Below are positions 1 through 64,000 of a stretch of 64,000 nucleotides of DNA, one piece after another (positions within the stretch are counted from its first letter, which is position 1; every line of letters starts with the position of its first letter). The stretch comes from Erpobdella octoculata. Lineage: Eukaryota; Annelida; Clitellata; Hirudinida; Erpobdellidae. The translations under genes and the position numbers were made by a program. Location of the stretch: NCBI GenBank assembly GCA_963978895.1, contig OZ022242.1, positions 24,097,663 to 24,161,662 on the forward strand, in the 5' to 3' direction. Below the pieces are notes generated by a model that was given only the letters and a program-made list of their open reading frames with translations, was not told where the DNA came from and did no database searches.

Positions 1-871
1 ACAACATTTGGTGACGAACAGCTCCATAAGCATTGGCAAAGTCTAACCAGACAATGTGCAAGCTGAGACGATTATCTTTAGCTCTTTTCAATGCTTTCCA
101 GATCACTGACGAATGTTCGATGCATCCTGGTACTCCTGGCACTCCTCCCTTCTCAACAGACCTGTCGATGTAATTGTTTGGAATTACATAGCTTGTCAGT
201 CTCCGAGCAAGGACAGCAAAAAATATCTTTCCCTCGACGTTTAACAATGAAATTGGGCGAAACTGATATATTGCCTTCGAGTCTTTTTCTTTCGGAATAA
301 AGATACCTTCTGCTCTTTGCCATTCGTTTTCAATTTTTCTTCTTTCCCAAGAGCCCACGAGTAGAGAATGCAATAATCTCAATACTTCTGGGCATTTTTT
401 GTAGACGAGATATGGCACCCCATTTGGTCCAGGAGCAGATCTGTTTCTTGTTCTGTAGAGAAATTGAGTAACTTCAAGTAACGAAATCATGCCTTCTCTG
501 AAAGAAAAGTTTGGAAGTGGGATTTCTGGAAGATCGGTTCTTTCTTATAACTGCTGATCTCCACGCGGGTCACGGAATGCAGACCGAAAATATTCATCGA
601 GCGTTGCTTTGTCTGCTTGAAGCGTTCCTGACTTGAGTGGGTCCAGTAAATTTCTTCCATATTTGAATGGGTCTTTGATGAACTGAAACCTGGCATTTCT
701 CTGATCTCTTTTCTTTATCCGAAAACGCTCGGCAGACAAACGACGCCCCAAACTCTGCCGCAGCTCTGCGAGACCAGCTTTTTCATTTTCCTGGGCTCTT
801 TTCCACCGCTTTCGTAACAATTTCTTTTCTCTCTTCAGCTGATTGATTTCTCTTTGTCGTCTAGAAATCAC
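1..871 (-). pseudogene. NeSL/R2-type LINE, reverse transcriptase N-terminal part
   Basis: Read on the minus strand from 871 down to 1, one frame stays open except for a single TAA at 547-545. It starts with a basic, charged linker (KREKKLLRKRW) and continues after the stop into RT motifs: SAPGPNGVPYLVYKKCPE, a FIPKEKDS block, FRPISLLNVEGK, KGGVPGVPGCIEHS and VWLDFANAYGAV with the first catalytic Asp region. These motif forms (APGPNGVPY, GVPGVPGC) are those of LINEs with a restriction-like endonuclease, the R2/NeSL group. In an active element this protein would nick DNA and reverse transcribe its own RNA. The copy leaves the window at base 1, so the YxDD box and endonuclease are not visible. 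The internal stop and the adjacent frameshifts mark it as dead. Confidence 0.8.
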
Positions 872-1455
872 GCCTTCATTGTTTCAAACCTGACGTTTTT
901 GTTTCACACCAAACAATTCAGTGCATTTTTTCGTAAATAACATCAGTGAAATCTTTCATACTGAAATTTGATGAATTTCTTGAACGTGTTTTGAGAAGTT
1001 TTGAGAGTGTTTTGTCCAACTTTTTCTATGCAATTGTATCTCCTGCTGCAGGAAAATCAATTCTTGGCCTAGGTTGACTGGTTTCTACTTAGGGCAGACA
1101 AATGACGCCCCAAACTCTGCCGCAGCTCTGCGAGACCAGCTTTTTCATTTTCCTGGGCTTTTTTCCACCGCTTTCGTAACAATTTCTTTTCTCTCTTCAG
1201 CTGATTGATTTCTTTTTGTCGTCTAGAAATCACGCCTTCATTGTTTCGAACCTGAAGTTTTTGTTTCACACCAAACAATTCAATTCAGTGCTTTTTTCGT
1301 AAATAACATCAGTGAAATCTTTCATACTGAAATTTGATGAATTTCTTGAACGTGTTTTGAAAAGTTTTGAGAGTGTTTCGTCCAACTTTTTCCATGCAAT
1401 TGTATCTCCTGCTGCAGGAATATCAATTCTTGGCCTAGGTTGACTGATTTCTACT
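731..1455. repeat. 362-bp direct duplication inside the LINE
   Basis: The stretch beginning GGCAGACAAACGACGCCCC near 731 recurs near 1093 with about 95% identity, at a spacing of 362 bp (GACGCCCC at 742 and 1104). The two copies carry the same LINE coding segment (ISRRQxEINQLKREKK) but in different frames: copy one has an extra A and a TGA, copy two has a 5-bp AATTC duplication. The duplication arose after the LINE inserted, or by recombination between two LINE copies. Confidence 0.85.
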
Positions 1456-1919
1456 TCCGGATTCACATCTTGAACTGCGTCGGGGCTGTGGTTGGCCTCC
1501 GGCCCAGCAATGTTCGACGTTTTACCTGGATTAATATCTGATGCAGGACGTTGACGGAATTCGGTTAAGCAGCCCATTTTCGTTCTGTGGACTTTCATTC
1601 CACGGATCGTCTTGAAACTCCTACCGCAGACACAATCGTGAAGCATACCCCCATTAGGGTCCGTTGAAGAAGCAGGGTCGTTGTCCAAAGGTCCGAATGT
1701 GAGTTCATCATTCTCCCCCTCCTTTCGGTTGGAACTCTGGGGGCATTTCGTAGTATAAGATGAAGCGGCATTTGAACGGATTGTACTTCGGCTAAGCCAG
1801 CCCTGATACCCGTGAAGTTCTCGTCTTTCCGAGAGGTCACTTGTCTTTCCAAGTGTCAACGGTCTTTCCCAGTTGCCAACGGTCTTTCCCAGTTGCCAAC
1901 GGTCTTTCCCAGTTGTCAC
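1069..1919 (-). pseudogene. NeSL/R2-type LINE N-terminal region with C2H2 finger
   Basis: The minus-strand frame from 1919 to 1266 encodes 217 residues with a zinc finger of the form CVCGRSFKTIRGMKVHRTKMGC (Cys-X-Cys...His...Cys) around residues 95-118, typical of the N-terminal DNA-binding finger of R2/NeSL LINEs. It is followed by a Pro-rich linker and the segment TIAWKKLDETLSKLF. The frame is lost at 1266 through a 5-bp duplication, and the coding signal resumes at 1278-1069 (basic linker) in another frame. This is the N-terminal half of the same LINE whose RT lies at 1-871, disrupted by the 362-bp duplication. The start codon used here is only the first Met in frame. Confidence 0.7.
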
Positions 1920-1945
1920 CGGTCTTTCCCGGTTGCCAAATGGCT
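1848..1945. repeat. 20-bp minisatellite
   Basis: About five copies of a 20-bp unit close to GGTCTTTCCCAGTTGCCAAC lie head to tail at the 5' edge of the LINE coding region. On the minus strand they encode the repeating peptide GKTVGNWERP at the start of the 217-residue frame, so they may be 5' UTR rather than true coding sequence. Confidence 0.85.
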
Positions 1946-2215
1946 TAATGCCTCATAAATGTGTTATAACTCTTTGCGAGCTTTCGTCGCCGAAGGTCTT
2001 CAGAAGAAGAACCTCTCATTTTTAGCGTTTTGGCCTTAAACTTCTTGACACTTTTAAGAGAGGTGGGCCCACGTCCGTTGATCAGGCGGACGCCCTTCGG
2101 CGAGAAAAATTTCCAAATTCCTAACTTGAAACACGAAAATTCAAAAGTTCAGCAGAAAACTGTTCGAAACAAAACTTGAAATCGCCGGAACGATGATTGC
2201 TCAATGTAAACAAGG

Positions 2216-2509
2216 CTAAACCATTTCGTGTGCATCTTGTAGCGCTTTCTTTTTTCTATTAGCGAAAATCCTAAAAGATGCAGCTTCAGCTGTCTGGGAG
2301 ATCTCCTTGATGGCTCGAGTTTTTTCTCGGTTTGAAAAACCAAGAGCTTTCAGCAGTTTTAACATTGAGCTGCTAACCAACCCTCGAACGCCAACCTCGA
2401 CTGCAAAAATTTCAGTCCTGAACCCTTTGGCATTCAAATCACATGCTAAATCCCTATATCTCTCCTCTTTGAAAATATTGCTAGGTTCCATGTTACTTTC
2501 CCATGGCAC
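2216..2509 (-). pseudogene. NeSL/R2-type LINE C-terminal tail
   Basis: The minus-strand frame 2509-2216 encodes 97 residues, ERYRDLACDLNAKGFRTE followed by FAVEVGVRGLVSSSMLKLL and AIKEISQTAEAASF. This matches the conserved C-terminal tail of restriction-endonuclease LINEs, which lies after the endonuclease. On the minus strand it precedes the N-terminal region at 1919, so it is the tail of another copy placed head to tail with the first. It abuts the (TATG)n array at its upstream side, so it looks 5'-truncated at the microsatellite. Confidence 0.65.
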
Positions 2510-2515
2510 AGAGAG

Positions 2516-2548
<33 letters not shown>

Positions 2549-2741
2549 TGTATGTATGTATGTATGTATGTATGTATGTATGTATGTATGTATGTATGTA
2601 TGTATGTATGTATGTATGTATGTATGTTTGTATGTATTTATGTATGTATGTATGTATGTATGTATGTATGTATGTATGTATGTATGTATGTATGTATGTA
2701 TGTATGTATGTATGTATGTATGTATGTATGTATGTATGTTA
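2516..2741. repeat. (TATG)n microsatellite
   Basis: About 225 bp of TATG repeat with two variant units (TTTG, ATTT) near 2625-2640. The Met-Tyr-Val-Cys reading frames across it are low-complexity artefacts. Confidence 0.98.
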
Positions 2742-4145
2742 TAAAAAAAATCTATGCGTTGTGCTGTTGTGCGCTTGTGAAGAAGTGAAGATGGTGCGGT
2801 ACAGCCTGAGCGCAGTATCGAAGATTCGCGGAGGGATAGTGTTATTAACTTTTTTAATATGCGATATTTATTAAAAATTGTTATTTATATTCAATTAATA
2901 TTAGACTATAACATATCCAAATTTCATTAATTTTTTGCTGGCATATAACTTTTTAATTAGTTGGAAAAAGTTGTGTCCTGGGAAAGAAAATTAAAAGTGT
3001 AGTAGGTTGTTTGTTTAACATTCTGTGGGTTCCTTTAGGCAGATATGGAAAGGTTGCGTAAACTTCCATCAGACATCAATATTGAATAATGAGAAAAGAC
3101 AAAATGTTCTTTATTTATTTTATTATTATTGGTTTAGAATAATAAAAAATGAATATAAAGGATTTTTGAGAAACGAAGTTTTTTACGCTTCGCTTCGTAA
3201 ACCTTTATATTAACTTTGCTTTTCTGTCTGTATGAATGAGCACAAACCCCTTTCCCGTCCTCAAATCGATGTGTAACTTGATCCATAGATTCGTGAGGAC
3301 CAAACATTATTTTTGAGATGGTCACTCTAAAAAAAAATTAATTTTTTATTTGAATCTCAGCTTAAAAAATCTATGCATCATTACCTCATTGTTTATTTCA
3401 TTGAAAGACAACATGTTTTTGACGGGTCGCTGCTATTGCCCCGGTGGTTCTAGTCGAGTAGAATTAAAAAATTTCCTGGTTGTACCTAGACCAAATTTGC
3501 AACAAGCTGATTTTTTTTATATTTTCTTTGTAATACGTTTTTGAATTTTCCTGCAAATATCGGTTGAAATCGTCCTTGGCAAAACTGGTTTTTTGACGCT
3601 TTTTTGAACGAGATTTACCGTAGTGAGCGATAAGTTATTATTTTCGTAAATTGACGTAAAACATCTAATTTCTAAGTTGTTTTTTCTAATTTCTTGAGTT
3701 TCTATTGTTCTTTTTCAAAATGGGTGAACTAAATAAATGGTGTTTAATTTGTCGAACCGAATTCCGATCCGACAACGTCTGTGATAGTCAAGATTCAAGA
3801 AGATGGTTACACTAGGTGTTAAAGGTATCGAAACTTTACTATGCCAATTCAGCGTTTTACGCGGTGATGAACACGGTTTAGAAAACTGTTTAATAGACTA
3901 AACTCAGAACATTATCAGAACATACTACGAACAAGTTTTTTACAGAAAAACTTACTAAAAACCGACTTTAAGCAAATATATCCAAAGGCGATGTTGATAA
4001 GCGGAATAATACAATTCAAGGAATGAAAAGTAAGAAAGAGTTAATATAAAAAAAAAATATTAAAAAAAATGTTAAAGGGTTCAAAATAATTGTTTAATTA
4101 TTTAATATGCATCTTCAATTTTAAAAAATCAAAGCGCTGAGCGGA
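2742..4145. other. AT-rich interval without a clear gene
   Basis: Non-coding AT-rich DNA. The part near 3214-3420 has a weak TCTGTCTG plus 'CCCGTC...GATC' pattern like the Helentron-type repeats seen elsewhere in the window. I see no structural RNA or open frame of note apart from the short fragment at 3720. Confidence 0.5.
3720..3898 (+). pseudogene. Possible decayed N-terminal coding fragment
   Basis: ATG at 3720 opens MGELNKWCLICRTEF with a Cys-X2-Cys pair, stops at TAG 3813-3815, and coding-like text resumes in another frame (MVTLGVKGIETLL...RGDEHGLENCL). A Cys pair followed by a 'VT-KGI-TL...RGD' pattern resembles the N-terminus of a group of invertebrate hypothetical or transposon-linked proteins. 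I do not recognise a defined family and the similarity is from memory of a pattern only. Confidence 0.25.
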
Positions 4146-4149
4146 AATT

Positions 4150-4345
4150 TATCCGTGACTAGCGGGGTTTTTCTATCGTTTTTTTCTTTCGCTCCCGTTT
4201 CCCTTCCCGCTTACTCTTACGCTCCCGGTCGCTTTCCCGCTCCCGGTCACTTTTCAGCTCTCGATCGCTTTCTCGCTCACGCTTGCTCTCCTTTTCCTGG
4301 TCACTTTCTCGTTCTCCACACGATTCTGGTACCAATCATGACCTC
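4150..4345 (-). mobile_element. Helentron-like 3' end with GC-rich minisatellite
   Basis: Read on the minus strand this ends AGAAAAACCCCGCTAGTC, the form of a Helentron 3' terminus (compare 50730 and 62127). Upstream is a degenerate 15-18-bp minisatellite, variants of GAGCGGGAAAGCGACCGG, also present at the other two sites. No coding capacity is seen. The 5' end was not found; the element abuts the gypsy protease fragment at about 4360. Confidence 0.6.
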
Positions 4346-4360
4346 GAAAACTCAGAATTT

Positions 4361-5058
4361 CTACTCCTTGCTTTGATACAGCTCCGAGTTAGTCGACGTT
4401 TTTCTATAATTTACCCGATCATTCCTCTGAGTGCTGTCGTAGTTGGGAGCGGATTTCTGTGGTTTCCGACCAAAGCGTTTTCCTGCAGCCATTGCATCAA
4501 AACTTCTTACCCCTTCAACATTTCCCAGCACGAGATCGCAAAGTAGGTTTTTCATGCACACCACCTCTCTGGTTCCTCTGAGCCAGTCTGTTTTGATTTT
4601 TACCACTGCTGTTGGAGCTACCCGAACTGTGCCGTCAATCAAAACACAGGGTCTCGTTCTTCTGGTCATCTGACGCGGGTGCACTAATGATTCCTTTACC
4701 ATTATGGCAGTACAGCCAGTGTCCCTCAAAACCTTTACCGGTTTTCTGTTCACAAACCCTCTGGTTAAATTAAACTTTTCTCCTGAGTGCAAACAACCAT
4801 CCGCAGTGACAGGCAAAACGCATCCACACTTCAATTCCACCTCATCCATTTTTCCTTCCATCACCATGACAGAGCATGCATTCACAACGCCGGAATCCTT
4901 GCATAGTGCTGACGTAGTCGTCTCTTTCCGTGTTAGACAAATTACTGGATTACTAGGGCTACTTTGCCGACACTCTCTTGCCATGTGCCCCGTTTGATGA
5001 CAGTTTTAGCAGCGAGGTCCAACAATTTTGGAGTCACTGACCGGCTGACCCCGGTTCC
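4361..5058 (-). pseudogene. Ty3/gypsy gag zinc knuckle and protease fragment
   Basis: On the minus strand the fragment begins in a CCHC knuckle (CxNCHxxGHMAREC) in which the residue after the first Cys is a TAA stop near 5010, then runs open from 4984 to 4361. It contains the retropepsin active site VLRDTGCTAIMV. It is closely similar, residue by residue, to the C-terminal half of the 661-residue protein at 38600-40585 and breaks off at the shared sequence ELYQSKE. In an intact element these regions package RNA and cleave the polyprotein. Here the fragment lies downstream of RT and RNase H, the reverse of normal gypsy order, so it is a rearranged piece. Confidence 0.85.
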
Positions 5059-5568
5059 AATTGGTGAAACACGTATATCTTTTTTTTTTAAGTAGATACT
5101 AAGTATTAATTTTTACATCTGTAGCAATTACAGTTGTTGAGTAGCAGTTACTTTAAAAACCAAATAACCCTATTTTCCACCCCACATTTGAAGTCCTGGA
5201 AACCAAATTTTCAAAAAATGGTGAAACACGTATATCATTATTTTTAGAGTAGAAACTAAATACTAATTTTTATTTTTGTAGCATTCACAGTTTTTGAGTA
5301 GCAGCTACTTTAAAAACCAAGTAATCCTATTGTCCACCCCACATTTGAAGTCCTGGTTACCTAATTTTCAAAAAATGCTAAAACACGTATTTTATTATTT
5401 TTAGAGTAGAAACTAAATACTAATTTTTACTCATGTAGCATTCACAGTTTTTGAGTAGCAGCTACTTTAAAAACCAAATAACCCAATTTTCCAACCCACA
5501 TTTGAGGTCTGGGAAACCGAATTTTCAAAAAATGGCGAAACATGTATCTTTTTATTTTTCAAAAAGAA
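5059..5568 (-). repeat. ~160-bp Helentron minisatellite, three units
   Basis: Three degenerate units of about 160 bp contain the reverse complement of GGTTTCCAGGACTTCAAATG ... AAAACTG...GCTAC. The same unit fills the Helentron-like elements at 50.8-60 kb. It separates the two gypsy pieces and abruptly replaces the end of the RNase H reading frame at about 5568. Confidence 0.85.
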
Positions 5569-6718
5569 TCCATAGTATATGTAATGGTCGAATTTGTTAC
5601 AAGCAAACACGATGGCAAGAAGTTCTTTTTCTATCTGTGCATAGTTTTTTTCACAATCTGTTAAGGAACGGCTACTGTAAGCAACTGGCCCTTGAGACTG
5701 CATTAGACAAGCCCCTAATCCAAAACTTGAAGCATCAGCTTGAATCACAATGTCATCCTTTGGATTGAAAAATTTTAACAATGGCAGGTTGGACACAACG
5801 TTTTTAATCTTGTCCAATGCTACTGTGTGATTGGATGACCACTGAAAAATGGAATTTTTTTTTAACAAAGATCTGATGGTTCAGTGACGTCAGCCATTTT
5901 GGGAACAAACTTTATGATATACGCGAGCATGCCCATTAGACGACGTAAGTCAGACAATGACTTGGGCGGTGGCATGTTTGTGATCGCCTCAATTTTCTCT
6001 GGATCAGCTTTATTTTTTATTTATTTTTTTATTTCTTTTTCACAACGCCTTTTCCAAGACAAGTCTTGCTCGAAGGCGAGAAAGGGTAGTTAGTTGTAGA
6101 GGCAGCCATTTATAGGCGCCTACCCTTTTAGCAATGCGAGTGAACTCCTTGCTTAAGGGAGTTACGCTGGTGACGCCGGCGAGGTTCGAACTGCTGACCT
6201 AACGATCGACAGGCGAACGCTCTACCGCTCTGCCACCAGCTTTAACGCCTTCGTGTGAAATTATATGTCCCATGTAACAAACAGATTTAACCCGATATTG
6301 TATCTTGTTGATATTAAATCGAACACCATTTTTTAAAGCTTTTTCAAACACTTTGCTTAGTCATGTCATCAAATATGATATTCACTCCTCTTATGTCACC
6401 AAATATTGACGTGTTGATTCGTGAAACACCTCTGGGGCACTTGATATGCCAAATGGCATCCTCAACATTCGGTATCTTCCAAATGGTGTATTGAAGGTAC
6501 ACAAAAATGAGCTAGTTTCATCTAAAGGAACTTGATAGAACCCTTGGCTCATGTCTATCACCGTGAAGATTGTCTTGCCATGAAAAGTGTGGATAATGTC
6601 ATCAAGTGTTGGAATGCTAAAATGTTCTCTTAAAATGGCTTTGTTTAGATCTCTTGGATCGAGGCAGAGACGCAAAGATCCATTTTTCTTTTCAACAATC
6701 AACAACGAATTGACCCAC
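5569..6718 (-). pseudogene. Ty3/gypsy reverse transcriptase and RNase H fragment
   Basis: From 6718 downward the minus strand encodes RT motifs WVNSLLIVEKKNGSLRLCLD, FTVIDMSQGFYQVPLD and FGRYRMLRMPFGISSAPE, then, after frame breaks, VCYMGHIISHEG, a SINE insertion, PPPKSLSDLRRLMGM and the RNase H start VIQADASSFGLGACLMQ with RSLTDCEKNYAQIEKELLAI. The FADD-equivalent catalytic box is damaged or lost between 6391 and 6300. The piece starts inside RT, fused to a Helitron helicase, and stops inside RNase H at the minisatellite. It encodes no working enzyme. Confidence 0.88.
6013..6240 (-). mobile_element. tRNA-derived SINE inserted in gypsy pol
   Basis: On the minus strand it begins GCTGGTGGCAGAGCGGTAG (box A region) and has box B GTTCGAACC at about 6188-6180, then the body GTAGGCGCCTATAAATGGC and an A-rich (AAATAAA)n tail. 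The flanking duplication is CAGCTTTA at 6005-6012 and 6237-6244; its first bases overlap the SINE start, so the true duplication is 7-8 bp. RT-coding sequence is continuous if the element is removed. This is an RNA polymerase III-type retroposon with no protein. Confidence 0.9.
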
Positions 6719-8011
6719 CTTGTCAGCGCTATAGTAAATTTGTGCATCGCCATGGATTAATTCAATTATTCGTCGATTCATTTCTAGCGTCTGTGCGTTT
6801 GTTGGAGCAACAATGACTTTCTTTGACAGCTCTTCCGTTGACATATGCTCAATGTTAGCGAAGATTATATTTATGAGATCTTGTGATGTTATCATCTCTT
6901 TCGGAATCTCGATTGTGTCCTCTTCATAGATACCTGGTGTTCCTGGTAATGTCCCTGATCCAACTTGAAGAAGCCACTGATTGTGATTGTCTTGACCATT
7001 GCTACGCATGTTTACTGTCAAGGAAAGTACTTTAAATTTGCTCCACAGTGAGCTAGATTTTATGCAACTTTCAATAATTTCTGTACGCGTTCCTCTTTGT
7101 ACGACCGGAAGAGTCTGGCGAAAATCACCGCCTAGAACTAAAACTTTTCCTCCAAAGCTTACACCATTCTTCATCAGTTCACGCAAAAGCAAATCTATGT
7201 AACGTAATCCATTTTTTGGCAGCATTGTGATCTCATCGATGACGATAAGGGAGGCTTCGCGTAAAGCAGCAGCTTCAGGTGAATTCAATCGCATTGAGGA
7301 GACTGATGTGTCAAGCAAAGGAACAGGAAGCTTAAAACCGCTGTGAACTGTGCGACCTCCTTTCAGCAATGTGGCAGCAATACCGTGGTATCAAATGACA
7401 AAACTGTGAGTCCATTTCCACGAAAGTATGCCATCAGTGTCGTGTACAAAAACATCTTGCCCGAACCGCCTGGGCCATCAACATAAAAGAGTTTACATTC
7501 TGCATGCAAATTCTCTACTGCTATCGAAATCTTTATGTATGCTGCTAGCTGTCCTTCATTCAATTTCTCAATCTGTTCAGCTGCTTGACGTGCTTCTTCC
7601 TCTTGATCGAAAATGTGTTCGTCTCTTGGCGCTTCTCCAGTTGGAATTCGCAAACTTACACCTGCACAGGACATTCCATGCTGCTTAAGAACAAAGTTGA
7701 TATCGTGAAGTGTAAAATTTCGTGATATTTCTTCACTATATCTTCTCGAGTAGTCAAGTGATAAATTTTCAAAATGATCTTCGAAAAGTTTAAGAGGCTG
7801 TGCTGGTTGACAGAAAACCATGATGTATGCGATCATCTCACGCAGCTGCTTAGGCATTAAATATGTTCCGGCATCAGTTAAACATCTATCTGATTCGAGA
7901 AGGCCTCGTGCCATAGCTGCAGCTTTGAACGTTTCGCACAAATTACCATCAAACGTACGCAGAAACTCAAAAGTTGTTTCTCCAGGAACATGTAACAGCA
8001 GTAATCTCAAG
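6715..8011 (-). pseudogene. Helitron copy 1, PIF1-type helicase part
   Basis: Read on the minus strand from 8011 to 6715. It opens with LRLLLLHVPGETTFEFLRT, a Helitron linker. Helicase motifs follow: Walker A as DGPGGSGKM, in which the usual Thr/Ser after Lys is Met; Walker B as LIVIDEITML; motif III as LGGDFRQTLPVV. A frameshift lies near 7370. The protein is cut off at QIYYSADKV, before the C-terminal helicase motifs, where gypsy RT begins. In active Helitrons this 5'-3' helicase unwinds the donor strand during rolling-circle transposition. The altered Walker A and the truncation mean this copy is inactive. Confidence 0.9.
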
Positions 8012-8860
8012 TAGAGATGGGAATCGAACCGAACCCGAACCGAACACACCGAACTCGAACCCTACTTTTTACCTAACCGAACCGAACCCGAACTTAGTTG
8101 TTGACCGAACCGAACCGAACCCGAACTTAGTTGTTGACCGAACCGTACCGAACCCAAACTCTGTTTTGCTCTGAACGAACCGAACCCGAACGAACACATG
8201 CTAAATTCATCGAACCTATTTTTTTAAATTTAAATTATGATTATGAATTATTCTTGAAATAATATCGCTGTTATTGTTTGTCTTATGGAAGCTTATGCAC
8301 ATCTTTGTTGTTATGTTTATTTTCTTTCTCGCGTAGCTTATTACACGTGCGGTCGTGTTGCTTGAATTACCAATTTTGTTGTTTGTTGTATTTATTATAT
8401 AGAACAACTTAAATAATATGGCAAATACTAATAAGTTAGCAAACGGTTCTAAATGGAGCAAACAAAAGCTGGAAACGTTTGTTACAGAAGGAAAGGCACG
8501 CTTAGTGTCAGCAACATGACTATGAGTGAGCGAAGAGCTCGAATGAGTACTGAAACATTAAAAATGTATTTTTTTTAAATACAATATGGAACCCTAATTT
8601 TTTTAAATGTCTTGAATTAAAAAACTGACTATTTTTAATTCAATTATCATCGAATCTAGCTCGAGCCATAGCTATCCCAAGCCAAACCCGAACTTTAACA
8701 ACTAGCGAACCGAACCGAACCGAACTCGAACTGTAAGCACTACCGAACCGAACCGAACCCGAACTGTAACCAGTAGCAAACTGAACCGAACCCGAACTAT
8801 AGCCACTACCAAACCGAACCGAACCCGAACTCCTAAATTAGGGTTTGATTCCCATCTATA
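8012..8860. mobile_element. Non-autonomous hAT element with 8-bp TSD
   Basis: An 849-bp insert splits the Helitron. Its ends are TAGAGATGGGAATCGAACC and the near inverted copy TATAGATGGGAATCAAACC. The flanking 8-bp duplication is ATCTCAAG (8004-8011 and 8861-8868), which fits the hAT consensus nTnnnnAn. Subterminal regions are packed with direct and inverted GAACCGAACCCGAAC motifs, expected transposase-binding repeats. No transposase frame is present; the small internal frames are not convincing. Confidence 0.88.
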
Positions 8861-10477
8861 ATCTCAAGTAAAAACGCTCTTCATCCTTCACGCTCACTGT
8901 GTACATTCTCGCAATCGTTTTTTCGCCTCCTCTTTTCTGCTCTTGCCATTGACCACGTACGTACACAAAATGATAAGGGATATCTGTGTATAAATGAACT
9001 TGTGCCGCTGGATTATTTGTATTGAGCTCGAACCATGATTCAAGTTTCATTTTTCCAATTCGTGCAGCAAGCAGAGCTTCTTCTTCCCGATCTTCTTCAA
9101 AAACAATTTGCTGCTGATTTGGTAAGTGAACAGGCAATCGTGCATTTTGTATTCTCGCAAACGCCAAATCGCTTCAGGCGCACTCACGTACCGGCATTCG
9201 ATGAAATTACTTATTTCATTGTATCGAAGCTCAGGTTGATCATTTGATGTTATAGCAATATTGGCACAATCATACCCTTTGAAAATATATTTATAAATAT
9301 ATTTGACAAATTTCAGAGAAGTGGAACATTCAACGTTGATGTGTGCGTTGAATTTTAGTGTCAGAAAAGGATTGTAAGGCACGACATTACGATTATCCAT
9401 CAACGATCCTCTAACTGTTACTTGCTCATCACGGCGACGACGATAGGAAGGATATCCATTCACATTGAGTTGAGTGTGTTTATTAAACTCCTTAGGATAC
9501 TGCTTTGAACTCTTTCCATCCTTCATGCATGGTGCGTTTGGATATCTGATGCCGCATGGTCCATGTATCGTGCATTTTAGCACTATTTCGCGAAGCCTAG
9601 GACTATTAACTCTAGGAATTTCTGCAGAAATGAATTGATCATTTCGTTCGGGTGTTGTGAATTTATTTTCGGCTCTCAATGTTACTAAGATATGCGCGTA
9701 CGGCAGCCCTCTTTTCTGAACCTCAATAGAATAGACAAATGCGACTGCTTTTCCGAAAATTCCATTTGAAGTGACGTATTTTATCAATGAGTCTAGCTTA
9801 ATTTTAAAAACCCTTGCGACTAAGTCAGGACGATCTGTGGTGTCCTCTCCTGGTTTCAAATTGCTTAAAATTTCTTTCCAGCTCGCATTAGCGGTGAAGG
9901 TGATGAACAAATCAGGCGAACCCCATTTTGCCAATATGGACATGGCGTCACAACATCGCTCTCTCATGTTTCGAGGTGAGCCTTCAAAACTCGTTGGAAG
10001 AATCACGGATATTCCAGCTGCTATTTGTTCATTTTGAGCCACATTCGCCACATGATCAGCGAGTCCTTGATACTGCTCGGCACGCAGTCGCTTCTGATTC
10101 TGTCGAATGAAGTTGAGATTGTTCGCTTCGACTTGTAAATAAGAATCAACGATCCATTGCTGAGTGAGCCTTCCCGCGCTCATAATTGGATTGAATTCAT
10201 CACGAATCGCTGTCATTACGGCTTTGAACTGAAACATGGATACTTTTGCTCGCACTCGATTCCTCGCTACACCTGGATATGTTTCGCACTCCCAATTTGG
10301 CTGCCAGCCTGGCTCGCCATACGGAAAGAGAATAGCATATGTTAGTGGGTCCATATTGGGACTGAGAATGTTAATGTTGATGAACTGCTGGTTGGGATCT
10401 TCAGGATTAATCGGATAAATGCAGATATCACGATCAAATGGTGGCTCTCCGTCTTCATTCACAAAAATCATGGCCAC
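8861..10477 (-). pseudogene. Helitron copy 1, Rep (HUH) domain
   Basis: The minus-strand frame 10477-9047 encodes 476 residues with the Helitron N-terminal domain (ILSPNMDPLTYAILFPYG, WGSPDLFITFTANASWKEI) and Rep motifs. The HUH motif reads RGLPYAHILVTL, so the first metal-binding His is Tyr. The two-tyrosine motif is intact as VKYIYKYIFKGYD. A deletion near 9160 shifts the frame; coding continues as RLPVHLPNQQQIVFEEDREE to 8861, where the hAT element interrupts it. An active protein would nick and join single strands during rolling-circle transposition. The start codon is simply the first Met; upstream N-terminal sequence seems absent. Confidence 0.92.
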
Positions 10478-10499
10478 TTCATTACTTGTCGCACATGTT

Positions 10500-11968
10500 G
10501 TCGAAAATTTTGTCTATCTGGATTAATAATAAAATTGGGAAAATCCCGCCGACTACTACTTCGGTGATTTATTTATTTTCAACTTGTTTATATTAAAAGA
10601 TGACGTACGATACATTATATATATCCGCAAAGCGTTAAACTTTCGCGGCTAATAACTTTTTATTTAAACAATTTAACAAAAAAGTGCCCTAACAAACTTT
10701 GTTCAGCGTCTCATAATCTATAAACGTGAGTTTTTTCAGACCTGCAGATGCTAATCGGGTGACATACATAATACATACATATTACATCATTGCGCTTTTA
10801 TGTTAGGAACCAGCACTTGACGCACGCTTCGCGCGCGAAGCGTGTGAGTTTTTACATATTAATAGTAAAGGTAGTCACAATCAAATCACACTCTAAGCTC
10901 AAAAACAACAACAAAGCGCTATTATATTAATAACTTTACGCACGCTTCGCAAGCGAAGCATGTGACTATGTCAGCCAGTAGCAGATGATTTTTAACTTGA
11001 AAACGTTTTGGAATGGTCTTCTATTTGATTAGATGATTTTGGAAAAAATGCCTACGAAAAAAACCTAAAATGGGCAATATTGCAAAAAATAGCCTACGAA
11101 AAAAACCACATTTATTGTGTGATAGTAGAAAAACCGACTACGAAAAACACAATAATAATTTGATTTGATTGGAAAAAACAGATTTCCAAAAAAACAATTT
11201 ATTGGGTGATCGTGAAAAAACCGCCCATGAAAAACACAATATTAAATGGATAGTATTGAAAACAACAGCCTACGAAAATAACAACATATTTTGGATGATA
11301 GTGAAAAAAAGCCTAAGAAAAAACCCAAACTTTAATGGGTGATAGTGAAAAAAAGCCTAAGAAAAAACCCAAACTTTAATGGCTGATAATGAAAAAACAG
11401 CCTACAAAAAAACCCAACCTTCAATGTATCCGCAAAGCGTAGAACTTTCCAACAATAGGAAAAATATTAGCAAAATAGTTTCGTAAATAATAATATTATT
11501 AATAATTAAAATAAGAGTAATAATAATTGCAAAATAGTAAAATGTCGTTAATAATAATTTTATTGAACGTATCCGCAAAGCGTAGAAGTTTCCAATAATA
11601 ATATTATTAATAATTAAAATAAAAGGAATAATAGTAGTAAATTGTCGTTAATAAAAAAATTTGGAAAATCCCGCCGACTACTACTTCGGTGATTTATTTA
11701 TTTTCAACTTGTTTATATTGAAAGATGACGTACGATGCATTATATATATCGCAAAGCGTAGAACTTTCGGGGCTAATAACTTTTTATTTAAACATTTTAA
11801 CAAAAAGGTGCCCTAACAAACCTTGTTCAGCGTCTCATAATCTATAAACGTGAGTTTTTTCAGACCTGTAGATGCTAATCGGGTGACATACATAATACAT
11901 CATTGCGCTTTTATAGTAGGGACCAGCACTTGACGCACGCTTCGCGCGCGAAGCGTGTGAGTTTTTAC
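10500..11968. repeat. Helitron-associated AT-rich repeat tract, copy 1
   Basis: Four repeat types follow each other. Block one (10540-10850) holds TGACGTACGATGCATTA-like text, CCGCAAAGCGTTAAAC and a 22-bp palindrome with core GCTTCGCGCGCGAAGC. Block two (10855-11040) ends in the variant palindrome GCTTCGCAAGCGAAGC. Block three (11040-11430) is a ~45-bp degenerate tandem of GCCTACGAAAAAAACC and GGGTGATAGTGAAAAAA. Block four (11418-11660) is a ~150-bp tandem of AT-rich units. Block one restarts at 11661-11965. The same order recurs at 12.7-13.7 and 19.9-22.4 kb, next to the other Helitron copy. No gene is seen. Confidence 0.8.
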
Positions 11969-12606
11969 CAATGCTTTTATTAACTCGTCGTCTCTGTTTC
12001 TCTGTCTGTCTGTTTCTCTGTCTGTTTCAAATCTTGCAATCAATTTTTGAGTCACTTCCTGATGATAGATTTTTTCAAATTTTGCATACATGCTCAAAAT
12101 AGAAGACAATGCAATATTCAATTATTAGTTTTACAATAAGTCAATTAATTTAGTTAATTTTCTTGAGGGTTTTATCGAGGGGTTTCTTGAGGGTTTTCTT
12201 GAGGGTTTTCTTGAGGGTTTTCTTGAGGGTTTTCTTGACCACAAAACGCTAACCGACTGGCAGACTATTTTACCAAGTTAACACGAACCACACTCACTGA
12301 CCGCGATTCTCAAGCGTGTACGAAATTTTCATGAAAATAGTTGAGATATTTAAATTAGATGCTTTTTGATGATATTTTTATTATTATTACCAATGCTTTT
12401 ATTAACTCGTCGTCTCTGTTTCTCTGTCTGTCTGTTTGTTTCTCTGTCTGTCTGTTTGTTTCTCTATCTGTTTCAAATCTTGCAATCAATTTTTGAGTCA
12501 CTTCCTGATGATAGATTTTTTTCAAATTTTGCATACATGCTCAAAATAGAAGACAATGCAATATTAAATTATTAGTTTTACAATAAGTCAATTAATTTAG
12601 TTAATT
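11969..12606. repeat. Direct-repeat pair with 12-16-bp minisatellite between
   Basis: A ~195-bp sequence beginning CCAATGCTTTTATTAACTCG and containing CTGTCTGTCTG and TTTTTGAGTCACTTCCTGATG occurs at 11969-12162 and again at 12388-12606. Between them, 12163-12240, are about six copies of TTTTCTTGAGGG-type units. A diverged third copy lies at 36600-36700. The arrangement 'TCTGTCTG ... cacttcctgatgatag' recalls the non-coding Helentron relatives at 23.6-24.6 kb. It interrupts the AT-rich Helitron tract. Confidence 0.75.
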
Positions 12607-13745
12607 TTAATTAATTTCGATATTTCGATATAATTAAGATATTTCGACTTTATTATAAAATAAAAGAGTAATATAAGAAAAAATTGATTGCAAAATTTGT
12701 GTTTTAATTACATATAAGAGCATTGGTTTTAAAAATTCGTTTTTAATTTACTTGTTACATGTTAATAGTCAAGGTAGTCGCACTCAAATAGCACTCTAAG
12801 CTCAAAAACAACATCAATGCGATTATATAGTAATAACTTTACGCACGCTTCGCAAGCGAAGCGTGTGACTATTTCAGCCAGTAGTAGATGATTTTTCACT
12901 TGGACACGTTTTGGAATGGTCTTCTACTTGATTGGATGATTTAGGAAAAACAGCCTACGAAAAAAACCATGTTAATTGGTTGATAGTGAAAAAACCGCCT
13001 ATGAAAAACAATATTTACTTGAAGGTATCGAAAAAACAGCCTACGAAAGAAACAGCATTTATTGGGTCATAGTGAAAAAACCGCCTACGAAAAGAACAAC
13101 ATATATTGGGTGATAGTGAAAAAAAAGCCTAAGAAACAACCCAACTTTTACTGGCTGATAATGAAAAAAAAACGCCTACAAAAAACCCAATCTTCAATGG
13201 CTGATATTGGGAAAATAATATAATAGGAATAATATTAGCAAAATCTTCGTTAATAATAATAATTAAAATAAGAGGAATAATAATTGCAAAATAGTAAATT
13301 GTCGTTAATAATAATTTACAACTTGTATAAAATTGGGAAAAACCCGCCGACTTCAATGGCTAAAATTGATAAAACCCGCTGACCAAATAAACACAAAATA
13401 TCATTAGCTGATATTGGGAAAACCTGCCGATGTACTACTTCGGTGATTTATTTATTATCAACTTGTTTATAATGAGGTATGACGTATGCTCAAATTATAT
13501 TCGCAAAGGGTTAAACTTTCGCGGCTAATAACTTTTTATTTAATATATTAATATATTATATATAATGTATTAAAATAAATAATGTCGTTAATAATAATTT
13601 CATTAAATATATCTACAAAGCGTCGAACTTTCCAATAATAGGAATAATATTAGCAAATTAGTTAATTTTCGTAAATAATATTAATATTAATAATTAAAAT
13701 ACGAGGAATAATAATTGCAAAATAGTAAAATGTCGTTAATAATAA
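12607..13745. repeat. Helitron-associated AT-rich repeat tract, copy 2
   Basis: Repeats of blocks two, three and four described at 10.5-11.7 kb, with the palindrome variant GCTTCGCAAGCGAAGC at about 12845-12860. It ends at the gypsy LTR terminus at 13746. Short open frames inside are AT-rich noise. Confidence 0.8.
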
Positions 13746-13992
<247 letters not shown>

Positions 13993-14002
13993 CCTCCCTC
14001 CT
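13993..14002 (-). other. Polypurine tract
   Basis: AGGAGGGAGG on the minus strand, immediately before the LTR start, is the expected plus-strand primer site. The pol frame ends at a TAG at 14008-14006 just upstream. Confidence 0.6.
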
Positions 14003-14172
14003 AAGCTAGACACCGCTGGTGTATGACTTGCTTTGGTGATTTATTACAAGTCGAGATGGAGCGTGTCGTTGTCTATCAGATCGCCTCAGTTGTAATGATG
14101 ACGGTGAACGTGATATTACTGATTCTGATTTTTCAGTAGAAGGGAATGGCGTTGCTGCAAAGTCTTGTGTAG
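14003..14172 (-). pseudogene. Gypsy pol C-terminal end
   Basis: The minus strand encodes a basic tail (SSLQLRRSDRQRHAPSRL) of the type found at the end of gypsy integrases and ends at a TAG at 14008-14006. It continues the frame found on the far side of the hAT insertion at 15228 once that insertion and one duplication are removed. Confidence 0.6.
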
Positions 14173-14180
14173 GTTGTTCT

Positions 14181-15219
14181 CAGAGGCGTGGATTGGGAGG
14201 GGCTGAGGGGGGCCATGGCCCCCCTCAAGATTTTCCCACCAAATAGAAAAAACATCTTTTCTAGCTAACCCATAAACGAGTATTTAGATTAGTTGATAAA
14301 AACAGTATTTATCATACTTTTTTAATTATATTACTTATAATCTACAGCTAATATTTTTCTATCTTTTGGTGCTTAGTTTCTCGCGCCTCTTACTTTTCTC
14401 ATATCTCTCCATATCTTTTCTTCTTCTCTGGCTTCCTCTTAGATATAGGGTGATTTTTAAAATTTGCTTACTATTGTTTAAAATTAAAAATTGCTCTTCT
14501 CCACTCTTTTTTCTGTTAAGCATTTTTTTGCTAAACGCTCTTTTTCCTACTCTGGTCCCTTTCTCTAGAACTCTCTTCCTACTTCTATTACTAAATCTAT
14601 TTCTCCCACTGTTTTCCGTCGGGGCTTAAAACCTTTCTGTTTAATAAGTTCGTTTCCGAGCGCTATTGAACGCCAAGGAAATAGCGCTATAGAAATTTTA
14701 TGGATTGATTGATTGCTTGCTTTCGGTCCATCCGATCGAACTCGTATGAAATTTAGAACCTTGTATCTGTCCTAGCTTGAGGAACAATTAACATATTTTT
14801 ATCCTACCCGGTTGCTTGAGCTCTCTCACCAAGATTTTTATAATTCATTTTAAATTATTTTTATTAGCGATTGAGAATTTAGAATAGTTAATGAAAGCAA
14901 TATTTATCATACTTGTTGATTAATATCCAGTTACATAAATCTCTGCTAGTATTTTTCAATCTTTTAGTGGACAATTTTGTAAAAATGAAAAAACGTCGAT
15001 ACCCTTTGTTACATTCATAATTTAAACGCTTTTTGTCTGCATTCAATATTAAATAAAAGTTAACTTTTTTGAACTGTTTTTTTTTAAATAATAGGCTGAT
15101 TTACATGAAAATACAACATACAAATGTATATTGGGATGGTCATTTTTGTTTGAAGATTCTCTGGGTTTAAGTTAAAAAATCTTCGCCCCCCTCAACAGTT
15201 TGCTGAATCCACGCCTCTG
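14181..15219. mobile_element. hAT-like element with 14-bp TIRs
   Basis: The 1039-bp element has perfect terminal inverted repeats CAGAGGCGTGGATT / AATCCACGCCTCTG and an 8-bp target duplication GTTGTTCT at 14173-14180 and 15220-15227. The subterminal region is unusually GC-rich (GGGGCTGAGGGGGGCCATGG). The ends are of the CAGxGGCG type common in hAT elements. It has no transposase; part of its interior is a LINE fragment. It splits the gypsy pol tail. Confidence 0.9.
14366..14712 (+). pseudogene. CR1/L2-type LINE 3' end nested in the hAT element
   Basis: Translation gives LPLRYRVIFKICLLLFK, the conserved C-terminal motif following RT in CR1/L2-type LINEs, then a frame-damaged tail and a 3' end GCGCTATAGAAATTTTATGG followed by (ATTG)n repeats, a typical microsatellite tail of this clade. 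Everything upstream of the C-terminal motif is missing, as expected from 5' truncation. Confidence 0.7.
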
Positions 15220-15227
15220 GTTGTTCT

Positions 15228-15694
15228 GGCTGGTGTTCGGTGCCTAGCTGAAAATGAACAGATTTTTTAGAACGGTCTGAATCCTGACCTTTCAGAATGC
15301 CTCTCTTTGTATTAATGTTCTTTTCCACCGTTTGACCAGGTTCGGCAGTTGTGGCATTTTCTCCTTGTCTTGTATTCTGATAAGGTAAGTCAAATGTTTC
15401 GAGTAGTGTTGTTGTAAACTTCGATTCTTGACGTGGGCGTAACTGGTTGATGTGGCACTTTCAGACCATTCCTTTTACGATAGTATCGTACAGAACTCTT
15501 CCCCTTCTACGGACAATCTGTCCTGGTATCCACGTCACAGGTCCCGGTCGATAATCGCGAACGAACACCAATTCACCGTTTTGGAACTGTCGAGGTCGTG
15601 CCCCATGATGGCGGTTGAACTGTTTCTCCATGTCATTTGATCGAGGTGTTGAATGTTTGATGTTTTTCGGATGTAATTCGCTTAAGACCGAACG
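15228..15694 (-). pseudogene. Gypsy integrase C-terminal region
   Basis: The integrase frame continues past a TGA at 15697-15695 without a frame change. It encodes a GPY/F-like module (VFVRDYRPGPVTWIPGQIV) followed by a second in-frame TGA at 15463-15461, exactly where a Trp is usual before the 'HINQLRPR' motif, which is present. Downstream is a low-complexity tail reaching the hAT target duplication. The module would contact DNA during integration. Two point nonsense changes disable it. Confidence 0.8.
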
Positions 15695-16735
15695 TCATTG
15701 TCTGCCTAGGAAATTTTCCGCTGGAGAGAGACCGTTCGGCGATGAAGCGCAGGGAGTGGTTCTGTAGCTGAATAAAAATGTTTGAAGAGATTCTTTGTAA
15801 ATTCCGTCATTTCTTAATTTAATCAAAGCTCTTTTGAAAGTGTCTACAAATCGTTCGGCCTGGCCATTGGATTGTGGGTGAAATGGTGGTGATCTCACGT
15901 GTTTGATCGCGTTTTCTGCATAGTATTTCTGAAAAACAGTTGAGGTGAATTGTGTGCCGTTGTCACTGACAATTGTTTCAGGTAATCCAAATTGTGCAAA
16001 AATCCGCTGGAGTGCATTTATCGTGTTGGATGTGGTGCTGTTTGCCATCTCTATTATTTCTGGCCATTTTGAGAATGCATCTACTACTACGAGATACATT
16101 TTTCCATGGAGCGGTCCAGCATAATCGATGTGAATTCGACTCCAGGGTTTGGTTTCTTTTGGCCATGAACATAAAGTGTGTTTTATGTGTGATTTAGATT
16201 TTCTAGCTTCTTTTGCCGCTTGGATATCAGCATCTGTTGCATCACTTTTATAGAAAACGACCTGCCGACCATGAAGATGAAGATCCAGTTTCTCGACGTG
16301 ATGGCTGTTCAAGACGATTTCATAGCCGAACAAACGCCAAGCGGCTTCAGACGGGCTCAAATAACGACAATTGATGTGCGATTGATTTTCGTCATAATCC
16401 AAAACCTTTTCGTTGCCATTATTGGGGTCGTAGAACTCCCGGACGATCGTTGCACTGTCCGGACCTTTGAAAATGTACTTGTGCAAGTATTTGACCACGT
16501 CCACATCGGCCACATGTTCCACGTTGATGTGACAGTTGAACTTCACGGTCAATTTCGGACAGTAAGAAACGACGTGTCGGTTGTCCAATACTTGTCCGTC
16601 AGGAATAGTAAATGTGCGGCCTTCGTTACGTCGTCGATATTTGGCATAGCCACCGTCTCCGTGCTTCGTTTCAATCCGGAACTTTTTTGGAAAATTTTTT
16701 CCGCAAATTGGATTGGCCGGTGAGCAACAGGGCAT
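15695..16735 (-). pseudogene. Chimeric ORF: Helitron Rep C-half fused to gypsy integrase core
   Basis: A single open minus-strand frame of 346 residues has two unrelated halves. Residues 1-180 are Helitron Rep: the two-tyrosine motif VVKYLHKYIFKG near 80-91, then NCRYLSPSEAAWRLFGYE. From about residue 182 it is a gypsy integrase catalytic core: WSRIHIDYAGP with Asp204, IVSDNGTQF with Asp258 and NGQAERF with Glu294, a D-53-D-35-E spacing that is complete. The seam is at about 16196. Helitron sequence does not resume on the far side, so the fusion comes from insertion plus deletion or from template switching. A frame break separates it from the upstream Rep part. Expression is unproven; a GPY/F part follows after a stop. 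Confidence 0.88.
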
Positions 16736-18351
16736 GAATCGAACTATCTCGTTTTTTTTTTATTTTCTTCACGCATAGATGCAAATTGTTGCGACAAACA
16801 ATTGCATGTAGGAGTGGTTCCACCTCAGGGTCGGGAATCTCGGCCCGAATGACTTTATCGATTTTGTCGACGTTGGTAAGTTTATCCGTTGCCGATAGCG
16901 TAAACAAAAGGTGAACGTGAGGTAGTCCTCGTTTTTCAAACTCGATCGTACCGACGTAAGCCAAGACGGTACCAAAAATTTGACATTCTACTATGTAGTT
17001 CAGCAATGCTTGATATTTGAGGCGGAAGACTCGAGCCACGAGATCCGGTCGATCAGTTGCAGTTAGGCCGATGTTGAGATTGAAAGACGATTTCCTTCCA
17101 CATTGGGTTGCATGTCATCGTGATAAACAAATCGGGCTTACCAAAGACGCGCACCATTCCCATAGCGTCGTCGTAGGCTTGAGACATGTAGCGTGACGAT
17201 CCAACATACGTTGACGAAAGTACAACTTTTTTGCCTACTTTCGCTCCTATTTCTTTGGCCTTTTGCTTCAAATATTCATCTAGCGTGCCTGACGTTGTGC
17301 TATTCTTTTCGTTGACAAAATTCTTAGCGTACTCTAGTCGTCCGTAGTCCACGCGCAAGAAGCTGTCCACAATCCATTCCTGGAACAGCTTACCGGCTTG
17401 GTGCAGAAGATTGGGCATGCGTTTTTCATCTCGGATGGCCAACCTGTACAATACGTAGTCGTTCATAGTCAAGCGGCGACCGTCCGTTCTCTTCATATCT
17501 TTGTTCCATCCAGGTTTGCCTCGATTGTTTAGCAAAGGATATAGAAAGGCCTCAATCAACGGATCAATTGGGTTCATTATGCGAAGTCGATTGTTGCCTT
17601 TTTCGTTGACCACAATGTATGCCGGTGGTGGCTCGCTGTTAGGACCCTCAACGTAGACGGCTGCGACTTCATTGGTCCGCGGAATGTTGTAGCGTCCTCT
17701 GTGACCGGATTGAGCTTTTGGCTTAACGTTAAACAGCAATTTCAGGGCCGGTGGCATTGTACCTTCCTTAGCAGCCTTTTTTTCATCAAATTTAAGTTGA
17801 TCTTTTAACATCATGTAGGCTTCGGCTATACAATTGTCTTTCATTGTGCGTTCTAGCGTTCTCAGTATATCTTCGTTCAGGTTCGAGTTTCTTTCCAGTC
17901 GAATACCGTGCGCTGCTTCAGTCTCGATCATGTACAGCTGCCCGTAGGACGGTAGCTGAATCAGGTTTGACGGCGCGGCATTAAGGTTGAACGCTCGCTT
18001 GAATTCTCCCATTTGGCGATAAACGTACGGCCCACCATGGTTGTAGATCTCCGTCGTGATGATGCTGCCGAAAGAAAGTGCCCTGTTGTACTGACGGATG
18101 TCCTTCATAAACTCTTTTGACCATTTGTGACGTCTATAGAACAAATCATTCAGCTCTTGGTCGACTTCTTCGCTTTGGAATAAAACAATTTGTCCATTGG
18201 AGCAGCACGACGAATAGGAGCTTTCTTTTACCGGTTCTTGAGAAAAATGAAATGCGCCACATGCGGCACAAATATTGTCTTTCATTTGTCCCAAGAAATG
18301 CTGAACAGTTTGATCCGCCGGAACATCGATTTCATTGTCGACAATTCCCAA
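16671..18351 (-). pseudogene. Helitron copy 2, N-terminal finger and Rep HUH region
   Basis: The frame 18351-17053 (432 residues) begins with a Cys-rich finger (NICAACGAFHF ... SSCCSNGQIVL, residues about 31-63) typical of the Helitron N-terminus, and reaches FGKPDLFITMTCNPMWKEI. After a frameshift at about 17045 the next frame (17039-16671) carries the HUH motif RGLPHVHLLFTL with both His present, unlike copy 1. A further shift in an A-rich run near 16755 leads into the chimeric frame. The PIF1 helicase part is absent. This copy is a different subfamily from copy 1: the domains align but identity is low. Confidence 0.9.
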
Positions 18352-18389
18352 GACAACACGCTTATTTTTTTTTCTATAAGCCCTTTGTG

Positions 18390-18809
18390 CTAATCGACAG
18401 TCATTTTTGCTGTCATTTTTTTACGGCGACTTTGCTGATTTTTACGTATTTCTTCACGGAAGTTTATGACGCCCATTTGTTCTCGCCGAATTTGCTGATT
18501 TTTACGTATTTCTTCACGGAAGTTTTTGACGCTCATTTGTTTTCGGCGACTTTGCTGATTTTTACGTATTTCTTCACGGAAGTTTTTGACGCTCATTTGT
18601 TTTCGGCGACTTTGCTGATTTTTACGTATTTCTTCACGGAAGTTTTTGACGCCCATTTGTTCTCGCCGATTTTTCAGATTTTTACGTATTTCTTCACGGA
18701 AGTTTTTGACGCTCATTTGTTTTCGGCGACTTTGCTGATTTTTACGTATTTCTTCACGGACAGCTTCAACCCCATCATAACTGTTGCTGAATTTTGCCGT
18801 AAAGACCAA
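18390..18809 (-). pseudogene. Charged 20-residue repeat segment before Rep
   Basis: The minus-strand frame encodes six tandem copies of a 20-residue unit, REEIRKNQQSRRKQMSVKNF with small changes, ended by a stop at 18390. Such charged, coiled repeats precede the finger in several Helitron proteins, so this is probably the N-terminal arm of copy 2, now separated by a frameshift. It could alternatively be the C-terminal arm of the protease region just upstream. Confidence 0.6.
18425..18770. repeat. 60-bp tandem repeat, about six units
   Basis: Six 60-bp units containing GATTTTTACGTATTTCTTCAC, 90-100% identical. The period is a multiple of three, so the reading frame is kept across the array. 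Confidence 0.95.
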
Positions 18810-19779
18810 CTTTCTCTATCAGTAAGCGCTGTGCTTCGTGTTGCGAAACGACTTCGAAGTTTCATGTCATCATTCTTTTGTAACATACCTTTCTGTGTGT
18901 TAAATATATTTTCAAACAACGGTATGACGTATCCTGTAGTAGCAGCAATGTGAGTTAACAACTCGTATCTTTTTTCAAATCCACTCATTTCGGTTTTTCT
19001 TACAGCACCGGTAGTAAGATATAGTTCTATATTTTTTACAACATAGGCTGCACAATTTACACTGTCGAGCTGAACGTCTGAGGTATTGGATTTGTCAATG
19101 TAGATGCATTGACAACCTGTGTGTAAGAAGCTCGCTATTGAGCCCAGTTTTTCTCTGACCGGCTTGGGAAATCCCCGGTCAAGAGAATCAAAATAGGAGC
19201 ATATGACTTAAGTATAGGATCAAATTCTTGAATGGCCAAGGTGAAATGATTGGAATGAAGAACAGGAATAATGACGACATCTGATAAAGAAGGGGTAGTC
19301 AAAAAGTATTCGTTGACTCTTTTTTTTTCAACAGCTGCTTGGAAGAAAATGGCCGACATCAGACATAAATTTGCATCATTTGCTCCATCTAGATGTTCTT
19401 TTATAATTTGCAGCGAACGAACATTCACTATGGCCGAGTCGATGTACTTGGTCGGGTCGATCATTTCTTTCATTAAAACGTTATCCAAAATTAAATAAGA
19501 ATTTATAGTTTCATTAATTGCAACGTTGCGCATCCGGGGGTAATGTTCCTTAAGATAAATTTCTACATTGCTAGATTCAGCGTTTTCCAACGTCAGATTG
19601 ACTTCATCAACGGGCGTGTCAAAGTTTAACCGGCGTTTTTTATAATCTATTTTTATGGTTAAATTATAACTCTTCTTGTCCTTTAATCGCTTAGATGGTC
19701 GTCCGCCAACTCCTTTTCTATTGGTCAATTTGCGACGACCGCCACCTTTTGTTTTCAAGTCGTTCATATCGATTATCAT
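18810..19779 (-). pseudogene. C48 (Ulp1-like) cysteine protease region upstream of Helitron Rep
   Basis: Frame 19779-19135 starts with a basic region (GGRPSKRLKDKKS) and reaches IIPVLHSNHFTLAIQEFD, the His motif of Ulp1-like proteases. A frameshift near 19203 moves coding into a second frame with YFDSLDRGFP (the YDSL motif) and VQLDSVNCAAYVVKNIELYL, which carries the nucleophile Cys in the NC/DCG position. The order His, YDSL, Gln, Cys matches the C48 fold. The Gly after Cys is Ala. The second frame runs on to MSGFEKRYELLTHI at 18988 and meets the charged repeats. The gene is on the same strand as Rep and contiguous with it, so it may be part of the same Helitron polyprotein. It is broken by at least two frameshifts. 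Confidence 0.65.
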
Positions 19780-19899
19780 TAATTTTTATTATCAAACGGC
19801 TATTTTCCTTAAACCTGTTTATAGGAGAAATTACGAAAATACGGCAGTTGACGTTCGAGTAATTTTGTACATTGCATTTGTGAATTATGACGTACGTTG

Positions 19900-22408
19900 A
19901 CCTATATACCGATCTTTCACGGCTAAGAAGAAAACAAATACTGAGTGATGACGTACGATGCATTATATATATCCACAAAGCGTTAAACTTTCGCGGCTAA
20001 TAACTTTTTATTTAAACATTTTAACAAAAAAGTGCCCTAAAAAACCTTGTTCAGCGTCTCATAATCTATCAACGTGAATTTTTTCAGACCTGCAGATGCT
20101 AATCGGGTGACATACATAATACATACATATTACATCATTGCGCTTTTATAGTAGGGAACCAGCACTTGACGCACGCTTCGCGCGCGAACCGTGTAAGTTT
20201 TTACATATTAATAGTCAAGGTAGTCGCACTCAAATAGCACTCTAAGCTCAAAAACAACATCAATGCGCTTATATAGTAATAACTTTACGCACGCTTCGCT
20301 TGCGAAGCGTGTGACTATTTCAGCCAGTAGCAGATGATTTTTCACTTGGACACGTTTTGGAATGGTCTTCTACTTGATTGGATGATTTAGGAAAAAATGC
20401 CTACGTAAAAAAACCTTTAATGGGCGATTTGGAAAAAACAGCCTACGAAAAAAACCTTGTTAATTGGTTGATAGTGAAAAAACCGCCTATGAAAAACAAT
20501 ATTTACTTAAAGGTATCGAAAAAACAGCCTACGAAAGAAACAGCATTTATTGGGTCATAGTGAAAAAACCGCCTACGAAAAGAACAACATATATTGGGTG
20601 ATAGTGAAAAAAAAGCCTAAGAAACAACCCAACTTTTACTGGCTGATAATGAAAAAAACGCCTACAAAAAACCCAATCTTCAATGGCTGATATTGGGAAA
20701 ATAATATAATAGGAATAATATTAGCAAAATAGTTAATCTTCGTTAATAATAATTAAAATAAGAGGAATAATAATTGCAAAATAGTAAATTGTCGTTAATA
20801 ATAATTTACAACTTGTATAAAATTGGGAAAACCCGCCGACTACTACTTCGGTGATTTATTTATTTTCAACTTGTTTATATTCAGCGATGACGTACGATGC
20901 ATTATATATATCCGCAAAGCGTTAAACTTTCGCGGCTAATAACTTTTTATTTAAACATTTTAACAAAAAAGTGCCCTAACAAACCTTGTTCAGCGTCTCA
21001 TAATCTATCAACGTGAGTTTTTTCAGACCTGTAGATGCTAATCGGGTGACATACATAATACATAATACATACATACATCATTGCGCTTTTATGTTAGGAA
21101 CCAGCACTTGACGCACGCTTTGCGCGCGAAGAGTATGAGTTTTTTCATCCAATCATAGAAGATTTTGTACTTGAGCACGTTTTGAACTGGTCGTCTCTTT
21201 GAATGGCAGATAATGACAAACCGCCTACGAAAAAATAACCTCTAACGGATGAAATTGGAAAAAACGCCTACGGAAAAAAAACCAACCTTTAATAGTTGAT
21301 ATTGGTAAAAACCGCCTAGGAATAAAACACATTTTTTGCTTTGACGGCCGTCCGCCAACTCCTATTTATTTATTTTATATATTTATATTGAGTGATGACG
21401 TACGTTTCTATATTTACATATCAGTTTTTCGCTTCGGCGGTCTCCCGCCAAATCCGATTTATTTATTTTCGGTTTAGCAAATTAGTTAATTTTCTTAAAT
21501 AATAATATTATTAATAATTAAAATAAGAGGAATAATAATTACAAAATAGAAAAATGTCGTTAATAATATTTTCATTAAATATATCCGCAAAGCATCGAAC
21601 TTCATTAATATGAATAATATTAGAAAATAGTTAATCTTCGTTAATAGTAATATTATTAATAATTAAATTAAATGGAATAACAATTGCAAAATGGTAAAAT
21701 GTCGTTAATAATAATTTCGTTAAATATATCCGCAAAGCGTAGAACTTTCCAATAATAGGAATAATATTAGCAAATTAGTTAATTTTCGTAAGCAATAATA
21801 TTTTTAATAATTAAAATAAGAGGAATAATAATTGCAAAATAGTAAAATGTCGTTAATAATAATTTCATTAAATATATCCGCAAAGCGTAGAACTTTCCAA
21901 TAATAGGAAATTAGTCTAAATTAGTTAATTTTCGTAAATAATAATATTATTATAAATTATAATAAGAGGAATAATAATTGCAAAATAGTAAAATGTCGTT
22001 AAAAATAATTTAATTAAATGTATCCGCAAAGCGTAGAACCTGCCAATATTAGGAATAATATTAGCAAATTAGTTAATTTTCGTTATTAATAATATTATTA
22101 TTAATTAAAATAATGGAATAATTTATATTTTTATATAATTATAATTGGGGAGAACCCACCGGCCTTCTACTTCGAAGATTTATTTATTTTCAACTTGTTT
22201 ATATTGAAAGATGACGTACGATGCATTATATAGATCCGCAAAGCGTTAAACTTTCGCGGCTAATAACTTTTTATTTAAACATTTTAACAAAAAAGTGCCT
22301 TAACAAACCGTGTTCAGCGTCTCATGATCTATCAACGTGAGTTTTTTCAGACCTGTTGATGCTAATCGGGTGACATAATACATCATTGCGCTTTTATAGT
22401 AGGGAATC
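19900..22408. repeat. Helitron-associated AT-rich repeat tract, copy 3
   Basis: Blocks as at 10.5-13.7 kb: block one at 19943-20200, 20862-21140 and 22184-22408; block two at 20205-20395 with palindrome GCTTCGCTTGCGAAGC; block three at 20395-20700 and 21220-21340; block four as four tandem ~150-bp units at 21465-22110. The tract begins right upstream of the protease start, as copy 1 begins right upstream of Rep copy 1. No gene is seen. Confidence 0.8.
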
Positions 22409-22650
22409 ACTTCAGTAACAGAGTGGTGGAAGACTGGAATCGGCTCCCTGGGCCGGTGGTGTCTGCTGCATCGTTGTCTTTGTTCAAATCACTTTTGGAT
22501 GATTTTTTTGTGATATTCAATTTGATTTTGCTCAGGATTTTTATTTTGCTCGGTTTATTTTTTCTTATTTTTGTTGTATTTGTTTGCGCGTTCAGTTTGT
22601 GTTTATATTGTTCGGCGAGGGGCTTGCCCGTGCCTGGTTTATAATAATAA
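22409..22650 (+). pseudogene. LINE 3' end (CR1/jockey group)
   Basis: Translation gives FSNRVVEDWNRLPGPVVSA then SLFKSLLDDFF, the conserved last motif of many CR1/jockey-group LINE ORF2 proteins. It ends after a T-rich 3' UTR in (AAT)n. The upstream boundary cuts into an AT-rich Helitron block at 22408, so it is a 5'-truncated insertion. Confidence 0.65.
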
Positions 22651-23389
22651 TAAGATTATAATATAAAGGATTTAATTTACAGCAAGGAAAGTTTTATACA
22701 TTTACTCACTTTCACTCTTTCGCCTTTCTAAAAAAGCTGATGACTGGGGAAGTTATCGTAGGCACTGTTCATATTTCTTAAAAAATGTTATTTTTCTTTC
22801 CAATGAAACCTGATGAACGCGGTGAGAGGAGCGGGGAGTGGGACGGGGGTAATCGTACAAAATTGGCGGTAGAGCAGAGCCCCCAGAGGCCCTTATGGCT
22901 GCGCGGCAGCAGATGTAAAAAAAGCAAATTTTGCTTCAGTTACTCAGTAAAAAAAATATATTACTATAACTTATTACTTTAATATAAAAGTAGTCATTAC
23001 TATTCTTACACATACTTTAACGTTTTATCCAGACAATCTGCAAGGTTTTCAACAATATCCATAACTTGTAGTGACAACACCAATTCCAATAGGCACTTGA
23101 AAAAGTATTGACCATACCAATATCAATAGCAACCTAAAAAAGTATTGTTAGTATTACCAAATACCAAATACCAAACACTAATACTTCCAAAAACATGTTA
23201 GCACACAGCAAGTATGTAAATTTAAAAAAACATACAATTGCACAAAAGTGAAAAACAAATAAAAATAGGAAAAAGTGAAGGAAAAAACGAGTTTTTTAAC
23301 ACAAACTTTGATTTCAAATACACTTGATGTGTGTCTGTGTGTATATATACAAAAGATGTTCAAATTACGTTTTTTTTAATTGAATCATA
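22651..23389. other. Interval without recognised features
   Basis: AT-rich DNA with a small GC-richer patch at 22815-22915. No frame, tRNA-like fold or terminal repeat that I can support. Confidence 0.4.
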
Positions 23390-25045
23390 TGAATCATATA
23401 TTGTCATCCAAAATAAAGATATGCTGAAAGTTTCAGCTTCCTAGCTAGTCAAAAAGCAGGTTAAATTTCATTTGCAAGATTTGCCTACAGAGAAGGCTCA
23501 AACACACACACACATAAACAGAGAATGTAACCTAAATAAAAGTTTATAAAAAATATATATAATAAATAAACGCACGAGTCTTGTTACTCGAGCTTCAGAT
23601 GAATCACGTGCCCGCTTTGCTGCACGATAATCACGCTTTTTAAATCCTTTATATTATTTTCGATTGTCTTTCTGTCTGTCTGTCTTCCTGTCGGTCACAA
23701 ACTTTGAGTCTCAAAATTAACTCACTTCCCGTTATCCGATCGAGCTGAAATTTGGCACATCGACTTGGGCTGCGAGACAATTGAATCTATCAAAATTTCA
23801 GTTTGATCGGATATTGTATAATTAAATTTTTCAAAAAAAAAATTTTTTTTTTGGACTAACCTAATCTTGGGACGATTCCATACCCCCACCCCTTTGAGAA
23901 CCCCAAAAATGACGTCCGTTTTGCTCTAGGACGAACCGTTTAGGCGCTAGAACGATTTAAAGTTTTAAAATAAATCAAGGTTAAAGCGCCACTTAGCGAA
24001 CATATTAGAAAAACTGAAGATCTTTTAATATGTTCGTTAGATGGCGCATTAACGTCTTGCGAACAAATCTACGTTCGACATAAAATCGAGTTATTTTTAA
24101 ATCCTTTATATTATTTTCGATTGTCTTACCGTCTGTCTGTCTGTCTTCCTGTCGGTCACAAACTTTGAGTCTCAAAATTAACTCACTTCCCGTTATCCGA
24201 TCGAGCTGAAATTTGTCACATCGACTTGGGCTGCGAGACAATTGAATCTATCAAAATTTCAGTTTGATCGGAAATTGTATAATTAAGTTTTTCAAAAAAC
24301 ACCAAATTTTAACGGATTTTTAATTTTTGAATTTGGCTCTGGGCTGTAAAAGGAATTAGTACCGGAAATCTAGGATCGTATATAAAGGATTTATAATAAA
24401 AACTTTGTTTTTATGGGTTAGTTTTTTAAATCCTTTATATTATTTTCGATTGTCTTCCCGTCTGTCTGTCTTCCTGTCGGTGTAAACTTTGAGTCTCAAA
24501 ATTAACTCACTTCCCGTTATCCGATCGAGCTGAAATTTGGCACATCGACTTGGGCTGCGAGACAATTGAATCTATCAAAATTTCAGTTTGATAGATTCTA
24601 GGATCGTATATAAAGGATTTATAATAAAAACTTTGTTTTTATGGGTTAGTTTTTACTAGTCAACGTTTACATAAAGTCACTTTCTTGTTGGTGTGTCTGC
24701 TGTCTACGAAACGACTTTATAGTATACTCTCGCTCTTTCCTTATCCTTTTCTCTCTCTCTTTTCTTTTGTGCAGGCGTGCATCGCATGCATGATGCTAAC
24801 CAGTGTTGGAGCTGAAGAACTATGATTTCAAATCACGATTTTTATCTGTTTAGTTTATTCAAATAATTCGAAATTAAGTGAATAATGTCTTGTCATCCAA
24901 TATAAAGCTATCCTGGAAATTTCAGGTTCCTAGCTAGCCAAAAAGCTGGTTAAATTTTACATGCAAGATTTGCATATAGAGAAAGCCACAAACAAACAGA
25001 CTGTAACCTAATAAAAATTTTATAAAAAAAGATCAAAGTAAAAAA
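23390..25045. repeat. Cluster of non-coding Helentron-like repeats
   Basis: Three direct copies of a ~200-bp unit, at about 23640-23850, 24098-24300 and 24425-24600, read TAAATCCTTTATATTATTTT, CTGTCTGTCTG, then ACTCACTTCCCGTTATCCGA and GAGCTGAAATTTGGCACATC. This order is typical of non-autonomous Helentron relatives. A related pair of ~150-bp segments flanks them (23395-23550 and 24885-25040; shared CCTAGCTAG and GCAAGATTTGC). No protein is encoded; the only frames are shadows. Confidence 0.6.
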
Positions 25046-25085
25046 CTAATAAATCCAAACATTATTGCCAATGATGAACAATAAC

Positions 25086-25320
25086 AGCGGGAGCTGGTGG
25101 TATAGCGGTAAGGCATTCGCCTGTGGACCTGAGAGTCGGCGGTTCGAATCCCGCCGGCGTCACAAGCGTCTGCAAGGGTTGTGGTGTGGGTAGGCGCCTA
25201 TAAATGGCTGCTTCTGGTTGTCCTGTCTAAATGGGTCCACAAGTGAGTTGGATAAAGTTGGATAAAGTGATTCGTGGCTTAGAAGTCTAACGATTAACGC
25301 CACGTTAAACATTGTTAAAC
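25086..25320 (+). mobile_element. tRNA-derived SINE
   Basis: Head GCTGGTGGTATAGCGGTAAG with box A, then box B GGTTCGAATCC at about 25140, followed by the body GTAGGCGCCTATAAATGGC shared with the SINE at 6.0-6.2 kb. The 3' part differs from both other SINEs. The tRNA-like head is followed by long extra sequence, so I call a SINE and not a tRNA gene. Target duplications were not resolved. Confidence 0.75.
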
Positions 25321-25650
25321 TTAAATAAGTCAGTTACCATTTAGCTAGATGAAGAAAACCATTATTTCAAAGTGTTGGCTGTTTAGCCTAGAGCGCAAAC
25401 CACCAGTACCATCATTAGAATTTTGCTTTTCGGCAACATTTGGTGAATTGGATCGTTTTTTCTTTTACTCTCATAGAGTTCCACACATGAATTTGCCATG
25501 ACTGCCTAAGAAAAATTTGTAATTGATATTAAAGCCAATAATGCAAAACATATTTTAATCTATTCTACGAAAATACTTTTTTTATGTTCGAAGGTAAACA
25601 AAACTTTTAATTTTTTTACTAAAATTTTTTTAATTAGTATTTGGCCAATA
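25321..25650. other. Spacer before LTR element 2
   Basis: AT-rich DNA with no supported feature. The last five bases before the LTR, CTGAT at 25651-25655, are the target duplication of the LTR element. Confidence 0.5.
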
Positions 25651-25655
25651 CTGAT

Positions 25656-26076
25656 TGTCACGCCCGCGTAAACGCAGTGTGCGTGCCTGGCCCTATATGT
25701 TTGGAATTTCCGGCGTAGGTGGTGCAAGGTGTATTGCACAACGTTGTGTATTTTATATTGTATGTATCATTGCGCGAATGTTTGAATGTTTTGGCCTGTA
25801 GCCTGTAAATTTACATATTTGCGGCTGGCCTGGAGGCAATGTATATATAAGGCTGTTTAGGGTCTACTTGAGAGATTCGCCATGTTTTGATAGAACTTGA
25901 ACCTGTTAATATCTGTCGTGTTGTTTGATTGATAGTTTTCGATAATTTTGAACTGTATTCTTTAATAAAATAACTAATACTCAATCAGTGTGTGATTAAC
26001 TTTGTTTCGATAGTTAATCGTCTCGAATTTCTCCAGTAATAGCGACTGTCGCAAAGGCGAAGGTCTTGACGTTACA
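25656..26076 (+). repeat. 5' LTR of element 2
   Basis: Begins TGTCACGCCCGCG, ends GACGTTACA. It holds a TATA-like ATGTATATATAAGG near 25840, a likely promoter, and an AATAAAAT polyadenylation-like signal near 25963. Confidence 0.92.
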
Positions 26077-26081
26077 TTTTG

Positions 26082-26097
26082 TGGTGGCAGCGGTGGG
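26082..26097 (+). other. Primer-binding site candidate
   Basis: TGGTGGCAGCGGTGGG lies five bases after the 5' LTR and begins with TGG, complementary to a tRNA 3' CCA end. The tRNA was not identified. Confidence 0.6.
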
Positions 26098-26500
26098 ATC
26101 GTCAGTTCGATACATCGATCAGTTTTGGGTGAGAATCGTCCTGTGTGGTGGGATTCATCAAGTTGGTGAGGTTCTACCAAGTTTGAAGATCTGACGACTT
26201 TGGCGGTATCCAGTGGTTTTGGCGGGATTAGCGAAATTCGACCGGGATCTGCAAAACCGACCAGGGATTCGACGCAAATCGACCAGATCAGGGAGGATCA
26301 TCATCGCAAGATCGACGATTGACGATTTCAGTGTTGGAGAAAAAGTCCAGACAGAGTTTCAGTCCGTTCAGTTCGACCACGAGGCGACATCCGTTTCTGA
26401 AGGAGGGCCGATCCACATCTCAGGTTAGAGATTTTATCGTTGCCGGATTGCCCAGTTAGGTTTTTCTTTTGTTTTCTTCTGTGTAGTAGGCTTCGTAAAT

Positions 26501-27504
26501 ATGTTTAGAACCCCTACTGTTGAAGAGTCGGTTGCGCAGGATAGTTTAACCGGGATCCTTAGCGAGGAGCATTATCAATTTGTTGATAATAGTCGGCGTC
26601 CGCGTAGGGTTAGTGAAGATGCTAACGTTAGCAAAAGTTCCAAATCAGAAATAGCTGAGCGTAAGTTAGCATTGTGCGAGGCAGAATTGGCGGCAAAAGA
26701 AGCTAAATTAGAACAAGAGCGTAGACTCGCTGACGCTAAGTTAGAAAAGGATAGGGCGAACCGCAGACTCGCTGATGCTAAATTAAAACAGGAGCGTACA
26801 CTTGCTGAAGCTAAATTAGAAGAGGATAGGGCGAACCGCAGACTTGCTGAAGCTTAGTTAGAACAAGACAAGGCTAAGTTAGATGAAGATAGGGCGAATC
26901 GCAGACTCGCTGAAGCTAGGTTAGATGAGGATAGGGCAACCCGCAGACTTGCTGAAGCTAAACTAGAGCTGGATCGTGAAAGGATTCAGGACCACAATAG
27001 TCTTGAGGTTTCCTTATCCGTTCGCACTAGTCGCTTTCAAAATGCCATGAAAGGTATAATAGCGGAGTTTCCTTCAGATCCTGCAGCAATACCTGGGTAT
27101 TTTCAATATCTAGAAAATCAATTTGTATCTTACCAAGTTGATGATGATGTGAAACCCAAAATATTACAGGCACATTTAAATAATAGAGCTCGCTCAATCT
27201 TGAGTCGATTGACCATTGCTCAATTAGGTGACTATGATGAATTGAAGCAAATTCTATTGCAGGAATTTCGAGTCACTCCCGTTCTTTTGAGGGAGAGGTT
27301 TTATGCTGTAAAAAGAAGACCTGGTGAGACTTATTCACAGGTAGCTTCTGAATTACATACAGCGTTATCCTATTATATCAAAAGTAGAAATATCGATGAG
27401 AATTTCCATCAATTAGTTAGTTTGATGTGTGCCGATAGATTGAAACAACTGATGTCTCCCAGTTATGCAGATTTTATTTTACCCAGGAAAGGGATGATTG
27501 GTTA
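26501..27504 (+). pseudogene. Gag of LTR element 2
   Basis: One frame from ATG 26501 to 27504, broken only by TAG at 26855-26857 where the repeat consensus has a Lys codon (AAG). The first half is a long coiled coil built of ~13-residue units such as LAEAKLEEDRANRR. The second half (from about 27010) is a capsid-like domain: FQYLENQFVSYQVDD, KILQAHLNNRARSIL, FRVTPVLLRERFYAV, matching gypsy-type gag. A frameshift near 27484 passes coding to the next frame, which carries the zinc knuckle. It would assemble the retrotransposon particle. Confidence 0.82.
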
Positions 27505-27540
27505 AATCACTTAGAGCTTTCTCGCGTTGCGGATAGCTAT

Positions 27541-28860
27541 ATGGCCACACACGAACATGAGACTAGACCGTTTCGATTCGACAACCCAAAACCAATAGAC
27601 AGAGGGTCAGGGTTTTCATTTACTAGTAAAATGACTAAAAATGCTATTGACACTGATACTGATAGAGACAAAAGGTATGGACTGTGCTTTAAATGCCATA
27701 AGAAGGGTCATTCATTCAAGGAGTGTCCTTCGCACCAATTTCCTTCCTCGACTTTACCTAATCCTAGAATTAGTTGTTGTCAAACAGAAAATTCCCTTAA
27801 TTGTCTCGGTGATAGGAAAACATTGGTTGATGATAAAAATTTGTCCTCTCAGTCCAAAAATTCCCTTAATTGTCTCGATGATAGGAAAACATTGGTTGAT
27901 GATAAAAATTTGTCTTCTCATTCAAAAAATTCCCTTAATTGTCTCGGTGATAGAAAAACATTGGTTGATGATAAAAATTTGTCTTATCATTCAAAAAATT
28001 CCCTTAATTGTCTCGGTGATAGGAAAACATTGGTTGATGATAAAAATTTGTATTCTCATTCAAAAAATTCCCTTAAAGGTCTCGTTGATAGGAAAATATT
28101 GTTTGATGATCAAAAATCTTTTCCCTGTCCCGAAGCATGTCCCATTATAGATGTTGATGATTATCACATCAGGTCTTATGAAAATGTATTTATCGATCAA
28201 TTACCATCTATTACAGCTTTGATTGATGGTGGTGCAGAAGTGTGTTGCATTAGAGAAGATTTAATCAAATATCTTCATAGGGTACCACATAAATTTATTA
28301 AATTATCTGGCCTTAAAGGTCAACCAGAAATTGTAGGTTGTGTTAGATTAGTTGTTCGACCTGATTTTGTGGGTGATGACATTGTGAACCTAGCACCCAA
28401 GGTTCGTGCATGGTTTGCTGTCGTCCCAAATCTTAATGAGCAAATTATTATTACTCCCTCCGTAAGTAACCTGTTAAAAACGATATCATTGTATGACACC
28501 GTTGCATATCCTAATAAGAACAAGCAAAATGCACATGACTCTGATATGAATGTTCCTGATCGTGAAATAGATAATTCTCAATATTTTGTTTTAGATGAAC
28601 CTTGTAATGAGGAGCATAAGCCAGATGTTGCATTGATTCTCGGTGAAGGAGTTTCTCGTGCTGCTGATGCTAGGAAGGTTGATTCACAGACCGATACTTG
28701 TCAGGACATAGGTGCTTCTGTGGTTTCGGGTGATGATATTTGTCCAAGTGCTGATGCTAGGAAAGTTGATTCACAGACCGATACTTGTCAGGACATAGGT
28801 GCTTCTGTGGTTTCGGGTGATGATATTTGTCCAGGTGCTGATGCTAGGAAAGTTGATTAA
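27541..28860 (+). pseudogene. Zinc knuckle and protease of LTR element 2
   Basis: 439 residues in one frame. A CCHC knuckle CFKCHKKGHSFKEC is at residues about 49-62. Five copies of a 23-residue unit (NSLNCLGDRKTLVDDKNLS...) follow, then a retropepsin-like site TALIDGGAEVCCIRE in which the usual DSG/DTG is DGG. The frame then enters the 29-residue repeats and ends at a TAA (28858-28860) that replaces TCA of the repeat. The same frame reopens beyond it. Confidence 0.8.
27786..28115. repeat. 69-bp coding tandem repeat
   Basis: Five units of 69 bp with CCCTTAATTGTCTCGGTGAT, 23 codons each, lying between zinc knuckle and protease. The last unit has diverged. Confidence 0.93.
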
Positions 28861-29035
28861 CAGACCGATACTTGTCAGGACATAGGTGCTTCTGTGGTTT
28901 CGGGTGATGATATTTGTCCAGGTGCTGATGCTAGGAAAGTTGATTCACAGACCGATACTTGTCAGGACATAGGTGCTTCTGTGGTTTCGGGTGATGATGT
29001 TTGTCCAGGTGTTCATGCAGGCGGAAGTGATTCAC
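28663..29035. repeat. 87-bp coding tandem repeat
   Basis: Four units plus a partial one, period 87 bp (unit starts near 28663, 28750, 28837, 28924), encoding ADARKVDSQTDTCQDIG and SVVSGDDICPG. The array sits exactly where RT and RNase H would be expected, between protease and integrase. Confidence 0.95.
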
Positions 29036-30129
29036 AAACCGACGCTCGATTTGCAATAGTTAACGATGATGGTCAGGGGGTAGATGATAGTAATGATCAC
29101 GATGCGTTTGCGAAAGAGCAACATGATTGTCCTTCACTTAAGTCCTTCTGGTTGTTAGGTAAAGATAAGCGTAAAAACTTTTATATTGACAGGGGACTGT
29201 TGTTTCACAAGGAGAATCAGTGGGGTCATTCCATAAAACAGTTATGTTTGCCCAGGAGTCGTATACTTGCAGTGTTACAGATGGGGCATGATGCTCCCTA
29301 TTCGGGGCACATGGCTGCCAAGAGTACACGGCAGCGCATTCGACTCAGTTTTTGGTTTCCGGATATGGAGAAACAAGTTCAAACCTATTGTGAGTCGTGC
29401 CCTGTGTGCCAGTTAAGGGCACCTGTCAGAAAAAGAGATCGAGTCCCCATAACTCCCATTCCAAGGGGAGATGAATTACCGTTTGACCATTTAGTTATGG
29501 ATTGTATAGGGCCCATAATTCCAGCGGGTGATAGTATGACTGTCCGACCCAAGTACGATTATGCCCTTGTTGTTGTCGATTTGTTCTCTAGATGGCCGAT
29601 GGCCTATCCATTAAGGCCATTAGATGCTAAGTCTGTATGTGACCGACTTTTCCATGTATTTTCAGTTCCTCGTATGGTTGGTTTTGTTTGTAGTTATTTC
29701 CCTCGGAACCTACTTGCGGTTGTGAGAGATTCTTGGAATAGTGCAAAGGGAGTGCCTTGGCATTTAGGTACAAAACCACCTGACTACTGGGGGAAGCAAA
29801 AGCAAAATCTCAGAATAGCCGTGAGATTTGGTGGAATTGCAGGTGATCATATTGTCAAATACTATTTTTGGGGTATGAATCGCCGGTGCGACATCGTGCC
29901 TTTGTGGATTTCCGTGGTGGGCCCGATGGTTTGTGCTTCAAAAGGACCTAGGGGAGACTGCTTTCCAGTCCCCGATATCCCGAATCTGCTACAGAAGGTA
30001 GGCAGAGCACAATTCCTAAGCTGTTGGCAAATTTCCATAAAGTTACTGCACTTTCTTATGAGAAAGATTTACTCAAGTTATGCAGAATTGTTGTCTATGG
30101 CCTGGAGTCGGTCAGCAATGCTTTGCTGA
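28861..30129 (+). pseudogene. Partial integrase of LTR element 2
   Basis: The frame continues in phase with the protease. After the 29-residue repeats it encodes the integrase zinc-binding domain (HDAPYSGHMAAKSTRQRI ... YCESCPVCQLR; H-H-C-C) and the start of the catalytic core, FDHLVMDCIGPI with the first Asp and ALVVVDLFSRWPMAYPL. From about 29670 the text no longer matches an integrase, and the second Asp and the Glu are missing. Frameshifts after 29700 are likely. No integration activity can be expected. Confidence 0.8.
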
Positions 30130-30691
30130 GCGCGACTTCCTTCTCAGAACAATTTGGTATTTTGTGTTGTATTATCATTATTATATTTAGTAGCTGATTT
30201 CCTGTGTCGATTAAATTAGGTTTGGAGTAGCTGTGGCTACGGTTAGGTTTATTTATCCTAGGGTGTTTAATCTTTGGTTAAGTATTTCTTTGGTAATCAG
30301 AAATTGGTGTTAGTTTATATGGGTATCTTTGTGACGTTCTTTGGTTAATTTCTTTCTTTGGGCGATCCGGGGCAATGATAAAGTGGATCGGTCGTGAGTT
30401 TTTCTTTTCAGGTTTCCAGGGAGAAGAGCGCGTCACTGAACAAAGAGCTGCAGGACGTCTCATTTGTCCTTGCTCGGGAGGTTCTTCGACCACGTCTTTC
30501 TTTCGCGTGTGGCTCATCGCTGTCGTGCCTGTTCTGGATTTTCAGGTTTCCAAGACGGATGAAGTGGATGAGCACCAGGAAACCCGACGACAAAAGAAGC
30601 GCACTCAACCAACCGGATCTACTCAGCCAACCGGATCGACCCAGATCAAAGAATGAAGCTGTTGCCGTTAACGAGAAGGATCGTTACCGAC
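30130..30691 (+). other. 3' untranslated region of LTR element 2
   Basis: Between the last integrase-like frame and the purine tract. Several overlapping frames (30375-30861) cross it, but none shows a motif I recognise. Two near copies of TTCAGGTTTCCA at 30407 and 30540 are a small internal repeat. Confidence 0.45.
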
Positions 30692-30708
30692 TTTGGGGGG
30701 GGGAGGTA
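30692..30708 (+). other. Polypurine tract of element 2
   Basis: A TTT followed by a run of G, GGGGGGGGGAGG, then TA directly before the 3' LTR; the expected second-strand primer. Confidence 0.75.
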
Positions 30709-31129
30709 TGTCACGCCCGCGTAAACGCAGTGTGCGTGCCTGGCCCTATATGTTTGGAATTTCCGGCGTTGGTGGTGCAAAGTGTATTGCACAACGTTGT
30801 GTATTTTATTTTGTATGTATCATTGCGCGAATGTTTGAATGTTTTGGCCTGTAGCCTGTAAATTTACATATTTGCGGCTGGCCTGGAGGCAATGTATATA
30901 TAAGGCTGTTTAGGGTCTACTTGAGAGATTCGCCATGTTTTGATAGAACTTGAACCTGTTAATATCTGTCGTGTTGTTTGATTGATAGTTTTTGATAATT
31001 TTGAACTGTATTCGTTAATAAAATAACTAATACTCAATCAGTGTGTGATTAACTTTGTTTCGATAGTTAATCGTCTCGAATTTCTCCAGTAATAGCGACT
31101 GTCGCAAAGGCGAAGGTCTTGACGTTACA
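30709..31129 (+). repeat. 3' LTR of element 2
   Basis: 421 bp, same ends as the 5' LTR. Substitutions relative to it include GTAGG/GTTGG, AAGG/AAAG, TATATT/TATTTT, TTTTCG/TTTTTG and ATTCT/ATTCG, about five in all. Confidence 0.92.
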
Positions 31130-31134
31130 CTGAT

Positions 31135-31980
31135 CTTCAATCCTGGCAATCTGTAAATTACCAAATATTTTCAGATTTGGTATTTTGAGCATCATCAGCC
31201 TCATTTTATGCTGGGTTTCTGCAGGCTTTCACATGGGAGTCAGCGTAGTAAGTCAATTACAAGTTATTTAAAATCTTAAAACTATAAAAACTTGGTAACT
31301 TACGTTTATGTCGCGGCCGTTATGTGGTTGAGGTTTTGGCGCTACCTCCGTTTTGAGTGCTCAGGATTTTTAGCGCAGAATTTTTTTTCGAAAACATTGT
31401 GTCACTTTTTTCCAATTGGGAACCGGGTTTGGATTTTTGTTATGTTTTGTTAATAAGTTTAATTTTCGTTTTGATGCATCGTTGTTGTTAACAAACAATA
31501 ACATTTAATATAATGCATTAATTTGAAAAAAGTCTTATTTAGTAAATTTATCAAAAAGTGCATTTGAATATACAAAAAAGTGCTGTATAAGTTCATTTTG
31601 ATTGATTTTGATTAGATTGATTGTCAGAAAGATTCAGTTTGATTAGATGACAAAACGTTTGTAATGTTCAGTTATAAAATTTGTCAACAAACAAAAAAAG
31701 AATATAATTAATACAAGCCTATAAAGTTCATATAAGATATTTGACAAAAAAACCTGTTACGACGAGTTATTACTAATCAATATAATAAAACATTTGTCAT
31801 TAATTTGCAATTTGCAATATAACAAAATATTAGTAGAAAACCTTTGCGAAATTTTATATTAAGCTATTTTAATATAAGTAAAAAATGATTATCCGCTGTT
31901 TGAAATTTAGTGCAAAGACGTTTTGAAAATTTGCTCAGGGTGTGACTGTAACAGAAAGACACATTAAGGTGGTCAAGAAA
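31135..31980. other. AT-rich interval without recognised features
   Basis: No open frame with motifs, no terminal repeat and no tRNA-like fold seen. Confidence 0.4.
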
Positions 31981-34101
<2,121 letters not shown>

Positions 34102-34106
34102 AAACT

Positions 34107-35560
34107 CAATCATACAAGATCGCCCAAGTTTTACCCATACTAAAAAAACCTCGACCCTTCCATCCCATCCAACTACAGACCCATATCAAACCTCATCACC
34201 ATCTCAAAACTACTCGAGAGAATCGTACTGAAAAGATTAGGACCTCACATAACCTCATCATGCAACTACACAAAACTACAATCAGCCTATCGTTCCGGTC
34301 ACTCCACGGAAACAGCCTTACTTCACGTACTTGATTCTTTGCTACAAAACTGTGGCAACCAGAAAGCTGTTGTGCTGGTCTGCCTCGATCTCTCGGCCGC
34401 TTTCGACACCATTCGCCACGACATCCTCACTACCAGACTTGCCGACGAGTTTGGCGTTACCAGTTCTGCTTTGTCATGGATCTCCTCATACCTCAACAGC
34501 AGAAAACAATTCATAAAAATGGGCAAACACTCTTCTGCACCCTCTGCCCTTGACTCGAGTGTTCCCCAAGGCTCTGTCCTGGGACCTCTTCTATTCACAA
34601 CATACACCACACCTATCTGCGCCATCATCGAACAATCAAACGTCTCTTTCCACCAATACGCTGACGACATTTGTCTTTTCACTGCTCTCTCTTGTGACGA
34701 CTCACCAAACATGATCCAAACTCTTACACTCTGCACACACAAAATTCAACAGTGGCACCGCTTAAACCTTTTACAGTTAAACCCTACCAAGTCTGAAGTA
34801 ATCATCCTTGGCTCACCACAGCAACTCACCAAATTAAAAAAATTAACCTCAATAGACATCGCTGGAGCCACCCTTCCTATATCTTCACACGTTAAACTGC
34901 TAGGCGTCACCCTTGACAGCCACCTACGCTTCGACCGTCACATATCTTCGACTATAAAGGCCTGCAACTATCATATACAGGCCCTGAAACACATACGCCC
35001 CCTACTCTCTACTGAGACTGCTACCACCCTTGCACGCAGCCTAGTCACATCTAGACTGGACTACTGCAACTCTCTGCTCTACGGAACATCATCGACTCAC
35101 TTAAATAAACTTCAACGTATTCAGAATCAACTCGCCAAAGTCACCACAAACTCATCCACTGTCACTTCCTCCTCTTTTCATCTCCGCAAACTTCATTGGC
35201 TTCAATAGAATATAGAATTATTTTCAAGATATCACTACTAACCTACAAAATTCTCAGCACTAATAACCAACCTTACTTAAATAAACTCATCACCATTAGG
35301 ACCAACAATAGACAACTCCGTTCTTCCAACTCTCTCTCACTTTACCAACCGGTTAGCCACTCAAAACTCACCAATAGATCATTCAGCTACAGCTCCCCAG
35401 CCATCTGGAATTCACTGCCGCCATCAATCACATCATCACCATGTCTGACGTCGTTTAAAAAACATTTAAAGACTCATCTTTTTTCGAAGGCATTCGGACA
35501 AGATCCCGCGCGCCTCTGACGCTCCGCTACTGGCGCTTTACAAATTGACTATTATTATTA
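34107..35560 (+). pseudogene. CR1/L2-type LINE, 5'-truncated RT copy
   Basis: Coding starts inside RT at about 34110, with a frameshift near 34150, then NYRPISNLITISKLLER, LQSAYRSGHSTETALLHVLD, VCLDLSAAFDTIRHD (first catalytic Asp), SSVPQGSVLGPLLF, the catalytic box QYADDICLF and LNPTKSEVIIL. The frame breaks again at 35208 (LHWLQ stop) and the C-terminal motif continues from 35200 as IEYRIIFKISLLTYK, ending at 35519 with SPAIWNSLPPSI and FKKHLKTHLF. The 3' end TGGCGCTTTACAAATTGA runs into (ATT)n. RT catalytic residues are present, but the copy lacks its endonuclease and start. Confidence 0.92.
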
Positions 35561-35561
35561 T

Positions 35562-35850
35562 TATTATGAATATGAATATGAATGTGAATGTGAATGTGAA
35601 TGTGAATGCGAATGTTAATGTTAATGTTAATGTTAATGTTAATGTTAATGTTAATGTGGATGTGGATGTGGATGTGGATGTGAATGTAAATGTAAATGTA
35701 AATGTAAATGTAAATGTAAATGTAAATGTAAATGTAAATGTAAAGGTAAATGTGAACGTGAACGTGAACGTGAACGTAAACGTAAACGTAAACGTAAACG
35801 TAAACGTAAACGTAAATGTAAATGTAAATGTAAATGTAAATGTAAATGAG
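35562..35850. repeat. Second blockwise hexanucleotide array
   Basis: After (ATT)n the units pass through GAATAT, GAATGT, GTTAAT, GTGGAT, GTAAAT, GTGAAC, GTAAAC and GTAAAT. It lies on the other side of the LINE from the 33.5-34.1-kb array. Confidence 0.97.
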
Positions 35851-36818
35851 AGTTTTGTGAAGAGATTATCTCTGGAAACAAGTGCTTGCTAGCAAGGCTA
35901 GTAATTAGTTACCGTAGATTTACAACAACGAGGTTGTTTTATTAAAAATAGGTATCAAACGGATGGGTTGGACTAAATTAAATTGGACAAAATTTAGTGT
36001 CTTTCTTTTGCGTGTCAGCTACTTTTTTCGGTTGCGTTAATTTTGCCTTGTTCAATTATAAAACCTTGCTGTGTTTTGGAGACTGTAATATAACAACTAT
36101 GGTAGTAGTTGCAGTTGCAGCGGCAACAGCAAATGATGGAAAGCATCTTACAAACAACAGAGTTTTTTGAAATAAGAAAGAAAACGTATTGCAGGAAACG
36201 TTCCTGTAAAAACAAAATTTATTTTTGTTGTAGAAATTATCAAGTATTACATGAAATGTGATAATCAATTTGAAGATAACCCATTTAAAATGGTCAGAAT
36301 AAAATCTTGTAATAATTATTTGGTTTTTGATGCATTCTTGGTTTGACTATGACCAGAAATATTTATTTGGAAAAAAATAACACAGACAATCCCGTCAACA
36401 TACGACAACGCCAAAGAAGCCAATAATTCATTTGCCAAGGTTTACAGTGTCCTGGTAAAAATTGTTTCTGATCAGAAGGAAGTAAGTATTTGTAGTTAAT
36501 TTTATATTGTTTTTCTGACTGTTTTGAAGGTTAAAATATATTACTTGAAAATGCTCTATTTAATTTTTATAAATGCTCCCATTAATTTCTAATCTTTTTT
36601 ACAATTTTTTCCAATCAATTTTTGAGTCACTTCTTGATGATAGATTTTTTCAAATTTTGTATACATGCTCTTGCTTAAAGAGAATGCAATATTCAATAAT
36701 AAGGTTTACAAAAAACTTTTTTCAAAAAAATAAAAATGTAAAAGAATTGATTTTAAAATTTGACTTTTAATAACATAAATGCATTTGGTTTAAAAACTTT
36801 GTTTTTATATTGTTCATT
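35851..36818. other. Interval with a diverged repeat copy
   Basis: No gene seen. A diverged copy of the TTTTTGAGTCACTTC...GATGATAG repeat of 11969-12606 lies at about 36600-36710. The rest holds AT-rich sequence and short frames without motifs. Confidence 0.45.
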
Positions 36819-37056
36819 GGCGCTGGTGGCAGAGCGGTAGAGCGCTCGCCTGTTGATCGTTAGGTCGGCAGTTCAAGCCTCACCTGCGTCACCAGCGTAA
36901 CTCCCTTAGGCAAGGAGTTCACTCGCATTGCTTTCTCATGTCTATGAAAATAGCGTGTTCTTCGAAGTTTCCGATCCAAAGGAACCTTCGTAAGCGCCTC
37001 TGACTTATCTGGCGCTATATAAATTCATCATTATTATTATTATTATTATTATTTGT
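36819..37056 (+). mobile_element. tRNA-derived SINE with CR1-type tail
   Basis: Head GCGCTGGTGGCAGAGCGGTA with box A; box B is GTTCAAGCC (one change from GTTCGANNC). After the shared body start (CACCAGCGTAACTCCCTTAG, as in the SINE at 6.0-6.2 kb) the tail reads GCGCCTCTGACTTATCTGGC, then GCGCTATATAAATT and (ATT)n. This tail matches the 3' end of the LINE at 34.1-35.56 kb. Confidence 0.88.
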
Positions 37057-37277
37057 TTCCAAAAATTAGACGATTTTGCCAAAAGACTAAAAGTTGCTGA
37101 TTTTTAAGGGAAGCGGTCGGGCTGCTCAAGCCACAAATTGACACCAGTATAAGGAGCAACTTATTGCTGGAGAGTAAAATGAAAAAAAGATGAAAAATCA
37201 CTCCAACATTATAAATTTATCTGTTAACAAAGAGCCCACATCTATAACCTTGAACTTGTTATTAAACACATTCTGTG

Positions 37278-37900
37278 CAGTGGCGTTACTAGGGTTGGTG
37301 TCACTCAGTGCGGTAAATATTCAAATTATTTTCCAAATAATTTAAAATAAAAATACTAAATAAATTTTCTAAAAGTATTTCAAATCAAAATACAAAAATA
37401 CTTAAAATTATTTCAAATACGTATTTCAAATATAATGTATTTGAAATATTACCCAACACTGCTCATGGTGTCATCCAATCACGTATTACCCAAAGACTCA
37501 GACCTGTACGTCGTCATACAAGTTCATTTCTTTAAAATAGGACGTCAAAGTACTATTACCACACAAACTTTGCAAAAAAAAAAGTTAATTACGAGTTATA
37601 ATAACTATCAAAAGTGAACATAAATTTAAAACCAATCTGACATATTGAAAAAATGTTATAGTATTAGAATAATTGATACATACAACTCAAAAAAACTTGT
37701 ACGTAACTGCTGAAGACTAGACAATTTGATATATTTATAAGCTTTACTAAAAATAAAAAAAAGCAAATCACGCAAAGTAAAAAATCTGAAATGTTAACCC
37801 ACAAGATGTGTCGAAACATACAGTTCACCTTATAACGCTCCATTATGGGTGTCACTCCATGTTATGGTGTCATCCGATGCAGACCGTACCCCTTAGTGAC
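37278..37900. mobile_element. hAT-like MITE, right end displaced by LTR element 1
   Basis: Left end CAGTGGCGTTACTAGGG. The right end, CCCCTTAGTGAC continued by GCCGTTG, is its imperfect inverse and is split by LTR element 1; the last 7 bases lie at 41423-41429. Flanking 8-mers ATTCTGTG and ATTCTAAG agree at 6 of 8 positions. The interior has GGTGTCACTC / GGTGTCATCC repeats and no gene. Confidence 0.5.
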
Positions 37901-38501
37901 TGTAAGATGAAGATGATTCATCTTACGTATTTTCATAGTATTTGTTTATTTTATTTTATTATGTGTGCATATTTTGGTTGTGTTGAAACAATAGTCATTT
38001 ATGTATGAATGTATCTGTGTGTATATGTGTGTATATGTGTGTATATATATGTATATATAATGTATATGTATGTATATATGTATATTTGTGCTCCTGTGAC
38101 ATTGTGTGTGCGTATAATTTTTGTATCATTAATGTATATATATGTATATGTGTGTTTGAGTGTATATATACATGGATGGATGTATGTATATGTATATATA
38201 TATATATGTATATATATGTATATATATATATGTATATATATAATTGGTATTGGTCCTTTTCCTTTTTGTGGTCCTCAATAGAAAAAAGTAAGGTTGTAGA
38301 GTAGAGAAATTGGAATTATCAAAAGATTTGTCAGAACCGGGTTAACTTCTGCAAAGTGAGATAAGTCAGTTTAGAGTCAAGAAAAGAATTATATTCAAGG
38401 AAGAATAATAAAGTTAAAATAAATTCGAGAAATATTGTGTTATAAATAACTTCGACTTTAACGTTACGAATCGCTAGAAAGCATATTCCTCTACGTTTAC
38501 A
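37901..38501 (+). repeat. 5' LTR of element 1
   Basis: 601 bp. It starts with a 10-bp inverted repeat GTAAGATGAA / TTCATCTTAC and ends CTACGTTTACA. The middle is TATG/TATA-rich; an AATAATAAAG near 38406 could be a polyadenylation signal. Confidence 0.95.
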
Positions 38502-38502
38502 T

Positions 38503-38517
38503 TGGTGACCCCGACGT
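38503..38517 (+). other. Primer-binding site of element 1
   Basis: TGGTGACCCCGACGT begins one base after the 5' LTR, the normal position and start (TGG) of a gypsy-type primer site. The tRNA was not assigned. Confidence 0.8.
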
Positions 38518-38599
38518 ATTTACGCATTTTCATCCGTAAATATATTTTCTGAAGTTGTTTGATCACAAGTGACCGAATTTTTTTTTTCTTTTGTGAAAG

Positions 38600-40585
38600 A
38601 TGTCTGACGAGAAATTCATTGCGATGGGACAGGCTCTCGGCTATTCCGGAGTGGATTTAAGGAGTTATGTCAAAGAGTTGAAGGATGAAGAAAGGGTTAA
38701 GAGAATGGAGGAACGGGAAGAAAAAAAGGCTCAGCAGGAGCGTGAAGATAAAATAGCACAACGGGAACGTGAAGATAAAATAGCACAACAAGAACGGGAA
38801 CGTGAAGAACGAGAACTCCAACTTCAACAAGCTAAAGAAGAACGAGAACTCCAACTTCAACAAGCTAAAGAAGAACGAGAACTCCAACAAGCTAAAGAAG
38901 AACGAGAACTCCAACAAGCTAAAGAAGAACGAGAACTTCAACTTCTACGTGAGCGCGAACAACGCCAACATGAATTGGAATTGAAGAAGCTGGAATTAGA
39001 GGCCCTAACGAAAAAAGAGCCAAAGGTAGAGGTAACAAAGATTCCTTATCCAAAGTTTTCTGAAGGTGATGACATCGACGCATTTTTGCTGAGATTTGAG
39101 TCATTGGCAAAAGCCAATGGTCATCCTCAGAAGGATTGGGGAATGCTTCTAGGGTCGTTGCTTAGTGCGAAGACTTTGGAGGGGTTTGGCCAAATTAGCA
39201 ATAGTCAGATGCAGGACTACAGAACGGCAAAGGAGGCACTCCTTCGTCGTTTTGGGAAGTCAGCGGAAGACTATCGCATAATGTTTCGAGAGTCAAAGCC
39301 TGAACCGGAGGAGACCTGGGAACATTATCTAGTGCGGCTAGATAGCCACCTCAGGCGCTGGGTGGATCTCACGGGCAAACAAAACCTGTTGTTTTTGTTT
39401 CTGAAAGAACAGTTTTTCGGAAAGTGCCCGGCGGGAATGGTCGAGTACTTGTTGGAGAAAGAGAGCAAAGATGTCAATGAGCTGTGCCTTTGGGTAAACA
39501 AGTACAGCCAAGCCCACCCAGAGAAGAGGTTGGAAAAATTGGACAGCAAAAGCAGGATTAGCGGAAATCGTGGTCAACCAGACTCTGACTCGGGAATGGC
39601 TGGACCACGCTGTTACAATTGCAATAAGCTGGGCCATATGGCAAAGGATTGTCATCACGCTGGACAGATTGCGAGGGACTACAGTCAAGGCACTCAGGCA
39701 ACTCCAGTCATGTGCCAAGCGCGTAGAGAGGCCAACTTGACACCACCATGTAAAGATTCTGGAGTAGTGAATGCATGCGCGGTCATGGTGTTGGATGGTA
39801 AAATGAATGAGGTCCAATTAAAATGTGGCTGCTTTTCACCGGTAATAGCGGATGGTTGTTTTCACTCAGGAGAAAAATTTAAATTGACCAGAGGGTTTGT
39901 GAACAGAAAACCGGTAAAGGTTTTGAGGGACACTGGCTGTACTTCCATAATAGTAAAGGAATCATTAGTGCACCCGCGTCAGATGACCGGAAGAACAAGA
40001 CCCTGTGTTTTGATCGACGGCACAGTTCGGGTGGCTCCAACAGCAGTGGTAAAAATCAAAACAGACTGGTTCAGAGGAACCAGGGAGGTGGTGTGCATGA
40101 AAAACCTACTTTACGATCTCGTGCTGGGAAATGTTAAAGGGGTAAGGGGTTTTGATGCAATGGCGGCAGGAAAACGCTTTGGTCGGAAACCACAGAAATC
40201 CGCTTCCAACTACGACAGCACTCAGAGGAATGATCGGGTAAATTTTAGAAAATCGTCGGCTAACTCGGAGCTGTATCAAAGCAAGGAAAGAAACACGTCT
40301 GCCATTTCAAAGGTAGGAAATAAAGTTGAGGCAAAAATTCAAGCTTTGAATACGCCAAAAGAAAGACCAAGGCTCAATCTTCTGCCTAGAGGCCAAAATG
40401 GAGGGGTGGGGAAAGATCGAAAGTTGAATTCGGCAATCTTCGGAGATGCCCGTCCTGTTGACATAGCACGCAGAGAGATAGAGATTGAGAATAAGTTGAA
40501 AGTAAACTATTTCAAAGGCAAGGAGAACATCGGTGCTGACTTTCTTAGTCATAAAGAGAGTGACGATGTAATCAAGAAACACTGA
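38600..40585 (+). CDS. Gag-protease polyprotein with eIF4B-like segment
   Basis: One uninterrupted frame of 661 residues from ATG 38600, the first ATG after the primer site. Residues 30-140 are a Glu/Arg/Gln-rich coiled coil with tandem ERELQ-QAKE units. Residues about 145-325 are gag (FSEGDDIDAFLLRFESLA). A CCHC knuckle CYNCNKLGHMAKDC is at 338-351 and the retropepsin site VLRDTGCTSIIV has Asp at 444. Residues about 586-634 do not look viral: ERPRLNLLPRG, then NSAIFGDARPVD and ARREIEIENKL, the order and spacing of a conserved eIF4B motif. Residues 634-654 (VNYFKGKENIGADFLSH) are the very end of a gypsy RNase H. RT and the rest of RNase H are thus replaced by about 45 host-like residues. The eIF4B match is from memory, without a search. 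The gag-PR part should be functional in sequence. Confidence 0.88.
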   Translation: MSDEKFIAMGQALGYSGVDLRSYVKELKDEERVKRMEEREEKKAQQEREDKIAQREREDKIAQQEREREERELQLQQAKEERELQLQQAKEERELQQAKEERELQQAKEERELQLLREREQRQHELELKKLELEALTKKEPKVEVTKIPYPKFSEGDDIDAFLLRFESLAKANGHPQKDWGMLLGSLLSAKTLEGFGQISNSQMQDYRTAKEALLRRFGKSAEDYRIMFRESKPEPEETWEHYLVRLDSHLRRWVDLTGKQNLLFLFLKEQFFGKCPAGMVEYLLEKESKDVNELCLWVNKYSQAHPEKRLEKLDSKSRISGNRGQPDSDSGMAGPRCYNCNKLGHMAKDCHHAGQIARDYSQGTQATPVMCQARREANLTPPCKDSGVVNACAVMVLDGKMNEVQLKCGCFSPVIADGCFHSGEKFKLTRGFVNRKPVKVLRDTGCTSIIVKESLVHPRQMTGRTRPCVLIDGTVRVAPTAVVKIKTDWFRGTREVVCMKNLLYDLVLGNVKGVRGFDAMAAGKRFGRKPQKSASNYDSTQRNDRVNFRKSSANSELYQSKERNTSAISKVGNKVEAKIQALNTPKERPRLNLLPRGQNGGVGKDRKLNSAIFGDARPVDIARREIEIENKLKVNYFKGKENIGADFLSHKESDDVIKKH

Positions 40586-40600
40586 CGCGTTTCTTTTTTC

Positions 40601-40614
40601 GAAGAGGGGGGATA
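40601..40614 (+). other. Polypurine tract of element 1
   Basis: GAAGAGGGGGGATA directly precedes the 3' LTR, 16 bases after the ORF stop. Confidence 0.8.
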
Positions 40615-41417
40615 TGTAAGATGAAGATGATTCATCTTACGTATTTTCATAGTATTTGTTTATTTTATTTTATTATGTGTGCATATTTTGGTTGTGTTGA
40701 AACAATAGTCATTTATGTATGAATGTATCTGTGTGTATATGTGTGTATATGTGTGTATATATATGTATATATAATGTATATGTATGTATATATGTATATT
40801 TGTGCTCCTGTGACATTGTGTGTGCGTATAATTTTTTGTATCATTAATGTATATATATGTATATGTGTGTTTGAGTGTATATATACATGGATGGATGTAT
40901 GTATATGTATATATATATATGTATATATATATATGTATATATATATATGTATATATATATATAATTGGTATTGGTCCTTTTCCTTTTTGTGGTCCTCAAT
41001 AGAAAAAAGTAAGGTTGTAGAGTTCAACTCCGCCTCGCTATATGCGAGCCAGTCCCAAGCCTGGATAAAGGAGGAGGGACAGTTGAAAAGATCAAATATG
41101 ATCTACGACAGGAAGTACTTAGGTGCTTTCTACACAGCCATTTCAGTCTTAAAACACCTAGTGTAAAGGACTATAAACTATTATAAAAAAAAAAAAAAAA
41201 AAAAAAAGGTTGTAGAGTAGAGAAATTGGAATTATCAAAAGATTTGTCAGAACCGGGTTAACTTCTGCAAAGTGAGATAAGTCAGTTTAGAGTCAAGAAA
41301 AGAATTATATTCAAGGAAGAATAATAAAGTTAAAATAAATTCGAGAAATATTGTGTTATAAATAACTTCGACTTTAACGTTACGAATCGCTAGAAAGCAT
41401 ATTCCTCTACGTTTACA
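40615..41417 (+). repeat. 3' LTR of element 1
   Basis: 803 bp, the 601-bp LTR plus a SINE with its target duplication and a few TA units. Otherwise nearly identical to the 5' LTR. Confidence 0.95.
41023..41205 (+). mobile_element. Poly(A) SINE with a non-tRNA head
   Basis: 183 bp from TTCAACTCCGCCTCGC to a run of over 20 A. It is flanked by a 12-bp duplication AAGGTTGTAGAG (41011-41022 and 41206-41217), and the uninterrupted site is seen in the 5' LTR at about 38291. No box A/B tRNA head is evident. The first 60 bases can fold into hairpins CTCGC-TATAT-GCGAG and CCAG-TCCCAAGC-CTGG closed by CTCC...GGAG. A second, inverted copy is at 48957-49129. The poly(A) tail implies mobilisation by an L1- or RTE-like LINE. 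Confidence 0.9.
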
Positions 41418-41429
41418 GTGACGCCGTTG

Positions 41430-41884
41430 ATTCTAAGCTCGAAACACGAATAAGCATTATAGTGTCTTTAGTCCGGAAAACGGTTGTATAAAATTTTCTC
41501 AAGAAGACTTCCTGCTACAATGTTTTCAAAATATTACTAGAAAGAAATCGTGGTTGGAAAAATGAAAAAGATTTTTGCAGAAATGGATGCCACTTTTCAA
41601 CGTCTCATGCACATTAACGCTTTGGCAGAATGCACTAATCTGCACAAAGATTACATTGATGGAATCTCTGGGATCTGCTTCAACGGCCTGTTTGTTTGAA
41701 CAATTAATGTAATTTTTAAATAATTATTCGTTCATAGCTATTAAATGCAGATTATGTTTATTTGTAGAGATGGTATGGTGTTTTTATTAGTATCCATAAT
41801 CCTCACTGGGATTTGCTTCACCGGTGTTGTTCTGCTGACTTCTGGTTCATGGAGGAGTTTCACAAGTGGGTCAGTCTAAACTAA
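41430..41884. other. Interval without supported gene
   Basis: Less AT-rich than its surroundings. Short frames at 41507-41640 (KTSCYNVFKILLERNRGW) and 41580-41700 look faintly exon-like but lack consistent splice sites and a recognised family. Confidence 0.35.
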
Positions 41885-41886
41885 TT

Positions 41887-43459
<1,573 letters not shown>

Positions 43460-43958
43460 TATCATTTACAATTTTCTTTGCATCTTTGGTTTTAATTTAA
43501 TTTAATTTTTATTTAATTTTTATTTTATTTTTATTTTATTTATTTTATTTAATTTATTTTATTTATTTATTTTATTATCTCGTTCTTTAACTTAACAAGT
43601 TATCCCGTCTTAACCCCTATTGAGCCCTTTCTACCGTTCGAATAATATTTTTGTTTTTACTAACAATATAATTCTTATTATCTCTTCCGTGATTTTCATT
43701 CTTAAATTTACTGGATTTTAACATTACATATTAGGTCTCTTTTTATTTATATATTCTATTGATTTTAATATGTTCAAATTTCTATAATAGCTCCATTTCT
43801 CCTTTTTTTTATAAATTCCTGAGTTATATATTTAATTTAAACTCTGTATTTAGACTCTATTATTCTCGTATCTTGTCTATGTTTACATTCGATGTTTATT
43901 TGCCCTGAAGATGACAATTTCGTCGAAACTGGCCAGTAGGCAATAGATTAAATAAATT
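43460..43958 (+). repeat. Penelope pseudo-LTR between copies A and B
   Basis: 3' UTR rich in TTTATTTTATT, then the hammerhead-like motif, then the start codon of copy B at 43959. The same ~500 bp recurs at 46964-47462, which is the pseudo-LTR layout of Penelope-like elements. Confidence 0.85.
43899..43944 (+). ncRNA. Hammerhead-ribozyme-like motif, copy 1
   Basis: Core boxes CTGAAGA (43905-43911) and GAAA (43925-43928). Stem I TTGCC/GGCAA pairs across the motif, stem II is GAC-AATTTC-GTC, stem III is CTGG/CCAG with no loop, and the cleavage triplet would be GTA before GGCAA. One extra U lies between the first box and stem II. Type I hammerheads with a very short stem III are known from Penelope-like elements. 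Activity is not shown by the sequence. Confidence 0.68.
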
Positions 43959-46900
43959 ATGTCTTTAAACAATAGTTCTAGTTTGTTTAATATAAAAAAG
44001 CGACGTATTGAAAATCTGTGCAAAAAAGTAATAAACCTTAAATGGCGTATAGTTTTTAACAGCGCGTGTCTTAACGAAAATCTAATACCTCGCTATGTAA
44101 ACAATAAATTACGGCGCGCAGCGAAAGATAACGATAGTAATAATACAATAGCGTCTATTGTTAATTTTGAGTTGGTTTCTGCCAAGAAAAGTTTTGCACA
44201 GACTGAAGCTTTATTTGAAAGAGAGAAAATGCTGTATTGAATGTACTGCCTGAACAACAATCTATTGACTTGTCTCAGCATATTACTACATTTCATTCTA
44301 GATATGATTCCGTGAAAAGAAGCGTCGTTGGACGTAAACTTTCCGATCTGTAGGGACGAAAATTCTTTCTTAAAGACAATGTTGCACATTTCACTAATAT
44401 TTCATCTTACCTCCCTACTCCTGACGAAATAACGTTTTTACAGTTAGGGTATAACTGTCATATACCATCGACATACAACCCTCTGACAAAGCAGACCGAA
44501 CTTGAGGTTCTTTACAGCGATATCTGGAATAAAGCTAAAAGTGGTCATCTTCGGTTTGATGAAAGGTTGCCAGCCCTATTGTCTGCTGAAAGTTTCACAC
44601 ACCGTAACAACCATTCTAAATTCAAAGGTTTACCACAGAATCTACGTTTAGCTGCCAAGTCACTCAGAAATAATAAGAAGATTATCATTCGCAAGGCTGA
44701 TAAGTCAAATACCTACGTCGTCTTAAATCGAGATGAGTATATACAAAAATTGGACTGTATTCTTTCAGATGAATGTAAGTTCAAAAAACTTAATTCAAAC
44801 TCTACCGATACTTTGAAGAAGAGAGCCAATGTCATCATAAGGCGGTTAAATACTGAAGGATCTCTGGCGTTACGACAGGTTGTTGGCGATTACAGTCCGG
44901 GCTACATATATGGAAATGTGAAGACTCACAAGAGTGGTAACCCTCTTCGTCCAATAATCTCACAGTGCCCCACTCCCATTCATCTACTGGCCAAATCGAT
45001 TAACTCTATTATAGCTCCATACTGCCCTTCGCAGTATTCTCTCTCTTCTTCATTAGACTTCATCAATCTTCTCCGAGCTACACCACACCACTCAGGCATC
45101 ATGGCTTCATTAGATGTCGAGAGCCTGTTTACCAACGTCCCCGTGTTGGGCACAATCGACATAATTATACAGTGTGTTTACCATCATCCAACTCTTCCCC
45201 CTCCAGCGTTTGGTGAGGATTTGTTAAAGGACGTTCTCCTTCTGTGTACCACGGAAGTGCCATTTAGACACCCAAGTGGTCAATTGTACGCCCAGGTCGA
45301 CGGTGTGGCGATGGGGTCACCTCTCGGTCCCACATTTGCCGGTTTTTACATGGGCAACCTCGAAAAAGAAATATTTACCAATAAAAATCTTAAACCAGTT
45401 ATCTATGCAAGGTATGTTGACGATATATTCGTACTGTGTCAAGATATCCAAGAAATATTAAATCTTAAAGAAACTTTCGAAAAATCATCGGTCTTGAAAT
45501 TTACATATGAACTTCCTAGCAAAGAGAATCGGTTACCATTTCTCGATACTCTAATTTCTAATGCTGAAAATAACTTCAAAATCCAAGTGTATAACAAACC
45601 TACAAATGGTGGTGAAACTCTCAATGGGGATAGTTTCTGCCCCGTAAAGTACAAAATCAGTGTGATCTTAAGCTTTCTAACTCGAGCGTATAGGATCACT
45701 GACAATAATTCTGACTTTAACATCGAGATTGACAAAATCAAATCTCTTCTCATAAATAATAATTTTTCGAATACGCTAGTAGATAGTGTTATCCAAAATT
45801 TTCTGAACAAGAAACGTCCTCATTGCACTCAAAGAAAAAGTCTTGATTCTTCAGTGCAACTCTTCTATCGTGCTCAGATGCATGATATGTACCGTTTAGA
45901 TGAAACGGTGCTTCGGAAAATTGTTATGAAGAACGTCCGACTAACTGATCCGAGCCAGACACTACAGCTACACATATATTACCAAAATCTCAAATCAAGA
46001 GACTTGGTCATTAGTAATAACCTTGGTGTAGATACAAGGCCTGCGCAAAGAACTAACGTTGTGTACAGGTTTACATGCCCCCATTGCCATCAAACTCCGC
46101 AATTTTACATTGGGCACACACGCACCACACTCTCAAGACGAATGACAATGCATGTACAAGGAGGATCCATACATACTCACTTCGTCAAGCGCCATTCAAC
46201 AAAACCGTCTCACCAACTTTTACTTAATAATACTGAAATAATTGCTTTTGAGTCAGACCCACTTCGCCTTAAAATCAAAGAGGCTCTACTCATCATCCAA
46301 CATAAACCACCGATAAACATACAGGATAACCGATTTGACCATACCCTGCACCTGTATGGGACTGCTGTCGAGGTCAGTGTACAACCGCCAAAGGTGATGA
46401 CAGGTTCTTGCCAACTCGATGTCGATAATGCTATACGGTTGGATATCGATAACACTTGTGCTCTTCTTGAGAAAAATACGGAAACACAGACGATTAATGG
46501 TGGACTTCTAAATCTATCTGGCTATAGAATTGAAGAGCCAACCGTCCAGCCATTATACGTTTGTCAACCCGTCAGTCAAAAACTGGAAAGTCTACAAGCC
46601 GGTTTACCTCTCGACGTGTTCATAGATCAGCCGATAATTCAACCGTTGGACCCAAGTGTAGTTGCGGTGCATGATGAATTGTCTACATGTCTTGCGGACA
46701 GTCAGTCGCGCGTTCCTAGTGACTGCTCTACACCCACTTCCATTTACAAAACTCCCAAAAAGTCCTCTGACGACATGTCCGTTGCCAAGTCTGTGTCGCC
46801 CACTGAGCTTCACTCTTCTCCTCAACCTCTGAATGTGGGTAACGCTGGGTGCTCGTCGGCTCGACTGGGCGATTCGCCGGTGTTCTCTCCAGATAACTAC

Positions 46901-46963
46901 ATACCAGTTGATATGGAGACATTCAAGCACCTTGCCTTGAATGTAACTATAAGACGTAGATAA
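43959..46963 (+). pseudogene. Penelope-like element copy B, RT plus GIY-YIG endonuclease
   Basis: ATG 43959 opens the N-terminal region (KKVINLKWRIVFNSACL, LIPRYV); a frameshift near 44229 and a TAG at 44351-44353 follow. From 44567 a frame of 798 residues is open to 46963. Motifs numbered from that Met: IRKADKSNTYVVL 41-53, RPIISQCPTP 128-137, SLDVESLFTN with Asp183, DGVAMGSPLGP 245-255, catalytic box RYVDDIF with Asp285 and Asp286, then a GIY-YIG endonuclease at about 498-585 with TCPHCH, FYIGH and Glu572. Residues 600-798 are a Ser/Pro-rich extension ending in FKHLALNVTIRRR. All catalytic residues are present; two lesions in the N-terminal part make the full ORF defective. Confidence 0.92.
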
Positions 46964-47462
46964 TATCATTTACAATTTTCTTTGCATCTTTGGTTTTAAT
47001 TTAATTTAATTTTTATTTAATTTTTATTTTATTTTTATTTTATTTATTTTATTTAATTTATTTTATTTATTTATTTTATTATCTCGTTCTTTAACTTAAC
47101 AAGTTATCCCGTCTTAACCCCTATTGAGCCCTTTCTACCGTTCGAATAATATTTTTGTTTTTACTAACAATATAATTCTTATTATCTCTTCCGTGATTTT
47201 CATTCTTAAATTTACTGGATTTTAACATTACATATTAGGTCTCTTTTTATTTATATATTCTATTGATTTTAATATGTTCAAATTTCTATAATAGCTCCAT
47301 TTCTCCTTTTTTTTATAAATTCCTGAGTTATATATTTAATTTAAACTCTGTATTTAGACTCTATTATTCTCGTATCTTGTCTATGTTTACGTTCGATGTT
47401 TATTTGCCCTGAAGATGACAATTTTGTCGAAACTGGCCAGTAGGCAATAGATTAAATAAATT
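46964..47462 (+). repeat. Penelope pseudo-LTR downstream of copy B
   Basis: Nearly identical to 43460-43958 at 3504-bp spacing. Differences include TTTCGTC/TTTTGTC inside the hammerhead loop and TTACATTCG/TTACGTTCG. Confidence 0.9.
47403..47448 (+). ncRNA. Hammerhead-ribozyme-like motif, copy 2
   Basis: Same boxes and stems as the motif at 43899, with one C-to-T change in the stem II loop that does not affect pairing. Confidence 0.68.
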
Positions 47463-47610
47463 ATGTCTTTAAACAATAGTTCTAGTTTGTTTAATATAAA
47501 AAAGCGACGTATTGAAAATCTGTGCAAAAAAGTAATAAACCTTAAATGGCGTATAGTTTTTAACAGCGCGTGTCTTAACGAAAATCTAATACCTCGCTAT
47601 GTAAACAATA
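47463..47610 (+). pseudogene. Penelope copy C, first codons only
   Basis: The first ~49 codons repeat those of copy B and stop being homologous after GTAAACAATA at 47610, where TA repeats begin. It is probably the 3' part of the pseudo-LTR of the same insertion and not a third gene. Confidence 0.8.
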
Positions 47611-47636
47611 TATATATATATATATATATAATACAA
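47611..47636. repeat. (TA)n at the head-to-head Penelope junction
   Basis: About 25 bp of TA repeat joining two Penelope families in opposite orientation. Confidence 0.9.
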
Positions 47637-48050
47637 TATAATGCGGGATAAGGTTTTCTCGTATACACACTCCGTTGAATATAAAACACCATTTAGCGTT
47701 TACTGATTTTTCTTTTAGTTTTGAAAAGTAACGAATTGCAACCGATGAAGATTTAAAGACAGGAGCCATAAAAAATTTATTTTTATTTTTTATTTTTATT
47801 AGGTATAAAATCTAAACGGACATACTGTCCAGTTTCGAAAAGTTCATCATCAGAGTCCGTATGAACTTAAAGAATATAAACAAAACGGAGAATGGGGATG
47901 TACATTAAAAATTAATTTAAAAAAACTATAAAATTAATAATAATGAAAATGCAATAGGTTAAAAAAAATATAAATTCATTAAGTAAATTTAAATATAGAT
48001 CGGTTTAAATAAATTTCAATTTAAAAGAATTAATGTGAAATAAAATTACG
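47637..48050 (-). pseudogene. Second Penelope family, pseudo-LTR and ORF start
   Basis: On the minus strand an ORF starts at 47769. Its KSSSVAIRYFSKLKEKS and AKWCFIFNGVCIRENLIPHY align with NSSSLF... and LKWRIVFNSACLNENLIPRY of family 1, but the DNA is clearly diverged. Coding similarity ends at the (TA)n at 47636, the same homologous codon where family 1 ends. Upstream (47800-48050) is an A/T-rich leader with a hammerhead-like motif. Confidence 0.75.
47815..47860 (-). ncRNA. Hammerhead-ribozyme-like motif, family 2
   Basis: On the minus strand: CTGATGA, one extra U, stem II GAA-CTT-TTC, GAAA, stem III CTG-GA-CAG, then TA. Stem I ACGGAC/GTCCGT has 6 pairs with a U-U mismatch at the junction. 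The layout matches the family 1 motif although the sequence differs, which supports conserved structure. Confidence 0.62.
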
Positions 48051-48229
48051 TAATCTATATATATAAAAATGAATGTTTGTATGTTAATGGCCTTTATGCA
48101 TTGCTACACCATTCATCCGATCGTAATGAAATTTTCACACAACCTTGAGAGTCAAGGGGAATCAAATATAAAAAAAAAATTTGAAATCCGTCACAAAATG
48201 AGCGGAGCGGAGCGGGTGAGCGAGCGGGA

Positions 48230-50292
<2,063 letters not shown>

Positions 50293-50465
50293 ACAAAACT
50301 ATTTCCTTTAAAACATCGTCATATATTGAAAATTGGCTGAAAAAATACAATTTCAAATTTCAAATCTTTCTATCGAATTAATTATGCCACCTAAACGAAA
50401 AGCTATTGATTCCACAGTTTATATATATATATATGAATGTTTGTGGGTTAGTTTTTCTATTATAG

Positions 50466-50690
50466 AAACGGGAAAGCGACCCGGAACGGACAGCGAGCGG
50501 GAACGGAAAAGCAAGCGTGAGCGGGAATGGGAGAGCAAACGTGAGCGGGACAGCGACCGGGAACGGGAAAACGACCGAGAGCGGGAAAGCGACCGGCAGC
50601 GGGAAAACGACCGAAAACGGGAAAGCGAACAGGAGTGGGAAAGCAGGTGGCAAAGGAAACGGGAGAGAAAGAGACAAACATTAGAAAAAC
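50466..50690. repeat. GC-rich Helentron minisatellite
   Basis: Degenerate 12-18-bp units around GAGCGGGAAAGCGACCGG. Related arrays, inverted, are at 4190-4330 and 62165-62330, always next to a Helentron 3' end. Confidence 0.85.
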
Positions 50691-50787
50691 CTCTAAAAAA
50701 CCCGGGCAACGCCGGGTATCTCCGCTAGTTAATATTATAATTAAATCCAGTAATCATTTCATGTAATAAAACGAAATGCATTTATTA

Positions 50788-52226
50788 TCTATATATATAA
50801 AAGAACATGTCCTGACTGACAGATGACTGACTCATAATCAACGCCGAGCTCAAACGCCTCATCCTAGGAACGTGAAATTTGGAACTTATATTACTTTTAT
50901 AGCGTAAACATCCGCTAAGAAAGGATTTTTGAAAATTTTGCTCCTGAGGGGAAAAAACTGCTTTTTTCTAAAACAATGTATATCTCGAAAACCAAAAATG
51001 AAGAGATTTTGAAATTTGGTATATAGATTCTTTTTGAAAAATAAAAAGATACGTGTTTAACCATTTTTTGAAAATTCGGTTTCCCGGACCTCAAATGTGG
51101 GCTGGAAAATTGGGTTATTTGGTTTTTAAAGTAGCTTCTACTCAAAAACAGTAAATACCACAGATGTAAAAATTATTATTTAGTTTCTTTTCTAAAAATA
51201 AAGATATACGTGTTTCACCATTTTTTACAAATTTGGTTTCCCGGACCTCAAATGTGGGTTGGAAAATTGGGTTATTTGGTTTTTAAAATTTTGTAGCTTC
51301 TACTCGAAAACTGTTAATGCTACAAAAGTAAAAATTAGTATTTAGTTTCTACTCTAAAAATAATGATATACGGGTTTCACAATTTTTTGAAAATTTGGTT
51401 TCCAGGACTTCAAATGTGGGGTGGAAAATAGGGTTATTTGGTTTTTAAAGTAACTGCTACTCAAAAACTGTAGATGCTACAGGAGTAAAAATTCGTATTT
51501 GGTTTCGACTCCAAAAATAATGATATACGTGTTTTACCATTTTTTGAAAATTTGGTTTCCAGGAATTCAAATATGGGGTGGAAAATAGGGTTACTTGGTT
51601 TTTAAAGTAACTGCTACTCAAAAACTGTAAATGCTACAAAAGTAAAATTAGTATTTAGTTTCTACTCTAAAAATAATGATATACGTATTTCACCATTTTT
51701 TGAAAATTTGGTTTCCAGGACCTCAAATGTGAAGTGGAAAAAGGGTTATTTGATTTTAAAATAACTGCTACTCAAAAACTGTAAGTGCTACAGATGTGAA
51801 AATTAGTATTTTGAGGTTTTGTGCCGGTTAAAAGTAGATGAGTTCAGTTTATCACCGGACGGACGGGCCAAGCCGTTATTTTAGGGTCTTCATACGGCCC
51901 TGCCCAAACCTTGAATCAAGGTGGGACGGGCCAATATTTTTAACCAAGTATATAGACATTTTAGTGATTTTAGGGTGTTCAGACGGGCCGGGCTAAACCT
52001 GAAGTCAAGGTGGGACGGGCCGAAGTTTTTCATCAAGTATATAGAACTTCTAGGCCTGTAAAAAAGGGGCCGGGCCAGGAATTTTGGTTTTTGAAACGGG
52101 CTGGGCCAAGTTGTCGACGGGCCGAGCCGAGACCTAAAAAATTGATCCGTGCAGTACTCTACTATGTAAGCACGGTTCAAATTCTCTAATTTCATGCGAA
52201 CGAAGCCGCTACGGGCACTGCTAGTT
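50788..52226 (+). mobile_element. Helentron-like element 2 with ~160-bp internal repeats
   Basis: 5' end TCTATATATATAAAAGAACA followed by CTGACTGACAGATGACTGAC and CCTAGGAACGTGAAATTTGG; 3' end CGAACGAAGCCGCTACGGGC then ACTGCTAGTT. The interior is five units of a ~160-bp minisatellite (GGTTTCCAGGACTTCAAATG...) and a GC-rich block of ACGGGCCGGGC motifs (51840-52130) that may be an old hAT insertion with right end CCGTGCAGTACTCTA. No coding capacity. It is the first of three tandem versions. Confidence 0.75.
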
Positions 52227-52230
52227 ATAA

Positions 52231-53740
<1,510 letters not shown>

Positions 53741-53914
53741 TGATGTGGTGGTGACTAATGGTTCTTCAGGGTTTGTGAAGGATGGTTTGGTACAAAATGT
53801 GACGGCGACTGGCGTTTCATCGGAAATTATAAAGGAGGATCATTGCAGAATGCGGTGGTGATTGGTGAAAGTTCATCAGTTTTTTCGGACCCCATCACCG
53901 TCTCAGCGACTGTC

Positions 53915-54050
53915 GATACAAGGCCTGCGCAAAGAACTAACGTTGTGTACAGGTTTACATGCCCCCATTGCCATCAAACTCCGCAATTTTACATTGGGCA
54001 CACACGCACCACACTCTCAAGACGAATGACAATGCATGTACAATGACAAT
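53915..54050 (+). repeat. Penelope-derived filler at unit 1/2 junction
   Basis: 129 bp (53915-54043) identical to the endonuclease region of the Penelope copies (42534-42655 and 46038-46159 area: TACAAGGCCTGCGC to CAATGCATGTACAA), followed by TGACAAT, a second copy of bases found within the filler. It joins an exon-like segment at shared GATA to a Helentron at GAACGTG. Confidence 0.93.
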
Positions 54051-55413
54051 GAACGTGAAATTTGGAACTTATATTACTTTTATAGCGTAAACATCCGCTA
54101 AGAAAGGATTTTTGAAAATTTTGCTCCTGAGGGGAAAAAACTGCTTTTTTCTAAAACAATGTATATCTCGAAAACCAAAAATGAAGAGATTTTGAAATTT
54201 GGTATATAGATTCTTTTTGAAAAATAAAAAGATATGTGTTTCACCATTTTTTGAAAATTCGGTTTCCCGGACCTCAAATGTGGGCTGGAAAATTGGGTTA
54301 TTTGGTTTTTAAAGTAGCTTCTACTCAAAAACAGTAAATACCACAGATGTAAAAATTATTATTTAGTTTCTTTTCTAAAAATAAAGATATACGTGTTTCA
54401 CCATTTTTTACAAATTTGGTTTCCCGGACCTCAAATGTGGGTTGGAAAATTGGGTTATTTGGTTTTTAAAATTTTGTAGCTTCTACTCGAAAACTGTTAA
54501 TGCTACAAAAGTAAAAATTAGTATTTAGTTTCTACTCTAAAAATAATGATATACGGGTTTCACAATTTTTTGAAAATTTGGTTTCCAGGACTTCAAATGT
54601 GGGGTGGAAAATAGGGTTATTTGGTTTTTAAAGTAACTGCTACTCAAAAACTGTAGATGCTACAGGAGTAAAAATTAGTATTTGGTTTCGACTCCAAAAA
54701 TAATGATATACGTGTTTTACCATTTTTTGAAAATTTGGTTTCCAGGAATTCAAATATGGGGTGGAAAATAGGGTTACTTGGTTTTTAAAGTAACTGCTAC
54801 TCAAAAACTGTAAATGCTACAAAAGTAAAATTAGTATTTAGTTTCTACTCTAAAAATAATGATATACGTATTTCACCATTTTTTGAAAATTTGGTTTCCA
54901 GGACCTCAAATGTGAAGTGGAAAAAGGGTTATTTGATTTTAAAATAACTGCTACTCAAAAACTGTAAGTGCTACAGATGTGAAAATTAGTATTTTGAGGT
55001 TTTGTGCCGGTTAAAAGTAGATGAGTTCAGTTTATCACCGGACGGACGGGCCAAGCCGTTATTTTAGGGTCTTCATACGGCCCTGCCCAAACCTTGAATC
55101 AAGGTGGGACGGGCCAATATTTTTAACCAAGTATATAGACATTTTAGTGATTTTAGGGTGTTCAGACGGGCCGGGCTAAACCTGAAGTCAAGGTGGGACG
55201 GGCCGAAGTTTTTCATCAAGTATATAGAACTTCTAGGCCTGTAAAAAAGGGGCCGGGCCAGGAATTTTGGTTTTTGAAACGGGCTGGGCCAAGTTGTCGA
55301 CGGGCCGAGCCGAGACCTAAAAAATTGATCCGTGCAGTACTCTACTATGTAAGCACGGTTCAAATTCTCTAATTTCATGCGAACGAAGCCGCTACGGGCA
55401 CTGCTAGTTATAA

Positions 55414-55862
<449 letters not shown>

Positions 55863-57113
55863 TTTAAAATTCGGTTTCCCGGACCTCAAATGTGGGTTGG
55901 AAAATTGGGTTATTTGGTTTTTAAAGTAGCTGCTATTCAAAAACTCTGAATGCTACAGGAGTAAAAATTATTTTTTGGAGTTTCTACTCCACAATTAATG
56001 AAATACGTGATTTAGCATTTTTTGAAAATTTGGTTTCCAGGACTTCAAATTGTGGGGTGGAAAATAGGGTTATTTGTTTTTTAAAGTAACTGCTACTCAA
56101 AAACTGTAAATACCACAGATATAAAAATTAGTATTTAGTTTCTATTCTAAAAATAAAGATATATGTGTTTTACCATTTTTTTAAAATTTGGTTTCCAGGA
56201 CCTCAAATGTGGGGTGGAAAATAAGGTTATTTGGTTTTTAGTGTCACTGCTACTCGAAAACTGTAGATGCTACAGGAGTAAAAATTAGTATTTGGTTTCT
56301 ACTCCAGAAATAATGATATACGTGTTTTACCATTTTTTGAAAATTTGGTTTCCAGGACTTCAAATATGGGGTGGAAAATAGGGTTACTTGGTTTTTAAAG
56401 TAACTGCTACTCAAAAACTGTAAATGCTACAAAAGTAAAATTAGTATTTAGTTTCTACTCTAAAAATAATGATATACGTGTTTCATCATTTTTTGAAAAT
56501 TTGGGTTCCAGGACCTCAAATGTGAAGTGGAAAAAGGTTTATTTGATTTTAAAATAACTGCTACTCAAAAACTGTAAGTGCTACAGATGTGAAAATTAGT
56601 ATTTTGAGGTTTTGTGCCGGTTAAAAGTAGATGAGTTCAGTTTATCACCGGACGGACGGGCCAAGCCGTTATTTTAGGGTCTTCATACGGCCCTGCCCAA
56701 ACCTTAAATCAAGGTAAGACGGGCCTAGATTTTTAACCAAGTATATAGACATTTTAGTGATTTTAGGGTGTTCAGACGGCCGGGCTAAACCTGAAGTGAA
56801 GGTGGGACGTACCGAAGTTTTTCATCAAGTATATAGAACTTCTAGGCCTTTAAAAACGGGCCGGGCAGGAATTTTGGTTTTTGAAACGGGCTGGGCCAAG
56901 TTGTCGACGGGCCGAGCCGAGACCTAAAAAATTGGTGGATGATGTGGTGGTGACTAATGGTTCTTCAGGGTTTGTGAAGGATGGTTTGGTACAAAATGTG
57001 ACGGCGACTGGCGTTTCATCGGAAATTATAAAGGAGGATCATTGCAGAATGCGGTGGTGATTGGTGAAAGTTCATCAGTTTTTTCGGACCCCATCACCGT
57101 CTCAGCGACTGTC

Positions 57114-57249
57114 GATACAAGGCCTGCGCAAAGAACTAACGTTGTGTACAGGTTTACATGCCCCCATTGCCATCAAACTCCGCAATTTTACATTGGGCAC
57201 ACACGCACCACACTCTCAAGACGAATGACAATGCATGTACAATGACAAT
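57114..57249 (+). repeat. Penelope-derived filler at unit 2/3 junction
   Basis: Exact copy of the unit 1/2 junction: 129 bp of Penelope endonuclease sequence and TGACAAT. The repeat of a complex junction means the second duplication copied the first. Confidence 0.93.
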
Positions 57250-58612
57250 GAACGTGAAATTTGGAACTTATATTACTTTTATAGCGTAAACATCCGCTAA
57301 GAAAGGATTTTTGAAAATTTTGCTCCTGAGGGGAAAAAACTGCTTTTTTCTAAAACAATGTATATCTCGAAAACCAAAAATGAAGAGATTTTGAAATTTG
57401 GTATATAGATTCTTTTTGAAAAATAAAAAGATATGTGTTTCACCATTTTTTGAAAATTCGGTTTCCCGGACCTCAAATGTGGGCTGGAAAATTGGGTTAT
57501 TTGGTTTTTAAAGTAGCTTCTACTCAAAAACAGTAAATACCACAGATGTAAAAATTATTATTTAGTTTCTTTTCTAAAAATAAAGATATACGTGTTTCAC
57601 CATTTTTTACAAATTTGGTTTCCCGGACCTCAAATGTGGGTTGGAAAATTGGGTTATTTGGTTTTTAAAATTTTGTAGCTTCTACTCGAAAACTGTTAAT
57701 GCTACAAAAGTAAAAATTAGTATTTAGTTTCTACTCTAAAAATAATGATATACGGGTTTCACAATTTTTTGAAAATTTGGTTTCCAGGACTTCAAATGTG
57801 GGGTGGAAAATAGGGTTATTTGGTTTTTAAAGTAACTGCTACTCAAAAACTGTAGATGCTACAGGAGTAAAAATTAGTATTTGGTTTCGACTCCAAAAAT
57901 AATGATATACGTGTTTTACCATTTTTTGAAAATTTGGTTTCCAGGAATTCAAATATGGGGTGGAAAATAGGGTTACTTGGTTTTTAAAGTAACTGCTACT
58001 CAAAAACTGTAAATGCTACAAAAGTAAAATTAGTATTTAGTTTCTACTCTAAAAATAATGATATACGTATTTCACCATTTTTTGAAAATTTGGTTTCCAG
58101 GACCTCAAATGTGAAGTGGAAAAAGGGTTATTTGATTTTAAAATAACTGCTACTCAAAAACTGTAAGTGCTACAGATGTGAAAATTAGTATTTTGAGGTT
58201 TTGTGCCGGTTAAAAGTAGATGAGTTCAGTTTATCACCGGACGGACGGGCCAAGCCGTTATTTTAGGGTCTTCATACGGCCCTGCCCAAACCTTGAATCA
58301 AGGTGGGACGGGCCAATATTTTTAACCAAGTATATAGACATTTTAGTGATTTTAGGGTGTTCAGACGGGCCGGGCTAAACCTGAAGTCAAGGTGGGACGG
58401 GCCGAAGTTTTTCATCAAGTATATAGAACTTCTAGGCCTGTAAAAAAGGGGCCGGGCCAGGAATTTTGGTTTTTGAAACGGGCTGGGCCAAGTTGTCGAC
58501 GGGCCGAGCCGAGACCTAAAAAATTGATCCGTGCAGTACTCTACTATGTAAGCACGGTTCAAATTCTCTAATTTCATGCGAACGAAGCCGCTACGGGCAC
58601 TGCTAGTTATAA

Positions 58613-59051
<439 letters not shown>

Positions 59052-60233
59052 TTTAAAATTCGGTTTCCCGGACCTCAAATGTGGGTTGGAAAATTGGGTT
59101 ATTTGGTTTTTAAAGTAGCTGCTATTCAAAAACTCTGAATGCTACAGGAGTAAAAATTATTTTTTGGAGTTTCTACTCCACAATTAATGAAATACGTGAT
59201 TTAGCATTTTTTGAAAATTTGGTTTCCAGGACTTCAAATTGTGGGGTGGAAAATAGGGTTATTTGTTTTTTAAAGTAACTGCTACTCAAAAACTGTAAAT
59301 ACCACAGATATAAAAATTAGTATTTAGTTTCTATTCTAAAAATAAAGATATATGTGTTTTACCATTTTTTTAAAATTTGGTTTCCAGGACCTCAAATGTG
59401 GGGTGGAAAATAAGGTTATTTGGTTTTTAGTGTCACTGCTACTCGAAAACTGTAGATGCTACAGGAGTAAAAATTAGTATTTGGTTTCTACTCCAGAAAT
59501 AATGATATACGTGTTTTACCATTTTTTGAAAATTTGGTTTCCAGGACTTCAAATATGGGGTGGAAAATAGGGTTACTTGGTTTTTAAAGTAACTGCTACT
59601 CAAAAACTGTAAATGCTACAAAAGTAAAATTAGTATTTAGTTTCTACTCTAAAAATAATGATATACGTGTTTCATCATTTTTTGAAAATTTGGGTTCCAG
59701 GACCTCAAATGTGAAGTGGAAAAAGGTTTATTTGATTTTAAAATAACTGCTACTCAAAAACTGTAAGTGCTACAGATGTGAAAATTAGTATTTTGAGGTT
59801 TTGTGCCGGTTAAAAGTAGATGAGTTCAGTTTATCACCGGACGGACGGGCCAAGCCGTTATTTTAGGGTCTTCATACGGCCCTGCCCAAACCTTAAATCA
59901 AGGTAAGACGGGCCTAGATTTTTAACCAAGTATATAGACATTTTAGTGATTTTAGGGTGTTCAGACGGCCGGGCTAAACCTGAAGTGAAGGTGGGACGTA
60001 CCGAAGTTTTTCATCAAGTATATAGAACTTCTAGGCCTTTAAAAACGGGCCGGGCAGGAATTTTGGTTTTTGAAACGGGCTGGGCCAAGTTGTCGACGGG
60101 CCGAGCCGAGACCTAAAAAATTGGTGGATGATGTGGTGGTGACTAATGGTTCTTCAGGGTTTGTGAAGGATGGTTTGGTACAAAATGTGACGGCGACTGG
60201 CGTTTCATCGGAAATTATAAAGGAGGATCATTG

Positions 60234-60350
60234 CAGAATGCGGTGGTGATTGGTGAAAGTTCATCAGTTTTTTCGGACCCCATCACCGTCTCAGCGACTG
60301 TCGATAAATTTCTTAGAAAGTTTAAAAGCGCATCTCTTCGTGACCTAAAA
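60234..60350 (+). CDS. Candidate host exon, partially copied in the upstream units
   Basis: After a possible acceptor ATTGCAG at 60228-60234 the frame reads NAVVIGESSSVFSDPITVSA then TVDKFLRKFKSASLRDLK and meets a possible donor GTCTAG at 60351, in phase 0. In units 1 and 2 the same segment is present only to TVD, where Penelope filler begins. Just upstream a related peptide (KDGLVQNVTATGVSSEIIK) in a shifted frame looks like an earlier repeat of the same motif. The acceptor is weak, so the left edge is uncertain. Confidence 0.45.
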
Positions 60351-60481
60351 GTCTAGTGACTATGCTACGTTACAAATTATCAAATTAATATTTTAAAATT
60401 GAGCTGAGACATTTTTTTAGTTATTGGGAGTTATGAATTTTATGTGTGTGATAAATTTGTGATATGTGATATATTTTCCAG

Positions 60482-61388
60482 TCGATTCATTATTGTCGGT
60501 GATCTTTTCCGTCGGTGAACGTTTCGGATATCTATGTGAATTAATTTGTTAAAATATAATAATCACACTGTTTATTAAATACAATTTATCTAATGTTTTA
60601 CAGAACATCTGACAAAAACGTCTTGTAAGTTTTGAACTTTTGGCCAATTATGTTTTGATCGTTTACTTAACCATGTTTTTAATTACGAAATAATTTTAAT
60701 ACATGTTTTTTAAAATGATAGTTTTTAAATATCGAAATAAATCTTTTTTTAAATTTTCATTTTAGACGACAACTTGGTTCTGCAATAACATCGGATGAGG
60801 GACCGTTCATCGTCCAGACAGATGGAACTTCGATGAATCCAGCTTTTTATGGGTCAGATAGGATTTGAGTTTATTTACATTCACAATAACCTCGTAAAAT
60901 TTAAAAAAAATTTAAATCTAATATTTCTTTTATAACTTTTTTTAAAAATATTGTTATATTTCTTTTCTCCTAGAAATTCATCCAAGTCGATCAGAAGAGC
61001 ATCAGATATTTTATTCAGAGGGTATATCATAACTTTGGTTTTTTTTAATTTTATTCCATGTAAGCTTTTATTAGAATCTTTAGCTACCTTTAGAATTTGT
61101 AAAAAAAAAAGTATTTTTAATTAATTTGATGTTTTCTTCGTTTCAGATTTCTGCCGGGTTTTCGTCCAAACCTTCTTGGAGATGCCACTTCTTTCAAAAG
61201 AAATCTCACCACTTCACCTCTCATGGTACTTTATTTTTATATTACCACAAATTTAATATTTGTTGCTGATGAATATATACAAAAAAATTGTAATTTGAAC
61301 AAACCGTTCAAAACGTTTTTTTTTCACAAATCTCATATTTCAGGATTGGTCGGCTTTGCATTTATTGCAAATTTCTCTTTTTAGAACA
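60482..61388 (+). CDS. Candidate multi-exon host gene (partial)
   Basis: Five well-supported exons with AG acceptors and GT donors: 60604-60624, 60766-60852, 60974-61021, 61147-61225 and 61344-61388. A possible earlier one is 60482-60498. Introns are 118-141 bp. Phases agree at every junction and the join has no stop over 280 bases. The peptide includes NVLRQLGSAITSDEG, TSMNPAFYG, SIRRASDILFRGFLPG, FRPNLLGDATSF and DWSALHLLQISLF. I do not recognise the family. Upstream exons may be displaced by the Helentron units; downstream exons are not identified in the window. Confidence 0.68.
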
Positions 61389-61860
61389 GTATTTTTTGAA
61401 TTTATATATGTGAACATCTATATGATTGTGTTTGATTTGTTTTTTTTAAATAGATGATTATTATTCTTAATTAAAAAATATTTTTTAATCCTTTATATTG
61501 ATTTCATCACCGTTTTTTTTTGCTTGCATGTTTGAATGCTTGCAAACCTGAAAGTGAAAATTAACTAACTTCCCGTCATCCGATCAAGCTGAAATTTGAA
61601 ATATAGGTTTGTTCCTTATAACAATGCATTTGATTAAAGTTTAAGAATTTTTTGAAAAAAATAATTGTAATTAAAAATAATAGTTTCGAAACGAAAACAA
61701 ATCAAACACAATTAAATAAATGTTTATATATATATAAATTCCAAAAAAATCCCTTTTAAAAAGTTTTTTGCAATAAATTGAAAAGCCAGCAAATCTAAAA
61801 ATACAAGGGATTTGTGAAAAAACCTACTTTATACATTTTTAAGTTTTAATAGAATGCATT
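61389..61860. other. AT-rich interval with Helentron-type segment
   Basis: At 61485-61620 the order TTAATCCTTTATATTGATTT, TTGAATGCTTGCAAACCTGA, ACTTCCCGTCATCCGATCAA and GCTGAAATTTGAAATATAGG matches the non-coding repeats of 23.6-24.6 kb. An inverted relative lies at 63340-63450. Confidence 0.55.
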
Positions 61861-61865
61861 GTCAT

Positions 61866-62022
61866 AAGGAGGATTCTAGGACTGTTCATCAAAGGACGAT
61901 TCATCAAAGGACTGTTCACCAAGTACTATTTATCAAGGGACTATTCATCAAAAGACTATTCATCAGAGGACTATTCATCAAGATGACGGTTCATCATAAG
62001 AACTGTTCATCTAATGTCTAAG
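61866..62022. repeat. Minisatellite of GGACTATTCATCAA units
   Basis: About nine degenerate 14-17-bp units reading AAGGACTATTCATCA. Its inverse complement forms the array at 63168-63330. Confidence 0.88.
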
Positions 62023-62124
62023 ATGTTATTTTCAACCAAAATATGTTACCAAAGTGTAAGGTAATTTATATCAAATTTACAGTGCTGCTGTGCCTGCATC
62101 CAAATACTTTATACTTTATAATAG

Positions 62125-62340
62125 AACTAGCGGGGTACCCGGGGTTTTTAGAGGTTTTTTTGATTGTTTTTCTCTCTCGTTCCCGTTTCCTTTTCCGCTT
62201 GCTTTCACGCTCCCGGTCGCTCTTTATTCCCGCTTGTTTCCCGCTCCCGGTCGTTCTTTATTCCCGCTTGTCTCCCGCTCCCGGTCGCTTTCCCGCTCCC
62301 GATCGCTTTCCCGCTCCCGGTCGCAGCACAAGAAAAACTA
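62125..62340 (-). mobile_element. Helentron-like 3' end with GC-rich minisatellite
   Basis: On the minus strand it ends AAAAACCCCGGGTACCCCGC then TAGTT, with the palindrome GGGTACCC just before the terminus. The GCGGGAAAGCGACCGG-type array lies upstream. It is the third example of this end in the window. Confidence 0.7.
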
Positions 62341-62914
62341 AATTTGACAGTTTTCGTAAACCGTATATGTACACATTTACCAAAAGCCACAAACACGTCA
62401 AACCATCACGCATGCCCGCTATCTCAAATCTGGCATCGGTCGTTTAACACCAAGGGGCCAGGCTTCAAAGACACTTATGCCTCGAGCAATTAACAAGTTT
62501 GTAGAAGACATGGTTGTAATATACAACAATTTTATTCGTCACATACAGTAAATAAAACAACTGGATAAGAAATAACGTCAAGGTCTTAAGATCAAACGAG
62601 CTAAAGACAATTGAATAGAAAGTTTAAAAAACTGCCTTCAACTGTTCGTACAAACTGTAGGTTTATACACACTCAAACAGCCAGATACCATGCACCTCAA
62701 AACATCACTAACACCCAGTATACCACTTCTGCCACATTTCACAGAGACGCTCACGCTCGCTTTAGCGAGGTCAGAAAAGGTTCTACATTTCAAAGTTCAA
62801 AGAGACGCTTACGCTCGTCGATAAATCAACGAGACTCAGATTTCATGCATACTTCAAATAAAAACTAAATACATTGGAAATCATTTAATTGATATAAAAA
62901 CCTATTTTGTTTTT
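62341..62914 (+). other. Unassigned interval with a short frame
   Basis: A frame of 85 residues at 62611-62868 (MNRKFKKLPSTVRTNCRF...) is basic and Thr/His-rich with no motif I know. Upstream text (62341-62450) is weakly coding-like (HKHVKPSRMPAISNL). It could be a fragment of a retroelement or nothing. Confidence 0.3.
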
Positions 62915-62924
62915 GAATAAAAGT

Positions 62925-63013
62925 AGCGGTAGCGAATAGCGCCGAGAACAGCTAAAAAAATGTAGCGGCATAAGATCAACGATCTTATCAGCCAATAGTA
63001 CCGCTCTTTACAA
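62925..63013 (-). mobile_element. Possible hAT end fragment
   Basis: Read on the minus strand it begins CAGGGTTGTAAAGAGCGGTA and has repeated TAGCG/AGCGC motifs, as in many hAT ends. No partner terminus was located, so this is tentative. Confidence 0.35.
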
Positions 63014-63167
63014 CCCTGGTTGCCACCACTATTTTTTTTTAATTACTGATATGTTTAAAATTTATTTTATCAAAGATGAAGAACTGTCTTTTAAAAATAC
63101 ATCAAATTACTTTACGCTGGAAATATCTTGGGTATATGTTGATAAAGGTTGTTGAGGAGGAGTGGCT

Positions 63168-63330
63168 TCAAAATTTGATGAATAGTCCTCTTGATGAATA
63201 GACTTTAGATGAACAGTCCTTATGATGAACCGTCCTTTTGATGAATAGTCCTTTGATGAATAGTCTCTTGATGAATAGTCCTTGATGAACAGTCCCTTGA
63301 TGAATCGTCTTTTGATGAAAAGTCCACATA
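63168..63330. repeat. Minisatellite, inverse complement of the 61.9-kb array
   Basis: About ten units of TTGATGAATAGTCCT. With 61866-62022 it forms an inverted pair about 1.15 kb apart. Confidence 0.88.
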
Positions 63331-64000
63331 CCATGAGGAGCGACCATATATTTAAAATTTCAGCTCCATTCGATGACGGAAAATTAGTTAAATTTCACTT
63401 TCAAGGTTTGCATACATTCAAGCAAGCAAGCAGGAATGGCGGTAAAGTTATAAAAAAGATTTAAAAATTAAAAACATGTTTTCAAGAAATGCTTTATAAA
63501 AGACCAATTTCACAGCAAAATCGTATCTTAAAAATATTGCCCCAACCCCCATCGTCCCCAACCAATAGTAAACAAAGGATGTTTGTATTTACTACACGTT
63601 GAACGTTTTCGTCATTATCATTTGTGTGGACATTTGCATTAGGACTGCGTGAGTGAAACAAAGTTCGTACCCGACCCGACCCGTGAAATTTATTTATTTA
63701 TTTGAACAACATAGAGCAAAACAAAAAGGGTATGCAAACGTTCGAAACAAATTGCAAAATAGAAAAAAATCAAAAAGTAAAAAATAAAAAAATAATAATA
63801 ATAACAGTAAATAACTATGTTACAGCCAATACATCGCAGATTATAACCAGAGGTGGCGATTCAGCAAAATTTTTTAAATTCAACTTAGAGATTTTTTAAA
63901 TTCAATCTAGAGAATTTTCAAACTCAAATGACCATGCCAATATACACTTGTATGTTGTATTTTCACGTAAAACATCATATCAATTTAAAAACAAGTAAAT
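63331..64000. other. AT-rich interval, inverted Helentron-type segment then no gene
   Basis: 63340-63450 is the inverse of the 61.5-kb Helentron-type segment (TTTCAGCTCCATTCGATGAC, CAAGGTTTGCATACATTCAA). From 63460 to the end I see only AT-rich DNA, a small GACCCGACCCG patch near 63670 and short frames without motifs. Confidence 0.45.

Follow-up and report, generated by a model that had tools for sequence, protein, structure and literature searches.

Gene capture by LTR elements is already a known kind of event, and the capture of oncogenes by retroviruses is a related form of gene transduction. In LTR elements it is known mainly as single events, after which the captured piece decays or becomes a host gene. 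Non-autonomous LTR elements of the TRIM and LARD types, which have no reverse transcriptase (RT), are presumed to use enzymes in trans. Cases of LTR-mediated retroposition have been described (Tan et al., 2016, as cited in PMC5408686); in these, as in Bs1 of maize, host coding sequence lies between LTRs, is fused to the element and can transpose again. LTR elements of bdelloid rotifers are described as carrying extra captured ORFs (PMC5408684). For Ty3/gypsy elements of the Gmr1 type, the order PR-IN-RT-RNase H is stated in PMC2774666.

The DNA analysed here (the window, 64,000 nucleotides from Erpobdella octoculata) contains a complete LTR element at 37901-41417, with one long ORF between its LTRs. 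The ORF runs from gag and protease into a segment resembling the translation initiation factor eIF4B, and from there into the end of an RNase H (Table 1). Like Bs1, the element would thus hold fused host coding sequence between LTRs; it differs in that the piece is a short translation-factor motif residing in an old, diversified, high-copy family, with different element ends combined and signs of constraint. The acquisition of extra coding sequence is shared with the rotifer elements, but there the sequence is described as forming additional ORFs, whereas here the segment is fused into the gag-protease ORF. Unlike TRIM- and LARD-like elements, the window family has retained a gag-protease ORF that is long and conserved and includes sequence from the host. 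No report of an eIF4B sequence in an LTR element was found in the open-licence literature, at the level of titles and the beginnings of abstracts; within that literature, what is new is the nature of the cargo, the fact that it has been retained, with signs of constraint, in subfamilies that have diverged, and its joining to different element ends. Here, the captured piece has stayed, in hundreds of copies and several subfamilies. As the nearest host gene and the likely helper family are present in the same assembly, the domestication of a host motif becomes testable, and an element domesticating a translation-factor motif of its host would be the reverse of hosts domesticating Gag or protease.

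Table 1. Features of the LTR element, in window coordinates.
Feature	Position	Strand	Evidence and remarks
Target-site duplication GTGAC, 5 bases	37896..37900	.	partner 41418-41422
5' LTR, TG...CA ends	37901..38501	+	vs 3' LTR: 600 matches, 1 mismatch, indels aside
Single ORF, gag-protease-eIF4B-RNase H tail	38600..40585	+	661 codons plus stop
CCHC zinc knuckle of gag, residues 337-351	39608..39652	+	PF00098, E 2e-5
Retropepsin-like protease with LRDTGC, residues 432-510	39893..40129	+	PF13975, E 0.0024 (weak, under Pfam's cut-off); aligned to P0001-P0004
69-codon linker; no convincing source found, also present in older subfamilies	40148..40354	+	
Captured eIF4B segment, PKERPRLNLLPR ... SAIFGDARPVDIARREIEIENKLK	40355..40501 (start approximate)	+	PDB search, shuffles, host genes
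C-terminal RNase H end, VNYFKGKENIGADFLSH...	40499..40582	+	homology to RT-bearing L085 begins at 40499
3' LTR, TG...CA ends, with an insertion of ~195 bases	40615..41417	+	
A-tailed repeat inserted in 3' LTR	41011..41205 (approximate ends)	+	repeated aaggttgtagag on its flanks

By eye, the start of gag is coiled-coil-like. Neither the ORF listing nor Pfam yielded an RT or integrase of the element's own, so that the element is without integrase, RT and most of RNase H. An earlier note, made from the letters alone, had proposed that an eIF4B-like block replaced RT and most of RNase H in a reading frame that stays open; the open frame held up, and both losses are real, with integrase missing as well. 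The linker was compared with human eIF4B, with both host eIF4B genes described below and with the linkers of related elements, and gave no convincing match; the best of 20 comparisons was matched or exceeded by 15 of 500 shuffles. The A-tailed repeat of the 3' LTR has one relative at 48957-49125 (- strand, 89%) in the window and a second near the intron-bearing eIF4B gene of the host (L048, 825-1001); the two are 88-89% like it.

The last 151 residues of the protein were searched blindly with phmmer against 177,635 distinct PDB sequences, and human eIF4B was the top match (6fec_u 353-410, E 0.0043). Aligned with this 58-residue stretch, the segment scores 93; none of 5000 shuffles reached that score (mean 26.6, maximum 60), and the next best among the window's 1128 stop-to-stop stretches of at least 30 residues scores 36. 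Against each of the two host eIF4B genes the block gives an E value of 6e-11 (search of 30 kb around the genes), a comparison with the genome's own eIF4B that the earlier note had suggested. The segment thus significantly resembles the RPxLNL..SIFGxAxPVD block of eIF4B in human and host, as that note had read it. Pfam has no family matching the last 151 residues and no RRM in the window protein, this one block being all of eIF4B that is present; when the last 142 residues were compared with 5.8 billion proteins, 828 candidates came up, none at E <= 1. Scores against eIF4B are 95-98 for copies that share the PVDTA of human eIF4B and 89-93 for those with PVDIA, the window's among them. In divergent copies PVDT is the usual reading, and the window's PVDIA therefore looks derived. 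Judged by these alignments, the segment derives from eIF4B. The corresponding part of eIF4B is flanked by the DRYG region on one side and the arginine-rich motif on the other. That it might contact the initiation machinery or RNA is a guess. A domain list of eIF4B is given in PMC9598784.

The 386-Mb assembly, in which the window lies on contig C5, was searched for further copies. A DNA search with 40120-40585 gave 632 first-look candidates, and the 40 that were scored were all full length and 98-100% identical. A 51-base probe spanning the point where eIF4B meets RNase H, searched with no more than 3 mismatches, matched at 370 places (177 + 193), the reversed control at none (0 + 0). This rules out a one-off capture accident and supplies the further genomic copies with the same junction that the earlier note had asked for. 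The window element and 20 copies fetched from the 40 listed ones were then compared. Both LTR starts and ends are visible in 18 of the 21; L019, L023 and L027 showed no 5' LTR start and were left out of the LTR count. Seventeen of the 18 have an exact 5-base target duplication, the exception, L013, lying within ATAC-type repeats, and their LTRs diverge by 0-2.0% (0.2-0.5% in 13/18). In all 21 copies the LTRs lie about 1.5-2.2 kb apart, which leaves too little room for RT and integrase besides gag-protease. The ORF is open from MSDEKF to the stop in 12/20 fetched copies (window not counted) and the last 154 codons are stop-free in 21/21, with intactness over-represented since the best-scoring copies were fetched. 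The chimera has itself retrotransposed, as supposed in the earlier note, and has done so repeatedly. The window element is one of the young members of a Ty3/gypsy family that is of the Gmr1 type, non-autonomous and present in high copy number.

Older relatives came to light in a search with 601 bases of the intronless host eIF4B gene on contig C8, in which all 28 candidates were scored: the gene itself, two pieces on contig C1 and 25 matches that are short and cover the SIFG core. All 25 were inspected, L053-L059 as seven loci and the other 18, L062-L079, as short fetches. A motif scan found the motif in 16/18 short fetches (none in L062 and L072), and in 22/25 the sequence beside the block can be recognised by eye as the element's linker or its 3' tail. 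One of these matches, C3:12167617 (L065), was considered as a host exon and rejected: it is a copy of the element that has been broken, and the 3' end follows about 300 bases further along. For L053-L059, likeness to the window element is 68-86% in the main aligned pieces and up to 91% in short ones; in L059 it is only scattered. In these older subfamilies, about 70% alike in DNA, the block follows the same linker (..SANSDLYQSKKKNTCATSKLGNKVEAKVQALNPPKERPKLSLLSK..RSSIFGDARPVDTSRRDQEIERRLKEN, with variants) and is followed by a different 3' tail, which in L053-L057 reads ..KENSSDQGTACKPKFMSNLKNTKCFLSKRGDM and variants and holds no RNase H end. L054 and L057 are unbroken from gag via the eIF4B block into the LTR and are therefore without RT too. 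A stop lies inside the 24-codon core in 3/23 divergent copies.

The single joining event supposed in the earlier note did not survive this comparison: since older subfamilies share the protease-linker-eIF4B stretch and have another tail, the joining of the RNase H tail was probably a later step. The 3' switch maps to about 40499. Along the window ORF, nucleotide identity to L054 is 0.65-0.77 at 38900-39649, with 0.65-0.69 in the middle of gag, 0.81-0.87 at 39650-40099 and 0.75-0.79 beyond, and pooled synonymous differences amount to 0.81 in gag against 0.48 in the CCHC-protease part (5 copies each). Taken with the different 3' tails, this pattern suggests that the protease-linker-eIF4B stretch recombined with different gag and 3' ends. 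The linker, being the same in divergent copies, argues for a single capture of the eIF4B piece.

The account that we favour, with a probability of roughly 0.85 for the whole, is of a Gmr1-type chimera in which a template switch during reverse transcription, the likeliest origin of the capture, joined eIF4B sequence to element RNA once, long ago. Later switching would have brought the stretch into a new setting, with gag, 3' end and LTR all coming from a related autonomous family; this family, represented by locus L085, would supply RT and integrase in trans via matching LTR ends. The eIF4B piece would have been kept as useful, helping the Gag-protease protein or its RNA and perhaps touching the translation machinery. 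According to PMC5408686, the RT of LTR elements is able to change templates between the element's RNA and an mRNA packaged with it, fusing host sequence into a cDNA that gains LTRs.

Selection in the 24-codon core, where changes between subfamilies are mostly silent, bears on whether the piece is useful. Between the window and L054, pS is 0.67 and pN 0.18 (Fisher 4.5e-4); the values are 0.48 and 0.14 (0.0052) for L017 and L058, and 0.42 and 0.07 (0.0024) for L054 and L058. Fisher values are below 0.01 in 8/11 pairs, which are not independent, and above it for L017-L059 (0.039) and for L054-L059 and L058-L059 (0.15 each). The test covers 24 codons in related copies, and the divergent copies were found via DNA likeness to the host gene in this very core, which favours little-changed ones. 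Pooled pN/pS, calculated for each region from 5 or 6 of the 7 divergent copies and with some frame-shifted pieces raising pN, is 0.52 for residues 589-636 (48 codons) and 0.60 for the linker, against 0.34 for gag and 0.37 for CCHC-protease, indicating weaker constraint on segment and linker than on gag. Among the young copies, variants shared by two or more of them comprise 5 synonymous and 5 nonsynonymous changes; singletons, 4 synonymous and 17 nonsynonymous, look neutral. Recent changes thus look neutral and older ones less so, in small numbers. The eIF4B core is likely under constraint.

The same anatomy would result had the capture been real and the eIF4B piece a functionless passenger in a non-autonomous chimera mobilised in trans, function being the sole difference from the favoured account. 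The neutral look of the singletons speaks for it, as do the 8/20 fetched copies not open from MSDEKF to the stop and the core stops in the divergent copies; Bs1 retrocopies, moreover, are described in PMC5408686. Yet the core was kept in subfamilies about 70% alike, with mostly silent differences, and the last 154 codons stayed free of stops in every young copy, albeit the best-scoring ones. We see a passenger as conceivable, with the odds somewhat against it. The fullest form of the favoured account, that an RT-less parasitic lineage domesticated the eIF4B motif, which was selected for an advantage to the element and passed between backbones as a cassette, is put forward tentatively. Such an advantage could lie in recruiting initiation machinery, 40S or eIF4A to element RNA, or in steering this RNA from translation to packaging.

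The host's eIF4B genes were sought with human eIF4B in the same genome. Of 29 candidates, 25 matched at E <= 10, and two of these stood out from the rest by a wide margin: an intron-bearing gene on contig C1 (25.798 Mb, E 1.9e-15, pieces across L048 and L049) and an intronless paralog on C8 (7.399 Mb, E 9.2e-26), which has an RRM by Pfam and an open frame of 661 codons from the first Met (L047, 4472-6457). The C1 gene carries the block as PKERPKLNLMPR...SIFGAAKPVDTAQREREIEAKLR, the C8 gene twice, as PKERPKLNLLPR...SIFGNARPVD and then as a second SIFGDARPVDTTRREQEIEAKLK. The SIFG-PVD block is thus duplicated inside the C8 protein. Two further partial copies of this intronless paralog family lie on C1 at 7.22 Mb (L060/L061, 92%). 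Among four references, the second C8 repeat was strictly best for the 24-residue core in 21/21 young copies, with a mean match of 18.5/24 against 16.6/24 for the C1 gene; it was also best in 23/23 divergent copies, but these were found using the C8 gene, and the result is unbiased only for the young ones. Of the references compared, this genome's intronless eIF4B paralog comes nearest to the segment. The patterns IFGGA-PVD and GFGYAEF had no match in the genome, both host genes differing at those residues.

With the nearest gene intronless, the joining might have happened at the DNA level, by insertion of the element into the paralog or recombination with it and with no mRNA step. In the C1 gene, the segment's match is confined to a single exon (L049, 3805 to about 4047; splice sites judged by eye), so that DNA and RNA donors look alike in the intron check that the earlier note had proposed. 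Indirectly, the repeated mosaicism, at the 3' tail and in gag, argues against such a joining, being typical of RNA-template switching, and we consider it unlikely.

Its relatives place the element among Gmr1-type Ty3/gypsy elements. Six of 7809 candidates in the protein collection match its gag-protease part at E <= 0.01, P0001-P0004 at 2.2e-43 or better. Likeness to the type lies in the gag-protease relatives P0001-P0005, in the integrase following the protease in P0002 and P0003, and in the position of RNase H in the relative L085, where it is the final domain ahead of the LTR; the window family differs in having no integrase, no RT and no Pfam SCAN match, and in carrying the eIF4B segment. 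P0002 and P0003 have a SCAN-type gag, a protease and then directly the integrase. An integrase search of the same genome gave at least 151 matches (150 of 2980 candidates scored) in several identity classes, and one representative each of four classes was taken, two short pieces of each being read. L085, representing the 55-56% class, has the order integrase, RT-RNase H (PF17917, E 1.4e-37), LTR, so that the Gmr1 order is seen in the relative only. Its end reads ..RIKVNYIKGQENIGADFLSRQES.., and its RNase H ends in KVNYIKGQENIGADFLSR, the window's in KVNYFKGKENIGADFLSH; the RNase H tail that the earlier note had recognised is thus genuine. From 40499 on, the window aligns with L085 through the RNase H end and the polypurine tract, and the two are nearly identical where the LTR begins; the window chimera has, in consequence, the 3' end and LTR start of the L085 family.

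An autonomous Gmr1-type element could instead have captured the segment between protease and integrase, the RT-less form arising later by deletion, and the segment does occupy the place where integrase follows protease in P0002 and P0003. Against this stand the short inter-LTR distance in all 21 young copies, the continuity from gag into the LTR in L054 and L057, and L082, representative of the other close family (61-65% class), which has an ordinary linker without eIF4B. No relative with both the eIF4B segment and RT, the case that would refute the earlier note, was found among the copies read (L085 in short pieces that cover little of its protease-integrase stretch). Capture in an autonomous element seems to us rather unlikely. 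A fortuitous resemblance between eIF4B and a charged C-terminus of low complexity, which the match of only about 50 residues and the lack of a Pfam family or protein-collection match might suggest, is already refuted by the shuffles, the host-gene E values and the better match of older copies, and has practically no probability left.

The window holds further repeats. At 4361-5080 (- strand) lies a second gag-protease-linker piece, broken on both sides, in which 4365-4949 is 89.6% like 39703-40287; the end of likeness at 40287 was considered as a capture junction and rejected, as an unrelated, Arg-Glu-rich dispersed repeat lies beyond (beginning at 4367, with 3745 first-look candidates). The gag-protease-linker piece is adjoined at 5467-5880 (- strand) by a gypsy-like RNase H fragment of another family, ..VIQADASSFGLGACL.., recognised by eye. 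A 3.5-kb tandem duplication, 99.7% identical, covers 41993-44109 and 45497-47613; the 798-codon ORF at 44567-46963 has an RT domain (PF00078, E 2e-10) and is Penelope-like by eye, and 42008-43456 has a GIY-YIG-like end by eye, where Pfam gave no match. A tandem array of ~3.2-kb units at 50868-60306, with three copies more than 99% alike and shorter internal repeats in each, has relatives at 5059-5574. Long arrays of 6-base units occupy 34000-34119 and 35521-35886 (ACATGA and AAATGT/AACGTA types).
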